Source: an uncultured Dorea sp. (GTDB taxonomy: Bacteria > Bacillota > Clostridia > Lachnospirales > Lachnospiraceae). Taken from it: a stretch of DNA of 64,000 nt. Positions within the stretch are counted from its first letter, which is position 1; every line of letters starts with the position of its first letter. Of the stretch, positions 1 to 64,000 are shown piece after piece. The stretch is from NCBI GenBank assembly GCA_947063855.1, contig CAMSTW010000010.1, positions 1 through 64,000 of the forward strand, in the 5' to 3' direction. Below the pieces are notes generated by a model that was given only the letters and a program-made list of their open reading frames with translations, did no database searches and was not told the DNA's origin. Position numbers and translations under genes: made by a program.

Positions 1-128
1 AAAAACTTTTTTAACATTTTTCATTTTACCTATTGACATTTCTTAGCTGGACTTTTTTCATCTCTCCGATTGTAGGAGAGTGATATACACCATAACATCT
101 CTGGCAAAGAACACATAATAACCATCGC

Positions 129-1118
129 CTAATATACTACAGGTTCCGGTATGATAATCTTCCCCTGCTGCATGATCTGCCTGTTATCCGTATAGATATC
201 CGGTTCCAGACATACCAGGTCAAAATGCCCGTTGGCGTTCTGCTGTCCGCCCAGGGCCAGATTCCTGCCAAGCCCGATATGGAAGGTTCCGTAAGCCGAC
301 TCGTCCTCGATATAGCAATTTCCAAGGCACTTGGAGTAGGAATTCAGGCCGATTCCAAATTCCCCTCCTATATAGATCCGCTCATCCTTATAATCTTCCA
401 TATACTTCCGGAGACGCACCCCGGTAGGTGTTTCCTCTATCTCCGTGATCCTGCCCTTCTCAAAGAGAATCCTTGTGGGCTCATCAGCCCTTCCGATATA
501 TCCAAGAGAACCGTCCAATACAAGGACGCCTTCCGTCTTCGTCTCCTCGATGGATACATACACCTCGATGCTCGCCGATGAATACCCCTTACCGTCCTTG
601 ATTACTCCGTTAAAGAATCCGGGATTCCGGTTCTCCTTATATACCTTAAGGTCCGTGCCCGCCGGGGTCGTCACATGGATGACCGTGCTGTGGCGGAGAT
701 ACTTCATGATCACCTTTGCCATCAGACGGCTCTTCTTCGTATCCATCGTCAGGAATTCATATTCCAGCATAGACCTTCCGTCATTGGTGGAAAGAGGAAG
801 CGACAGGAACTTCTTACGCTTCTGTATGGCACGCTTTGCCGCCTTCGTTGTTACCAGAGAGTAGTCTGTAGCCGCGATCACCGCGGTATATGGGTCAAAT
901 ATCTCCTCATTCATATCGAAAAACACACCTACATGCCTTCCCATGTCCTCCACGACCAGAGAACTTACAGAGTGCACCTTCCCCACCGCCTGCTTTCTAA
1001 GGGCTCTCGACTCTTCCAGGTGATCCTTTGTCGTAACGATCAGAAGCTTATCCCTTCTCTTTACCTGCATCCACTCTTCTATCACAATCCTCGCGCCACG
1101 TTCCATATTACGTGTCAT
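129..1118 (-). CDS. M29-like aminopeptidase / leucyl aminopeptidase-type metallopeptidase
   Basis: ORF 129..1295; likely start at MTRNMERGARIVIEEW (1116-1118, upstream GAGGAAG RBS). Contains NRNPGFFNGVIKDGKGYSSASIEVYVSIEETKTEGVLVLDGSLGYIG and a C-terminal HIGLGRNLALGG block typical of M29-type peptidases. Confidence 0.65.
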   Translation of the reverse strand: MTRNMERGARIVIEEWMQVKRRDKLLIVTTKDHLEESRALRKQAVGKVHSVSSLVVEDMGRHVGVFFDMNEEIFDPYTAVIAATDYSLVTTKAAKRAIQKRKKFLSLPLSTNDGRSMLEYEFLTMDTKKSRLMAKVIMKYLRHSTVIHVTTPAGTDLKVYKENRNPGFFNGVIKDGKGYSSASIEVYVSIEETKTEGVLVLDGSLGYIGRADEPTRILFEKGRITEIEETPTGVRLRKYMEDYKDERIYIGGEFGIGLNSYSKCLGNCYIEDESAYGTFHIGLGRNLALGGQQNANGHFDLVCLEPDIYTDNRQIMQQGKIIIPEPVVY

Positions 1119-1154
1119 CTCTTCCTCATCCCTTACTATGATACATTTTCGTAT

Positions 1155-1248
1155 GCTAATCTGACGATATCCTGCACAGTTTAATATCGTATGCCCATCG
1201 AACGGTATCCTGCACAGTTTAATATCATCTGCTAATCTGACGGTATCC
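1155..1248. repeat. 38-bp tandem repeat, about 2.5 copies
   Basis: TATCCTGCACAGTTTAATATC at 1168-1188 and 1206-1226 (period 38); GCTAATCTGACGRTATCC at 1155-1172 and 1231-1248 (76 = 2x38). Confidence 0.85.
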
Positions 1249-1295
1249 GTCAAAGATTCACAGAACACCGTATGAGTACGCCATCTCCCGGACAC

Positions 1296-2249
1296 TTATT
1301 TGAAGAGCATCATATAACAGATCTGGAATACCAGCATGATGACGGCCACGATCACCTGCTTCTTGATTACGCCCCAGCGGTCCTTCATATTCAGGATTGC
1401 CACCGGAACGATGTTGAAGTTCGCCGCCATCGGCGTACATAAAGTGCCGCAGTAACCACAGGTAAGAGCCAGCATACCGATTATAACCGGATCGGCGCCG
1501 TATGCAAGAACAAAAGGTCCTCCGATACCAACCGTAATAACCGTAATCGCTGCGAATGCATTTCCCATAATCATGGTAAATAATGCCATACCTATGGCAA
1601 ACACGATGATACCGACATTCACATTTCCCTTGGGGACAATCTTCTCTACGATACCCGCTACCACGTCTCCGACGCCTGCCGCGGTAAATACGCCGCCAAG
1701 ACAGCCCAGAAGCTGCGGAAGCATACATAACGGTCCCATGATGGAAAGAAATCTCTCAGACTCCTTCAAAAATACAGCCGGTTTGTTCTCACTTGGATTA
1801 TAAACCATCAGGATGATCATTGCAACAATAACTCCAAGCGTAACCGCAACCATAGAGCTTAAATTGCTGAAAAATGCAAATACGAGCGAAAAGATACCTA
1901 CACAGACCGCCGGGAAGAAGATCTTCATCCCCACCTTCTGATATTGTTCAATCGTATGCTCTTTGGACGGAGTATCAACCTTTCCGACCTTCACTCTCTT
2001 GAAGATCGGCGGCAGACACATAATGATAACAAGGACGCCGGAAACCTTCGCCGGAAGCCATGTACCAAAGCCGCACACGACGCCGAAGGAACACCAGAAA
2101 ACGGCGGTCCCATATCTGGACGGATTCTCCTGGTCAAGAAGGTTCTTCACTCCTGCATAGATCGCGATCAGGCCGATAATCACCCATACCATGTTAAGCA
2201 GGTTCGCACCTAATACTTCATTTATCTGTATAAATTTTAAATTAGCCAT
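1296..2249 (-). CDS. DUF979 family membrane protein
   Basis: 317-aa polytopic membrane protein, adjacent to a DUF969-like partner; recognised sequence pattern. Confidence 0.8.
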   Translation of the reverse strand: MANLKFIQINEVLGANLLNMVWVIIGLIAIYAGVKNLLDQENPSRYGTAVFWCSFGVVCGFGTWLPAKVSGVLVIIMCLPPIFKRVKVGKVDTPSKEHTIEQYQKVGMKIFFPAVCVGIFSLVFAFFSNLSSMVAVTLGVIVAMIILMVYNPSENKPAVFLKESERFLSIMGPLCMLPQLLGCLGGVFTAAGVGDVVAGIVEKIVPKGNVNVGIIVFAIGMALFTMIMGNAFAAITVITVGIGGPFVLAYGADPVIIGMLALTCGYCGTLCTPMAANFNIVPVAILNMKDRWGVIKKQVIVAVIMLVFQICYMMLFK

Positions 2250-2267
2250 ATTCTCACTCCCCCCTGC

Positions 2268-2945
2268 TTACTTGCCGCCATAGTATTTCTTCGTAAGTTT
2301 CTTATCTGTTACAAGCGTTACCGAGCAGCCGACAATAAGAGCGAAGATCGCAACCGGAATCTCTGCCGCGGCAAGCTCGATAAGCTCTACTTCATATCCA
2401 AGAGAGGCAAGTGTGCTCTGTACAAGGATGCCGCCTGAACCTCCTACGAAGAGTACCTGCCAGAAGAACCATGTGATGTTCTCCATCGCGGACGCCATTC
2501 CCTTGATATCTTCAACATGTTCTTCCTTCGCCTCATGTCCCTGGTTCTTTACGGCTGCCTCCGCCATCGGAAGGACAACCGGACGCACGAAGCCCGCAAC
2601 GCCTCCGAAACCTACGTTAAATGCACCGAAGATACCACGCATGATACCGTATGCCGCAACCACCTTTCCCGCAGTGGCTCCCTTTACCTTCTTGATCAGG
2701 TCGGTAGCCGCCTCCCGAAGACCGTTCCTTTCAAGAACGCCGGTGATCAGAAGAATCATGATAAAGATCGCCATACTTCTGTTCGCTACGAAATTCACTC
2801 CGATCGTCTCTAAGAGTCCGCCAACTCCAAGGCCTCCCACGATACCTGTGGTGATGAGCGCCAGGAAAATAATCAGGATCGAATCCAGCTTAAGCGCAAA
2901 CCCAACGATTACGATCAGAACACCAAGTAATTTCACAAGTTCCAT
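2268..2945 (-). CDS. DUF969 family membrane protein
   Basis: 225 aa, begins MELVKLLGVLIVIVGFALKLD; pairs with the DUF979 gene. Confidence 0.8.
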   Translation of the reverse strand: MELVKLLGVLIVIVGFALKLDSILIIFLALITTGIVGGLGVGGLLETIGVNFVANRSMAIFIMILLITGVLERNGLREAATDLIKKVKGATAGKVVAAYGIMRGIFGAFNVGFGGVAGFVRPVVLPMAEAAVKNQGHEAKEEHVEDIKGMASAMENITWFFWQVLFVGGSGGILVQSTLASLGYEVELIELAAAEIPVAIFALIVGCSVTLVTDKKLTKKYYGGK

Positions 2946-2976
2946 TTAAAAATCCTCCTCCTGCTATAATAAATAT

Positions 2977-5900
2977 TTATCTTTTCTCCGAATTTTCCAC
3001 GATCATCGGCCTTAATCGCAGATATTCGGCAAAGATCTGCCCGTCGCGGCACGTAAAGCCGCATTTTCTTATATGTACCGCCTCCATAAGCATCTGAAGC
3101 GTCGCTTCATCATGGGCTACATGTGCCCTTGCACAGAGGTTCAGGTATTCTCCCTGCGCCGTCTCGTCCGCCACCTCGCTGGTATACGCCACCGTAGTGA
3201 TCCAGGGGTAACGGACAGATGTATATCCATGGTTTGGATCGAATGTATATGGTATCCAGTAGTTAATCATCTCTTTATAATAGTCTGCCGGGAAAAGCTT
3301 CGGCATCCACGCATGGGCATATTTTTCAAACTGCGCGCTCCACTCCCTGTTCCACGCCGCCATCGTATCATCCATAGCAATCCTGTCGGCGATCACATCC
3401 TCCATCTTCTTATTGACCGGATAATTATCTTTATATTCCGGATCCGTCACGTACCAGAAATATCCGTAGAGCAGGGACCGTGGAAGCCAGAAGCCTTTAT
3501 AGGACGGAGACGTATAGCCTGAAAACTGCTGTTCCCACTCGTGGCTTGGCACTCCGTGGTTATCCACCATGATATCCGGCGCACACTTTTCATACAGTCT
3601 TGTGATCCCCATCGCTTCCTTATGGATGGTATCCTGCCTGAAATAGTGTCGGTAGAACTCCATCCCTATGGCGTTGAACCTTGCCACATGGAACTTCCAG
3701 TAAGGGTGCTCCTTCTGAAGCTCATAATGGATCGCCGCGCCGTCCACATTCTCCACAGGCACAAGCACCAGATTCAGTTTATCCGGAAGCTCCTTGTAGA
3801 TATCTGCCGTCAAAAGCTTCTTAAGCAGGATAAAGGAGGCGTTCGTGCTGGAGACTTCATTGGCGTGATGCCTTGCGTTGATGATCTCGCCCGGACACCT
3901 GGTTAAACGCTTTGTCATAGACAGATATCCCTCATACTGCGGCATAAGCCAGATCCCATAGAGCCTTCGCCCCTGATATGACCGGGCGGCCTCGAAGATC
4001 CGGATACCACGCACGCCCCGGAGCTGTTCCATAATCTCAAGATATGTCTCATATCCGATCAGTTCATTCTCGTGCAGATCAATTTCCGTGATATTTCTAA
4101 CCGGAACGGCGGCCTTTGGAGGCACAGACGCCGGATAGATATTGCCCTCTTCTCCGATAAAATGAATCTCGTAGCAGCCGTCAATCTCCTGGCTGCATGA
4201 GAGGATTCCTTCTGAAAACAGTCTCGCATAGGCGGCGGTAACCTCTTCCTTTGCGCCCTTAACCGGGATCTCAACAATCAGCTTCCCTTCCCGGCCGGTA
4301 ATCCGGGTAATCTTAAGAGATACCTGACTGCGTTTCTTCTCTTTTGCAATTACTTCATTATGCATGTCTTTGCCACATGGATTACACAGACCGTCTTCCT
4401 GCTTCCCGCACGCCTTTTTCTCACACGCCTTGTTTTCACACAGGATACACGCTTCTTCTTTCTGCAGTTCATACAGGGTTACCTTAAATGACGGCGCGCC
4501 CTCCCGCTTATGTATCTCCGGCAGGATAAGCCCCGGCGCGTCGAAGAGCTCGTCCGCGGTCTGTACGCCGTAATTCTTGAAATAATCGCTTCCCACAAAG
4601 TACAGATCCTCATGGAGCGCATCCAGTGAGGAGATCAGATCCTCCCGGCTTCCCGTCCGGTAATCCGGTTCGCTTGCCCATACCTCAAGGGACAGCTTCT
4701 GGAAGAAGGGCTGCATATCGGCATGCACCTGCCCGTCTGTCTTCTCTTCGATATACGCGCGGCATTCCGGCAGTACCTGACTCTGATAGATCTCCCAGAT
4801 CCGTTCCAGATCCGTGGTAAGCTTCCGGTTGAGTATCTCTTTATCGTTCACCAGGACTCTCATATATCCTGTCGCAGGGTGTACCTTCCCAAGCTTCGGA
4901 TATGCGTCAAGATACGGTCTCTCTGAACATCTGGCAAGATACTTATATTCCCGGACGCCGCCGTCATCCGCCGTCATCCGGCAGAGATAAGTCAGATCTT
5001 CCGCGCCCTCATAAGCCTTGAAAATAACCCGTTCCTCAGTAACGGACAGCTTCTCTGTCAGGATATCCTGGATCGGATACAGTTCCTGCAGATAACGGAT
5101 GGGCAGGTCATACCATCTGTCCGGATCGTCCGCTTTCAGGTTATGGTAAGACGGCGTCGCGCCGTTCTCATCCAGCCATACCGTCTCCCCTTCCGGGAGA
5201 AACGGCCTGAAGAATATCTCGATCTGCTGTATCTTCTGATCCTTCACCGCCGGAATGACGATCTCATCCATCCAGGAATAGCCCTGCTTATATGCGCAGA
5301 CCAGCTGAATCTCTTCAACATCCGCGCCGACCGCCTGCGCCTCTTCCCTGATACGGCTTACGACCCGTTCCCGGACAGAAGCATCTTCACTCAGCGCGCC
5401 TTCTATGCTTATCCGGTCTCCTTCTTTTAATACCGGATACACCTCATCCTTAAGAATCTGCTCAAAGATATCTACTTCCCAGGGAAGCTCATAATTCTTC
5501 TCATAGATCTTCTTTCCGGACTTGTGATTATAGATCTTCGCTTCTTTAAAATAGTCTTTCTGTACTTCACTAATCTCCGGCGAGCCATAGAGCGCCAGTC
5601 CGTCATTCGCCCCGGAAGCCACCAGAAGATGGGCAAGCTGTCCGTCTGCACCTTGCATGGCAAAATCATCCGTCCAGTCAAGAAGCACATCCCGCCAGTT
5701 CTTCCATACACTGTCTGTCAGCGGGAATTTCTCACACAAAAGACTTGAAAGCTCCAAAAGTTCTGTTCCATTTCCGCAGATCTGCACCTGCACCGCACCG
5801 TCAGACTCCTGTCCAGACTCCTGATATGTAATCTCCGCCTGCTCTGCGAAGGAGAACACAACCGCGTTCCCCGCATATCCCTTTGGCGCGAGAATCCTGC

Positions 5901-6354
5901 CTTCATAAGCCGTCGTCTCCATCCCGAACCGGAACGCGACATTACATGCCGCTGCAAGCATCCATTCGTCGGCGTCGTCCGGAAGTACAAGCTTCACATC
6001 CAGCTTGTCCGGCAGCAGGTCAGAATCCTCATCCTTCAGGAACAAGCCTCTTGAAAATAGATACTCAAGTCCCCTCTCTTCCCTGAAATCCAGATCATAT
6101 ACCGGTCCCTTCTTCTTCGCCGGAAGATATCCCTGCGGTATCTCGGCGGACGTAAGCTTCCAGTACCCGGCAAGTTCATCTTCTGTCTCCGGGAGCTTAA
6201 CCTTCCCGTCAGGAGACGCAATCGGAAAAACAGCCGTCTCCGACTGGAACCCCATAAGAAGCGCTGCCTCAAGCGCATAGTGCATCTCTTCCCTGCCGGA
6301 CGGTCTTTCTACCCTCAACTGCTCCATTTCCCTTCCCTCCATTTCCAATTTCAA
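2977..6354 (-). CDS. M14 family metallocarboxypeptidase (large, 1125 aa)
   Basis: INARHHANEVSS (HxxE zinc motif), NVDGAAIHYE and DNHGVPSHEW in the C-terminal half; long N-terminal extension and a Cys-rich insert. Confidence 0.7.
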   Translation of the reverse strand: MKLEMEGREMEQLRVERPSGREEMHYALEAALLMGFQSETAVFPIASPDGKVKLPETEDELAGYWKLTSAEIPQGYLPAKKKGPVYDLDFREERGLEYLFSRGLFLKDEDSDLLPDKLDVKLVLPDDADEWMLAAACNVAFRFGMETTAYEGRILAPKGYAGNAVVFSFAEQAEITYQESGQESDGAVQVQICGNGTELLELSSLLCEKFPLTDSVWKNWRDVLLDWTDDFAMQGADGQLAHLLVASGANDGLALYGSPEISEVQKDYFKEAKIYNHKSGKKIYEKNYELPWEVDIFEQILKDEVYPVLKEGDRISIEGALSEDASVRERVVSRIREEAQAVGADVEEIQLVCAYKQGYSWMDEIVIPAVKDQKIQQIEIFFRPFLPEGETVWLDENGATPSYHNLKADDPDRWYDLPIRYLQELYPIQDILTEKLSVTEERVIFKAYEGAEDLTYLCRMTADDGGVREYKYLARCSERPYLDAYPKLGKVHPATGYMRVLVNDKEILNRKLTTDLERIWEIYQSQVLPECRAYIEEKTDGQVHADMQPFFQKLSLEVWASEPDYRTGSREDLISSLDALHEDLYFVGSDYFKNYGVQTADELFDAPGLILPEIHKREGAPSFKVTLYELQKEEACILCENKACEKKACGKQEDGLCNPCGKDMHNEVIAKEKKRSQVSLKITRITGREGKLIVEIPVKGAKEEVTAAYARLFSEGILSCSQEIDGCYEIHFIGEEGNIYPASVPPKAAVPVRNITEIDLHENELIGYETYLEIMEQLRGVRGIRIFEAARSYQGRRLYGIWLMPQYEGYLSMTKRLTRCPGEIINARHHANEVSSTNASFILLKKLLTADIYKELPDKLNLVLVPVENVDGAAIHYELQKEHPYWKFHVARFNAIGMEFYRHYFRQDTIHKEAMGITRLYEKCAPDIMVDNHGVPSHEWEQQFSGYTSPSYKGFWLPRSLLYGYFWYVTDPEYKDNYPVNKKMEDVIADRIAMDDTMAAWNREWSAQFEKYAHAWMPKLFPADYYKEMINYWIPYTFDPNHGYTSVRYPWITTVAYTSEVADETAQGEYLNLCARAHVAHDEATLQMLMEAVHIRKCGFTCRDGQIFAEYLRLRPMIVENSEKR

Positions 6355-6392
6355 ACTAAATTCCGAACTACGTTCTTATTTTTGATGTTACT

Positions 6393-6421
6393 ATTTTATC
6401 AAAGTAAAGTGATATAGTCAA
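6393..6421 (-). promoter_or_regulatory. Sigma-A type promoter for the M14/DUF969/DUF979/M29 operon
   Basis: Minus strand TTGACT (6416-6421), 17 bp, TAAAAT (6393-6398). Confidence 0.65.
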
Positions 6422-6434
6422 GTTGAACTAATAG

Positions 6435-6458
6435 AATTTATATGTTATCATATAAATT
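6435..6458. promoter_or_regulatory. Perfect inverted repeat, probable TetR operator
   Basis: AATTTATATG-TTAT-CATATAAATT in the divergent intergenic region, abutting the minus-strand -35. Confidence 0.65.
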
Positions 6459-6524
6459 GTATATAGTTGACAAAATATATACTGTACTACCTACTTTGAA
6501 ACTACGTGAAAATGGGAGGATTTT

Positions 6525-7115
6525 ATGCGTAGAGCTTATAAAAAGAAAACAAAAGAAAAAATTATGAACGCCGCATGGGAATTGTTCCAGGAGCATGGTT
6601 ATGAAGAGACTACCATAGCAGAGATTATTGAAAAGTCGAATACGTCCCGCAGCGCTTTTTATCATCATTTTCGTGGAAAAGAAGAACTCCTCTTTACCAT
6701 CGCATATACTTACGATGAAGATTATGACACATGGCTTCAGGAATGCTATGATGAGAACCTGCATGTTGTAGATAATCTTATTTCCTTTAATAACTATGTA
6801 CTGCATGCGGTTGAGTCTTCCTCTTTCTGCTCCTTCTATCCTACACTGTACGGGCTTCAGGTTATGACAGACGGGGTACGCCATATCCTGAATCCGGACA
6901 GAACATATTATCAGATTCTCAGACAGCTCCTGAAAAAGGGCATTGAATCCGGACAGATTGTCTCGCCGCATACGTACACTGTCCTGACTGATATGATAAC
7001 CAGTTTCCAGATCGGGCTCACCTATAACTGGTGCCTGCAGAAAAAGCGTTACTCCCTTACCCAGTACGGGCAGGATATCATGACGCCGTTTTTTCAGTCA
7101 TTAAGGAACCGTTAA
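6525..7115 (+). CDS. TetR/AcrR family transcriptional regulator
   Basis: N-terminal HTH: KEKIMNAAWELFQEHGYEETTIAEIIEKSNTSRSAFYHHFRGKEELL. Confidence 0.9.
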   Translation: MRRAYKKKTKEKIMNAAWELFQEHGYEETTIAEIIEKSNTSRSAFYHHFRGKEELLFTIAYTYDEDYDTWLQECYDENLHVVDNLISFNNYVLHAVESSSFCSFYPTLYGLQVMTDGVRHILNPDRTYYQILRQLLKKGIESGQIVSPHTYTVLTDMITSFQIGLTYNWCLQKKRYSLTQYGQDIMTPFFQSLRNR

Positions 7116-7129
7116 GGGGATTCATCGGA

Positions 7130-7672
7130 TCATCGGGCAGGACGGACAACTGTGAACCGGTAATGGGGCATATCTACGCCGCGGTAATGCTTTGTCCAGT
7201 AATCCTTCCTGCTCATTCCGTTTCTAAGCGCCACATTCTGGGAAGCCGTATTCATATCCCGGATGATGGATGAGACCTCATCCGCTTCAAGTGTTTCGAA
7301 CGCGTATTCCTTACACGCCCTGGCGGCTTCCGTTGCGTAGCCCTTATGCCAGTATGCTCTCTGGAAGAGATAGCCGATCTCAAGCACCTCGCTCTCCTTC
7401 CACGGCTGCATAGTCAGGCCGCATTGCCCGATCATCTCATCTGTCTCTTTCAGGATGACTGCCCATAATCCAAAGCCCCATTTCTGATAGCGGGAAATCT
7501 GCCGGTCGAGCCATTCCTTAACTTCCCCGTCGGTAAATGCGCCTTCATAAGCGTACATCGCGTCCGGATCCTTAAGGATCTTACACAACGCCTCATAATC
7601 CCCCTGATTCATCTCCCGAAGATATAGCCGCTCTGTTTCCAATATCATGCCTGATACTATCATGTCCGACAC
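7130..7672 (-). CDS. GNAT family N-acetyltransferase (RimJ/RimL type)
   Basis: ILETERLYLREMNQGDYEAL...IGQCGL...EIGYLFQRAYWHKGYATEAA. Confidence 0.9.
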   Translation of the reverse strand: MSDMIVSGMILETERLYLREMNQGDYEALCKILKDPDAMYAYEGAFTDGEVKEWLDRQISRYQKWGFGLWAVILKETDEMIGQCGLTMQPWKESEVLEIGYLFQRAYWHKGYATEAARACKEYAFETLEADEVSSIIRDMNTASQNVALRNGMSRKDYWTKHYRGVDMPHYRFTVVRPAR

Positions 7673-7725
7673 TTCCTTTCAAATATTATTTCATACCTCA
7701 GTCCGAGTGATTCATAAACTTCAAA

Positions 7726-8292
7726 TTACTGATTTCGATTTATATTAGAATACTGTATCCGGATCAATACCACAGATATGATAATCACCAGAATTGTCAT
7801 CGGATCGCCAAGCACGAATACCAGCCAATAAAGTTTATTAAAATCCAAATATAGAATCCCTGCTAATTTGGATATCACTTTCAATGCAAAATAGATCATC
7901 CATACAATATTAATACGTAACATCTTTTCTTCCGGGATTTCTTTGAGTGATTTTATATCAAAGTCTTTCGCCAGATAGTGAAGTACACTCTTATGTCTGA
8001 CCGACAGTATGGTCATAAATCCCAGAAAAAGCGCATTTCCAAAAACAGATGGAACATAGTATAGTTTCTCTTCTCCTGTAAAAGCTATTGCTACGGCAGA
8101 ACTTAGCAATCCAAGAATCCCGATTATCTGCGAATTATTAATTGCATTACCTTTGCGTTTTGAATATATGGCAGAGCCCGAACTATACAACAGAGAAACA
8201 ATTACCGCAGGGATTATACCAACAGCATTATAAATGATATAAAACAAAGCGGCAGGCAGGACCATATCACTGAATGGCTTGAGTAATTTCAT
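7726..8292 (-). CDS. VC0807-like integral membrane protein
   Basis: 188-aa polytopic membrane protein; family assignment by general resemblance only. Confidence 0.5.
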   Translation of the reverse strand: MKLLKPFSDMVLPAALFYIIYNAVGIIPAVIVSLLYSSGSAIYSKRKGNAINNSQIIGILGLLSSAVAIAFTGEEKLYYVPSVFGNALFLGFMTILSVRHKSVLHYLAKDFDIKSLKEIPEEKMLRINIVWMIYFALKVISKLAGILYLDFNKLYWLVFVLGDPMTILVIIISVVLIRIQYSNINRNQ

Positions 8293-8361
8293 AAACCTTT
8301 CCCTCCTTTGACTTATGGCACGTTTGAAGATCTTGTTCCGATTTGCATCAGATTTTAAAAT

Positions 8362-9672
8362 TTACAGACTGGCTGCCTCCCCCGCGATACACCCGGTCGC
8401 CCACGCCCACTGCAGGTTATAGCCTCCGCAGATTCCGTCCACATCCAGTAACTCACCGGCAAGATAGAGTCCCTTTACCCGCTTTGACTCCATCGTCCGC
8501 GGATTCACTTCGTCCGTCCGCACACCGCCCGCACAGACCTGCGCATTCTCGAAACCATTCGTATCCTGAATCGGAAGACAGATTCGCTTACACTGCTTTA
8601 CAATCCCCTGTATCTGGCGGATGTCCGATTCCGACAGCTTTGACTGCATCCGTAATCCGGCGGGTTTGAGTATACATGGAATCAGCTTCTGGTTAAATAC
8701 CCCGGCGAGACATTCCCCGACGGTCAGGTCCGCACATCCTGCGGCAATCCTCTCAAAAAGTCCAAAAGCCTCAGCTTCCGTATACTCCGGAAGAAGATCA
8801 AGCAATACTTCTGCCCGCTTCTTCCGGTACAGTCCCAATGCAATATGGCGGCTGATCTGGAATACCGGAATGCCAGAAATCCCATACGCGGTAATCTGTA
8901 CTTCCCCGGTATCCTCCGCCGCAGGCACGCGGTCTATAAGCGCCGTAACTCTGGCGTCTGCCCGGACTCCCGATGCCCTGGCAAACGGATGCCCCTTCAC
9001 CTTAAGCTGTACCAGCGCCGGCACAACGGGCGTCATCCGGTGTCCGAAAGACTTCGCAAGCTCATAACCGCTCCCGTCAGAACCAAAAGCAGGCGCCGCT
9101 TTGCCGCCGCACGCAAGGATAATCCGGTCTGCCTCAAATATCTTCACTGTCTCTTTAGGTTCTGTACACCTATGTTTTACGTCACTCTTCTCCGGCAAGG
9201 TTTCCTCTGCCCTGACGCAGAATTCTCTCCCATCCCAAAGAACCAACCGGACCCTGATTCCGCAGAAGACCTTGACTCCAAGCCGTTTAAGCTCCAGATT
9301 CAGCAGCTCAAGCACCGTCGAAGCCTGGCCGGAACGGGGGTACACATAATCGCCTCTCGCCTTTGTCACAAGCCCAACAGATGCAAAAAATCTGATGGTG
9401 TCTTCATATCCGAACTGCTTAAGCACTTCGTCTGCAAACCGGATGTTCCCGCCATGATAACAGTTCTTTATACAGGAACCGTCTATCTGCCGGTTCGTCA
9501 GGTTGCAGCGTCCGTTTCCCGTCGCAAGAAGCTTCCTGCCTGTCTTTTCCTTCTGTTCCAGAATAAATACATGCGCCTGCCTGTCTTTTCTTGCCGCCGT
9601 AATCGCCGCCGCAATGCCTGCGGCGCCTCCTCCTATGATTCCAATCCTTCTCATAATACCTGCCTGCTCCAT
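8362..9672 (-). CDS. BaiN/HI0933-like NAD(P)/FAD-dependent oxidoreductase
   Basis: RRIGIIGGGAAGIAAAITAARK, EKTGRKLLATGNGRCNLTN, C-terminal CGGYNLQWAWATGCIAGEAA. Confidence 0.9.
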   Translation of the reverse strand: MEQAGIMRRIGIIGGGAAGIAAAITAARKDRQAHVFILEQKEKTGRKLLATGNGRCNLTNRQIDGSCIKNCYHGGNIRFADEVLKQFGYEDTIRFFASVGLVTKARGDYVYPRSGQASTVLELLNLELKRLGVKVFCGIRVRLVLWDGREFCVRAEETLPEKSDVKHRCTEPKETVKIFEADRIILACGGKAAPAFGSDGSGYELAKSFGHRMTPVVPALVQLKVKGHPFARASGVRADARVTALIDRVPAAEDTGEVQITAYGISGIPVFQISRHIALGLYRKKRAEVLLDLLPEYTEAEAFGLFERIAAGCADLTVGECLAGVFNQKLIPCILKPAGLRMQSKLSESDIRQIQGIVKQCKRICLPIQDTNGFENAQVCAGGVRTDEVNPRTMESKRVKGLYLAGELLDVDGICGGYNLQWAWATGCIAGEAASL

Positions 9673-9754
9673 CTCTGCTTAACTATCCGCCTTAATCCTC
9701 ATAATCCATTTTTGCACTTCGAAACAAGCGGACATCACACATTTTTTACCTCTT

Positions 9755-10099
9755 CTACCTTTCAAACAATAATAATCCCGTCTTCTCAATCTCTTTGTAT
9801 AACCTGTTCTCAGGAGACAGATTCGTAACAATATCTACTTCACAATCCAGATCGGGTAAATATTCCAGTTTTTTTTCAGCATCGAATTTCTCCACATATA
9901 AATCAATATCACTGGTACTGCTACACCGAAATTCCAGAGAACTTCCGAATAGTACTATTCTGCGGATATTTTGATCTTTTACAAGTGCGTGGAGCAGTTT
10001 CTCAACCCTTCTCTGCATGAGCGGATGCACACGATTGGCGTCATGAAAGATAACGCCTTCCACAACAGGGAAATCCCACATATCCTTCGCCTGTCTCAT
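9755..10099 (-). CDS. Nucleotidyltransferase (MNT) domain protein
   Basis: IVLFGSSLEFRCSSTSDIDLYVEKF plus LDCEVDIVT: GS...DxD and third acidic residue intact. Overlaps the upstream gene stop by 4 bp. Confidence 0.8.
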   Translation of the reverse strand: MRQAKDMWDFPVVEGVIFHDANRVHPLMQRRVEKLLHALVKDQNIRRIVLFGSSLEFRCSSTSDIDLYVEKFDAEKKLEYLPDLDCEVDIVTNLSPENRLYKEIEKTGLLLFER

Positions 10100-11400
10100 A
10101 ACACAACCACGCCTTCCCTCACCAGATACTCAAGCGACATCAGAATCCCAAGCCTTGCATGCGGCCACGTCAGGCCGCCTTGGAAATACACCGCATAAGG
10201 CGGCTTGATGGGCCCGTCCGCGCTCAGTTCGATGGAAGATCCCTGCACGAACGCACCCGCCGCCATGATCACATCACTGTCATAACCCGGCATCGCCCAG
10301 GGAATCGGAGTCACAAAGGAATCCACCGGCGCCGCCGCCTGGATCCCCTTGCAGAATGCGATCACACCCTCTGGTTTTCCAAAGGTCACCGCCTGGATAA
10401 TGTCATGCCGGCTCTCGCTACTGTCCGGAACCACAGGAAATCCAAGCTTTTCATAGATATTTGCCGCAAAGACAGCCCCTTTGAGCGCGCCTGCCGTCAC
10501 CGTAGGCGCCAGGAACAGCCCCTGATAGAAGGACTGCATCACCCCAAGGGACGCGCCCACTTCCTTTCCAAGTCCCGGGGATGTCAGACGGTATCCGCAC
10601 GCTTCGATCAGATCCTTCCTGCCCGCGATATAACCGCCGATCGGCGCAAGCCCGCCGCCCGGGTTCTTGATCAGCGATCCGACCACCAGATCGGCGCCCA
10701 CGTCGCTTGGTTCGATGGTCTCCACAAATTCTCCGTAACAGTTATCCACCATGCAGATGATGTCCGGGCGGATCTCTTTGGCAAACCGGATCAGCTCCCC
10801 GACCTGCTGTACGGAGAAGCTTGGTCTGGTCTGATATCCTTTGGATCTCTGGATTGTCAAAAGCTTCGTCTTCTCATGAATCGCCTTTCGTATGTTCTCA
10901 TAATCAAACGTTCCGTCCGGAAGCAGTTCGACCTGAGAATAGGAAATCCCGTATTCCGAAAGAGATCCTCTGGACGGACGGATTCCAATCACCTCTTCAA
11001 GTGTATCGTAAGGCTTCCCCACAGGCGACAGCAATTCATCGCCGGGTCTTAAGTTCGCGCCAAGGGCAAGGGCAAGGGCGTGCGTCCCGCAGGTAATCTG
11101 AGGGCGTACAAGGGCGCTGTCCGTATGGAATACCGAAGCATATACTTCCTCCAGCGTATCCCGCCCCGCGTCATTATATCCGTAGCCGCTTGCATAGTGG
11201 AAACACCCCTCGCTGACCTGATTCTTCTGCATGGCATGGATGACCTTGAGCTGGTTATATTCCGCCGTCTCGTCAATCGCCTCAAACCGCTCCTTAAGGC
11301 CTGACTCAATCTTCCTTCCGAATTCCAGGACTTCCCTCCGGACGCCCAGTTCTTCATATAATGAAATCACGTTCCAGTCATGATTAATTTTCGTTGGCAT
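10096..11400 (-). CDS. Aluminium resistance / methionine gamma-lyase family PLP enzyme
   Basis: Start MPTKINHDWN; CGTHALALALGANLRPGDELLSPVGKPYDTLEEVIG, VVGSLIKNPGGGLAPIGGYIAG. Confidence 0.85.
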   Translation of the reverse strand: MPTKINHDWNVISLYEELGVRREVLEFGRKIESGLKERFEAIDETAEYNQLKVIHAMQKNQVSEGCFHYASGYGYNDAGRDTLEEVYASVFHTDSALVRPQITCGTHALALALGANLRPGDELLSPVGKPYDTLEEVIGIRPSRGSLSEYGISYSQVELLPDGTFDYENIRKAIHEKTKLLTIQRSKGYQTRPSFSVQQVGELIRFAKEIRPDIICMVDNCYGEFVETIEPSDVGADLVVGSLIKNPGGGLAPIGGYIAGRKDLIEACGYRLTSPGLGKEVGASLGVMQSFYQGLFLAPTVTAGALKGAVFAANIYEKLGFPVVPDSSESRHDIIQAVTFGKPEGVIAFCKGIQAAAPVDSFVTPIPWAMPGYDSDVIMAAGAFVQGSSIELSADGPIKPPYAVYFQGGLTWPHARLGILMSLEYLVREGVVVL

Positions 11401-11534
11401 AAGTATTTCCTTCCTTATCTTCTCATTCTCTTCTTTCATTAATATACCCGGCAGACCCGTCCCGAAACCGCCTTCCATAAGATGTACGATCCGATTTACG
11501 GGGAATCTGCGCAAAAATCTTACAGCGGCAATCT

Positions 11535-11789
11535 CTATATCCAGGAATCCAGTATCTTCGTCCTGACAACCGCGCATTTGGCGTCAAATTCCGGATTCAG
11601 CGGACGGATCTGCATGATGACTTCCGCCGCCTCTTTATATTTTTTCATATCATATAATAATGACGCGCGATTCAGTTCAAAAAGCGATTCCTCCCCCTGA
11701 TTCCGGATTAGCGGCTTCAGATTCAGCAGTTCCTTATAGGTCGCCTCCGCATTATGTGAATGAGAGTAGACCTTAAGCAGCGTATTCAT
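11535..11789 (-). CDS. Small TPR-like hypothetical protein
   Basis: MNTLLKVYSHSHNAEATYKELLNLK...LYDMKKYKEAAEVIMQIRPLNPEF; the longer ORF start would overlap miaA. Confidence 0.5.
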   Translation of the reverse strand: MNTLLKVYSHSHNAEATYKELLNLKPLIRNQGEESLFELNRASLLYDMKKYKEAAEVIMQIRPLNPEFDAKCAVVRTKILDSWI

Positions 11790-11847
11790 TTTCTTAATAA
11801 ATTTGCTTGTAAATAATCTTCTCACTGTATTCTTCCCCTTATCTTCT

Positions 11848-12807
11848 CTACAGAAGCTTTTCCCGGAGGTGCCTTCGCATTTCCGCAAGAATCGCCTCTT
11901 CGCTGTGTCCATACTCCCCTTTATTGATCCAGATTACCTCCCGCTCCCTCTTAAACCAGGTAATCTGCCTCTTTGCAAAATGTCTCGTATCCCTTTTCAG
12001 TGTATAGACTGCCTCTTCAAGGCTGGTTTCCCCGTTCAGGTAAGCCAGGATCTCTTTATATCCAAGTCCCTGCATAGACACCATCCCGCCGGTACAGCCC
12101 ATATTCCGCAGAGCCTTCACCTCATCAACCAGTCCTGCTTCCATCATCTGATCCACACGTCTGTCAATGCGTTCATAGATCCTGGCACGGTCGTCATTCA
12201 ATACAAAGTACACAAACCTGTAGGGCGACTCCTTCTGCCGTTCTCTTTCGTTATGTTCGGAAATCCGCTGTCCTGTCTGATGGTAAAATTCCAGTGCACG
12301 GATCACACGTTTCACATTGTTCATATGGATCTGTGCCGCCGCGGCAGGGTCTGTCTCTTTAAGCCTGTCATGAAGCGCCCGGCCGCCCTGCTCCCCGGCT
12401 ATACGCTCAAGCTCCCTTCTGTATGCACAATCCCCGTCGTTCTTCTCAAAATCAATGTCATAAAGGAGCGCCTGGATATAAAAGCCCGTCCCGCCTACGA
12501 CGATTGGAATATGCCGGCTGGCATAAATCTGTTCCATCGCCGCTTTCGCCATCTGCTGAAAACGCACCACATGGAACTCCTCCCACGGCTCCAATTCATC
12601 CACCAGATAATGTGGGATTCCTTCCATCTCCTCCGGGCGGATCTTTGCCGAGCCGATATCCATATGCTTATAAATCTGCATGGAATCTGCGGAAATAATC
12701 TCCCCGCCAATCGCTTTGGCAAGCCCGATGGAGGCTTTTGTCTTCCCAACGGCCGTGGGTCCTGTCAGGACTACCAATGGTTTCTTATTGAAATCACTCA
12801 TGATCAC
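11848..12807 (-). CDS. miaA: tRNA dimethylallyltransferase
   Basis: VVLTGPTAVGKTKASIGLAKAIGGEIISADSMQIYKHMDIGSAK. Confidence 0.97.
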   Translation of the reverse strand: MIMSDFNKKPLVVLTGPTAVGKTKASIGLAKAIGGEIISADSMQIYKHMDIGSAKIRPEEMEGIPHYLVDELEPWEEFHVVRFQQMAKAAMEQIYASRHIPIVVGGTGFYIQALLYDIDFEKNDGDCAYRRELERIAGEQGGRALHDRLKETDPAAAAQIHMNNVKRVIRALEFYHQTGQRISEHNERERQKESPYRFVYFVLNDDRARIYERIDRRVDQMMEAGLVDEVKALRNMGCTGGMVSMQGLGYKEILAYLNGETSLEEAVYTLKRDTRHFAKRQITWFKREREVIWINKGEYGHSEEAILAEMRRHLREKLL

Positions 12808-15068
12808 ACAATCCTTTTAAATTTCTTTTCCAGTTCCCGGCGGCTCATGGCAATGATGGTCGGCCTCCCATGAGGACAGTGGTAGGGATTCTCAAGTGTC
12901 AGAAGCTCTCCGATGAGTGTATCCACCTCCGCGGCCGACAGCTTCATATTCCCCTTTACCGCCGCCTTGCAGGACATGGAAGCAATCTTCTCGTCAATCA
13001 GCTCCGGAGACAGATTCCGGCTGACCTCGTCGGACAGGCCGTCTAACATCTGCAGGAGCAGTTCTTTCCTGGCGATACTGAAAAGATTATCCGGAACTGC
13101 CCTGACTGCGAAGGATTCCTGACCGAATTCCTCGAACTCGAACCCGATCCGGGTGAACTGGTCCATATACCGGTTCAGAAGCCCGGCCTCCTGCATACTT
13201 AAGTCCAGGATGATCGGCGGACTGATCATCTGGGAGGTGAATTCTCTTGTCTTCATCCCCCTTAATGTACGCTCATACAACACACGCTCATGCGCGGCGT
13301 GCTGGTCTATGATATAGAGATTATCATGAAATTCCACCAGCCAGTATGTCTCGAATACCTGTCCGATCAGCTGATATTCATCCCTTGCTTCCCTTGTCAG
13401 CAGCTTTTCCTCGAACAGATTCAACTGTTTTGGTTCCGCCGTTTTCTCTTTTTCCGGAATCTGCTGAGAATCCGTTCCTCCAAGACCCTGATCCAAATGG
13501 GAACCCGGCTTTCCGGATATCTGATTCGGCTGAGAATCCGCCTTTCCGGATATCTGATTCAGCTGCAGGTCTGCGTTCCCGGATATCTGACTCAGACGCG
13601 GTCCGGCCTCCCCGGGTGCCGGGAGATTCTGTCCATATTCCACCGTCTCGCGAATCCGGTCCGCCTGCATCTCCGGCTTAAAGATCCCGCTTCTGTCCAC
13701 GACCTCTGCCTGGGAACGCTGGCTGTGATAGTTACGGACACGCTCCCTCATCTTCTCCATAAAATAGTCAAGATCCCGTTCTGACGGAGGAGGCAGCGCT
13801 TCCTTTGACGCCGTTCTCCCCGCCGGACGGCCGCTGCCGCCTGCGTCTTCCCCTCCATTGGATGTCCGCGCAAGCCCTTCGAAGGGAAGGCTGCCGCATC
13901 CGGCGCTCTTTCCGGCCGCCTCATACTTGTCATTCCAGACATTCCTGTCACGTTTACTATTCTGAACATTCTCCTCACGTCCGCCGTTCCAGACAATCTC
14001 GTCACGCTTGCTGTTCCCGGCATTCTCCTCACGCTTACGGCGGCTCCCCGGCAAGTCAAGCTCCACATGAGGAATCAGCTCTTTTGCATGAAGCCCCCGG
14101 CTCACCGCCTCGTATACCTGGTTATAAACCTCCTGCTGATTGTGGAACCGAAGCTCCATCTTCGCCGGATGCACATTGACGTCCACATTTCCGCCGTCAA
14201 TCTCCATATGCAGCACCACGAACGGATACTTGTGCTGCATGGAGAAATCCTTATACGCATCCTCAATCGCCTTCGACACAACAGGGTTCTTCACATAACG
14301 CCCGTTGATAAAGTAATTCTCAAAATTCCTATTCCCCCTTGAGATCACAGGCTTCCCTAAGAACCCTGAGATCTTCATCCCGGGCGTCTCCCATTCGGCC
14401 CCAAGCAGATTCGAAGCAATATCCCGTCCATAGACGTGATAGATCACATCCTTAAGCTTCCCGTTGCCGGAGGTGTGAAGCTTCGACTGCCCGTTGTTCA
14501 TAAACTGAAAGGATATCTCCGGATGAGACAGGGCAAGTCTGGTCATCAGATCCCCCACATGGCTTGCCTCCGTCATGGGGGTCTTAAGAAACTTCCTTCT
14601 GGCAGGCACGTTGTAGAATAACTGCTGAATCAGGAACGTCGTCCCGTCCCGGACGCCCGTCTCCTCCAGATCCACTTCCTTCCCGCCGTTGATCCGGTAT
14701 CTGGTCCCAAAGGTATCCTCCTTCGTCTTGGTAAGAAGCTCCACCTGGGAAACTGCCGCAATGCTTGAGAGCGCCTCCCCGCGGAATCCCAAAGACCCGA
14801 TATGTACCAGATCGTCCACAGACCGGATCTTACTGGTGGAATGGCGTAAGAATGCCTTTGGCACCTCCTCCCTTGGAATCCCGCATCCATTATCCGCGAT
14901 CCGCATGAGCGTCGTTCCGCCTTCCTGAATCTCCACGACGATTGCCGTAGCCCCGGCGTCAATGGCGTTCTCCACCAGCTCCTTAACTACGGACGCCGGA
15001 CGCTCGATCACCTCGCCCGCCGCAATCTTGTCTATCGTAACCGTATCCAAAACCTGTATCTTACCCAT
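12804..15068 (-). CDS. mutL: DNA mismatch repair endonuclease MutL
   Basis: IDKIAAGEVIERPASVVKELVENAIDAGA...GFRGEALSSIAAVS; CPHGRPT near the C-terminus. Confidence 0.98.
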   Translation of the reverse strand: MGKIQVLDTVTIDKIAAGEVIERPASVVKELVENAIDAGATAIVVEIQEGGTTLMRIADNGCGIPREEVPKAFLRHSTSKIRSVDDLVHIGSLGFRGEALSSIAAVSQVELLTKTKEDTFGTRYRINGGKEVDLEETGVRDGTTFLIQQLFYNVPARRKFLKTPMTEASHVGDLMTRLALSHPEISFQFMNNGQSKLHTSGNGKLKDVIYHVYGRDIASNLLGAEWETPGMKISGFLGKPVISRGNRNFENYFINGRYVKNPVVSKAIEDAYKDFSMQHKYPFVVLHMEIDGGNVDVNVHPAKMELRFHNQQEVYNQVYEAVSRGLHAKELIPHVELDLPGSRRKREENAGNSKRDEIVWNGGREENVQNSKRDRNVWNDKYEAAGKSAGCGSLPFEGLARTSNGGEDAGGSGRPAGRTASKEALPPPSERDLDYFMEKMRERVRNYHSQRSQAEVVDRSGIFKPEMQADRIRETVEYGQNLPAPGEAGPRLSQISGNADLQLNQISGKADSQPNQISGKPGSHLDQGLGGTDSQQIPEKEKTAEPKQLNLFEEKLLTREARDEYQLIGQVFETYWLVEFHDNLYIIDQHAAHERVLYERTLRGMKTREFTSQMISPPIILDLSMQEAGLLNRYMDQFTRIGFEFEEFGQESFAVRAVPDNLFSIARKELLLQMLDGLSDEVSRNLSPELIDEKIASMSCKAAVKGNMKLSAAEVDTLIGELLTLENPYHCPHGRPTIIAMSRRELEKKFKRIV
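13515..13613. repeat. 33-bp in-frame minisatellite in the mutL linker, about 3 copies
   Basis: GGATATCTGA at 13515, 13548 and 13581 (period 33); encodes QISGNADLQLN / QISGKADSQPN / QISGKPGSHLD. Confidence 0.85.
13930..14040. repeat. 27-bp degenerate in-frame minisatellite in the mutL linker, about 4 copies
   Basis: Encodes RKREENAGN / SKRDEIVWN / GGREENVQN / SKRDRNVWN. Confidence 0.75.
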
Positions 15069-15111
15069 ACCTTATCCTGTCCTTCCCTGCCGGTATATTT
15101 TATCAGATTTT

Positions 15112-17760
15112 CTACCACCGGTTCTTAAGCTTACTCTGTAACTGGTACAAGGTATTCAGCGCGTCGATCGGCGTCAGATTACCCAGATCCAGATTCTTGA
15201 TCTCGTCAATCACGTCGTCGTCCTTCACCGTATCAAACAGCGACATCTGCGCCAGATCCACCTCGTCATAATGCTTCGGCTTTGCCGCCGGCTGCTCCTG
15301 TCCATGGGACGCTATATCCTTGATCTTATCCGTGATATCCGCCTGTACCAGTTCCTCTACGATCTCCTTCGCACGCCAGATCACCGTCTCCGGCACCCCC
15401 GCAAGGCGCGCCACCTGGATCCCGTAGCTCTTATCCGCGCCTCCCTTTACAATCTTGCGCAAGAAGATGATATCGTCCCCCTTCTCCTTCACGGCAATAC
15501 AATAATTGTTGACATTATTAATCTTCCCCTCAAGCTCCGTCAGCTCATGGTAATGAGTCGCAAACAGCGTCTTGGCGCCCAGAAGCTTACTGTTGCTGAT
15601 ATGCTCGATCACCGCCCAGGCGATACTTAAGCCGTCAAAGGTGCTGGTTCCCCTCCCGATCTCATCCAGGATCAGAAGGCTCTTACTGGTAGCGTTCCGT
15701 AAGATATTCGCCACCTCCGTCATCTCCACCATGAAGGTACTCTGCCCGCTGGCCAGATCGTCGGACGCCCCCACTCTGGTGAAGATCCGGTCCACCAGTC
15801 CGATATCCGCACTGGAAGCCGGGACGAAGGAGCCGATCTGCGCCATCAGGACGATCAGCGCCGTCTGCCGCATATAGGTGGATTTCCCCGCCATATTGGG
15901 TCCTGTGATGACAGAGATCCGGTTCTTCTTATCGTTCAGATAGGTATCGTTGGAGATAAACATGTCGTTCGGAATCATCTTCTCCACCACCGGATGACGG
16001 CCGTCCTTGATATCGATCACGCCCTTCTCGTTGATCCCCGGGCGGACATAATGATTCCGCTCCGCCACCAGGGCGAGAGAAGCAAATGCGTCTAACTGTG
16101 CCACAGCCTTCGCGCTTGACTGGATCCGCAGGATCTCGGCTCCGATCTTATCCCGCACCTCACAGTATAACTGATACTCCAGCGCATACAGCTTATCCTC
16201 CGCCCCAAGGATCGTATCCTCCAGCTCCTTAAGTTCAGGGATGATATAACGCTCTGCATTGGCAAGAGTCTGCTTGCGTGTATAGTATTCCGGCACCAGA
16301 TTCTTAAAGGAATTCGTCACCTCCAGATAATAACCGAACACCTTGTTAAACCGGATCCTCAGATTCTTGATTCCCGTCTTCTCCCGTTCCTCTGCCTCAA
16401 GCTTTGCAAGCCACTCCTTCCCGTCTGACTTGGCAGATCTTAACCGGTCCACTTCCTCGTTGAAGCCTTCCCTTATGATACCGCCCTCCTTCATGGCAAT
16501 GGGCGGCTCTTCCTTAATGGCGCTCTTAACCAGATTGCAGAGATCCTCCAGGGTATCCAGGCTGTCATATAACTCCCGGAGCAGGGGCGTCTTCATCTCC
16601 TGTAAAATGTATTTGATATGAGGCAGCATGGCGAGGGAATGCCCAAACGCCACCAGATCTCTCGGATTCGCCGACTGGTAGGTAATCCTGCACACCAGAC
16701 GCTCCAGATCGTAGATAGAAGACAGATACTCCCGGATCTCTTCCCTGGATATGGCGCTTCCCTTAAGCTCTTCTACCGCGTCCAGACGGCGCTCGATCTC
16801 CTTCTTATCAATCAGCGGCTGCTCGACCTGCTTGCGCAGGGCTCTTGCCCCCATAGCCGTCTTCGTCTTGTCAAGCACCCATAGAAGCGAGCCTCTCTTC
16901 TGCTTTTCCCTGAGCGTCTCGCTAAGTTCCAGGTTCCGCCTGGTAGAGCTGTCAAGCAGCATGTATTTCCCCGTGGCATACACGGCAAGGCGGGTAATGT
17001 GGGAGAGATCTCTCTTCTGCGTCTCCAGGAGATATTTAAGCAATGCGCCCGCCGCGATCACTTTGCAGTCGTAATCTTCTAATCCAAGCCCGCTTAACGC
17101 ATTTACATGGAAATGCTCCGTCAGCGTCTGCTCACAGATCTTGTCGTCAAAATACCAGGAATCCAGCGAATACAACGTGATTCCCAGCTTATCCTTAAGA
17201 AGCGCCAGATCCATGCCGCTCATATAGAACGCCTCATTACAGATCAATTCTGACGGCATGAACTTGTAGATCTCATCGAATAATTTCTCCGAACTGCCAA
17301 GTTCTGTGACCACGTATTCTCCGGTGGTCACATCCGCAACAGACAATCCGTAACGGTCCGCGGCATAGACCACGCACATGATATAGTTATTCTTCGTCTC
17401 GTCCAGCGCCTGCACATCCAGATTCGTTCCCGGAGTCACGATGCGGACCACATCCCGCTTCACCAGCCCTCTGGCGCTGGCGGCGTCCTCCATCTGCTCA
17501 CAGATCGCCACTTTGTATCCCTTAGATACCAGCCGGTTCAGATAACTGTCCACAGCGTGATAAGGAACGCCGCACATCGGTGCACGTTCCTCCAATCCAC
17601 AGTTCTTGCCGGTCAGTGTAATCTCAAGCTCCTTCGACGCCGTCAGGGCGTCGTCAAAGAACATCTCATAAAAATCTCCCAGTCTATAGAATAAAATGCA
17701 GTCCTGGTATTCCTTCTTCGTCTCCATGTACTGCTGCATCATCGGTGTTAATTCTGCCAC
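15112..17760 (-). CDS. mutS: DNA mismatch repair protein MutS
   Basis: ITGPNMAGKSTYMRQTALIVLMAQIGSFVPA; LILDEIGRGTSTFDGLSIAWA. Confidence 0.98.
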   Translation of the reverse strand: MAELTPMMQQYMETKKEYQDCILFYRLGDFYEMFFDDALTASKELEITLTGKNCGLEERAPMCGVPYHAVDSYLNRLVSKGYKVAICEQMEDAASARGLVKRDVVRIVTPGTNLDVQALDETKNNYIMCVVYAADRYGLSVADVTTGEYVVTELGSSEKLFDEIYKFMPSELICNEAFYMSGMDLALLKDKLGITLYSLDSWYFDDKICEQTLTEHFHVNALSGLGLEDYDCKVIAAGALLKYLLETQKRDLSHITRLAVYATGKYMLLDSSTRRNLELSETLREKQKRGSLLWVLDKTKTAMGARALRKQVEQPLIDKKEIERRLDAVEELKGSAISREEIREYLSSIYDLERLVCRITYQSANPRDLVAFGHSLAMLPHIKYILQEMKTPLLRELYDSLDTLEDLCNLVKSAIKEEPPIAMKEGGIIREGFNEEVDRLRSAKSDGKEWLAKLEAEEREKTGIKNLRIRFNKVFGYYLEVTNSFKNLVPEYYTRKQTLANAERYIIPELKELEDTILGAEDKLYALEYQLYCEVRDKIGAEILRIQSSAKAVAQLDAFASLALVAERNHYVRPGINEKGVIDIKDGRHPVVEKMIPNDMFISNDTYLNDKKNRISVITGPNMAGKSTYMRQTALIVLMAQIGSFVPASSADIGLVDRIFTRVGASDDLASGQSTFMVEMTEVANILRNATSKSLLILDEIGRGTSTFDGLSIAWAVIEHISNSKLLGAKTLFATHYHELTELEGKINNVNNYCIAVKEKGDDIIFLRKIVKGGADKSYGIQVARLAGVPETVIWRAKEIVEELVQADITDKIKDIASHGQEQPAAKPKHYDEVDLAQMSLFDTVKDDDVIDEIKNLDLGNLTPIDALNTLYQLQSKLKNRW

Positions 17761-17862
17761 AGTTGTACCTCTCTTTTATTTTTCTGCTGATTGTGCTTTT
17801 CAATTATAGCATTTCTTTAAGAAATAGAAAAGACAGAATTTCACGGTCCTTTCGCTGCCACT

Positions 17863-20800
17863 TCAAAATGCCTGTCCCTGCCGTATCTGCGACAGGATAC
17901 CGGGATCCTTGATCTTCGTATCTTCTGCAAAGAGCAGGATCTTCGACATAATCTCCGCCGTCTTGGGATCGTCGTCGATAAACGGCAGGAAGATACGTCC
18001 CCTGTGCTGGGAATGTACCGGCACCACAAACAGCATGGCGTTCCCCGTCTGATGGACCACGCCGCTTCCAAGATGCACGGAATACTGCCCCATCTTCCCG
18101 TCGATGATGGCGTGGCTGCCCTCCAGACGCACATTCTTGATCTTGAACAATTCAAGATTGCATTCTGCGATGGCTCTTCGCATCTCGATGGTCGAGTGAC
18201 TGGTCTCCGGATCCACGCCGCCTGCATGGGCCACGCTCACCGCCAGGTCTACATCCCGCATGACCTCGCTGTAGATGATATCCGGAATCTCCGTAATCTT
18301 CTTTGGCTTCCCTGTCTTCCGGTCTGAGAAGGCCACCCATTCAAGTGTGGGCGCCTCGATGTCGCTTGGCGTAAACCAGTCTGCCATGGCGTAGATACAG
18401 GCAACGATATTCTCCTTATAATAAATCTTCTGAAGGCCGTCCTCATAATCCGCTACCCAGCGCCTTCCCCGAAGTGCGCCTGCCGTCTTCTGCGGCTGGA
18501 TCTGGTTGCCGGAGAAGAGCCTCGACTCTGTCTTTTCCCGTTCTTCGTCTAATTTCAGGTACAGCTCGCGGAACACCTGTTTAAACGGCTGCTTTATCTT
18601 CCTCTCAAACAGCAGCTTCTGGAATTCGTGCCAGCATCCGCCTGTATACAGATCACAGGGGTGTGCGATCAAGATCCTCTCATCCACCTTCACCGGCGTC
18701 ACCGTTCCCTTATGACCGGCAATCCCCTCTTCTGTCAGGAACCCAATCAAAGCCGCCTGGTCTGTCTTCGTATCATCTGACAACTTCACCAACAGGTTCT
18801 CAACGATGGGGCGTACCACCGGATTCCTCTTAAGTTCCAGAAATTCCCAGACCTCAAAGTCCGTCCGGTCTTCCATCGCCTGCTCCATCATCTGTTTCGT
18901 CCTGCCGTACTGTTCCTTTAACTGCTTCGTAACCTCCTGGTATCTCTTGACTGCTTCATCCTTCTTATATTTTGCCGGAACGGATTTTAAGATCTTCCCG
19001 CCTTTTTTGCATTTCAGAGAACTCTTCCCGTTCTCGTCTACAGATATCATCAGCTCGATCTCACCTACAGACTGCCAGTCAAAATAAGCCCCTGACTGTT
19101 CTGCCAGTTTCCCTTCCATGCGCAGCACAAGCCGGGTCACATCGGTAAATCCCGCATTGACGCTTAAGTTCCGAAGGGCAATCTCTGCGGCGCGCCCCTC
19201 GCTCGCCCTGCGCTGGGCGCCGAACTGCCTGCTCTCCTTCTTGTATTTCTGGATGAACTGATACCGGTCTAAGAGTTCCTCCTCCCGCTTAAGTTTCTTA
19301 TCCGTAAGCGGCAGAAGCGGAAGACTCATCAGAAGGTCCTTGTTGCGTTTCGCGTCAATCTCCGATTTTAACGCTTCCTTTTCGACCTTTCCTAAGGCAG
19401 CGTCCGCATATTTTCTCGCCCGCCCATGGGCTGTTCCGGAGGAAGAATACTTCGCCGCATCATACAGAAGCTTGAAATTCTTCTCACCCACACGGCCATA
19501 GGCCTCAAAGAACCAGTGGATATCAAAGGCTCCGTCTCCAAGCTCCTCCGGCGAAAGCGGCGTATACTTCGCAATGACTGAAGTCACCTGCTCGTCGAAG
19601 CGCTCGCTGGTATGAGCCATAAAATAATAACAGGTGCTGGCAAATCCCGGAATCTTAAGATACGCTTCAATCATCGGGATCCACTGCTGGGCATACATGG
19701 CAAGCTCAACCAGCCGCTTCTTTGTGATATCCGTACCCTTAAGCGCCGCCCCAAGATCTTCTGCCGTCTCCCCAGGCTTTGGCGCACATACCTTAAGCAG
19801 ATGACTAAGAACTGACTTACGTTCACTGAGGGAGGAAGAATAGACATATCCCCGCTTAAGAGGATCCTTCCCAAGAGCCGTCAGAATCTGGATCATATAA
19901 TCTATGCCGCAGACCACCCGGATGCGATTGATATATTCTGAAAACGGCGTCGGCTGCTCTCCGCGCTTCAATTCCACGCTTAACACAAGCGGCACAAGCT
20001 CCTCATAAACCTCATGGGCAAACGCCATCTTGGGCATCTCTTCCCCTATGGTGTCAAAATGGTATTTCCCGTCTACAGGCTTAATCACATTCGTCCCAAA
20101 GAAGGAATTTAATGCATAGACACCGGCGTACCTTGAGGTTACTGCCCCTTTCTGCTCCACGGTACTGACAGCCTCCAGTAAGGTTCCAAGCTCCCCAAAC
20201 GAGAATACTGCCTTATAGAACAGATCCTTATCCCAGAATCCCCGCATATAACATTCTACATAATCCGCAAGTCCCAGATAACAACGGTTAGACCTCTGAT
20301 AGGAATACTGCCGGTTCTTCTCCCGCATCTCCTGTCCCAGATAATGCTGTCCAAGCCGGAATCTCAGAGTAAACGCGCTGCCCCAGTCCTTCTCATCTGC
20401 GTCTGAGAGCCAGCGGATCATCTCTGCGAAGACCGGAAGCTCGGCAGAGCGTCTGGTATAAGTTACGACTTCACCGTTCCAGCGCTTTTCACTGACGGAA
20501 AAGATATCGTTGGAGGTATCCAGCACCGAAAGGAATCTTGCCATTCCATACAAGGCAAACTCCGCCTTTAAGGAAGCCGGGATATACTGCGCAGACAGCA
20601 CGGATATCACGGTACGCACCTGCCTGATATGAGAAATAGTAGGCAGGAGATTCTGAAACGGCAGTCTTTTCATCAGTCCGGCTCCGAAAACCTGCTTATA
20701 CAATCTTTTATTCTGGATGTAGGATTCCATCTGCTGACAGCACTGGTCGTAAAGCAGCACTTCCAGAAGAAGCCCGGGGTCTTTAATCTCCCTTTCATAG

Positions 20801-23037
20801 AACCCTTCCCAAAGCTTGCGGAACGGATAGGCATCTAACGGTTCCGCATCCGGATCGCTATGGATATACCGGCTGGTTTTCAGATCGTTTCCAAGCAGTT
20901 CCTCCTGATCCCATGCGGTCTTATAAGACAGCGCGGCGTTCTCTTCGATGAGTCTGCCAAGCTTTTTGCACACACGGACACAAGCCTCTTCACCGTATTG
21001 GAACAAACTTGGCGCCTTGTTATTGTCAATCTCCACAGGCGGCAGTATCCATTCCTTCCCCACATCATACAGGCCGTATCCCGGTGTATTCAGGATATCC
21101 TGGGCGCTGCTTGCTTCTCCTAAGAGCTCTGTTAAAAGTACCTGTTCTTTCCCTGTCGGCTCCCGCAGCGCGCGAAGATGCGGGATTACCTCTTCAAAGC
21201 AGGCGGCGTTCTCCTTCTTTAACGTAAGTGCCAGATCAAGGGCGCCCATATGACATTCTTCGGATGGCTCCTTAAGAAGCCGGGTAATCGATGAGGCAAG
21301 CGCATCCTTATCCTGTCTTCGAAGAAGCGCCAGTGTTCCCTTGCGCCCCTTTTTATATTTCAGATTCTTCTCAATCTGTATGTAATCCTCTTGGGTAAGT
21401 TCCATATCCTCTGCCAGACGGCAGGCTTCCTGGTTCGTATACTCTTCCGGGTTGTGGAGCAGTTCGAACAGTATTTTTTTTCGTGCGGCTGTCTTTGGAC
21501 GATAAAGCAGAAGTCTGGCGGCGGCCGCCCTCGACGCGCCGTAATAAGTATAACCTGTACCCTGCCCGATCAGAGGGATGAATCCTGCCGCCTCATCAAG
21601 CACCCCTTCATCCTTAAGCATCCACGCAATCAGGCAGAGACGCTCGGCCAGATCGGACTGACTCATATGCACCTGATGCCAGGGAAAGATACAGGGTGAA
21701 AGTGTGACTCCCTTCTTAGGCGTTCGCGCAAGTATCTCTTTCAGGACCTGATAGCATCTTAACGCCTCATCTCTTCCGGCAAACATCTCCTCCGGCGCCA
21801 TATCTCTGGGTTTTACCACTTTGCTGTTCCGGAAAGAATAAGTATTACTGTCTTCTGCCTTCACAAGTCTGTAGAAATGATTACTTACCGATCCCATAAA
21901 ACATGGCATGAAACAAGCCACAAATTCCTGATCGTCAGAATCGTTCAGGAGGATTTCTTTTGCCGCCTGCATCCTTAAACATTCGTCCTGAATCGAACCG
22001 GTAAAATAAGAAGCCGTCATCTTCTGATGCTTCGTGCCATGGAAGATCAACTGCCTTACGGCCTCAACCGCTTCATTCGCGTCATAGAATCCCTTCGCCC
22101 AGAGTGCACAGCTGATTGCGACAGAATCTTCTGTATGAAGCTGCTCTTCACAAAACGCAGGGTCTCTCAAACACTGCCCCATCTGCCGTAGTAATTTATC
22201 CGAAATCCTGTCCACGCTTCTTTCGTCAAATATCCCAATCCAGGTGGAGACTGCCCTCTTTACAGAAGAGTACCGAATCAGATCATTCTCCTCAATGCCG
22301 GCAAACAGATGTAAGAACGCCTCCGGCCGTCCGGCGTCCATCATCTCGCAGACCGCCTGTCTCGCTCCCTCCTGCAGTCTTGCCGCCAGAAGGAATCTGC
22401 CAAGGATATCATATAATTCCTCATTCCGGCACATCACGATTCCCTTGATCAGCTCGTGGCTGAGCATAGCCGTATTCCCTTCGCCAAGGAGAATATCCTT
22501 CACTGCCTGCACCGCTTTTTCCTCTCCCCGGTCAATCTGCGCCGCCAGTATCTCCGCGTAAGAGAAATGTTCGTTCCGCGCATGGTCGTAAATCTCCGGC
22601 GCCGTATTCCCGGTCAGAAGATCCGCAAGCGCAGCACCGTAGAACCCAAGCCTTGAATACGCCCTTAATATCCTTACGCTCTGCTCCGCAAAAGGCGCAT
22701 AGCTGTCCGACCTGAGACTTCTTCTGTACCATCCTGCCGTCATCTGGTACTGGTTCATCTGATCCAGCGCATAATAAAACTCATCCCTGCAGCCTTTGGG
22801 CACACACACATCTACCAGATTCTTATACTTGCTTTGGTATAGTTCGCTCAGCGTTCCAAAGGTCTTCCCTGCCAGAAGCTTTCTCATCTCATTGCAGACG
22901 TTCTGAGGGATCGTATAGCCATAGACATCCGGCAGCATCTCCTTTTCCTGCTTCGAAAGACGGTTCCCCTTCCCGGCTGTTTCCTTCACCCAGTCTTCTG
23001 TTAATTTCCTTCTCGTCTGATATGTAAATTCCGCCAT
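17863..23037 (-). CDS. DUF4132 (DUF5724/DUF4132-type) giant protein, 1724 aa
   Basis: C-terminal module WVADYEDGLQKIYYKENIVACIYAMADWFTPSDIEAPTLEWVAFSDRKTGKP...SEVMRDVDLAVSVAHAGGVDPETSHSTIEMR typical of DUF4132/MolR-like proteins. Confidence 0.7.
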   Translation of the reverse strand: MAEFTYQTRRKLTEDWVKETAGKGNRLSKQEKEMLPDVYGYTIPQNVCNEMRKLLAGKTFGTLSELYQSKYKNLVDVCVPKGCRDEFYYALDQMNQYQMTAGWYRRSLRSDSYAPFAEQSVRILRAYSRLGFYGAALADLLTGNTAPEIYDHARNEHFSYAEILAAQIDRGEEKAVQAVKDILLGEGNTAMLSHELIKGIVMCRNEELYDILGRFLLAARLQEGARQAVCEMMDAGRPEAFLHLFAGIEENDLIRYSSVKRAVSTWIGIFDERSVDRISDKLLRQMGQCLRDPAFCEEQLHTEDSVAISCALWAKGFYDANEAVEAVRQLIFHGTKHQKMTASYFTGSIQDECLRMQAAKEILLNDSDDQEFVACFMPCFMGSVSNHFYRLVKAEDSNTYSFRNSKVVKPRDMAPEEMFAGRDEALRCYQVLKEILARTPKKGVTLSPCIFPWHQVHMSQSDLAERLCLIAWMLKDEGVLDEAAGFIPLIGQGTGYTYYGASRAAAARLLLYRPKTAARKKILFELLHNPEEYTNQEACRLAEDMELTQEDYIQIEKNLKYKKGRKGTLALLRRQDKDALASSITRLLKEPSEECHMGALDLALTLKKENAACFEEVIPHLRALREPTGKEQVLLTELLGEASSAQDILNTPGYGLYDVGKEWILPPVEIDNNKAPSLFQYGEEACVRVCKKLGRLIEENAALSYKTAWDQEELLGNDLKTSRYIHSDPDAEPLDAYPFRKLWEGFYEREIKDPGLLLEVLLYDQCCQQMESYIQNKRLYKQVFGAGLMKRLPFQNLLPTISHIRQVRTVISVLSAQYIPASLKAEFALYGMARFLSVLDTSNDIFSVSEKRWNGEVVTYTRRSAELPVFAEMIRWLSDADEKDWGSAFTLRFRLGQHYLGQEMREKNRQYSYQRSNRCYLGLADYVECYMRGFWDKDLFYKAVFSFGELGTLLEAVSTVEQKGAVTSRYAGVYALNSFFGTNVIKPVDGKYHFDTIGEEMPKMAFAHEVYEELVPLVLSVELKRGEQPTPFSEYINRIRVVCGIDYMIQILTALGKDPLKRGYVYSSSLSERKSVLSHLLKVCAPKPGETAEDLGAALKGTDITKKRLVELAMYAQQWIPMIEAYLKIPGFASTCYYFMAHTSERFDEQVTSVIAKYTPLSPEELGDGAFDIHWFFEAYGRVGEKNFKLLYDAAKYSSSGTAHGRARKYADAALGKVEKEALKSEIDAKRNKDLLMSLPLLPLTDKKLKREEELLDRYQFIQKYKKESRQFGAQRRASEGRAAEIALRNLSVNAGFTDVTRLVLRMEGKLAEQSGAYFDWQSVGEIELMISVDENGKSSLKCKKGGKILKSVPAKYKKDEAVKRYQEVTKQLKEQYGRTKQMMEQAMEDRTDFEVWEFLELKRNPVVRPIVENLLVKLSDDTKTDQAALIGFLTEEGIAGHKGTVTPVKVDERILIAHPCDLYTGGCWHEFQKLLFERKIKQPFKQVFRELYLKLDEEREKTESRLFSGNQIQPQKTAGALRGRRWVADYEDGLQKIYYKENIVACIYAMADWFTPSDIEAPTLEWVAFSDRKTGKPKKITEIPDIIYSEVMRDVDLAVSVAHAGGVDPETSHSTIEMRRAIAECNLELFKIKNVRLEGSHAIIDGKMGQYSVHLGSGVVHQTGNAMLFVVPVHSQHRGRIFLPFIDDDPKTAEIMSKILLFAEDTKIKDPGILSQIRQGQAF

Positions 23038-23262
23038 ATCCGTTCCTTCCTTCTTACTCTCATTCTACTCTTCTTTTCCTGCCCCGGACAAGCCGGAGCC
23101 AAAATGCGCAGTATTTCGTTGTTAAGCGCCTAATCTGTCAGACATACTCTGACACTCCTGTCATAAGCGTGTTTCGAATCCATACCACACTTCCGCATCA
23201 GCATCCCGTCTCAATTTTGCAAAAATATGCCGCCTGTATAGTTGGAAATGTGTCTGGTCCGG

Positions 23263-23679
23263 CTATCCCGACAGCATCGTAAGCCTCACAAAGGTAAAAA
23301 CCAGATCCTCCCTATAGGGTATCGCGTCTTCAAGCCCCGTCAGTTCTTCATCGCCGGCAAATACCCTGTAGATCCCATCCTCAAAGCATTGGATTGTATT
23401 TTCGGCCGCTTCTTTAAAACTGGCTTTCCCGCCGTAATGCACGCCAAAGGAGACCTTGCCCCGCAAAGCCTGCCCCGCAATCTCCTCCCGTGTCAAAAAA
23501 GGCAGAAGCTGCCCCTCGTCCGTCCGCTCATTGTAATCCTTCACGCCAAGCTTCGTAAGTTCAAGCAGCAATTCCCGAACCGTCTCCGGCCTCTCATCCA
23601 GAACGAAAGGGACTGGGGGGAGCTCCTTACTCATGCGTCTGCCCGGCTTTTTCATCCTTACATAGATTGTAAATGACAT
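23263..23679 (-). CDS. Hypothetical protein, co-directional upstream of the DUF4132 gene
   Basis: 138-aa ORF with coherent coding character, MSFTIYVRMKKPGRRM... Confidence 0.6.
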   Translation of the reverse strand: MSFTIYVRMKKPGRRMSKELPPVPFVLDERPETVRELLLELTKLGVKDYNERTDEGQLLPFLTREEIAGQALRGKVSFGVHYGGKASFKEAAENTIQCFEDGIYRVFAGDEELTGLEDAIPYREDLVFTFVRLTMLSG

Positions 23680-23829
23680 CTTTTCGCCCTCCGCATTTTC
23701 CTGTCATTCAAATGAATCCGCATTTTCATACAATTCCTAAGAAAACTGGACTCACATCTTCCTCTACGTATAAGTATACTTAGCGAAGCCGGAAATAGCA
23801 ACTATGTTCATCGAAAAGGTACAAAATAA

Positions 23830-24354
23830 CTACAGGACATGGTAATGCGGCTTCTCTTCCCCATACAGCCAGTAAGAAAGATATCCCCCAAGAAAGATTC
23901 CAAGCGCACACAGTCCCGAGAAAATAATCATAAAGGGCAGGCAAATCTGCCCAAATAACTGAAAAGGCTGATTGCTGTAATCCCAGACCGCCATATGAAG
24001 CCATTTATTTACAACAATTCCTGTGATGAACTCCATCGCCGTCACAAATATGATACACCTGAGGATCTGTCTCCATAACGCATCCTCCCAGCGGACTGCC
24101 TGCCCCTGCACCGTGAAAAAGACCATACAGACTCCGCCAAGTATGAACATGGACCAATGGGAAAAACCACGGAAAAACACCTCAAAAAAGTAATAAAGAC
24201 ATCCCCCTAATGTCCACAGGAACAAATATTCACTTACTTTTTTCATACTCAATTTACTCATAGAAAAAACGCCCTCACTCATGTTATTCATAACATAGTG
24301 TAAGCGTTTTCGCCGCAGATTATAGGTGGTATTTATTTCTCTGTATTTTTTCAC
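23830..24354 (-). CDS. CmpB-type putative ABC transporter permease family membrane protein
   Basis: FLWTLGGCLYYFFEVFFRGFSHWSMFILGGVCMVFF, GIVVNKWLHMAVWDYSNQPFQLFGQICLPF. Confidence 0.75.
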   Translation of the reverse strand: MKKYREINTTYNLRRKRLHYVMNNMSEGVFSMSKLSMKKVSEYLFLWTLGGCLYYFFEVFFRGFSHWSMFILGGVCMVFFTVQGQAVRWEDALWRQILRCIIFVTAMEFITGIVVNKWLHMAVWDYSNQPFQLFGQICLPFMIIFSGLCALGIFLGGYLSYWLYGEEKPHYHVL

Positions 24355-24611
24355 TCATTTTTCAAGAAATCACTGAACTCTTTCAGTTCCTTTTTTCGTT
24401 CTTCCGGCAGAAGATTGAATTCAATGCCCTGAACGGCTCCTTCCAGTGCATACAAATGCACCAGGCAGACATTCGGATACCGCTGCTTCAACTTTACAAA
24501 AGTCTGTTCGGCTCCAGCCTTAATAAGCTTCTCCTGTGAATCAATTCCAATCGCTGTAAGCTTCTTTGACATTTCCCTGCCTATATTCATCATAGTGGTC
24601 AATTCCGTCAT
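24351..24611 (-). CDS. TfoX/Sxy C-terminal domain protein
   Basis: MNIGREMSKKLTAIGIDSQEKLIKAGAEQTFVKLKQRYPNVCLVHLYALEGAVQGI. Confidence 0.85.
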   Translation of the reverse strand: MTELTTMMNIGREMSKKLTAIGIDSQEKLIKAGAEQTFVKLKQRYPNVCLVHLYALEGAVQGIEFNLLPEERKKELKEFSDFLKNE

Positions 24612-24624
24612 AATTCTCTCCGTT

Positions 24625-25839
24625 TCATATATGATCTATTTCAGAAACCTCTTCATAGATCCCACTGATCTTCTTAGAAGTATTCTCCCACAGATATTCT
24701 TCCGAGACCATCTCCTGTGCCTTTCTTCCCACTTCGTTCACAATCTCATTATGTTCAAATATATACACAAGCCTTCCCGCCAGTTCCCGGACATTTTCCG
24801 CTTCATACAGGAATCCATTCTCCCCGTCACGGATTAACTCGGTAAAGCCTCCGACATCCGACGCAAGGACGCAGCATCCTCTGCTCATAGCCTCAAGAGC
24901 CGCCGTCGAAAAAGCTTCCTTTCTGCTTGGAAGGACGACGCACATTGCTTTCTCATAGTACTTCAAAACCTGATCCTGACTTATCAGACCTGTAAATTCT
25001 GTCTGTTCCCACACATGCAGTTCCTCACATAAGCCCTTCAGCCTGGCTTCTGTGCTTCCGGTTCCGATGATCGTAAGCCGGACTCTTTCCCTGTAAGCAT
25101 CCGGCAGCAGGCTGACGGCACGAATCAACTGATCCACGCCCTTTACTTCTTCAAGTCTTCCGCAGAAGACAATCTCCCCATCCGGAAGAATCGGCTTCTT
25201 CCGCTTCTTGATCGTAAGATTCACACTGTTATGAATCGTCCGTATCTTACTCTCGTCCCGGAATATGAATCTTTGAAGGATCTCATCCCGGATAAAATCA
25301 CTGACACACAGGATCTTGTCCACGTTATTGACCAGATACCGACGCACATTGTCGATCATCCATCCCTCTCCCGAATTCATGGAATGCATGGTCACTATCA
25401 CAGGTATCTCAAGATACCTGCCAAGCATCACCGCGCCAAAGGAGATAAACGCGTCGTGAAGATGAATCAGCCGGTAACTGTCTTCCGAATCGTCCAGATA
25501 CGCCATTGCTCCTTTTAAGAATAACTGGTTCAGGATTGCGGTCTCATAATCAAAGACATCCTTTTCCTCCAGATCAGAAAGAATCGTCTGCTCTTCTTTG
25601 GAGAGAAGATGCGCAAAATCCGTATATACTTCCACTACTTTACGTTCCGTCGTATCCTCAGTGACCGCATACAGCGTCTCTTTGGGATACTTGTACGCCG
25701 CGCTGGTCTTCATGCGCCCAATCAGCAAAGTAAGCGGATATCCTTGTCTTATTAATTCATCTGCCAGGTTTTTCACATGTATCCCGATTCCGCCATAAGA
25801 CGGTTCATAATCAGGCGATATAATCAGTATTCTCTTCAT
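24625..25839 (-). CDS. Glycosyltransferase family 4 protein
   Basis: DYEPSYGGIGIHVKNLADEL; FCGRLEEVKGVDQLIRAV; PSRKEAFSTAALEAMSRGCCVLASDVGGFTELI. Confidence 0.9.
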   Translation of the reverse strand: MKRILIISPDYEPSYGGIGIHVKNLADELIRQGYPLTLLIGRMKTSAAYKYPKETLYAVTEDTTERKVVEVYTDFAHLLSKEEQTILSDLEEKDVFDYETAILNQLFLKGAMAYLDDSEDSYRLIHLHDAFISFGAVMLGRYLEIPVIVTMHSMNSGEGWMIDNVRRYLVNNVDKILCVSDFIRDEILQRFIFRDESKIRTIHNSVNLTIKKRKKPILPDGEIVFCGRLEEVKGVDQLIRAVSLLPDAYRERVRLTIIGTGSTEARLKGLCEELHVWEQTEFTGLISQDQVLKYYEKAMCVVLPSRKEAFSTAALEAMSRGCCVLASDVGGFTELIRDGENGFLYEAENVRELAGRLVYIFEHNEIVNEVGRKAQEMVSEEYLWENTSKKISGIYEEVSEIDHI

Positions 25840-25847
25840 TGGAAATC

Positions 25848-26813
25848 TTACACCCTTTTTCTGTATCCTGTAGTAAAATCCACTTCATTTCGAAGAGGTC
25901 TCCCCTCAAGAAATGCCTGGAAATTCTCTCCTGCAATCTTCACCGCCCGCTCAAGAATATCCAGTGTATGATAATTCCCCGCCACATGGGGAGTAATCAT
26001 CAGATTCGGCGTATCCCAAAGCAGGGAATCCTCCGGCAGAGGTTCCTGCTCCGCCACATCTATCGCCGCGCCCGCAATCACGCCTTCTTTCAGTACTCTG
26101 ATCAGATCCTGCGTGGGAATCAGGCTCCCGCGGCCGATATTAACAAGCACCGCCTCCGGCTTCATCAGACGAAGCTTTCTCTCATCCAACAGATGACAGG
26201 TCTCAGGTGTCTCCGGCAGTGTACATACAACAATATCGGCACATGGCAGCAGTTCTTCCAGTGCATCCATCTGATACAAACCTTCCAGATATTCCGGCTT
26301 ATCTGCCGGACTTCGCCTCACACCGGTTACCTTACTGCCCAGAGCATTCATTTTCCGTGCAAATGTATCGCCAATATCGCCCAGGCCTAATACCAGCGTT
26401 TTGCTGCCCGCAATATTTGTTACCATTCCCTCGTCATGCCAGTTGTGCTTTTTACGGTTCTCTTCATACAGGGGTAATTTCTTCTTCAATGCAAATACAA
26501 CCCCGATCAGATATTCTGCAATCGTAACACCGTATGCGCCCGTGGCATTACACAATTTCACCCCTGCCGGGAGGACGCCCGGGCGAACATACTCGTTAGA
26601 TCCTGCGCTGTCCAACTGCAAAAACTGAAGATGCCGTGCATGCGGCAGATACTCTGTCTTCACATTGCCCAATATGTAGTCCGCACGCTCAACCATCTCT
26701 CTGGCTGCTCCTTCTTTACGTGATGCATAGGTAAAATGCATGTCCTTACCGATTGATTCCAGATACCTGCGGTGTTCCTCAAGAACCGGTATCGTTACTA
26801 ATACTTCCTTCAT
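25848..26813 (-). CDS. D-2-hydroxyacid dehydrogenase
   Basis: TLVLGLGDIGDTFARKMNALGSKVTGV; LVNIGRGSLIPTQDLI; NLMITPHVAGNY. Confidence 0.9.
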   Translation of the reverse strand: MKEVLVTIPVLEEHRRYLESIGKDMHFTYASRKEGAAREMVERADYILGNVKTEYLPHARHLQFLQLDSAGSNEYVRPGVLPAGVKLCNATGAYGVTIAEYLIGVVFALKKKLPLYEENRKKHNWHDEGMVTNIAGSKTLVLGLGDIGDTFARKMNALGSKVTGVRRSPADKPEYLEGLYQMDALEELLPCADIVVCTLPETPETCHLLDERKLRLMKPEAVLVNIGRGSLIPTQDLIRVLKEGVIAGAAIDVAEQEPLPEDSLLWDTPNLMITPHVAGNYHTLDILERAVKIAGENFQAFLEGRPLRNEVDFTTGYRKRV

Positions 26814-27160
26814 CTATTGATTTCCTTTCTGTAATTAAATTCATCATGAAACAGATATCTATTAGCCAATTGCCAGAAATGAAAGCCTGCCCCCCTGATC
26901 CTCTGTCCATAAATACTTCATATTCCTATCAGTTCTTTCTGTAAAGATATAAACATTCACTGGACTATTATACCATATTTTTACTATATTACATATAAAA
27001 TTTTTTATGTACATTTTCCATGTACATTTATTTTCATCAAAACTGATATATGTAATGGAAATTCATGTGTTTTCCCGGAGTGGTTTTTCGTGAGGCAGAC
27101 GATTCGAGAACTATCAAGACAAATGTCGAAATATGTCGAAAAAATTAGCTGTAACACATA

Positions 27161-27189
27161 TTGTCACAAGAATATTCACATGGTAGAAT
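27161..27189 (+). promoter_or_regulatory. Sigma-A type promoter for the JAMM-motif gene pair
   Basis: TTGTCA (27161-27166), 17 bp, TAGAAT (27184-27189). Confidence 0.6.
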
Positions 27190-27245
27190 AACATTAATAG
27201 ATTAGCAGGGGATGAAGATTACATCTATGCGAATTCCAATACATT

Positions 27246-27758
27246 GTGGTACATAACAATATTGTATCGAAAGTAAAAACGTATAAAAGAGAACATCAGA
27301 TAAATTCAATTGTATTATCATCTACAAAGTCAACTATCATTTCATTACATGCGATACGGAACGGAGATGCCGGGTTGAACTCGCATAGACAGTCATTGTT
27401 GAATAGAGTGTTGAATAGAGGCGAATGGGCATATTTTAAAAGAGGTTCTATTGAGATGAAGGATCTTGCATATTTGACTGCAAAGACAGGTGATGAATTT
27501 GCTTTATTACGTGGGAAAAAAGCAGATATTCTTTTTCACGGAGATTCAAAACGATGCAAATTTGACGATAGATTGGGAAATCAATTAATAACACATAAAC
27601 TAAGCCTTATAGGGCATTCACATCCTGGAGAACCGATTCCCCACCCATCTAATGAGGACAGGCAGGCTTTGAAAAAAATTGGACAGTCCAAGAGTGCTAT
27701 AATATCTGCTATGACTGGTATATGTTTGGAATTTAGTGAACATTCTTTTGAAATATAA
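27246..27758 (+). CDS. JAMM/JAB-type metallopeptidase-like protein (toxin- or phage-associated type)
   Basis: TGDEFALLRG...GHSHPGEPIPHPSNEDR matches E...HxH(P)x(n)SxxD. GTG start as tracked; the start is uncertain. Confidence 0.6.
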   Translation: MVHNNIVSKVKTYKREHQINSIVLSSTKSTIISLHAIRNGDAGLNSHRQSLLNRVLNRGEWAYFKRGSIEMKDLAYLTAKTGDEFALLRGKKADILFHGDSKRCKFDDRLGNQLITHKLSLIGHSHPGEPIPHPSNEDRQALKKIGQSKSAIISAMTGICLEFSEHSFEI

Positions 27759-27773
27759 TATGCGGAAGGTAAG

Positions 27774-28079
27774 GTGATAGGATTGTTAACATATGAAGAA
27801 GCAAAAAAGATCGGTATTCATGCCTGTATAGATAAGTTAGGCAGGGATTTTGTACGTAAGTACCGAGAGACTTCATGTTCTGCTTATGGAGATATGGAGG
27901 ATTTTGCGTATTGCTTTGTCGGGGTAAGTAATATAGCAGATGATTTGACCAATCCTTCCATTGTTCTTTCTTCTGCGCCAGAAGCTCAATTTCCATATAT
28001 AGCAAGCTGCAATGTGGAGTATGCGGATGGGAAGATTACTTTTCTTGAATGTATATTACCAACGGATACTACAGCATAA
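27774..28079 (+). CDS. Small acidic protein, putative partner/immunity protein of the JAMM gene
   Basis: 101 aa, 15 bp downstream of the JAMM ORF; MIGLLTYEEAKKIGIHACIDKLGRDFVRKYRE. Confidence 0.55.
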   Translation: MIGLLTYEEAKKIGIHACIDKLGRDFVRKYRETSCSAYGDMEDFAYCFVGVSNIADDLTNPSIVLSSAPEAQFPYIASCNVEYADGKITFLECILPTDTTA

Positions 28080-28098
28080 GAAAGCAGACCATTCCAAG

Positions 28099-28154
28099 TA
28101 CAGGAGCCGATGTACATATTATGTATCACTGGCTCCTGTATAATAGCTTTTTTT
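28099..28154 (+). terminator. Hairpin plus T-tract terminating the JAMM pair, overlapping the 3' end of the convergent methyltransferase
   Basis: TACAGGAGCC (28099-28108) / GGCTCCTGTA (28131-28140), T7 at 28148-28154. Confidence 0.55.
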
Positions 28155-28976
28155 CTGAAAAACCGCCGCCTGAAACGAAGCCATCTCGTCTCCATTTTTA
28201 CAGGAAAACTGCATATGCGTACCCTTTACCTGGCAAATATCCTGACAGGCCAAAGCACGGACCAGGCCGGCGTACGCGCCGTCATCCTCATAACGCTCTA
28301 TGCTGATCAGATACCCCTGCGGCTTTATGCGTGCTGCGAGTATCTTCGCATACTCCTTATGCCGTTCTGTCTGTTCCTCTACAGAAAGTGCAGACCTTCC
28401 TGATTCCTCACAAAGCGGCCGCCACGCTACATTCTCATGCACTGTACGGCAGGAAAACAATACGCCGTACTTCTCATGCCCCGCCGCTTTTAAAGCGGCA
28501 AACTGCACGTTATCCAACTGAAGCCTCCCCGCAAGCTCTTCTGCTACAGAGATCGCATTCCGGGACAGATCGACGCCTGTGACAGAAGAATCCGGATGTA
28601 ACTGCGCCAGAAAGCAGGTCAGGATTCCATTTCCACAGCCATAGTCAAGAATATCCCCCCGCCAGAAAGACTCATACCGAAGCAGACAATCCATGGCGCG
28701 CCGGAAAAATACACGATCATAGAAAGAAGCTCCCAGAAGGCTCATCTCAAGGCTCTGATTCATATAATCCACCAGCGCCTCCTGCCGGTGAAGATACGGC
28801 GTATCTTTTGCACCGTACACCAGCCGTTCTTCTGACTGGTCAAATAATTCCGTCAGCCTTTCAATGTGCCTTTCGCCTTCATCTTCTCCATAGACAGAAA
28901 GAAGCGCCGTATCCAGTTCGGAAATCTTGCGGACACCGGCCTCTGAAAGATATTCTTTTATCCTTGAATCTAACAT
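28119..28976 (-). CDS. Class I SAM-dependent methyltransferase
   Basis: ILDYGCGNGILTCFLAQLHPDSSVTGVDLSRNAISVA. Confidence 0.88.
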   Translation of the reverse strand: MLDSRIKEYLSEAGVRKISELDTALLSVYGEDEGERHIERLTELFDQSEERLVYGAKDTPYLHRQEALVDYMNQSLEMSLLGASFYDRVFFRRAMDCLLRYESFWRGDILDYGCGNGILTCFLAQLHPDSSVTGVDLSRNAISVAEELAGRLQLDNVQFAALKAAGHEKYGVLFSCRTVHENVAWRPLCEESGRSALSVEEQTERHKEYAKILAARIKPQGYLISIERYEDDGAYAGLVRALACQDICQVKGTHMQFSCKNGDEMASFQAAVFQKKSYYTGASDT

Positions 28977-29404
28977 ATATTCTCACAGCCCCTTCTTCTC
29001 ACCTCGCTAAGGAGTTTGGGCTGTATCTTCGGATACGTCCAATGCTCCGGATATTCTTCTGTGACTACAATCTTCTCTATCTCACTGTGTAACGCTCCTT
29101 CGAATTCCCTGATCTCGGCGTAATACAGCATTCCAAAGGTCTCCTGCCCTTCCGGATCATCCCTGGACGCCGCCGAATATACACAGACCGGTTCTATGCT
29201 GTAATCAACCGCTCCGGTTTCCTCGTAAAGTTCTCTCCTTGCCGTCTCAAGAATCGTCTCGCCCTCTTCTCTGTGCCCTCCCGGCACCTCCAGTGTATCT
29301 CTGGACTTATGCTTGCAGAAAACATACTTTCCGTTTGTCCTTGCGATAATCACCGCAAATTTCAGCAGACTGTCCTCCACCTCTTCATAAAAACGTACAA
29401 TCAT
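28970..29404 (-). CDS. NUDIX hydrolase
   Basis: Nudix box GGHREEGETILETARRELYEETGA. Confidence 0.93.
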   Translation of the reverse strand: MIVRFYEEVEDSLLKFAVIIARTNGKYVFCKHKSRDTLEVPGGHREEGETILETARRELYEETGAVDYSIEPVCVYSAASRDDPEGQETFGMLYYAEIREFEGALHSEIEKIVVTEEYPEHWTYPKIQPKLLSEVRRRGCENIC

Positions 29405-29487
29405 ATGTATTTCTCCTTATTTTATATTTTGTATTTATATTTTGTCTGTTTTATCTCATGTCTGCGGATTTCTTTGGGAACATTTTC

Positions 29488-30933
29488 TTACATTAATCGC
29501 CCGATATAGTAGAATCCGCGGCATTCATCGAGCGCCACATTCACGTATTTCCCAATCAATTTCGCTCCTCCATGGAAATGCACCAGCAGGTTATTACTCA
29601 GTCTCCCCGTCACCATGGCAGGATCGTGATCGCACATATCTTCCACCAGCGCCTCCTGCACCGTTCCTTCATGCACCGCGCAAGCTCCGGCGGCGATCGA
29701 CTGCACTTCCTTCAGCAGCCGGTCAAACCGGTTCCTGATCACATCCTCCGGCACCTGATCCTCCATCACGGCGGCAGGAGTCCCCGTACGCTTCGAATAG
29801 ATGAAGGTAAACGCGCTGTCATACCGAACCTTCCTTACCACGTCAAGCGTCTCTTCAAAATCTTCCTCCGTCTCCCCCGGGAATCCCACGATAATGTCTG
29901 TCGTAAGGGAAATATCCGGCACGGCCCTCCGGATCTTCGATACCAGTTCAAGATACTTATCCTTCGTATAGCGCCGGTTCATCTTCCCAAGGATTGCCGT
30001 GCTTCCCGACTGTACCGGCAGATGCAGATGCCTGCAGATCTTCTTCGAATTCTTCATCACCTCAATCAGCTCGTCGGACAGATCCTTCGGATGAGAGGTC
30101 ATAAAACGTATCCTCCTGAGCCCTTCCACCTTCTCAATCTCTTCAAGCAGCTGCGCAAATGTCATCGGCGTATCCAGGGTCTTTCCATATGAATTCACGT
30201 TCTGCCCCAGCAGCATCACCTCGCTGACCCCGTCTGATACCAGCCGTTCAATCTCCCGGATGATTGCTTTTGGATCCCTGCTTCTCTCCCGCCCTCTCAC
30301 GTAAGGCACGATACAGTAGCTGCAGAAATTGTTGCATCCGAACATGATATTCACTCCGGATTTAAAGGCATATTTCCGCTGATTGGGAAGATCCTCCACG
30401 ATTCTGTCTGTGTCCTTCCAGATATCGATCACCATCCGCTCCGACATAAGGCGTGTTGCCACCAGCTCCGCGAATTTGTAGATATTATGAGTACCGAAGA
30501 TGATATCTACAAAACGATAGCTCTTCTTAAGCTTTTCCACCACCTCTGGCTCCTGCATCATACAGCCGCACAGCCCGATCATCATATGCGGATGCTTCTT
30601 CTTTCTGGGCTTCAGCTGTCCAAGCCTTCCATATACCCTCGTGTTTGCATTTTCCCGCACCGTACAGGTATTGTATATGACAAAATCCGCCGTCTCTTCC
30701 GGAGCTTCCTCATATCCTATCTCTTTTAAGATGCCCCTTAGTTTCTCCGAATCCCTGGCGTTCATCTGACACCCGAAGGTGGTAACACAGGCGGCAGGCA
30801 GGCGGCCGTTCTTTTGTTCAAAGTCTTTCACCCACTCCCTGCATTTTGCCATGAAGTAATATTGCCTGGCAGGTTCTTCTGTTGGAGGCTCCTGATTTAT
30901 ATCTATCCTGTCTAAATGAATTTCCGTATACAT
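29488..30933 (-). CDS. miaB: tRNA (N6-isopentenyl adenosine(37)-C2)-methylthiotransferase MiaB
   Basis: CQMNARDSEKLRGIL; radical-SAM GCNNFCSYCIVPYVRGRERSR; TRAM-like C-terminus. Confidence 0.96.
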   Translation of the reverse strand: MYTEIHLDRIDINQEPPTEEPARQYYFMAKCREWVKDFEQKNGRLPAACVTTFGCQMNARDSEKLRGILKEIGYEEAPEETADFVIYNTCTVRENANTRVYGRLGQLKPRKKKHPHMMIGLCGCMMQEPEVVEKLKKSYRFVDIIFGTHNIYKFAELVATRLMSERMVIDIWKDTDRIVEDLPNQRKYAFKSGVNIMFGCNNFCSYCIVPYVRGRERSRDPKAIIREIERLVSDGVSEVMLLGQNVNSYGKTLDTPMTFAQLLEEIEKVEGLRRIRFMTSHPKDLSDELIEVMKNSKKICRHLHLPVQSGSTAILGKMNRRYTKDKYLELVSKIRRAVPDISLTTDIIVGFPGETEEDFEETLDVVRKVRYDSAFTFIYSKRTGTPAAVMEDQVPEDVIRNRFDRLLKEVQSIAAGACAVHEGTVQEALVEDMCDHDPAMVTGRLSNNLLVHFHGGAKLIGKYVNVALDECRGFYYIGRLM

Positions 30934-30986
30934 TTTGCTTGACTTTTTCCCCTTCCTATTACATAATCAGAACAAGAAATGAGTTT

Positions 30987-31856
30987 TTAACCATATACAA
31001 ACTGTCTTCTCTCCTCGTCATACTCATAACCAATCCCTCTGAGCTTATCTATAATCTCATCCTTGTCCGCGCCCATATCTTCACACATTATGTCAAGCGC
31101 AGAATAATAATCCCGAAGCTTCATGTTGACAACACTCAGCAAAAGCATCGGATCCTTTGGTAATCCTGTCTGCATATTCTTCTCATCCTTTCTGAGTATT
31201 CGTTTCTCCGTAACCACAATCTCCGGCGTCATATCATGTTCCTCATGCGGAACCTCCGGCAAGATCTGGAATTCAAAAGCCAGCGCCATGATCCGAAACT
31301 TCGGAAGGTCTGTCTGATGCGCTGACAGATATCTGTCATAATATCCGCCGCCGTAACCGACTCTGTGACATTGCCTGTCAAATGCCACTCCCGGCATCAC
31401 CATAAGCTTGTCCTTGATACATGCTTTGCCCGCTTTCGGAATGTGACCATCCGGCAGACTCTTTTCCCCCGGTTCCAGAATGCCGCGATCCGACAGTCCA
31501 TTCCTGCCCGGTTCCAGAATGCTTCCGTCTGCCGGACCCTTTCCCGCCGGTTCCGGTATCCCGTACGCTCCCGGCCTCAGCTCATCCAGACTCCCGATAC
31601 AATAAAAATGCATGGTATCTCCCGTCACCTTCGGAACCCACACACTCTTTCCCATCCAAATTGCGGTTTCTATAATCTTATGTGTCCCTGCTTCCCCGTT
31701 GTAATCGACATATGTATAGATCTCCTCCGCCTGCAAGAACCAGGGATGAGCGGTCACCGAAGCTTGAATCGCCTCACTGAGCCTGCTTCGCACATCTTCA
31801 TCCAGTTCCCGTCTTATCTGCCTGATCTTACGTCTAATTTCCCTTTTTGTTTCCAA
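30987..31856 (-). CDS. 5-formyltetrahydrofolate cyclo-ligase fused to a C-terminal DUF4250-like domain
   Basis: MPGVAFDRQCHRVGYGGGYYDRYL (5-FCL) continuing in frame to LPKDPMLLLSVVNMKLRDYYSALDIMCEDMGADKDEIIDKLRGIGYEYDEERRQFV (DUF4250-like). Confidence 0.8.
   Translation of the reverse strand: METKREIRRKIRQIRRELDEDVRSRLSEAIQASVTAHPWFLQAEEIYTYVDYNGEAGTHKIIETAIWMGKSVWVPKVTGDTMHFYCIGSLDELRPGAYGIPEPAGKGPADGSILEPGRNGLSDRGILEPGEKSLPDGHIPKAGKACIKDKLMVMPGVAFDRQCHRVGYGGGYYDRYLSAHQTDLPKFRIMALAFEFQILPEVPHEEHDMTPEIVVTEKRILRKDEKNMQTGLPKDPMLLLSVVNMKLRDYYSALDIMCEDMGADKDEIIDKLRGIGYEYDEERRQFVYG
31430..31575. repeat. 39-bp in-frame minisatellite inside the 5-FCL coding region, about 4 copies
   Basis: GGTTCC anchors at 31471, 31510 and 31549 (period 39), degenerate copy near 31432; encodes IPEPAGKGPADGS / ILEPGRNGLSDRG / ILEPGEKSLPDGH / IPKAGK... 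Confidence 0.85.
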
Positions 31857-32055
31857 ATTTCTCCCCCAGGTTCGTGATGCTTCCGTCTGCCTCCTGAATC
31901 GAGATCTGATCCAGCTGGACTCTAAGATTCTGCCGGAACGCGTCTATATACTCTCTCCTTAAGATCTGCTGCTCCTTCTTCTCATCTTCCGTAAGCCCTT
32001 CTGCTTTTGATTTATGATATAACTCATTGATTCTTGCAATCTTCTGCTCATCCAT
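31834..32055 (-). CDS. DUF896 domain protein (YnzC-like)
   Basis: KIARINELYHKSKAEGLTEDEKKEQQILRREYIDAFRQNLRVQLD. Confidence 0.92.
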   Translation of the reverse strand: MDEQKIARINELYHKSKAEGLTEDEKKEQQILRREYIDAFRQNLRVQLDQISIQEADGSITNLGEKFGNKKGN

Positions 32056-32292
32056 ATCTTTTATCCTCCTGAAACGCTCTTCCTGTATCTCTCATCTTAT
32101 GTTTTCCATACCGGCAGACTGCCTGACCAACTGCGAAGTCTTGAGACAGTCTGCTTCTGCGTTCTATCCGGTCAGAAACCTGACCTTCCAAACCTGATCT
32201 TCTGAAATGAAACCAGCACTCTGGCCGGATAACGGCCAACACGTGTCTGAAAATTCATTTCCTTATATCTTACACTATCTTTTTATGGAAGT

Positions 32293-32318
32293 CCAGTATA
32301 ACCCATGGGTTATACTGG
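32293..32318. repeat. Perfect 26-bp palindrome
   Basis: CCAGTATAACCCATGGGTTATACTGG directly abutting the stop codon of the 32319 gene. Confidence 0.85.
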
Positions 32319-32708
32319 TTAACTGGAGTAGTTTTCCAGGAATCCATATAACGTCTTCGCATCCTCCATATATTTCCCATTCCGGATCTCCTCCTGCATC
32401 TCGGAAGGAAGACCGTCGCACTTGATATCTGTATATTCATACGGCGTCTTCTTATCACTCAGATATACGACTACATACCCGTTCACTTCCATCAGATAAT
32501 AACAGTCCTCCTTAAGCGCCTGACCGTCCGCCGCAACTGTGGCCGGTTCCTGCGCCGTTACCACCGGCTCCTGGGGCTTCGTTTCTTCGGCCACCTTCAT
32601 CTCCGAGCGTTCCTTCGCCTGCCGGTAACTCAACTGGTATGCGCCGGTAACCAGAGTCAGAGCTATAATCATAACCGCAAAAAAACCGATACTATACTTC
32701 GTTCTCAT
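32319..32708 (-). CDS. Membrane-anchored BofC-C-like hypothetical protein
   Basis: N-terminal TM segment; CYYLMEVNGYVVVYLSDKKTPYEYTDIKCDGLPSEMQEEIRNGKYMED resembles a BofC C-terminal domain. Confidence 0.55.
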   Translation of the reverse strand: MRTKYSIGFFAVMIIALTLVTGAYQLSYRQAKERSEMKVAEETKPQEPVVTAQEPATVAADGQALKEDCYYLMEVNGYVVVYLSDKKTPYEYTDIKCDGLPSEMQEEIRNGKYMEDAKTLYGFLENYSS

Positions 32709-32776
32709 AAGGACATCTCCTTTTTTAGTACAGTATCGGCACTTTTTCTATCATTTATACACCTTCGGGCAAAATA

Positions 32777-34438
32777 TCAGCCTTTGAAGAGATGCAGCTT
32801 ATAACATACCCGTAAGATTGCCGAACCCTTGGGCATACCTGCAATCTCATCCTCGGTCACTCCGCCAAGAAGCACCAGCACCACTCCATACGCCGCCACA
32901 GCCGCCAGGATGGCCACAACCGTCGCTATCTTCTCTCCCGCGAATAATTCGAACAAAAGATGGACAAGCACCGTGACTGCACCCATGATCCCCGCCGCCA
33001 TCACCGGAATCACAAACGTACGCTTCCACTCCTGCACATACCCGATACGCGCCTTAAGCGCCCGGTAATTCAGGATACACATAGATCCCGAGAAGACAAT
33101 CCTTCCTACCACAACCGCGTATATATTCCATTTGAATGCGACCAGCATGATAAACAGCGCGATGATATAGATAACCAGTGAGATAACCGCGTTCTTTACC
33201 GGAGCCATCATATCGTCCAGTCCCTGGAGTATGGAGGTAATCACCGTGGAAGAACAAAACAGCACAATGGATATGGCTCCGATCTGAAGCATCAGCGCCG
33301 CCGTACTGTTGTCCTGCCTGTAGAACAACAGATCCATGATCGGTCTTGCAAGAATCAGGAAACCTACGGCGCACGGAATCGCGATCAGCATATTGAACCG
33401 GATCGCCGTATGAATCTTCATATGTACCTGTTTCCTGCTTCCGGTCTTTACCGTCGTCACAAGACTTGGAATCAGCGACGCCCCCAGCGCGCTGGCCACG
33501 GCCAGAGGTACATTGATCAGCGTATTATACTGGCTTCCCAGTATTCCCAGCAGGCTTGCATACTCCGTCTTCTTTAATCCCTGGGCGGCCATGGTGTTAC
33601 TGAATATCGCCGTATCCAGGAAATCACTGATATTATAAACGGTCGCACTCAGTATGACCGGCGCGATCGTCATGAAAAGTATCCGGTAGATTCTCTTGTA
33701 GCTCTCTTTCTTCCTGCTCCTGTCGCGCCACATCTTACGCCTGAACAGGCGTCTATAGGCAAAGAAGATCATCACCGCAAAAAGCAGGGCGACAAAAGCG
33801 CCTGCAATCGTCCCGATGGTTCCTCCGGCCGCCGCATACGCCGCGCCATACGAATCGTCGCCCCTTGTCCTGGCAACCTCCGTTCCCATCTTCAGAAGTA
33901 CATACGCACCTGCAACGGACGCGGCCGCATTCACAATCTGTTCTAAGATCTGTGAAAATGCAGTCGGCATCATGGAACCATTCCCCTGGAAGAATCCCCG
34001 GATCACACCCAGAAGCGCCACCACAAAAATACAGGGCGCAAGTACGCGAAGAGCGTAGACGCTCATATCCATCGCCATAAGTGTGCCTGCGATAAACTCC
34101 GCGCCAAAGAATATGACAAGCGACGTCACGCCGCTTGCAGCCACGGCAATCGTCATGGCACAGCGGAAGACCTTATAGGCATTCCGGTACTGCCCGACAG
34201 CCACTCTCGCAGAAACCTGTTTGGACACGGCAAGGGGAAGGCTGTAAGAGGTAAGCATCAGCGCAATCGTATAGATGGAAAACGCTACATTGTAATACCC
34301 CATTCCTTCCGTTCCCACAATATTCATAAGAGGAATTCTGTAAACTGCTCCGATGATCTTCGTAATCACCCCGGCGATTGCCAGAATCGATCCCTGGATC
34401 AGGAAATTCTTCTCTTTTCGTTTTCGTCTTTCAGCCAT
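32777..34438 (-). CDS. MATE/MVF-type polysaccharide flippase, SpoVB/MurJ-like
   Basis: FLIQGSILAIAGVITKIIGAVYRIPLMNIVGTEGMGYYNVAFSIY; polytopic, 553 aa. Confidence 0.85.
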   Translation of the reverse strand: MAERRKRKEKNFLIQGSILAIAGVITKIIGAVYRIPLMNIVGTEGMGYYNVAFSIYTIALMLTSYSLPLAVSKQVSARVAVGQYRNAYKVFRCAMTIAVAASGVTSLVIFFGAEFIAGTLMAMDMSVYALRVLAPCIFVVALLGVIRGFFQGNGSMMPTAFSQILEQIVNAAASVAGAYVLLKMGTEVARTRGDDSYGAAYAAAGGTIGTIAGAFVALLFAVMIFFAYRRLFRRKMWRDRSRKKESYKRIYRILFMTIAPVILSATVYNISDFLDTAIFSNTMAAQGLKKTEYASLLGILGSQYNTLINVPLAVASALGASLIPSLVTTVKTGSRKQVHMKIHTAIRFNMLIAIPCAVGFLILARPIMDLLFYRQDNSTAALMLQIGAISIVLFCSSTVITSILQGLDDMMAPVKNAVISLVIYIIALFIMLVAFKWNIYAVVVGRIVFSGSMCILNYRALKARIGYVQEWKRTFVIPVMAAGIMGAVTVLVHLLFELFAGEKIATVVAILAAVAAYGVVLVLLGGVTEDEIAGMPKGSAILRVCYKLHLFKG

Positions 34439-34451
34439 GCATGGTTACCTC

Positions 34452-34946
34452 TTATCGTAAAATATTTAAGCAATTCATAATCTCTTCCTGCTTCGCTTCC
34501 ATCCTCTTACGCTCTTCCTCTTCCATATGGTCGAACCCCGTCAGATGCAGGATGGAATGTACAATTAAGAACGCATACTCCCGCAGGATGGAATGTCCGT
34601 ACTCCCGCGCCTGTGCCGCCACCATCTCCTTGGAAATGACAATGTCGCCCAGAGACAGCTCTCCCGTCTCGGGATTAAAGCAGTCCTCCCTCTCTTCAAG
34701 GAACCCGAATTCCCCCGGCCCGGGATATTCTGCCATCGGGAAAGATAACACGTCCGTTGGCCGCTCAATCCCGCGAAATTCCGTATTCATCTCCTGAATC
34801 TGTTCATTCATCGTAAGCAGAAGACTTACCTCGGCCTCATAAGGACAGCCAAGGATATCAAGCGCCGCCTCTATGACTCCTTCTGCCTGTTCACGGCACT
34901 TAAGCGGGAGCGTATACTCCCCTTCTTCTTCAAAATATAATGTCAT
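34452..34946 (-). CDS. ybeY: Endoribonuclease YbeY
   Basis: LGDIVIS...HSILHLTGFDHMEEEERKRMEAKQEEI. Confidence 0.96.
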   Translation of the reverse strand: MTLYFEEEGEYTLPLKCREQAEGVIEAALDILGCPYEAEVSLLLTMNEQIQEMNTEFRGIERPTDVLSFPMAEYPGPGEFGFLEEREDCFNPETGELSLGDIVISKEMVAAQAREYGHSILREYAFLIVHSILHLTGFDHMEEEERKRMEAKQEEIMNCLNILR

Positions 34947-35950
34947 GGCCTTCTCCTTCTGTTCTTCCTGCCGTCTTCCTTGTTCCTGCCTCTGCCGCGG
35001 TTCTCATACTCTTCATACGCCTTGACAATCTTCTGGACCAATGGATGCCGTACAACATCCTTACTGGTCAGGTTACAGATTGCGATATCATCTATATTCT
35101 TCAGGACAGAGACCGCGATATCCAGACCCGACACCTGTCCGGGCGCCAGATCCTTCTGGGTGACATCACCGGTAACGGCCACCTTGGAACCAAAACCGAT
35201 TCTGGTCAGAAACATCTTCATCTGCGCGGGCGTCGTATTCTGCGCTTCGTCCAGTATGATGAAAGCATTATCCAGGGTCCTCCCCCGCATATACGCCAAA
35301 GGCGCCACTTCAATCAGCCCTTTCTCGGAGTTCTTCAGAAAACTCTCTGCTCCCATAATCTGATACAATGCGTCATATAACGGACGAAGATACGGATCGA
35401 TCTTACTCTGCAGGTCTCCCGGAAGGAACCCCAGCTTCTCCCCCGCTTCTATGGCCGGGCGCGTCAGGATGATACGTCCCACCTCGTTATTGCGGAAGGC
35501 TGTAATCGCCATGGCCATGGCGAGATAGGTCTTGCCGGTTCCGGCAGGCCCTAACCCAAATACAATCATCTTCCTCCGCATGGCATCTACATACTTCTTC
35601 TGACCGATGGTCTTGGGCTTGATCGGCTTCCCCTGCAGCGTATGGCAGATGATATCCGAATCAATCTCAAGTACACTTCCCTCACTGTCCTCCATCACCA
35701 GCGCAAGGGTGTAATCCACATTCTGCTCCTGGATCGTATTACCCCTCCGGGACAGTTCCACCAACTGCCCTAAGACCTTCTTCGCCTTCTCAACATTCAC
35801 CGCTTCCCCCATGATCTTCATGCTCTCTCCCCTGGCAATCAGCGTCACATGGAGCGTGCGCTCTATCTTCTTCGCATAAGCATCAAACTGGCCGAACACG
35901 TTGCTCTCATGTTCAGCTGGTATATCCATGACTGCTTCCATTAATCCCAT
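34943..35950 (-). CDS. phoH: PhoH family protein
   Basis: GPAGTGKTYLAMAMAITAFRNNEVGRIILTRPAIEAGEKLGFLPGDLQSKIDPYLRPLYDAL. Confidence 0.96.
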   Translation of the reverse strand: MGLMEAVMDIPAEHESNVFGQFDAYAKKIERTLHVTLIARGESMKIMGEAVNVEKAKKVLGQLVELSRRGNTIQEQNVDYTLALVMEDSEGSVLEIDSDIICHTLQGKPIKPKTIGQKKYVDAMRRKMIVFGLGPAGTGKTYLAMAMAITAFRNNEVGRIILTRPAIEAGEKLGFLPGDLQSKIDPYLRPLYDALYQIMGAESFLKNSEKGLIEVAPLAYMRGRTLDNAFIILDEAQNTTPAQMKMFLTRIGFGSKVAVTGDVTQKDLAPGQVSGLDIAVSVLKNIDDIAICNLTSKDVVRHPLVQKIVKAYEEYENRGRGRNKEDGRKNRRRRP

Positions 35951-36039
35951 CCGTTATTCTCCTGTCTCATCTTGTTCTTCTGCACCTGTCTCATCCTGTC
36001 CCTTAGCCGCCCAATCTTACGGTACGCAGATTCCCGTGT

Positions 36040-37413
36040 CTATTCGCTTGTCTCCTCCTGCTCCTTAGCCGCCCCGATCTCCGGCATCCCGGATGCCGCC
36101 TGTGTGCCGACCGGCATCAGCACGGTGAGTCTTCCCCTTGCCTCGGCTTTTTGGGACCCTGTGTATATTTTAACATCATTCTCAATAATTTCTACCCCTT
36201 TTTTCTCCAAATCTTTACAATAACGCTGAAAATTTCCGCTTAATCGCTGCCGGATCTCTGTTTTCGTATATTTTATGCCCTCAGAATCATATGGCTTTGC
36301 CGTTCTTTTCCCGTAAAATACCGGCAGATAGAAGTTTGCTCCGATGCACAGCTGCTTCTCAAAAGCATGCATTTCCCATGAATCATACCGGTTCTCTATG
36401 CTTCCAAGCCTTATATCATAATCTCCTATTTTTAAAAAGTATTCCACTTTTTCCAGAGAAGATTGCTCCTTTTTCCTGTAAATATATTCTTTCTTCTCAT
36501 ACGCCGTCTCCATCCCGTCCTGATATTCCATCACCGTCCTGCCCTGGATATCCGCATCGGATACATGGTTCTGATAGGCGACGACCGTTCCCGCGTCATC
36601 CACCACCGGAACATGGCCGGATACCAGAATGTCTCCTGCCTTCACTTCGGCGCCTTCACTGACCATGGGTATTCCGCTGCGGGGAACCAGCTTTGTGATG
36701 ACACAGTCCCTGTCGGCCACAATATCTGTCGCCTGTCCCTGCCGGTCTGCCATCTGCTCTTCCTGTCCGGTCCCGTCTTCTCCTGCCTGCGCTTCGCCTG
36801 CATTGCCATAGACATCTGTTCCTGCCTCCTCCCTGTCATCCCCCTGCAGCGCCGCGTCATCCGCATCCGGAATCGTATCTTCATTCTCCTTCACCTGTAT
36901 GATGAGACGTGTCCCTCTGATGGATGCCGACACCCAGATGATATCATCATATTCCTTACGGATATCCTTCACGATTCTTGCGCAGTCCACCTCCTTAACC
37001 TGCATTCCGTTTCTTACCTCACGAGTCTCAAGAAACTTAAGCAGCGTATCGTCCGTGTACGTCTGATTGCCCGTGATATCAATATTCCAGATATATCTGG
37101 ACATCACAAAAACCAGTGCAAGGAATACGAATGCACCCCCGAAAAACATCTTGCGTTTACGATATTTATGTAAAAAAAAAGGAAGACCGGACCGCTCTAC
37201 AATACTCACTTTTGTTCCCGTCTTCCTGATAATCGGTTTTAACTTTCGGAAGCCTTCAATTGAGATATTCGTCTCATAAGCCCGGCCTGCCGGTTCGAGC
37301 CCCCACAATATGATTCCCCTGTGACTGCATGCATTCAAGAATCTCTCCGCTGAATATCCTGCAATCCGGATACGGATATATCCTCTAACATATCGGATGA
37401 TCTTTAACAGCAA
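36040..37413 (-). CDS. yqfD: Sporulation protein YqfD
   Basis: N-terminal VRGYIRIRIAGYSAERFLNACSHRGIILWGLEP; order yqfC-yqfD-phoH-ybeY. Confidence 0.92.
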   Translation of the reverse strand: MLLKIIRYVRGYIRIRIAGYSAERFLNACSHRGIILWGLEPAGRAYETNISIEGFRKLKPIIRKTGTKVSIVERSGLPFFLHKYRKRKMFFGGAFVFLALVFVMSRYIWNIDITGNQTYTDDTLLKFLETREVRNGMQVKEVDCARIVKDIRKEYDDIIWVSASIRGTRLIIQVKENEDTIPDADDAALQGDDREEAGTDVYGNAGEAQAGEDGTGQEEQMADRQGQATDIVADRDCVITKLVPRSGIPMVSEGAEVKAGDILVSGHVPVVDDAGTVVAYQNHVSDADIQGRTVMEYQDGMETAYEKKEYIYRKKEQSSLEKVEYFLKIGDYDIRLGSIENRYDSWEMHAFEKQLCIGANFYLPVFYGKRTAKPYDSEGIKYTKTEIRQRLSGNFQRYCKDLEKKGVEIIENDVKIYTGSQKAEARGRLTVLMPVGTQAASGMPEIGAAKEQEETSE

Positions 37414-37427
37414 TATTGTACCTCCTC

Positions 37428-37748
37428 CTAATGCTGATACTCAATGGACTTAATGTGCCCGTTCACTTTCATCTCATCATTGGTGTAGTATACAACCAGA
37501 AGCCGCTGGCCCGTAATACGAATCTGCCCTGTCTTCGTCTGGACGCGCACCAGCGAATCCGTATATTCAATGATCCCCCGGTAGTTCTCCAGGCACAACT
37601 CCATCTGGCCGGTAACGGTCAGCACAGGCATGCCAAGAGCCACGTCCTTGGGAAGCTCTGATAATTCCGCAATCTTATTTCTGAAAGAATGACTTTCTTC
37701 ATCCTGTCTCTGATTCTGTCTTTTCTCTCTCATAGAAACGCCATTCAT
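37428..37748 (-). CDS. yqfC: Sporulation protein YqfC
   Basis: ELPKDVALGMPVLTVTGQMELCLENYRGIIEYTDSLVRVQTKTGQIRITG. Confidence 0.92.
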   Translation of the reverse strand: MNGVSMREKRQNQRQDEESHSFRNKIAELSELPKDVALGMPVLTVTGQMELCLENYRGIIEYTDSLVRVQTKTGQIRITGQRLLVVYYTNDEMKVNGHIKSIEYQH

Positions 37749-37783
37749 AGAATTTATAGTAATCTATGCGGTATACGCTCGGA

Positions 37784-38119
37784 TTATGCATGCCATTCGC
37801 AGGAGAACATATGTACCGGCACTGTCTTAAACAAGGTGGACAGTACGACCAGCCCCCATAAGATTCCCTGCTCCTGCCTTCTGCCGCATCCCAGCCTCCG
37901 GAAACGCATAAAACTATCGTTCAACCTTGATCTTCCTCTTCTCAGATCTGCGATAATCTTCATCCCTGCAAATGACTGAAAAGCCGTCATACAGAATATC
38001 ACACAGTTCTTCCAGAACTGCCGTCTCCCTGCCAGAAGATAATATATGCCTTCTAATATACCGATAAATGTTGCTATATGATGAATCCCGATACAAAATG
38101 ATAATTCCTTCTTCCGCAT
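37784..38119 (-). CDS. Small hypothetical protein
   Basis: 111-aa ORF upstream of yqfC; no family recognised. Confidence 0.3.
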   Translation of the reverse strand: MRKKELSFCIGIHHIATFIGILEGIYYLLAGRRQFWKNCVIFCMTAFQSFAGMKIIADLRRGRSRLNDSFMRFRRLGCGRRQEQGILWGLVVLSTLFKTVPVHMFSCEWHA

Positions 38120-38295
38120 GTCCCCTTATCCCCCTTTATAGTCCTGTCTCTATTGTACAGGATTTTGCTGTCGGAAAATAGTAAAATCATTCGCAATTTT
38201 CTACATTTTTCGTGCTAAAGCTTTTATCCTATAAAGGTGCGGGTTGTAACCGGGACTTCCAAACAGACGGCACATCCTGCAATATGCATAAAATA

Positions 38296-38341
38296 AGGAG
38301 CAGTTCCCGGCATTATGATCATAATCCCCGGATCTGCTCCT
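38296..38341 (-). terminator. Stem-loop downstream of yjfB-like gene
   Basis: AGGAGCAG (38296-38303) / CTGCTCCT (38334-38341) enclosing the palindrome ATTATGATCATAAT. Confidence 0.5.
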
Positions 38342-38356
38342 CATCTTTCATACAGA

Positions 38357-38554
38357 TCAGACCAGAATATCAATATTCTCTCCCAGTCCCGGTATCGATG
38401 CGCCTCCCGAGATCTGCGCCGCCGATTCCAGCATCTCTGCCATCGCCTCAGTAGACATCTCCATCGTGTCCATGACCTTGGCCATCATGGCATATCCGAC
38501 GTTCACCTGCAGCTTCTCCATAGACATGGCCGTTGATAATGCAGCAATATCCAT
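38357..38554 (-). CDS. YjfB family putative motility protein
   Basis: 65 aa from MDIAALSTAMSMEKLQVNVGYAMMAKVMDTMEMS with an upstream AGGAGTG RBS. Confidence 0.8.
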   Translation of the reverse strand: MDIAALSTAMSMEKLQVNVGYAMMAKVMDTMEMSTEAMAEMLESAAQISGGASIPGLGENIDILV

Positions 38555-38579
38555 ATATTCACCCACTCCTTTCCTGCAT

Positions 38580-38668
38580 CCGGAAGACTGCCTTAAAACT
38601 GCTTTCCGCAAGATGTGCGTCCCACTTTGCAGGGAATGCAGGGAATGAGTTTTTAGACAGTCTTCCGG
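38580..38668 (-). ncRNA. Long structured 5'-leader stem-loop (element copy A)
   Basis: CCGGAAGACTG (38580-38590) / CAGTCTTCCGG (38658-38668), with inner AAAACT/AGTTTT pairing. Confidence 0.45.
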
Positions 38669-38702
38669 GTATCATACCTCATAAATGTGTCTGCATATCT
38701 AT

Positions 38703-38729
38703 ATATCGGACTCATTTAAACATACTTAA
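38703..38729 (-). promoter_or_regulatory. Sigma-28/SigD-like promoter for yjfB-like gene
   Basis: Minus strand TTAA (38726-38729), 15 bp, TCCGATAT (38703-38710). Confidence 0.55.
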
Positions 38730-38762
38730 TGTTAAAATAAAAATTTTGTCTGCCAGATACCT

Positions 38763-38781
38763 GAATTGTTCAGAACAATTC
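38763..38781. promoter_or_regulatory. Perfect 9+9 inverted repeat, operator-like
   Basis: GAATTGTTC-A-GAACAATTC. Confidence 0.45.
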
Positions 38782-38789
38782 CCGCACAT

Positions 38790-38822
38790 CCAAAAACGCA
38801 CATCCCAATCCGGGATGTGCGT
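38790..38822 (-). terminator. Rho-independent terminator of ilvC
   Basis: Minus: ACGCACATCCC-ggatt-GGGATGTGCGT-TTTTG. Confidence 0.85.
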
Positions 38823-38833
38823 CACACGTAATC

Positions 38834-40021
<1,188 letters not shown>

Positions 40022-40052
40022 TTATCCTGATATCGCTGCGAATAAATGAACA

Positions 40053-40550
40053 TTAGTCAATATATGTAACATCCTTGCTCCCGCGGGCCAGACCGGTAAT
40101 CCCGGTCCTGGCAAGTTCCAGGATCTCATACCCGTCCAGCAGATTCAAAAACGCCTCCAGCTTCGACTGATTCCCGGTCAGCTCAATCATCAGGGACTCA
40201 TTCTCCACGTCCACAATCTTGGCGCGGAAGATATCCGCCACAGAGATAATCTCTGAACGCTCCGTCTTATCGGCCCGTACCTTGATCATAATCAGCTCGC
40301 GGTACACGGACTCCTCTGGCTTCAACACCTTAATTTCTATTACGTCTTCCAGTTTCCTTACCTGCTTCTCAATCTGCGCCAGTATCAGCTCGTCCCCCGA
40401 CGCAACAATGGTAATCCGCGTAAATCTCGGATCTGCCGTCACTCCGGCAGTGATACTGTCAATACTGTACCCGCGTCTGCTGAAAAGCCCGGATATGCGG
40501 CTTAAGACACCTGTCGTATTATCAACAATCAACGAATAAACTCTCTGCAT
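40053..40550 (-). CDS. ilvN: Acetolactate synthase small subunit
   Basis: YSLIVDNTTGVLSRISGLFSRRGYSIDSITAGVTADPRFTRITIV. Confidence 0.95.
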   Translation of the reverse strand: MQRVYSLIVDNTTGVLSRISGLFSRRGYSIDSITAGVTADPRFTRITIVASGDELILAQIEKQVRKLEDVIEIKVLKPEESVYRELIMIKVRADKTERSEIISVADIFRAKIVDVENESLMIELTGNQSKLEAFLNLLDGYEILELARTGITGLARGSKDVTYID

Positions 40551-40601
40551 AATGCACCTCTTTCTTTCAATTATAAAAAACAGAGTGCGTTCTGTTTTTT
40601 A

Positions 40602-40630
40602 ATCATAACAATATCTATTCTCTTTGTCAA
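40602..40630 (-). promoter_or_regulatory. Sigma-A promoter of ilvN
   Basis: Minus: TTGACA (40625-40630), 17 bp, TATGAT (40602-40607). Confidence 0.75.
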
Positions 40631-40664
40631 GTAAAAACCGAATTATTTTAAACTTTTGAAAACC

Positions 40665-41054
40665 TTAAAGATGAAAATGGTCAATAATCTGCCGTGCAAA
40701 GGGTTCCGGCTTGGAAGTTGCCACAACCAGTCTCCTGCCCTGATTCTTAAGCTCCTGTAACACGGCCTCTATTCCCTCATATACCCGGTTCTCAAAGATC
40801 CCTTTCTCCCGGTAATATTCCCTATAGTAACGGATGGCTTCCTCACACTGCTCCCCTGAAAATCCATAGAATCTCTCGAAGGATGCTTTGAGCGGCGGTC
40901 CGATAAACGGATAGAGCTTCTTGCGGTCTGTCTCTTCAATTCCATACTTTCCAAGCGCATACATGACCGAATTCGTAATACCCAGCGAAGAATCCGTCAA
41001 TGTCCCGTCCAGATCGAAGAAATAGATCTCATAGTTACTGTTCTCATGCTTCAT
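40665..41054 (-). pseudogene. Truncated HAD hydrolase (PGP-like), C-terminal half missing
   Basis: YFFDLDGTLTDSSLGITNSV...VVATSKPEPFARQIIDHFHL* ends at 129 aa, before the usual HAD motifs III/IV. Confidence 0.7.
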
Positions 41055-41242
41055 GACTCTTTACTCCTGCCTTGAAATTTTCTGTTATCAGGAATCCTAT
41101 CATTTCCTTAACAAGAATTCTATCACAGGGAATCCTCAATAACAAGCTTCTGGCCAGTCAAAAATATGTATGAAAAATGTGTAGAATTCAATTGGAATAT
41201 AGTGTAAACTGATAAAAACAATTCCATGAGGAGGAATCGGAT

Positions 41243-41863
41243 ATGAGTACAATGAAGGAAAGAATGCACACCGGAGAGCTCTACCTTCCGGGAGACGACG
41301 AGATCATGACAGAACAGATCAGAAGGCTTGAGCTGCTTTATGATTTTAACAATTCACGGCCGTCAGAAGGGGAAAGACGCCAGGCCTTATTAAAGGAGAT
41401 GTTCGCAGAGATAGGCAGGGACTGCTACATCGAGCCTCCCCTTCACGCCAACCAGAGCGGAGCCTTCGTCCACTTCGGGGAGGGCGTCTATGCGAATTTC
41501 AATCTGACGCTGGTCGATGATACGCACATCTATGTAGGCGATCATACCATGTTCGCCCCAAACGTGACCATCGCCACCGCAGGTCACCCTCTTCTCCCCG
41601 AATTGCGCGACACCTGGCACTACCAATACAACATGCCCGTGCACATCGGCAAGAACTGCTGGATCGGAGCCGGAGCAGTGATACTGCCCGGAATCACAAT
41701 CGGCGATCATACGGTAGTCGGAGCCGGAAGCATCGTTACCAAAGACCTGCCGGCCAACGTACTGGCAGTCGGGAACCCATGCCGGATCCTTCGAGAAATC
41801 GGTGAGCATGACCGGGAATACTATTACAAAGACAGGAAGATTGATTACGATTCGTTAAAATAA
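41243..41863 (+). CDS. Sugar O-acetyltransferase (maltose acetyltransferase-like)
   Basis: HIGKNCWIGAGAVILPGITIGDHTVVGAGSIVTKDLPANVLAVGNPCRILREI. Confidence 0.95.
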   Translation: MSTMKERMHTGELYLPGDDEIMTEQIRRLELLYDFNNSRPSEGERRQALLKEMFAEIGRDCYIEPPLHANQSGAFVHFGEGVYANFNLTLVDDTHIYVGDHTMFAPNVTIATAGHPLLPELRDTWHYQYNMPVHIGKNCWIGAGAVILPGITIGDHTVVGAGSIVTKDLPANVLAVGNPCRILREIGEHDREYYYKDRKIDYDSLK

Positions 41864-41954
41864 CTCAAATCCGGCCGCCAGGGAGATATCTACGAAATAT
41901 AAGGCCGGCATGATCGAAGACGAGCCTGTGCTTTGCGAAAAACATCCTGGACCA

Positions 41955-41974
41955 CCCCGCAGCAAGCTGCGGGG
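41955..41974. terminator. GC-rich stem-loop between convergent genes
   Basis: CCCCGCAG-CAAG-CTGCGGGG. Confidence 0.55.
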
Positions 41975-41977
41975 TAA

Positions 41978-42961
41978 TTACTTAAGCTTGTATTCCACAT
42001 CATTCACAATCACGCTCTCGATTTCATCCACATCAAAGATTCTTCGGAACTCATCCATACGTTCCACCCGGCAGTTCTTTCTCCCGGGCCTCTTACTGGA
42101 ACTCTGAGAGCCTCCTCCTATCGCCCAGCGCGCATCCACCGGATCTCCTTCATACCCCATATTTCCTTCCAGCAGTCTGATCTTTCTGCCGTCTTTCATG
42201 ACAGCCGTCACTGTGGGATAAAAATACTCTGCCGGCTCTTCACCGTCTGTCCCGGTTGTTCTTTCAACCGAATACCCTTTCAACTTTATTCCCATCCGCC
42301 GGATCTCTATCTTCCGGAACTGTATCCCTTCCGGGAATTCATTCCTGTCCGGCCGCACTGTAACCACCTTCTTATTGCTGTTTCGGATCCGGACTGAGAG
42401 CGTCAGCGTCTCATCCCCATGTTCTTCAAGCCATTCCCTGTCCGGGATTCCAGGTATGCCTTCCCCGTATAAGACCTGACAGGTTCTTCCTCTTATCGTA
42501 TATTCCGCAAAATAATATTTCTTTCCCTCTTCCCGGCCGTACAGACTGACCGTTCCGCCGCCGCTTGACGGGAAACTTATACTTGGCGTCGAATCACTCT
42601 TCATAAGCTCCTCCCGGCTTCGTTCATTCAACGCCTCGACCGAGATCAGTATGACCTTCACATCTCCGTCTACCAGCATATCCTCTATCCGCAGGCGGTA
42701 ATCGTCATTTTCCGTTTCATAGGATTCATTCAGCAGCAATCCGCTCCAGATACCCTCCCTGCCTCCATAAAAGAACCGTTGAAACTGCTCCGGATACCTT
42801 GACGCCGCATACACTGCCGCGCCTGCAAGCAGACAGATCACTCCCACAAGGATGGACGCGGCAATCTGCTTATAGCCTCTGACCTTCGTCTCTCCTGTCC
42901 CGATATCATCCAGCAGTTCCGCCGGGATATCGTCAAACAGGTCTGTTATTCTCTTCTTCAT
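41978..42961 (-). CDS. Putative anti-sigma factor (single-TM, DUF4179-like)
   Basis: Start overlaps the sigma factor stop; DDIPAELLDDIG...IAASILVGVICLLAGAAVYAASRYPEQFQRFFYGGREG. Confidence 0.7.
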   Translation of the reverse strand: MKKRITDLFDDIPAELLDDIGTGETKVRGYKQIAASILVGVICLLAGAAVYAASRYPEQFQRFFYGGREGIWSGLLLNESYETENDDYRLRIEDMLVDGDVKVILISVEALNERSREELMKSDSTPSISFPSSGGGTVSLYGREEGKKYYFAEYTIRGRTCQVLYGEGIPGIPDREWLEEHGDETLTLSVRIRNSNKKVVTVRPDRNEFPEGIQFRKIEIRRMGIKLKGYSVERTTGTDGEEPAEYFYPTVTAVMKDGRKIRLLEGNMGYEGDPVDARWAIGGGSQSSSKRPGRKNCRVERMDEFRRIFDVDEIESVIVNDVEYKLK

Positions 42962-43512
42962 TGACAGATCCCCCTTTCCTGCAAATGTACCTTCAGCTTT
43001 TCCCTGCCTCGTTTCAGCTTGGATTTCACCGTATTCCTCCGGATTCCCATCGACTTCGAGATGATCTCTGTCGTCTCATACAGGAAATAGTAACGAATCA
43101 TGATTTCCCTCTCGTCACGTTTCAGACACTCCAGCGATTCTTTAAGAAGCCCGGCCCTCTCCTCCCTCTCAAGTCCCTGGCAGAAATCCGTAATCTCTAT
43201 ATAATCCTCATCCTGGATGGGTACGGCGGCAGGATTCTTCTTAAGCTCCCGCAACTTGTTCTTCGCCTGGTTTCTTGCCGCCGCAGTAAGATACGCCCGA
43301 AGGCTGCCCTTGTCCGGATCGATCGAATCCACATGCCGCCATACATTGTAGAACACGTCATTGGCAATCTCCCGGATATCCTCCCTTGTCATGGCCTGTC
43401 CGGCCACATTTGCAATCACCTTATGCAGATAAGATTCGTATATGCCGATCAATTCCTGAAGCGCCGCCTCTTCTCCTTCTTTCATCCTGTCAAGAAGTTC
43501 CTGCTCCCTCAT
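42958..43512 (-). CDS. RNA polymerase sigma factor, sigma-70/ECF family
   Basis: Start MREQELLDRMKEGEEAALQELIGIYESYLHKVI; region 4 EIISKSMGIRRNTVKSKLKRGREKLKVHL. Confidence 0.9.
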   Translation of the reverse strand: MREQELLDRMKEGEEAALQELIGIYESYLHKVIANVAGQAMTREDIREIANDVFYNVWRHVDSIDPDKGSLRAYLTAAARNQAKNKLRELKKNPAAVPIQDEDYIEITDFCQGLEREERAGLLKESLECLKRDEREIMIRYYFLYETTEIISKSMGIRRNTVKSKLKRGREKLKVHLQERGICQ

Positions 43513-43654
43513 ACCATCACCTTCTTCCTCCAGCGTCCGTGATTCCGCTGTAAAATAAGCCTGCCCTGCCGCGTACTGCAATCTTTTGGCTCTTGAATAT
43601 TTCCTTATACTCTAATATACACATACCTGGGTTAGGCGGTTGCATCCTTTTAAC

Positions 43655-43690
43655 GAAAAAAAGAGGTTGTTGCAAAACAACCCCTTTTCT
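43655..43690 (-). terminator. Rho-independent terminator of the L,D-transpeptidase gene
   Basis: Minus: GGGGTTGTT-TTGC-AACAACCTCTTTTTTT. Confidence 0.85.
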
Positions 43691-43714
43691 TATCCTTAAT
43701 ACAGTACTAATAGA

Positions 43715-45133
43715 TCAAAAATGAACAACAACCGGTGTTCCCACCTCTATCATGTTATACAATTCTGCCGCCTTGCTTACCGGCATATTCACACATCCGT
43801 GCGATCCATAACCATTCTTATAGCGGCTGCCGCCAAAGGCGCTCTGCCACTTGGCGTCATGGAAGCCGACGCCCTGCCAGGTAATACGCATCCAGTAATC
43901 GACCGGCGTCTCATATTCCGGCTTACCGTTAGCGTCTTTCTCTCCGACCAGCACCTTATCCAGCTTCTTCTCAAGAATCGTGTACACTCCCTCCGGCGTA
44001 GCCCGTGCAGGAACAGGCACTCCGGTCACAACATCCGACTCCATCGCTACCGCGCCGTTGACGATATACCACATATGCTGGGCGCTCAGATCAACCTCCG
44101 CATACGTACTTCCCCAGTCCGGCATGGTATGTGAAGCCGCGACTCCGCTGTTATAATAAGTCGGCTCTCTGGCAATCACTTCCTGGTTATTCAGCGCATT
44201 CCGAATCGCTTCAAATTCTGCATCTTCATTGATCGACCAGCCGTAGGTTCCGCCTGTCACAGACGTACTCTTCCCCGTTGGCGTAGTCAACGTCCGGGTC
44301 GTTCCCACCGTATCATACTGGTTCCCAAACTGCTCCAGCCACGCTCTTATGGCATTCTCATCCAGAACTACGTTCATATCGCCGTCTACCGACAGCCATG
44401 TAGAAATAGTCGTCCCGTCGATCACCACCGGAACGTCCATATTATATGTAATACTTGCCTTACAATATCCGTTCATCTTCTCGCACGCCTGCTGTACCTC
44501 CAAAGACTCAGAAGAAAAACGCGGAGTCTCATAGAACCCCTGCTCGGCCAGGTTCATCTCCGGCAAAAGCTGCAGAATAGCCGACGTAACCTTCTCCTTC
44601 ATCGTCTCCGGCGTCGCGGTGACTCCATAGACTTCCGGAGTTATGACGAACTGACTGCCGTCAAACGCCGGAGCCGCAGACTGCGAAGGAGTCTGCCCTG
44701 CCTGTATAATCGCAAGAGCGTTGATCTTCTCCTGAAGCTTCGTATCGTCAAAGGACATATCAAAGGAGACCTCCGCCGAATTATCTCCGAAAAACGACTT
44801 CGGCCACAGGAATGCACCCTGTTTCTTAAGAACGCCTTCAATCTCATCATTCTCCTTATAGGTCAGAAGGATATCGCTGCTGCTGATGGTCTCTTTCCCT
44901 CCATTAATGTCAACGATTGCCAGGGAATATTCTGACACCTGGTCTTTAAAGAACTGCTCCGCTTCCGATACGCTCTTTAAAGAGAAGTCATTCCCATTGA
45001 TCTTTGTATTCATAAAAAAATGACGGGAAAAGTAAGCGGCTATTAATATATATATTAATATAATCAGAATAATACTTCCGCCGACAATGTACATAGTCAT
45101 ATTGTTTTTCTTTCGTCTTCTCATGCTGTTCAC
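43715..45133 (-). CDS. L,D-transpeptidase (YkuD) with peptidoglycan-binding-like domains
   Basis: HDAKWQSAFGGSRYKNGYGSHGCVNMPVSKAAELYNMI; N-terminal TM. Confidence 0.95.
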   Translation of the reverse strand: MNSMRRRKKNNMTMYIVGGSIILIILIYILIAAYFSRHFFMNTKINGNDFSLKSVSEAEQFFKDQVSEYSLAIVDINGGKETISSSDILLTYKENDEIEGVLKKQGAFLWPKSFFGDNSAEVSFDMSFDDTKLQEKINALAIIQAGQTPSQSAAPAFDGSQFVITPEVYGVTATPETMKEKVTSAILQLLPEMNLAEQGFYETPRFSSESLEVQQACEKMNGYCKASITYNMDVPVVIDGTTISTWLSVDGDMNVVLDENAIRAWLEQFGNQYDTVGTTRTLTTPTGKSTSVTGGTYGWSINEDAEFEAIRNALNNQEVIAREPTYYNSGVAASHTMPDWGSTYAEVDLSAQHMWYIVNGAVAMESDVVTGVPVPARATPEGVYTILEKKLDKVLVGEKDANGKPEYETPVDYWMRITWQGVGFHDAKWQSAFGGSRYKNGYGSHGCVNMPVSKAAELYNMIEVGTPVVVHF

Positions 45134-45237
45134 TCTTTCTTTTTAATACAATTCCTTTCTGATTATAACATTCCCCTCCTTTCTTTTTCAATCCCATATG
45201 CACATTTAGTCAAAAATTAATCTTTTCTTAAAACTTA

Positions 45238-47364
45238 TCACCAGTGCCGTTCATTCACTTCCACATTTCTCTTAAAACTCACATAGGTCGTGATAAAATA
45301 TAACACATAGATTCCAAAAAACAGCAGAAACGACAATCCGAAGTAATTGATCACCGCCGTATGGATCCCCGTATAGAAGATGAATTTCCCGCTCATGAAC
45401 ACAGACACACTGCCGCCGATTACACATGCAAGGAACACCGGACACAGATAATACGCGGCAAGCTGCTTTAAGATAACCCTGCCAATCTCCCGCCTGTTCA
45501 TCCCAAGCTTCCCAAGGACCGCATAGCGGAACTTATACCGGGCGGAATCACTGAGCTGATGGACGGACAGAACGGTCAGCGCCACACACAGGAATACCAG
45601 TCCGATATAAAAGCACGGAAAGATCAGCGCAGACAGCATATACTTCGCCTCCGGGATCAGATTGTCCCTCACCATATTCGTGACCGACATCACTATGATC
45701 GTATCCGAACCGCAGCAGCTGTTCCCTGCCATCCACTTATGTCCTGCAACGCTGTTATCTTCCTCTTCTTCCCAATCCTCCGGCTCCGTCAGTTCATCAA
45801 GCCTCTTCCCCAGGTTCAACGGCGCCGTCCCTTCTATATCCACAGCCAGCTCCGAATAGTAAGGCGTAAGCGCCGCCACAGCCGAATCCGGAACAACAAT
45901 CACATAATCCCCGCCGTTATGTCCGTCCTGGGAAAAGGGCTCCGAATAATAACCTGCAAAATCAAGCGCTCCTTCATCCCCTTCTATAAGGATATCCTCA
46001 TGAAGCGTCCCCGTCTCTTCGCGGATCCGCTCCTTGATATGGATGAGATATTCTCCCTCTTTCAGCAAAACTGCCTTATACCCAAGCATTTCCCTGAGAT
46101 GGTTATAATCCGACAGCTTCATATAAGTATCATACCTGCAGTAAAAACCGCCGTCGGCAGAATCCTTTTCAATCTTCTTAAGATCGGGGCTTCCGTCCTG
46201 ATTCCGGTACATATCTCCAAAAACCTTCAGATGCGTAAGAAGCCACACATTCACCTGATCCGCCCGCCCGGACTCCGGAATATCTGCATAGATATGATAG
46301 GAAAATGCATCCAATACCTTCGCAGACTCTTCGATCACTGCCATCTCATCCGCAAAATCATCCTTTACATCGCCGCTGTATACCTGCACATCAAAAGGAA
46401 ATTTCGTCTCAAGAAGCTTATTCTGATAATCACTGAACATCAGCGCAACCGTGCATCCAAGAAAGGCGACGGTAAACAGCGCCGTCAGCGTCCCCATGGT
46501 AAAGCTCATGGTCTTAAGCTTCGAGGAAAACTGCCGGAGCAGGAAAAGATTCTGCCCGCGGTAGATTCCATTTCCCCCTCTTCTCACATAACAGACAATA
46601 AAAGAGGACAGGCCGATATAGAAGAGATAGATCACCAGAACCAGCCCCACCAGGAAGAACAGGACGCTTCCCATACCCTGAATACCGCCAAGGAAGATGA
46701 ACATTGCAAACGCACCAAGAAACAGAAGAGAAACCGGGAAAAGCCATTTCTTCAGCTGCTCGTGAGACTCTTTGATCTCCTCATTCTTCTTCTGTGCTTC
46801 CATCAGGTCGTGTATATTCATCTTCCGGAACCGCCTGCCGCTTCGAAGAAGCGCCAGAACATAACATCCCCAGAAGCACCCCGCCGTCATCAGGATACAG
46901 GATGCGTTGAACTCCATATGGATATTGTATCTGATCTGGATCATGCTGTAGAGTACCGCCAGGATCACCTGCTGTAAGAAGACGCCAAGGACCATCCCCA
47001 TAAGGAACGCCCCGATTCCAAGCAGGGCATTCTCCCGGATATACAGACGGGCAATCTCCTTCTTCTTCATGCCGATCAGAAGATAGATCCCGAATTCCTG
47101 ACTCCGTTTCTCAAGCATGAACCGGACCATATAATTGATCAGCCACGCCACGATCAGCACGATGAAAAATGTCGCAAGCCCCACCAGGGCCATCATAAGC
47201 CCCGCCATATCGAACAGTTCTTCAATCTCTTTGGTAAATATCAGGCTGTTGAAGGCAAACATCAGCGCCGTCACAACCGTCATCGTAAGAAAATACACCA
47301 GATAATCTCTGGCAGAACGCCGCATATTACGATAAGCAAGTTTACCCAGCATCACTGACTTCAC
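45238..47364 (-). CDS. FtsX-like ABC transporter permease (BceB-type)
   Basis: 708 aa, MLGKLAYRNMRRSARDYLVYFLTMTVVTALMFAFNSL; overlaps its ATPase gene. Confidence 0.88.
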   Translation of the reverse strand: MKSVMLGKLAYRNMRRSARDYLVYFLTMTVVTALMFAFNSLIFTKEIEELFDMAGLMMALVGLATFFIVLIVAWLINYMVRFMLEKRSQEFGIYLLIGMKKKEIARLYIRENALLGIGAFLMGMVLGVFLQQVILAVLYSMIQIRYNIHMEFNASCILMTAGCFWGCYVLALLRSGRRFRKMNIHDLMEAQKKNEEIKESHEQLKKWLFPVSLLFLGAFAMFIFLGGIQGMGSVLFFLVGLVLVIYLFYIGLSSFIVCYVRRGGNGIYRGQNLFLLRQFSSKLKTMSFTMGTLTALFTVAFLGCTVALMFSDYQNKLLETKFPFDVQVYSGDVKDDFADEMAVIEESAKVLDAFSYHIYADIPESGRADQVNVWLLTHLKVFGDMYRNQDGSPDLKKIEKDSADGGFYCRYDTYMKLSDYNHLREMLGYKAVLLKEGEYLIHIKERIREETGTLHEDILIEGDEGALDFAGYYSEPFSQDGHNGGDYVIVVPDSAVAALTPYYSELAVDIEGTAPLNLGKRLDELTEPEDWEEEEDNSVAGHKWMAGNSCCGSDTIIVMSVTNMVRDNLIPEAKYMLSALIFPCFYIGLVFLCVALTVLSVHQLSDSARYKFRYAVLGKLGMNRREIGRVILKQLAAYYLCPVFLACVIGGSVSVFMSGKFIFYTGIHTAVINYFGLSFLLFFGIYVLYFITTYVSFKRNVEVNERHW

Positions 47365-48109
47365 CTCCCGTCAGGGCAAGTACATCCAGGATCTCATTCA
47401 GGAAATCCCGTCTTTTCTTTGAGCCGCGCACCAGCTCATGGAATATCCGCCCGTCCTTCAAAAACAGGATCCGTCCGCAATAGCTGGCGGAAAATGCATC
47501 ATGGGTCACCATCAGGATCGTCGCCTGCATCTTCTGGTTCATGCCTGTAAATGTCTCAAGCAGGGTCTGTGCAGACCTGGAATCCAGCGCGCCGGTGGGT
47601 TCGTCTGCCAGAATCAGCCGCGGATGGTTCACCAGCGCCCGCGCGCAGGCACACCGCTGCTTCTGCCCTCCGGATACCTGATACGGGAACTTGCCGCGGA
47701 TGTCGGCAATACCAAGAAGCCTCAGCATCTCGTCACATTTTCTCTGGATTCCCTTCTTTCCTTCCCTGCGAAGCGTCATGGCAAGGATGATATTTTCTTC
47801 AATCGTAAGAGTATCCAGAAGATTATAGTCCTGGAATACGAAGCCCAGATTCTCCTTCCGGAATTCGGCAAGATCGTTCTCCTTCATCTCTGCGATATCC
47901 GTATCCCCGTACCAGATATGCCCCGCCGTCACGCGGTCGATGGTTGACATCATGTTAAGAAGGGTCGTCTTGCCGGAGCCTGACGCCCCCATTATCCCTA
48001 CAAACTCTCCCTGCGCTACCGTAAAGCTGACACGGTCGATTGCTTTCGTCACATTCGAAGCGTTGCCGTAATATTTTTCCACATCACATACACGGATATA
48101 ATCCTTCAT
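47342..48109 (-). CDS. ABC transporter ATP-binding protein (BceA-type)
   Basis: [56 protein letters not shown]. Confidence 0.95.
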   Translation of the reverse strand: MKDYIRVCDVEKYYGNASNVTKAIDRVSFTVAQGEFVGIMGASGSGKTTLLNMMSTIDRVTAGHIWYGDTDIAEMKENDLAEFRKENLGFVFQDYNLLDTLTIEENIILAMTLRREGKKGIQRKCDEMLRLLGIADIRGKFPYQVSGGQKQRCACARALVNHPRLILADEPTGALDSRSAQTLLETFTGMNQKMQATILMVTHDAFSASYCGRILFLKDGRIFHELVRGSKKRRDFLNEILDVLALTGGEVSDAG

Positions 48110-48262
48110 ATAACGTCTCTCCCTTCTGCCGGTAAATTTGTCGATGGAACGACTGACCGTTCATGTTCCTGTATCAGCTTTACTTTATCAGATTACCGGC
48201 TTGTGTAGTATCGTCCTTCCTTACGGTTATCTTACAATTTCGAAAGAAAACTGCCGAATGCT

Positions 48263-50998
48263 TTACCGCGTAATCTCACTTATGATATTCCCCCTCACCA
48301 GCTTCCTGGCCGGCGCCATGACCGCCAGGACCGCGATCGCCACATTCAGCGCCATAATTCCCAGCAGGACCTGATTCGGGACATCTGCCGTCAGATGCAG
48401 AAACTGTAGTACATGTGCCATGTAATAATCCATCACTCTGCGGAAAACAAACTGGTAGAGCAGGAAGATACATACATCTGCCAGAACTCCATACAGAATC
48501 CCTGTCTGTAAGATCATCTTATAAAAACCGCTGTCTGTAATCCCCATTGCACGGATAATTCCATATTCCCTCCTTCGTGCAAGAATCGTATGGTTCATAC
48601 TGTTTGCGATATGGAACAGACTGATCGCCAGAAGGATCGCCGCAACGCTGGAAAAGAAGATCTGCTGCTGCCTTAAGTAATTCTTCCGTGTCCGGATGGC
48701 GGCAGTATAATCCTGCAGTACCGCTTTGGGAACGTCGCGGATCACTTCAAGAATCTCACTGCTTACTTTTTCTGTATCCGCCCCTTCTGCCGGCGAAGCG
48801 TTGATAAAGCTGTAATCGGTGATCCCAAAGTTCTCCTCCATCTGGTCATTGGTCATGATCAGGCTGGTCATCAGGGTATCTTTATAGAAGCCCTGCTGCA
48901 GGAATCCCTCTTCCCGTGCCAGAGGACGGCTTACGATCGCCGCAATCTCGAATTCTTTTTCTATATAATTTTCTTCGCCGCTTTCGAATCTCAGCAGTTC
49001 ATCCGTATAAGCGTCCATCCGGGGGACGCGCAGAGTAATGGTATCTCCCGGTTTCTTGCCGTAAAAATAGTAATTCCCCTGTCCGTCCATAAGGGCGACT
49101 GCAATGATTTTATTTCCGGATCTGAGAACATCCGGGTCAGCCGCTCCCTCCAGGGTGAAACCGTCAAGCTGTTCTATCATCTCATCATCATAGCCATATA
49201 CGTCATATTTAATCCTGTATGTGCCGTCCTCCTGCGGCAGACAGATTCCCCCATACCGGCGGATAAAATAATCATCCGCATTCTCGTACTCAAAATACGT
49301 ATCCCACTCCAGTTCGTCAACATGCGACACTTCCCCAAAGGTAAATCTTGTGGCGTATACCTGCTTCGCCTCCGGCATACTTCTGATCGTATCCGCCGCC
49401 GCTTCCGGGATCGTATCGTAAAGCGAACCGGATTTCAGGGAAACGCGGTACTCAGAGCCAAGCCCGTCGTCTGATTTCAGCGAAAGCTCTGCATGAACCT
49501 TCAGATTCTCCGCCATGTAAGTCGTACATAAGAAGATACAGCCGCCGACAGATAAGGACAGCAGGATCCCGGCTACTTTCTTTTTATTGGCGAACATGAA
49601 TTTCCGGACCACTACTCCCGCCATATTGACCGGACGAAGGGCGTATATCTTCCTTCTTCTTGTGAAGGAAGTATCCCCGCTCATCACTTCTTTCAGGGAC
49701 CGGCCGCTCAGAGAACGGACCACAAGCAGCGCTGCCGCCGCCAGTGAGATCAGCAGAAATACAAAACCAAACCGCATGGCTTCCCAGGACAGACAGAAGC
49801 GCATCGCATCCGTTCCTTCTGCCAGCGTCTGGTCCGCTGCGGACAGCCCTCTCTCCGCCATGCCTGTGCCTTTCCCTCCAAAGACGCCGGCAAATTTCTG
49901 ATATACAAGGCTTAAGACGCCATTTCCCAGAAAGCATCCAAAAGGATATCCGACAAGGAACAATGTCCACAGCTCCAGAATCAGTGTCCCGCAGATCTGT
50001 CCCCCGCTGATTCCCAGGGTCTTAAGCATCCCATACTCAGAGGTTCTCTTCTCCACCGAAATACTGAAGACACTGTATACCACAAAGCTGCCAAGCAGAC
50101 ACAGCAAGAAGATCATTCCGTTGTAAGCCAGATTATAGTCACTCTGTAATTTCAGTACGATATAGGTGAAGTTCCCTTCCTCCTCCGTCAGGCCGAATTT
50201 CACGATTTCAAAGATACCGGCCGGCTCTTCCCCGCCAAGATACTGAATCACCCCGTCGTTTCCCCGGACGGCGTCAGAAGATATCTTATACTTTCCAAGG
50301 AAAGCGTCCAGCTGCCGGTATAACTTCTCATCCTCGTCGAACCCAAGATACAGGAACGTCTGGCTTCCTCTCCCTGTGAAATCGCCGCTTACGAAGATCT
50401 CCATCTCGCCGGAGTCCGCCGCCCACCGGCTTTTCAGAATTCCCGTCACAACAAAGTTGCGTTCCCCGATCCGGACGGAATCGCCGGGATTGCCGGAGAA
50501 TCCCAGATTGTCAAGTACAAAACTGTCCGCCGCAATCTCGTCTTCCTTCGAAGGAAGCGTCCCCTTAAGAAGGTCTCTGTGCGCCATCTGGCGGTAGGTC
50601 TCGTCGGCATGGATAAAATAGATGGGAAATTCTTCTGAGACTACGTCCCGGATCTCATATTTCCCATATCTCCTGAGCCGGTATCCGCCGCCGCTTTGTC
50701 TCCCCTGTCTGGTTTTCCGTCCCTGCTTTGTCTCTCCATTTTGTCCCGGCTGTCCATCCTGACTGCTTCGCCCCAGGCGCTCTCCGTTTTCAATTGCCTG
50801 AAGCTGCTTCGCATCTGTTTCTACATAATAATGCCAGTCTCCGTAAATGGTCTTGCTGTTTGCCAGATCGTTTTTCTGACTGCTGTACATGAGCGAGCTG
50901 ATGCCGGAAAGCAGCGCCGCCGTTAATAAGATACTCATGAAGATTGCCAGGGTCTGGCTCTTGTAATAGCGCATATATTTCCATGCAAGCTTTAACAT
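48263..50998 (-). CDS. FtsX/MacB-like ABC transporter permease, 911 aa
   Basis: Repeated TM blocks; SVFSISVEKRTSEYGMLKTLGISGGQICGTL; SMNHTILARRREYGIIRAMGIT. Confidence 0.9.
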   Translation of the reverse strand: MLKLAWKYMRYYKSQTLAIFMSILLTAALLSGISSLMYSSQKNDLANSKTIYGDWHYYVETDAKQLQAIENGERLGRSSQDGQPGQNGETKQGRKTRQGRQSGGGYRLRRYGKYEIRDVVSEEFPIYFIHADETYRQMAHRDLLKGTLPSKEDEIAADSFVLDNLGFSGNPGDSVRIGERNFVVTGILKSRWAADSGEMEIFVSGDFTGRGSQTFLYLGFDEDEKLYRQLDAFLGKYKISSDAVRGNDGVIQYLGGEEPAGIFEIVKFGLTEEEGNFTYIVLKLQSDYNLAYNGMIFLLCLLGSFVVYSVFSISVEKRTSEYGMLKTLGISGGQICGTLILELWTLFLVGYPFGCFLGNGVLSLVYQKFAGVFGGKGTGMAERGLSAADQTLAEGTDAMRFCLSWEAMRFGFVFLLISLAAAALLVVRSLSGRSLKEVMSGDTSFTRRRKIYALRPVNMAGVVVRKFMFANKKKVAGILLSLSVGGCIFLCTTYMAENLKVHAELSLKSDDGLGSEYRVSLKSGSLYDTIPEAAADTIRSMPEAKQVYATRFTFGEVSHVDELEWDTYFEYENADDYFIRRYGGICLPQEDGTYRIKYDVYGYDDEMIEQLDGFTLEGAADPDVLRSGNKIIAVALMDGQGNYYFYGKKPGDTITLRVPRMDAYTDELLRFESGEENYIEKEFEIAAIVSRPLAREEGFLQQGFYKDTLMTSLIMTNDQMEENFGITDYSFINASPAEGADTEKVSSEILEVIRDVPKAVLQDYTAAIRTRKNYLRQQQIFFSSVAAILLAISLFHIANSMNHTILARRREYGIIRAMGITDSGFYKMILQTGILYGVLADVCIFLLYQFVFRRVMDYYMAHVLQFLHLTADVPNQVLLGIMALNVAIAVLAVMAPARKLVRGNIISEITR

Positions 50999-51702
50999 AC
51001 GCCATCACCGCCCTTTGCAGGAAATCTTCTCTTTCCCGTGACGATCTGTCCGTCTTCAATATGGATTACCCTGTCGCAGGTCTGTGCGATTGCCTCGTTA
51101 TGGGTTACCATGAGTATCGTCTGCTTATACTTTCTGCAGCTTGCCTTCAATAATCCCATCACCTCGACCGTTGTGGCAGAATCAAGATTCCCCGTTGGTT
51201 CGTCACAGAGCAGCACTTGCGGTTTGTTTACCAGCGCCCTTGCGATGGCGACCCTCTGCTGCTGGCCGCCGGATAATTCGCCGGGATATTTCTTACGCTT
51301 CTCCCAGATGCCAAGTTCCCGCAGCAGCTCTTCGATGTACTTCCGGTTGATATGCCTTCCCCTGTCAAAGGTTACCGGCAGAGCCACGTTGTCGTACACG
51401 TTCAGCACCGGCATCAGACTGTAGTTCTGGAACACGAAGCCTATATTCCTTCTGCGGAAAAGAGTAAGCTCCTTTCTTGACAGAGACCCTGTCTCCCTGC
51501 TTCTTATGAAAATCTTTCCTTCCGTCGGATAATCCAGGCCTCCGATCAGATTGAGCAGCGTAGACTTGCCGGATCCGGAGGTGCCTACTATGGCGGCAAA
51601 TTCTCCTTCTTCTACCTGCAGGTTGATATCCCGCAACGCAATCACCTGGTTCTCTGCTCTTCCGTATACCTTCGCTACGTTCTGTAATTCCAAGATACTC
51701 AT
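50992..51702 (-). CDS. ABC transporter ATP-binding protein (LolD/MacB type)
   Basis: [58 protein letters not shown]. Confidence 0.95.
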   Translation of the reverse strand: MSILELQNVAKVYGRAENQVIALRDINLQVEEGEFAAIVGTSGSGKSTLLNLIGGLDYPTEGKIFIRSRETGSLSRKELTLFRRRNIGFVFQNYSLMPVLNVYDNVALPVTFDRGRHINRKYIEELLRELGIWEKRKKYPGELSGGQQQRVAIARALVNKPQVLLCDEPTGNLDSATTVEVMGLLKASCRKYKQTILMVTHNEAIAQTCDRVIHIEDGQIVTGKRRFPAKGGDGVC

Positions 51703-51847
51703 CCGTTATCACTCCTTTTGCCTTGAGATACGTCCTAATACTCCATCCGGATGGAGCACCAGAGCGCGTTTGAAAATTCATTCCTGTAATCTTCAGACAC
51801 ATTTTAGTATAACTGCCGTATCTTTCAGTTTCTTTACAAACGGACGA

Positions 51848-52768
51848 TCAGTTCTTACAGTTTTGTAAGAACACGGAGAAGCAGCTGCCCTCTCCGTATT
51901 GGGATACTGCCGTGATGTACCCTTTCTCCTTCTCCAGGATCAGATTGGACAGGTACAGACCGATTCCGGAACCTTCCATATTCTCTACTTCCGGACTTCT
52001 GTAAAACCGCTTAAAAATATCTGTCAGTTCTTCCCGGCGGATTCCCCGCCCGTTATCTGTCACCTGGATTTCCGTATATAATTCATATGAGCGGACGCGG
52101 ATAGAGACCGCGCCGCCTTGCTCTGTGTATTTGACCGCATTTTCCAGCAGATTGACAAACACCTCCGCCGTCCACTTCCGGTTATGGTATAAGAGTCTGT
52201 CCTCGAAGGGTTCCATGGTGAGACGGATCTTTTTTTGCTCCAGTTTTTCATAAACGGTATCCACCGCGTCTAAGATGGTCTGCCGGATCTTCGTATCCGT
52301 TACTTCAAAGCCGTCGATATTCTGCTCCAGTTTTACCATCTTGGCCAGAGATTCCACGATCCAGTTCAGTTTTTCAGTCTGCCTGTGCATCTTATCTGCG
52401 AACCTGGCTCTTTGCGCCGGCGTGAGCTCTTCCCTGCCGAGAATCTCCCCATAAAGCGACAGATTCGCAAGGGGCGTCTTCAGCTGATGAGACATATTGG
52501 ACACCAGGCTTTTCACCTGTTCCTTTTCCTTCCTGGCGCTCTTAGTGTGGTTCATCAGCACCTCCTGTATCTGCATGATCTTACCCGTCAGGGCAGAATA
52601 TTCCCCTTCCTCCACATCCGAATATGCCCCGCCGCGCCATACGATCATTTCCTGACTTAATACCTTATCAAGCAGGCTGTCTATCATACGGTAGGTTTTT
52701 CTCTTCTCATGAATTCCATAGCCGACTGCCATGCATAAAAGCACTGCCAATATTATTGTAATCCACAT
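51848..52768 (-). CDS. Sensor histidine kinase
   Basis: LVSNMSHQLKTPLANLSLYGEIL; VFVNLLENAVKYTEQGG; GSGIGLYLSNLIL. Confidence 0.95.
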   Translation of the reverse strand: MWITIILAVLLCMAVGYGIHEKRKTYRMIDSLLDKVLSQEMIVWRGGAYSDVEEGEYSALTGKIMQIQEVLMNHTKSARKEKEQVKSLVSNMSHQLKTPLANLSLYGEILGREELTPAQRARFADKMHRQTEKLNWIVESLAKMVKLEQNIDGFEVTDTKIRQTILDAVDTVYEKLEQKKIRLTMEPFEDRLLYHNRKWTAEVFVNLLENAVKYTEQGGAVSIRVRSYELYTEIQVTDNGRGIRREELTDIFKRFYRSPEVENMEGSGIGLYLSNLILEKEKGYITAVSQYGEGSCFSVFLQNCKN

Positions 52769-52835
52769 ATCCTCATTCCTCAGGCAATTATTCCACCTGT
52801 ACGGTTAAAATCCATTTTCAGTGCACAGGTAACAA

Positions 52836-53510
52836 TTATTCTTTCCAGATATACCCCATCCCGTGTACCGTCTTAATCCATACGGGACTTGATGCGTCGT
52901 CTTCGATTTTAGCCCGAAGCCTGCTGATATTTACGGCTACCGTATTGTGATCTACGTATCTTCCGTCACTGTCCCATATCTTCTCCAGGATCTGCTCCCT
53001 GGAAAGGATGTGGTTCTTATTCTCCACCAGATACAGAAGCAGACGGTACTCTGATTTGCTGAGAGGGATTTCCTCATCCCGCTTATACACCTTACACGTC
53101 CCCGGATCTATGACCAGGGGACCTGTGACAATCTTCGCCGTTTCCGATCTGTCCTTAAGGATCCGCTTCATTCTCGCCTTTAATACGCCAAGAGAAAAGG
53201 GCTTTGCTACATAGTCGTTTACCCCTAATTCCAGAGCCTTGATCTCGTCCAGCTCCGTATCCCGGGCGGTCAGCATGATGATCGGAATATTGCTTAAGGC
53301 ACGCACTTCCCTGCAAAGATCAAACCCTGTCCCGTCCGGCAGATTGCAGTCGAGAAGGATCATATCATAACCGCCCTCGGCAATCTTACGTAAGCCCTCT
53401 CTCTTCGTTCCCGCCTCTGTTACGGCATATCCGTCACCAGAAAAAGAGAAGGATAACCCTTCTCTTAAGTCCGTATCGTCTTCTATAATCAATAATCTGT
53501 ATTGTCCCAT
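52836..53510 (-). CDS. OmpR/PhoB family response regulator
   Basis: LLIIEDDTDLREGL; DMILLDCNLPDGTGFDLC; C-terminal winged helix KTVHGMGYIWKE. Confidence 0.96.
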   Translation of the reverse strand: MGQYRLLIIEDDTDLREGLSFSFSGDGYAVTEAGTKREGLRKIAEGGYDMILLDCNLPDGTGFDLCREVRALSNIPIIMLTARDTELDEIKALELGVNDYVAKPFSLGVLKARMKRILKDRSETAKIVTGPLVIDPGTCKVYKRDEEIPLSKSEYRLLLYLVENKNHILSREQILEKIWDSDGRYVDHNTVAVNISRLRAKIEDDASSPVWIKTVHGMGYIWKE

Positions 53511-53552
53511 CCTGTCATTCCTTTACAACACTGATTCCTGTGCCTGCAGATC

Positions 53553-54512
53553 TCACGCCCGCCCCGACAGGACCATCCTGCGGCCGAGCAGATACCTGTC
53601 AGGCGCTTTCGTCATCTGCGCAATCTGATCCATGAAAAGCTGAATCTGCAGTTCCCGGTTCGCCTTAAGCTTCTCCTTGATGGATTCAAGGAACTTCTCC
53701 TTACTGCCGGTATCCGAACCGGAAAATGTGCCGTTAAGCTCTACCTGATAAAGCTTCTCATACTGCTCGTCCTGATACTGCTGATACCCGGATCTGCCGG
53801 CGGCAACCAGATCGAAATTCCCGACCGCCCAATGCAGGGAAAATAACGCCGACTCCGCCGTATCCTCCCCGGAAGCATTCAGCATCTTCTGATACTCGGC
53901 ATAGGTCCCGGGATCGTATTTCTCCATGGCATACCGGATCTCTCCCCGGCTGTCCTCGTGCACATATCCATTCCCGTCCAGACCAATCACATCCTTTACC
54001 TGATACTTCATCTCACAGGAACCGACCCTCTTCCCTTCCATGCCGATCCGGGCGATGGAACGCATCGCCTCCATGAAGGCCCCCTTCGTCCCCCCGTCCA
54101 TAAACTGATCCGCGAGATATGCCGCCTTCTCAACCCCCAGACTGATCCGCGCCAGACGGTCCGCCTCTTCCACTCCATGGACGTTATTCGGAAGGAAATC
54201 CCTCCGGATAATATCATAGACGCCGTCCTTCAACTCCTGGCTCTTGCCCCTTAAGGCGTCTGTGATCGCATTATCTATCCTTGCATATCCTGTATGGAAC
54301 GGTCTTACCGGCCCATACTCGACCACCACGCCGGACGGCTTCGCAGGGGCTTGGGACGAGTCGCTCTTTGGAAGTGCAAGCGGTTCTTTATTCATAGGTT
54401 TCACAGCCGCAAAATTCTTCCTGATCTGCTCAACCTGGGCAGAATTAATCTTAGCCTTCCACGGGGTGATCGGCTGATATCCCACAGAATGAAAACAGGT
54501 ACACTGACTCAT
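53553..54512 (-). CDS. Uncharacterised 319-aa protein
   Basis: MSQCTCFHSVGYQPITPWKAKINSAQVEQIRKNFAAV; strong RBS GAAGGAGG; no family recognised. Confidence 0.7.
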   Translation of the reverse strand: MSQCTCFHSVGYQPITPWKAKINSAQVEQIRKNFAAVKPMNKEPLALPKSDSSQAPAKPSGVVVEYGPVRPFHTGYARIDNAITDALRGKSQELKDGVYDIIRRDFLPNNVHGVEEADRLARISLGVEKAAYLADQFMDGGTKGAFMEAMRSIARIGMEGKRVGSCEMKYQVKDVIGLDGNGYVHEDSRGEIRYAMEKYDPGTYAEYQKMLNASGEDTAESALFSLHWAVGNFDLVAAGRSGYQQYQDEQYEKLYQVELNGTFSGSDTGSKEKFLESIKEKLKANRELQIQLFMDQIAQMTKAPDRYLLGRRMVLSGRA

Positions 54513-54576
54513 AGATCCAACCTCCTTCTATTGAATATGCGTCTCATAAGAACACAATGCTTTTTCTTTATATAGT

Positions 54577-54604
54577 ATATCGGCGAAGCCTCCCGCATTC
54601 TTTA
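54577..54604 (-). promoter_or_regulatory. Sigma-28/SigD-like promoter for the 319-aa gene
   Basis: Minus: TAAA (54601-54604), 16 bp, GCCGATAT (54577-54584). Confidence 0.55.
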
Positions 54605-54718
54605 GTGATTTGACAGATTTTCAAAAGGAAAGAGCTTCTGCCTCTTATGCATTTTCACTTACCCAATTTCCACTTTGATTTAAATTGAGGTTTTTTCATC
54701 CCTTTTTCTAATTTGAAT

Positions 54719-55354
54719 TTAAATATTATTGTTAATATCCTCTATCCACTTGCTATCATCACTTTCTAATAATTCTATAAATTTCCCAAAATTACTGCTT
54801 CCGATAATAGCATCATCCATTTCCAAACCATTCATCCTCTGCTTCATATTCACATAATTTTCCGCGGTAATATATTCCATAACGCTACGAATCTGATCTG
54901 TTCGTCCTTTATAGTTCTCCACCCCGGTATATTCCTTAATCAACGGCGCATTTACTAATTTTGCAGGTGATTTCAAATTTTTATCAGTCCAATGTTTAGA
55001 TATAATCTGCATCGTACATGGATTCCCAAACATAATCACTTCATCTGCAGCACTGTCAATGCCATGAAAATCATTAATCTTGCGTTTAATATCTTCATAT
55101 TGCTCATACGGTTTCTTTTCAGTGTCACAAAATACAAGCACAACTTCATCCGCACCGTTCTGGAAACGATCCTGATATCTCGCCGGTATATTACCATTGC
55201 CGCCTGCATTTACCAAAAAAATATCATATTGATCATTCCATACTTTCAAATCTTTCAGACGTTCAAGATATTCATATTCCTCATTCCCTTCACAGATGAT
55301 ACAGATTTTGTGCTTATTAGAAATCTTAGGGAGTTTATTTGACATCAATATCAT
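54719..55354 (-). CDS. RloB/TOPRIM-like protein
   Basis: ICIICEGNEEYEYLERLKDL...VVLVFCDTEKKPYEQYEDIKRKI...GNPCTMQIISKHW; TOPRIM-like E and acidic pair; 20-bp overlap with the upstream ATPase gene. Confidence 0.65.
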   Translation of the reverse strand: MILMSNKLPKISNKHKICIICEGNEEYEYLERLKDLKVWNDQYDIFLVNAGGNGNIPARYQDRFQNGADEVVLVFCDTEKKPYEQYEDIKRKINDFHGIDSAADEVIMFGNPCTMQIISKHWTDKNLKSPAKLVNAPLIKEYTGVENYKGRTDQIRSVMEYITAENYVNMKQRMNGLEMDDAIIGSSNFGKFIELLESDDSKWIEDINNNI

Positions 55355-56612
55355 CCCCCTTTGTATTCCCTTTAATGCTGAGCAAAGAGTTTATCAGTCC
55401 CGGATCCGGCAATGCGCCAAGCGCCCCTTTTCTATACTTTTCCACAACATCTGTTGTATCCCTTATTCCCTGTTGTGCAGTAAAATCTGCAAGAGAATAT
55501 ACATATACCCCTTCTTCATCCTTATGGACAAACCAAATCTGTTCCTTCCTGAACATCTTCTTACAATCCAAAAGATTAATATCATGTACCGTAAATATCA
55601 TCTGCGCATCGGTATTCAATTCATTATTAAACATTGCCACAATCGCCCTGGTAAGCTTAAAATGAATACTGCTGTCCAACTCATCGACAACAAGGATTCT
55701 GCCCCTTTCAAGTGCATCTATAATATAACCGGCAATAGCCGCAATCTTCTTTGTCCCCGTAGAATCAAACAACATGCTTGGTACATGAACACCTTTATAT
55801 GTGGAAACCAGCCTGATCTGATCCATAATATTTTCCGGAAGATCCAGTACTTTCTCTTCTGGTTTTTCATCACCTTCTCCCGTTTTCAACTGAATCTGAT
55901 CCATATCCACATACTCAAAATTATCCATATATAAGTCTGCATTCCTTATGAAACCAACTATTTTCTGTTGCATCCGATCCTTGTTTTTCATAAGTTCTAT
56001 GGTATGCTTCATAGGAATATCATTCATATTGATAATATCAATTTTCTCCGCCAACTCAACAAGAATCTGCTTAATCTCTTTGATCCGCTCAAATTTACTT
56101 GTATCTATCACATAACACAACAAATTATACTTTGATACAACTGGAATCATAGCCCGTACATCTTCGTCAACGCATTCATATACTTCATTAATTGTATCCT
56201 TTTTCAACCAGCATACTTCTTTTTCATTGCTATATTGATCTTTGAAAATCTCCGTAAAAGCTTCGTAAATATATTCTTCCTTTTGGGTATCAAATTTAAA
56301 GTCATAAGAGAATTTCCTGCCCGATATCATAAACGTCATACCTATCTCGCATACATCGCTGCCAGAAAAAATATTAGACGCCAACCCGCTTTTCTGATTT
56401 AAAAGTACCCTTTTCACAGCTCTGATACACTTAATCAGACATGTTTTTCCTGCATTGTTCGGTCCATAAACTCCCGCTACCTTAAGTACATTGAAATTAT
56501 TCTCTCTATGAACATTGGAGCCAAACTTCTTGTTCCGCATGTCTGCTTTCATTGAAAATGTAATATTATCCTCAAAAGCATAACAATTTTTTGCCCTTAC
56601 CTCAATAATCAT
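55335..56612 (-). CDS. AAA15 family ATPase (RloA/AbiLi-like)
   Basis: Walker A GVYGPNNAGKTCLIK; DSTGTKKIAAIAGYI; Walker B RILVVDELDSSIH; FTVHDINLLD. Confidence 0.88.
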   Translation of the reverse strand: MIIEVRAKNCYAFEDNITFSMKADMRNKKFGSNVHRENNFNVLKVAGVYGPNNAGKTCLIKCIRAVKRVLLNQKSGLASNIFSGSDVCEIGMTFMISGRKFSYDFKFDTQKEEYIYEAFTEIFKDQYSNEKEVCWLKKDTINEVYECVDEDVRAMIPVVSKYNLLCYVIDTSKFERIKEIKQILVELAEKIDIINMNDIPMKHTIELMKNKDRMQQKIVGFIRNADLYMDNFEYVDMDQIQLKTGEGDEKPEEKVLDLPENIMDQIRLVSTYKGVHVPSMLFDSTGTKKIAAIAGYIIDALERGRILVVDELDSSIHFKLTRAIVAMFNNELNTDAQMIFTVHDINLLDCKKMFRKEQIWFVHKDEEGVYVYSLADFTAQQGIRDTTDVVEKYRKGALGALPDPGLINSLLSIKGNTKGDDIDVK

Positions 56613-56642
56613 GAATTATTCCTCCAAATTGTTTATATCATT

Positions 56643-56670
56643 ATTATATCATTCAATATGTTTTATGCAA
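56643..56670 (-). promoter_or_regulatory. Sigma-A promoter of the AAA15/TOPRIM operon
   Basis: Minus: TTGCAT (56665-56670), 16 bp, TATAAT (56643-56648). Confidence 0.6.
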
Positions 56671-56733
56671 CTATTTTACACAAAATATATTTATTATTTG
56701 AGGTAACCAGAATTCTTCTTAATAATAACAAGA

Positions 56734-57955
56734 TTACTCTTCTGCCCTCCGTCCGAAAGCCACCCGGGAGGCTTTCTTTAAAGAACAGCGGTAAAGGATA
56801 TACTGACAGACGGATAACGCCGCGCAGACCCCCGCATTAAAAATTATCATCGGATACTCATTGGCAGTGAGTACTCCGTCATTCTGCCATAAGGTAAGTG
56901 TATAATAGACGAACATCAATATCACAGCCGCCGCTGTCGGCAGAACGAATACCTTTTGCAGCTGTTCTTCTAAGATCCGGTTCAGATATTCCTGTCCGGC
57001 TCCCAGTTTCTTCACATCCATCAGTACACGTTTGCTTTTCACAGCAACCGTGATACTTCTGGTATAACCAATCACACCTGCAGATACCAGACAGATCACC
57101 GATACAAAGATGAAGATCAACAGCAGCGTTGCATAAGTCAGTACAAAGCTTCTCTCCAAAAGTGGAACAAATACCGGACTGTATTTCCAGTCAACTTCTA
57201 TCTCCGGATGTTCCGGATAAAGCACTGCCGGCTCACCATAACCATAATCTTCATCCACATCTGCCCGATATTCATCATAGGAGGCCATCACACGCATACT
57301 GTCCGATACCGAATTGCAATATTTCGCATACAATTCCCTGGAAAATGCGTAAGTATCCCCTGCGTCTGAGACGTTAAACAACACCTGCGTCATCTGGAAC
57401 TCTTTTGATAATCCTTCTTTTAACTCTGCAAAATCTTCGTCATTTAGAATATAGCAAGCATCTCCATCCTGCCCGCGGCCATAAAAGAAACTGCTGTATT
57501 CTACAAAGCCCGCAAAGACCAGATCCTTCATTACTCCTGTGTCCGTATTTTCTGCCATATCCAGATCTTCGGGTAAAAACCAATAATTTTCTGTGTTATT
57601 CTTCCGATTGATATACAGATAAGTTCCCGGTTCTGCCTGCACTTCCATTCCTGTTGCTTTAGAAAATCCACTTGCACTTATAAAATTTTTATAATAATCC
57701 TTCTCACGGTATTCTTCAATAAGCTTACCGTTTTCATCATAATCCTCTCTCGCAACGCCGCTGCCAAGCAGACGCACAATCTCCACTTCCCGGTAATCGG
57801 TAATCTCTACGCCATACTCTGCCGCAGCAGCTTCTACATCCTGCACCGTCAATCCATCCGCATCTCCAAGATAACGGAAGGACATATCATTATCTTCGCC
57901 TGCCGCAATCGCTGCCCCCTGAATATAATTCGTTGCAGAGTAGAATATCGCAAAT
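56734..57955 (-). pseudogene. FtsX-like ABC permease, N-terminal part deleted (C-terminal fragment)
   Basis: Permease frame can be read upstream of the annotated ATG as LFAIFYSATNYIQGAAIAAGEDNDMSFRYLGDADG and then breaks into ATPase sequence. Confidence 0.75.
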
Positions 57956-58628
57956 AAACCAGCTCTGAATGAACCTTCCCGTCTTTCATCATGATCACGC
58001 GGTCACAATAGCTTGCGGAAAATGTATCGTGAGTCACCATCAGTATCGTTGCGCCCAATGTTTTCTTTGCCTCAATGAATGCCTGAATGACCGCCTCACC
58101 GGATCGGCTGTCTAAATTCCCCGTCGGTTCGTCGGCAAGAATTGCCAGCGGATCGTTCATGAGAGAACGTGCTACCGCCGCACGTTGCTTCTGCCCGCCG
58201 GAAATCTCTGCCGGATATTTATCTGCTATATGTTCAATGCCAAACATCTTAAGAAGTTTTCCTGCTTTTTTCTCCATCACTCTATAATCTTCGCCGCGGA
58301 TCACCTTTGGCACGCATATATTCTCAAACACGGTGAGTCCATCAAGCAGCATAAAGTCCTGAAATACAAAACCTAACTGCTCGTTTCTCACTCTCGCGAT
58401 TTCTTCTTCGCTTAATCCCGAAAGGCAGACGCCATCCAAAGTAATCTCGCCTTTATCGTAGGGATGGAAACAGGAAATGCAGTTGAGCATGGTTGTCTTC
58501 CCACTTCCGGATGCCCCCATGACCGCTGCAAACTCTCCCTCTTTCACCTCAAAACAGACATCCTTTAATACCTCATATGTTACCTTTCCCGTTTTGTAAC
58601 TTTTAAATAAATGATCTACTTTTAACAT
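57849..58628 (-). pseudogene. BceA-type ABC ATPase with C-terminus replaced by out-of-frame permease sequence
   Basis: Normal to HDTFSASYCDRVIMMKDGKVHSEL, then VYLRYSTLQRIIFRGQRLRQAKIMICPSVILEMRMD, the +frame reading of the permease fragment. Confidence 0.7.
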
Positions 58629-59020
58629 GAAAGTCCCTCCTCATCTCATTTCATCTCTTTCAATAGTTCTATTTTATAAAAGAACGGTGAAAAATACTAT
58701 TTACTGAAATGTAAAGTTTTGATGAGTTTTTGTAAAATTGGGGAGACTTTACTTTAAGAAAACTTCCTTCTCTTATTCCGCCATCTTTTTATTATTCAAT
58801 TCATGCTTTGTGACCGTCTGGTTCTTCTCATATATATTATTTACCTTCGATTCCTCTGTCTTATCCGTCTGTTTTGCCAGTTCCTTTGCAATTTGTTCAT
58901 CAATCGAATCTAACTGTTTCTGGTTTCCTGCTGGTTCGTTATTTATGGCCTCTACTGCGGCGAACAATTTACATCGCGGTCAAACCATAGCACTGATACA
59001 TAATGTTAATGATTGTGTTT

Positions 59021-59173
59021 TTATCCGTACCTCTTACTCCAATGGACTTCAAATCTGTGAAAAGTAAGTTCCTCATTTTCCATAATCAAATCGCAAGCCG
59101 TACCACCAATGATTACATATTGATTTTCATATCCCTGAAACCTTTCCTTAAATTTTGTAAATCCATTAACCAT
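59021..59173 (-). pseudogene. Truncated AbiEii-like nucleotidyltransferase toxin fragment
   Basis: MVNGFTKFKERFQGYENQYVIIGGTACDLIMENEELTF then unrelated sequence and stop; ATGGTTAA overlap with the upstream gene. Confidence 0.6.
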
Positions 59174-60104
59174 AATCTTTAAGTTCTCCTTCTGTCAGTT
59201 CTTCTACGGCTTCATCAATTCTTTCATCAGAATTATCCTGAAAGGATAACACAACAGAGAGACTATCCGCAGTATTGTCGCTTGAAAACATCTGTGGGTC
59301 GTATGCCCACAATTCAAGTCTGACCTGTTTTTCAGGGTCGATCAATTCATCGGTCAGAAGCTTCTTATCAAAATCCTTGTCACTTACTGCGTATGTGATA
59401 ACCCTGCTCGGATTTAACATTGTTTTCTCAGCAAGTGCAGATTCTCCGGCATATCTCATATCAGAAACAACCCGTGATTTATCTATATATCCCATCTTGC
59501 GAACCGGAGTCGATAAATACTTCTTAGCCTTTTCAAATAACTCTGACCTTTCATATTTTGATTCGATTACTTTATTTACACCCTCTTTTGTGATGAGGAA
59601 CAAGCCGGTGGCTTCTAGTTGTCTCACAGCTCTTGTTAACGTCATCGCAGTAAATGGAAGCTTTTTTGAAGCTTCGGAAACATACATCCGTTTTTTCTTA
59701 CTATACAGATAAAACAAAAACAACTGCTGCGCAGAAAAAACAAATTTCTTTACTTTCTTTTCCGGTTCTTTTTCGTCTGTCAGCATTGTTCCGATGAATG
59801 GAAGAAACACCTGTTTTTCTGTAATAAACGGTATATTATTCTCTATAAGACTTTTTCTTCGATAAGGAGATACTGTTCTAAGTTCAAGAATTACAGGTAC
59901 GCTATCCGCTTCCTGAATTTTCATTATCTGCTTTTTTAACGCCGGCAGTGTAGCAATTTCTTCTGTCGGTTTAATCATAATGCAGCGTTTATCAGCAATA
60001 TAGGCTGTACGAAAATCATAACTTCCAGCTATATACAAAGGCATTGAACTTTTTTTATTCCAAGTTTCATATTTTATAGGAATTCCAAATATACTTTCAG
60101 GCAT
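59166..60104 (-). CDS. Winged-helix, AbiEi/MarR-like antitoxin-type protein
   Basis: AQQLFLFYLYSKKKRMYVSEASKKLPFTAMTLTRAVRQLEATGLFLITKEGVNKVIES; translationally coupled to the toxin fragment. Confidence 0.65.
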   Translation of the reverse strand: MPESIFGIPIKYETWNKKSSMPLYIAGSYDFRTAYIADKRCIMIKPTEEIATLPALKKQIMKIQEADSVPVILELRTVSPYRRKSLIENNIPFITEKQVFLPFIGTMLTDEKEPEKKVKKFVFSAQQLFLFYLYSKKKRMYVSEASKKLPFTAMTLTRAVRQLEATGLFLITKEGVNKVIESKYERSELFEKAKKYLSTPVRKMGYIDKSRVVSDMRYAGESALAEKTMLNPSRVITYAVSDKDFDKKLLTDELIDPEKQVRLELWAYDPQMFSSDNTADSLSVVLSFQDNSDERIDEAVEELTEGELKDYG

Positions 60105-60119
60105 ATTTTATTGTTCTCC

Positions 60120-60167
60120 TTTTAACTTATTTTATTCTATTTTAACTTATGAAATGTTAAAAGTCAA
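60120..60167 (-). promoter_or_regulatory. Promoter with overlapping operator repeats for the antitoxin-type gene
   Basis: TTGACT (60162-60167), 17 bp, TAAAAT (60139-60144); TTTTAACTTAT at 60120-60130 and 60140-60150. Confidence 0.65.
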
Positions 60168-60344
60168 TTTTTAAGTTAAATCATACTCACAGTTTACTAT
60201 CCCTTCCTATTGGCATTTTATTCGCTTAACTCTATCGGATTGACGTATTTATACAATCCGCCTGAAGCTTTACCTGTCAATGATATTGTGACAATATCCG
60301 GGATACATTTACACAGATGTAGTAAACGGATCATTTTTTGACGC

Positions 60345-61643
60345 CTATGGCAACGGGAACATGACATTTAACATAAAACAAGTTCCGCTCTTTAGATCCA
60401 GCACTCCTTCATATCGTTCTACGACTGTTCTGATATTCTGTAAACCCACTCCGCAGATGGGAACATCTTTCGAAGACAGAAACCTGCCCTCCCGCCGCCT
60501 GACTGACAAATAGGTACTGTTCGAGATTTCAAATACCCAGTACTTCGGATAGATCTGTGATTTCATCCGTATCCACCCGGCGGGATATCCCGCCATCATC
60601 CCCCGCTGACAGGCTTCGATTGCATTGTCTATCGCATTTGCAAGCAGGCAGCAAAGATCGACAGGGGCTATCGTCTCTTCTTCCGGCACACGCATTTGAA
60701 TGGAGATGTCTATTCCAAGCTTCTTCGCCTGCCGGTATTTCGGATTCAACAGGGCGTCGGCGAAGAGAGAACCCGTACGTACGACATCCTCCCCCTCTTC
60801 CATGCCGGTATTCCATTGCTCCAGATAATGCCTGGCTTCTTCCGTATTTCCCTTTTCCAGCAGCTGCGCAAGACACAGACTGTGATTCTTCACATCATGC
60901 CGGATCTTTATGAATTGTTCGTATTGTTCTTTTGAGACTTCCAGATGCTGTCTCAACATCCGGTACTGCTGTTTTGCCACTCTCTCTACCAGGCGGCGTT
61001 CCAGCATGATGATGCAATAAACATTCAGAATCTCTCCTCCAACCGCAATCAGGCCGCTTGGGATTACAACCGCATATATATATTCGCTGTCCCAGTTACT
61101 CACCCTGTAAAATGTCATCGCCGTCATACTGACTGCAACGCAGATAAATCCGATAATACACATAAGATAGATACCGTCGCGGTCCTCAAAATCTCGTTTG
61201 AGCAGATGACACTTCCGCTTCAGGATTTCCATCATAAGAAAGGGCACAATGCTGGCCATTAGATCATCTGCTCTCAATATGACATCAAAACAGTCCTCCC
61301 GCCCGCTCAAGACCGCCGCCGCCAGAAACAGCGTGAGGAATATGCCGCTTGCCACCTCCCTTATCCCGTACATCCACAGGGTAAAAAAGCTTCTTTTTAT
61401 GATACTTCCGTGAAACAGCAGAGAATTAAGCGCAAAAGCACATGTGCACAGATAGATCATGTTTCCCCAGACAGTACCGGTAATACGGAAATACACATTT
61501 GCATGTCCATACAGCCAGGTTCCAAGATAGAACCACAGATACGTGTAACGATACTTTACTCCAAGCATTTCTTTTAAAAAGAAATACTGAGAAATAGTAA
61601 GAAAAATTTCCAGGCCCGCAGTCCATATTGTAGAAACACTCAA
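60345..61643 (-). CDS. GHKL-domain sensor histidine kinase (AgrC-like)
   Basis: FIKIRHDVKNHSLCLAQLLEKGNTEEARHYLEQW; LLANAIDNAIEACQRG; GVGLQNIRTVVERYEG. Confidence 0.9.
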   Translation of the reverse strand: MSVSTIWTAGLEIFLTISQYFFLKEMLGVKYRYTYLWFYLGTWLYGHANVYFRITGTVWGNMIYLCTCAFALNSLLFHGSIIKRSFFTLWMYGIREVASGIFLTLFLAAAVLSGREDCFDVILRADDLMASIVPFLMMEILKRKCHLLKRDFEDRDGIYLMCIIGFICVAVSMTAMTFYRVSNWDSEYIYAVVIPSGLIAVGGEILNVYCIIMLERRLVERVAKQQYRMLRQHLEVSKEQYEQFIKIRHDVKNHSLCLAQLLEKGNTEEARHYLEQWNTGMEEGEDVVRTGSLFADALLNPKYRQAKKLGIDISIQMRVPEEETIAPVDLCCLLANAIDNAIEACQRGMMAGYPAGWIRMKSQIYPKYWVFEISNSTYLSVRRREGRFLSSKDVPICGVGLQNIRTVVERYEGVLDLKSGTCFMLNVMFPLP

Positions 61644-62350
61644 AAGACATCCCCCCGTTTTTTCAGATAATACATGAACGCCAGCCCAAATGCCTGATAC
61701 CTGCGTCTGGATAATGGTATGATATCTTCATTGTCCAACCAGACTTCCTCTTTCTTATAATGCTGCACATGATCCAGATTAACAATAAAACTCCGGTGGC
61801 AGCGAAAAAAAGTATCTGGCAGCGCCGGTTCAAGTTCATCCAGTTTCCCATAAAACGGTAAGGACTCTTCTTTCTTATGCAGATAGACTTTTCTGTTCAT
61901 GGCCTCCAGATATAATATCTGTTCAAAGGGAATTCTTCTGACAGTCGTTCCCTGACGAATCGCGAGCGCATGTTCATATTCTCCTTTGAGAAGAGTACAC
62001 AGTCTGAGGATTACAGCCTCCAGCTTCTTTAGATCCACAGGTTTTATAAGATAATGATATGCCTGAACGTCATATGCGTCTATGGCATATTGGCTGTGAG
62101 CCGTAATAAAGACCAGCCTGCTTATATCTCCCCTGGCGCGCAGCCGCCTTGCCAGTTCCAGACCGCCAATGGGCTTCATGGCAATATCAAGGAACACGAT
62201 ATCGAATGCCTCGCGCACCAGAAGCGCGCTTCCATTTGAATATGCTTTTATGCTGTATATAACAGAATGCTTATTCAATATTTTTTTGATATCATCCGTC
62301 AACTGTTCCAATAGTATCTGCTCGTCTTCACAAACTGCAATCCGAATCAC
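61640..62350 (-). CDS. LytTR family response regulator (AgrA-like)
   Basis: IAVCEDEQILLEQL; VFLDIAMKPIGGLELARRLR; LytTR IPFEQILYLEAMNRKVYLH...FFRCHRSFIVNLDHV. Confidence 0.94.
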   Translation of the reverse strand: MIRIAVCEDEQILLEQLTDDIKKILNKHSVIYSIKAYSNGSALLVREAFDIVFLDIAMKPIGGLELARRLRARGDISRLVFITAHSQYAIDAYDVQAYHYLIKPVDLKKLEAVILRLCTLLKGEYEHALAIRQGTTVRRIPFEQILYLEAMNRKVYLHKKEESLPFYGKLDELEPALPDTFFRCHRSFIVNLDHVQHYKKEEVWLDNEDIIPLSRRRYQAFGLAFMYYLKKRGDVF

Positions 62351-62385
62351 TTGTATCCCGCTCCCTTTTCCCTGTCGTATTTCCT

Positions 62386-62414
62386 ATTATAATGAAAAGG
62401 CAAAGCGGATACAA
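62386..62414 (-). promoter_or_regulatory. Sigma-A promoter of the LytTR/GHKL operon
   Basis: Minus: TTGTAT (62409-62414), 17 bp, TATAAT (62386-62391). Confidence 0.65.
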
Positions 62415-62528
62415 GGATATCGTCTGAATGGTCTGTTTTTTGTTGTGGACGGTCTTTGATTACACCTTCCAGCCATCTTCAGTCAATCTTCTCTGTGTGA
62501 ATCTGAAAATGCCTTCTGTCTGATCAAA

Positions 62529-63542
62529 TCAAGCCTTCAACAAATACCTGCTCACCGGGAATTCCAATATCATCTCTGTTCCTTCCTGCTCTTTAGAATC
62601 CACCTTTATCACAATCCCCAGTTTCCTGCAAAGCCTCTCACACAGATAAAGCCCCATCCCCGTGGAACGCTCCCTCTTGCGCCCGTTGCTTCCGGTAAAT
62701 CCCTTCTCGAAGATACGCTCCAGCTCCTCCTCCCTGATGCCAATCCCGTTATCCTTCACAATCAGCCGCACCCCGTGCCCATACTTTTCCGTATAGATCC
62801 AGATCCGTGCTCCTGTCTCTTGGCGGTACTTCGTACTGTTCAAAACAAGCTGATTCAGGATAAATGTGATCCATTTCCCGTCTGTATACGCCGGATCACT
62901 ACAATCCACCTCGGCGTGAACCCGGCTCTGGATCAGATACCCCTTGTTCCTCTTCAATACCACTACTGCAATCTCCTGCAGATTGGTCTTACGGATTACA
63001 TAATCCTTATACACTTCACCCGATCTTGCGTAATACAGCGCCATATCCACATAATTTTCTATCTTCTGATTCTCAAGGCGTATCCGCCGCGTCACATCAT
63101 CCTTATGATTTTCGCACATCAGGTCAATACTCGTGATGGGCGCCTTAATCTCATGCACCCAGCTCTCTATATATTCCCGATATTCCTTCTGTTCGTCTTC
63201 AATCTGCCGGATCCGCTCAATGACCGACTTATTCGAGATGCGGATCATCTCCCTGTATAACCGGTCCTCAAGCCGGTGGGACACAGGCATCAGTTCACCC
63301 AGAAGATACCGCTGATCCATCTTCTCAAGCGTCGCCTCCAATTCCTGAAAATAACATTTCCTGCTATAATATCCGTACCCAAGCCATACGGCCAGAAGCG
63401 AAAACCAGAAAATGAGAATCAAGAGCATATATCCCGTCTCATAACCCGTAGCATGTAAAAATCCTGCCAGAAGCAGCATACATCCCGCATGCAGCACCAG
63501 AAGCAGGAGCTTATCCCTTAGATATTCCGTCATCTTCATCAT
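62529..63542 (-). CDS. Sensor histidine kinase (BceS-like, intramembrane-sensing type)
   Basis: Two short TM segments; YIESWVHEIKAPITSIDLMCENH; KDNGIGIREEELERIFEKGFTGSNGRKRERSTGMGLYLC. Confidence 0.93.
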   Translation of the reverse strand: MMKMTEYLRDKLLLLVLHAGCMLLLAGFLHATGYETGYMLLILIFWFSLLAVWLGYGYYSRKCYFQELEATLEKMDQRYLLGELMPVSHRLEDRLYREMIRISNKSVIERIRQIEDEQKEYREYIESWVHEIKAPITSIDLMCENHKDDVTRRIRLENQKIENYVDMALYYARSGEVYKDYVIRKTNLQEIAVVVLKRNKGYLIQSRVHAEVDCSDPAYTDGKWITFILNQLVLNSTKYRQETGARIWIYTEKYGHGVRLIVKDNGIGIREEELERIFEKGFTGSNGRKRERSTGMGLYLCERLCRKLGIVIKVDSKEQEGTEMILEFPVSRYLLKA

Positions 63543-63613
63543 CTGATTCCTCTACTTAATGAATGCTTATCTGCCAGCCAGCTGTTGTTCAAACTTTTAC
63601 TATCTGTACCGCC

Positions 63614-64000
63614 TCATATCCGGTATCCCATCCCCCGTTTCGTCTCAATGAAATCAGATATTCCGATCTGCTTAAGCTTGCCCCGGATACGTGTGATATT
63701 CACACTCAATGTATTGTCATCAATGAATACCTGATTATCCCACAGATACTCGACCATATCCGCCCGTGAGACAATCTCACCCTTCTTCTGGAATAACAGA
63801 TGCAGAATCTTAAGTTCATTCCTTGATAATTCTGTCTGCCTGCCCCGAAAGCTTACCGTACCTCTGGCAAGGTTAAGCTCTGCTTCCCTGTGAACCAGTC
63901 TTACCGGCTCTTCTTTGGCATACCGACAGGTTCTTTTTAAGACAGCGCCGATCCTTGCAAGAAGAACAGGCGTCTGAAAAGGCTTCGTGATATAGTCGTC
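63614..64000 (-). CDS. Response regulator (BceR-like), truncated by the window edge
   Basis: Minus-strand translation ...DDYITKPFQTPVLLARIGAVLKRTCRYAKEEPVRLVHREAELNLARGTVSFRGRQTELSRNELKILHLLFQKKGEIVSRADMVEYLWDNQVFIDDNTLSVNITRIRGKLKQIGISDFIETKRGMGYRI*. Confidence 0.9.
   Translation of the reverse strand, partial: DDYITKPFQTPVLLARIGAVLKRTCRYAKEEPVRLVHREAELNLARGTVSFRGRQTELSRNELKILHLLFQKKGEIVSRADMVEYLWDNQVFIDDNTLSVNITRIRGKLKQIGISDFIETKRGMGYRI

What the first reader, a model, noticed from the sequence alone, without database searches (positions are those of the whole stretch)
54719..56670. Two-gene AAA15 ATPase + divergent TOPRIM/RloB-like cassette, candidate anti-phage system
Seen: a TATAAT promoter drives an RloA/AbiLi-like ATPase with Walker A GPNNAGKT, DSTGT signature and Walker B VVDELD. 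It overlaps by 20 bp a 211-aa protein with CEGNEEYEYL and FCDTEKK motifs and a GNPCTMQ block reminiscent of RloB. Established: AAA15 ATPases paired with TOPRIM effectors occur in the AbiL, PARIS and OLD/Gabija-like defence families. Inference: the effector looks divergent (D-T-E rather than canonical DxD), so this may be an undescribed subtype. It lies between an orphan gene and a broken ABC transporter, in an accessory setting.
Basis: partly seen in the sequence, partly recalled or inferred. Interest (0 to 1): 0.75.

Follow-up and report, generated by a model that had tools for sequence, protein, structure and literature searches.

The report
AbiL-like ATPase–TOPRIM phage-defence gene pair
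A mobile two-gene cassette in a gut bacterium (family Lachnospiraceae) pairs an ATPase sensor with a small toxic-nuclease-like protein, and is a sequence-diverged branch of the known AbiL/RloAB type of anti-phage suicide system rather than a new kind.

Summary
In detail: two overlapping minus-strand genes encode a 425-aa ABC/AAA_21 ATPase and a 211-aa protein with TOPRIM-like motifs. PADLOC's AbiLi model matches the ATPase at E 2.6e-68, and its AbiLii model matches the partner at E 2.1e-7 and all 65 family members tested. The partner family is homologous over its length to RloB/AbiLii (profile comparison E 2.7e-8; score 58, shuffled maximum 23). A confident AlphaFold model (pLDDT 92) has TOPRIM-like topology with the acidic residues at the expected strand ends; the structure search itself is only suggestive. 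The pair is conserved: 76 of 76 loci with enough upstream sequence carry the ATPase just upstream, usually overlapping. Neighbouring genes are otherwise unrelated, and the block is missing at this site in a same-genus genome. The real divergence is replacement of RloB's 'FExW' motif by 'CTMQ'. Best reading: a diverged AbiL-type abortive-infection module in which an ATPase oligomer restrains, and on infection releases, a TOPRIM nuclease. The target (tRNA, by analogy with PARIS) and trigger are inferred. New variant of a known kind; modest interest.

The parts
55335..56612 (-). AbiLi/RloA-like ABC/AAA_21 ATPase, 425 aa; Walker A GPNNAGKT, signature DSTGT, Walker B VVDELD, H-loop His343
   Evidence: AAA_21 E 6.8e-21; PADLOC AbiLi E 2.6e-68; motifs invariant across relatives
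54719..55354 (-). AbiLii/RloB-like TOPRIM-fold candidate nuclease effector, 211 aa (a start at Met4, 55345, is also possible); E22, D77-x-E79, N111, H121 conserved
55335..55354 (-). 20-bp overlap of the two genes (11 bp if Met4 is the start); overlap of 8-38 bp is the rule in relatives (56 of 61)
56621..56625 (-). GGAGG ribosome-binding-site-like sequence 8 bases before the ATPase start codon
   Evidence: sequence
56643..56648 (-). TATAAT, possible -10 element; no scored -35 partner

Best explanation
It is a two-gene AbiL-type abortive-infection module. The first gene makes an ABC-class ATPase that probably oligomerises, acts as infection sensor and holds the second protein inactive. The second gene makes a TOPRIM-fold, two-metal nuclease (Glu22, Asp77, Glu/Asp79). 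When a phage signal changes the ATPase, the nuclease is released or activated. It then cuts a cell component needed for growth, most likely tRNA or other RNA by analogy with PARIS AriB, and the infected cell stops before phage are made. Shown here: the genes, their conserved operon, homology to AbiLi and to AbiLii/RloB, the conserved acidic positions, a predicted fold compatible with TOPRIM, mobility. Inferred: nuclease activity, restraint by the ATPase, trigger, target and phage resistance.
For: PADLOC AbiLi E 2.6e-68 and AbiLii E 2.1e-7; AbiLii model hits 65 of 65 family members; Pfam OLD-like TOPRIM in 33 of 65 and RloB in 8 of 65 at E <= 0.01. hhalign of the partner family against RloB/AbiLii proteins: probability 95%, E 2.7e-8, score 58, against at most 23 in 100 column-shuffled controls and 14.6 reversed. 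Joint alignment keeps E22, G23, E26, Y29, D77, N111, H121 and Y148 invariant. AlphaFold model pLDDT 92, pTM 0.88; strands at 15-21, 43-49, 71-77 and 107-110 put E22 and D77 at strand ends as in TOPRIM; among the listed solved structures the OLD C-terminal catalytic region 6nk8_A has the highest TM-score (0.49/0.52). Pairing 76 of 76, same strand, overlapping; A and B distances correlate r 0.90. Most distant AbiLi-like ATPases examined in the same bacterial family have an RloB-type gene next to them. Some relatives sit beside Thoeris, CBASS-type cyclase, AbiE, AbiG and R-M genes. Literature: F. nucleatum AbiLii is toxic in E. coli (PMC3985639); an RloB-class TOPRIM with its AAA partner behaves as a toxin-neutraliser pair (PMC10440598); PARIS AriA holds the TOPRIM tRNase AriB inactive until infection (PMC12409363).
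Against: No wet-lab data for this subfamily. Foldseek matches are weak (best OLD hit E 5e-3; generic Rossmann-like folds such as lumazine synthase rank beside it; PARIS AriB not in the top 50). RloB's conserved FExW is absent here. In E. coli the lactococcal AbiLii was not toxic, and the F. nucleatum ATPase did not neutralise its partner (PMC3985639), so the restraint model is not general. No relative of the partner was found in phage, plasmid or viral collections.
Confidence: 0.8

Rival explanations
1. Same architecture, but the TOPRIM protein is a DNA nuclease activated by the ATPase on phage DNA, as in Gabija/OLD, so the phage genome rather than host RNA is attacked.
For: Pfam OLD-like TOPRIM matches 33 of 65 members; the best-TM solved structure is an OLD nuclease C-terminal region; OLD-class enzymes cut DNA (PMC10568477).
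Against: The two-gene layout and the AbiLi/AriA-like ATPase (PADLOC AbiLi 2.6e-68, AriA 3.1e-23, GajA 0.003) are closer to AbiL/PARIS, whose characterised effector AriB cuts tRNA.
Confidence: 0.3
2. A toxin-antitoxin-like stabilisation module of mobile DNA in which the ATPase only neutralises the TOPRIM toxin and phage defence is incidental.
For: AAA-TOPRIM pairs neutralise in toxicity assays (PMC10440598). The partner gene is interrupted in 9 of 80 loci (8 independent events) against about 2 for the longer ATPase gene, as for a costly toxin. One genome keeps the ATPase without the partner (L131).
Against: Loss of the toxin from a genome that keeps the antitoxin shows only decay, not addiction. 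Homologues (AbiL, PARIS) are phage-defence systems, and several relatives sit among defence genes.
Confidence: 0.15
3. A housekeeping or non-immune function (RNA or DNA metabolism) for an ATPase-TOPRIM pair, as reported for the archaeal OLD-family ATPase Cran1 in cell-cycle progression.
For: OLD-family members with non-immune roles exist (PMC12796447, abstract).
Against: Patchy distribution: 15 of 298 family genomes and 2 of 12 same-genus genomes, the other same-genus copy only 60% identical; frequent decay, low GC, unrelated neighbours.
Confidence: 0.05

Closest known systems
AbiL (AbiLi + AbiLii), Lactococcus lactis abortive infection
   Same: ATPase first and TOPRIM-type partner second, adjacent genes on one strand; both genes matched by PADLOC AbiLi/AbiLii models. 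A lactococcal prophage pair annotated 'abortive phage resistance protein' (L040) has the same layout and its ATPase aligns.
   Different: Only about 26% identity over 193 aa in the ATPase to the lactococcal prophage copy; the partner lacks FExW and the RloB C-terminal NP-TT block; no phage data.
RloA/RloB (Pfam RloB, PF13707)
   Same: Homologous partner over most of its length with E22-G23, D77, N111, H121, Y148 in register.
   Different: The window's protein does not reach Pfam's RloB cut-off; only 8 of 65 members match the model at E <= 0.01; 'SNxxFExWxLLHF' is 'GNPCTMQIISKHW' here.
PARIS (AriA + AriB/DUF4435)
   Same: Two-gene ATPase plus TOPRIM nuclease logic; the ATPase also matches an AriA model (E 3.1e-23).
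   Different: The partner does not match AriB models, and AriB was not among the 50 listed fold matches. Trigger and tRNA target not shown here.
OLD / Gabija GajA
   Same: ABC-type ATPase with OLD-type TOPRIM; OLD C-terminal region is the highest-TM solved structure.
   Different: The domains are on separate genes here; no GajB helicase gene in the pair.

Membership tests
AbiL (AbiLi/AbiLii) | First gene encodes an AbiLi-type ATPase | tested here: met
   PADLOC AbiLi E 2.6e-68, query residues 1-408
AbiL (AbiLi/AbiLii) | Second gene encodes AbiLii | tested here: met
   PADLOC AbiLii E 2.1e-7 in the window, 65 of 65 family members at E <= 1e-3; weak, with part of the model covered
AbiL (AbiLi/AbiLii) | Adjacent operon conserved across genomes | tested here: met
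   76 of 76 loci with enough upstream DNA; overlap in 56 of 61
AbiL (AbiLi/AbiLii) | Abortive infection phenotype against phage | not testable with these tools
   needs a phage challenge
TOPRIM nuclease | Conserved Glu after first strand and DxD/DxE after a later strand | tested here: met
   E22 and D77 in 69/69; residue 79 Glu 53, Asp 16; located at strand ends 21 and 77 in a pLDDT 92 model
TOPRIM nuclease | Significant structural match to a solved TOPRIM protein | tested here: inconclusive
   OLD C-terminal region TM 0.49/0.52 but Foldseek E 1.2e-2, with generic Rossmann folds beside it
RloB (PF13707) | Pfam gathering score reached by the window's protein | tested here: not met
   no PF13707 match at E <= 1; own-genome search negative; 8 of 65 family members match at E <= 0.01
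RloB (PF13707) | S-N-x-x-F-E-x-W-x-L-L-H motif | tested here: not met
   replaced by G-N-P-C-T-M-Q-I-I-S-K-H; only N111 and H121 kept
PARIS | AriB (DUF4435) effector | tested here: not met
   no AriB/DUF4435 match in PADLOC or Pfam at E <= 1
PARIS | Effector cleaves tRNA after an anti-restriction trigger | not testable with these tools
   needs biochemistry and phage genetics

The most novel reading that the evidence does not exclude
The CTMQ-type partner family is a functionally distinct TOPRIM effector (different active-site layout and target from RloB/AriB) with its own trigger in gut Clostridia, that is, a new AbiL subtype.
Probability: 0.3. Interest if true: 0.5.

Novelty: new variant of a known kind. 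Interest (0 to 1): 0.3.

Why it matters
AbiL was described in 1999, but in the papers found here neither its effector activity nor its trigger had been worked out. This subfamily is compact, highly conserved and present in culturable gut bacteria (for example Eubacterium uniforme ATCC 35992, Pseudobutyrivibrio ruminis CF1b, Ruminobacter amylophilus DSM 1361). It gives clean residues to mutate and a natural contrast to RloB and AriB for asking what fixes the target of TOPRIM effectors. It does not open a new category.

Tried and rejected
Direct sequence search of the partner against solved structures: only spurious ubiquitin hits; profile search of A4: nothing relevant; ATPase: nothing significant. 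Partner in plasmid, phage and viral collections: none. First fold model from 9 sequences was weak (pLDDT 70), so it was rebuilt with 65 sequences. 'D-T-E as a divergent catalytic triad' rejected because Asp stands at that place in 16 of 69. In-frame stops in some relatives' partner genes considered as readthrough; rejected as the simplest reading because frameshifts occur as well and positions differ. A conserved third gene was looked for: 374 flanking ORFs fell into 314 clusters, 277 of them singletons, the largest cluster in 5 loci. NapD, Ploopntkinase3 and lumazine-synthase matches dismissed as chance or generic folds.

Full report
What is there. The stretch holds two minus-strand genes. 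The first, 55335-56612, encodes a 425-aa ATPase with Walker A GPNNAGKT, signature DSTGT and Walker B VVDELD. The second, 54719-55354, encodes a 211-aa protein; the two overlap by 20 bp. Met4 of the second protein is invariant in the nine-sequence alignment, so it may start nine bases later, giving an 11-bp overlap, which is the commonest spacing in the family. The pair has a GC content of about 0.36, against 0.48-0.54 to its left.

Identity of the ATPase. Pfam gives AAA_21 (E 6.8e-21), with AAA_15 only at 0.05. PADLOC gives AbiLi at E 2.6e-68, well ahead of AriA (3.1e-23) and GajA (0.003).

Identity of the partner. Alone, the 211-aa protein shows only weak matches: OLD-like TOPRIM 1.1e-3, below its cut-off, and PADLOC AbiLii 2.1e-7. 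As a family the case is firm. A genome scan found 98 relatives, 80 of them kept as loci, mostly Lachnospiraceae and other Clostridia, with a clear outlier in the gammaproteobacterium Ruminobacter amylophilus. All 65 non-redundant members match AbiLii, 33 match OLD-like TOPRIM and 8 match RloB. Profile comparison with RloB-type partners of other AbiLi-like ATPases gave probability 95%, E 2.7e-8, score 58. One hundred column-shuffled controls reached 23 at most, and the reversed control 14.6. In a joint alignment E22, G23, E26, Y29, D77, N111, H121 and Y148 are invariant in both groups. The seven comparison proteins checked match Pfam RloB strongly.

Fold. With 65 aligned sequences AlphaFold gave pLDDT 92 and pTM 0.88. 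Four strands alternate with helices; E22 follows strand 15-21 and D77 ends strand 71-77, the TOPRIM arrangement as I know it. The structure search is not decisive: the highest TM-score in the list is the OLD nuclease C-terminal region (6nk8_A, 0.49/0.52), but Foldseek E-values are about 1e-2 and generic Rossmann-like folds score beside it.

How divergent. The real difference from RloB is 'SNxxFExWxLLHF', which reads 'GNPCTMQIISKHW' with only N and H kept.

Co-occurrence. In every locus where the contig reaches far enough upstream (76 of 76) the ATPase gene is just upstream. Where both are intact they are on the same strand, within 50 bp and overlapping in 56 of 61. Pairwise distances of the two proteins correlate (r 0.90, permutation maximum 0.26), meaning they travel as a unit. 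In 298 family genomes, ATPases above 55% identity form a group set apart from the 25-34% group (one short 72% fragment in G192). Among the distant AbiLi-like ATPase loci examined in that family, most carry an RloB-type gene next to the ATPase.

Mobility and setting. Flanking genes are almost all different between loci (314 clusters from 374 ORFs). Some loci adjoin Thoeris, CBASS-type cyclase, AbiE, AbiG, R-M and MADS genes; I have no background rate, so this is only suggestive. In the window, the gene at 53553-54512 lies next to the histidine-kinase gene (60345 onwards) in same-genus genome G601, so the block 54.6-60.3 kb is missing there; G261 and G597 have other DNA at that place. Only one other genome of the genus (2 of 12 including this one) has a copy, 60% identical, while other genera have 80% identical copies: a sign of horizontal transfer.

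Decay. Among the 80 loci the partner gene is interrupted by stops or frameshifts in nine (L048, L060, L079/L080 sharing one stop, L113, L120, L121, L122, L123), against about two for the twice-as-long ATPase gene (L054, L092). One further genome keeps an 82%-identical ATPase with no partner (L131). This fits a costly effector, but numbers are small and metagenome assemblies can carry errors.

Mechanism. By homology and literature the likeliest mechanism is the AbiL/PARIS logic: ATPase sensor-inhibitor, TOPRIM nuclease effector. AriA sequesters the tRNase AriB, a two-metal enzyme inactivated by E26A (PMC12409363). An RloB-class TOPRIM and AAA pair was shown as toxin and neutraliser (PMC10440598). 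F. nucleatum AbiLii is toxic in E. coli, although its AbiLi did not neutralise it and lactococcal AbiLii was not toxic (PMC3985639). Target and trigger here are unknown; given a nuclease, I give about 0.6 to RNA (tRNA first) and 0.3 to DNA.

Verdict. A real, conserved, mobile two-gene defence candidate of the AbiL kind with a sequence-diverged effector subfamily: a new variant of a known kind, modest interest.

Noticed in passing
window 56734-58628 (-): Broken ABC transporter beside the pair: the permease is 383 aa against 714-715 aa in same-genus relatives; about 970 bp are missing at 57958/57960.
   Followed up: partly
window 54585-60344: Accessory block missing in same-genus G601 and replaced by other DNA in G261 and G597, between a genus-conserved 319-aa orphan gene and a histidine-kinase gene.
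   Followed up: partly
window 59166-60104 (-): 312-aa protein with only a weak winged-helix (MarR/SarA-like) match in its middle; unknown, in the same accessory block.
   Followed up: no
L048, L060, L079/L080, L113, L120-L123: Partner (effector) gene interrupted while the ATPase gene beside it is mostly intact; may reflect effector cost.
   Followed up: partly
L101 (Ruminobacter amylophilus DSM 1361): Copy of the pair in a gammaproteobacterial isolate, partner 62-64% identical: transfer across phyla.
   Followed up: no
L131: 82%-identical ATPase gene without a partner gene downstream.
   Followed up: partly
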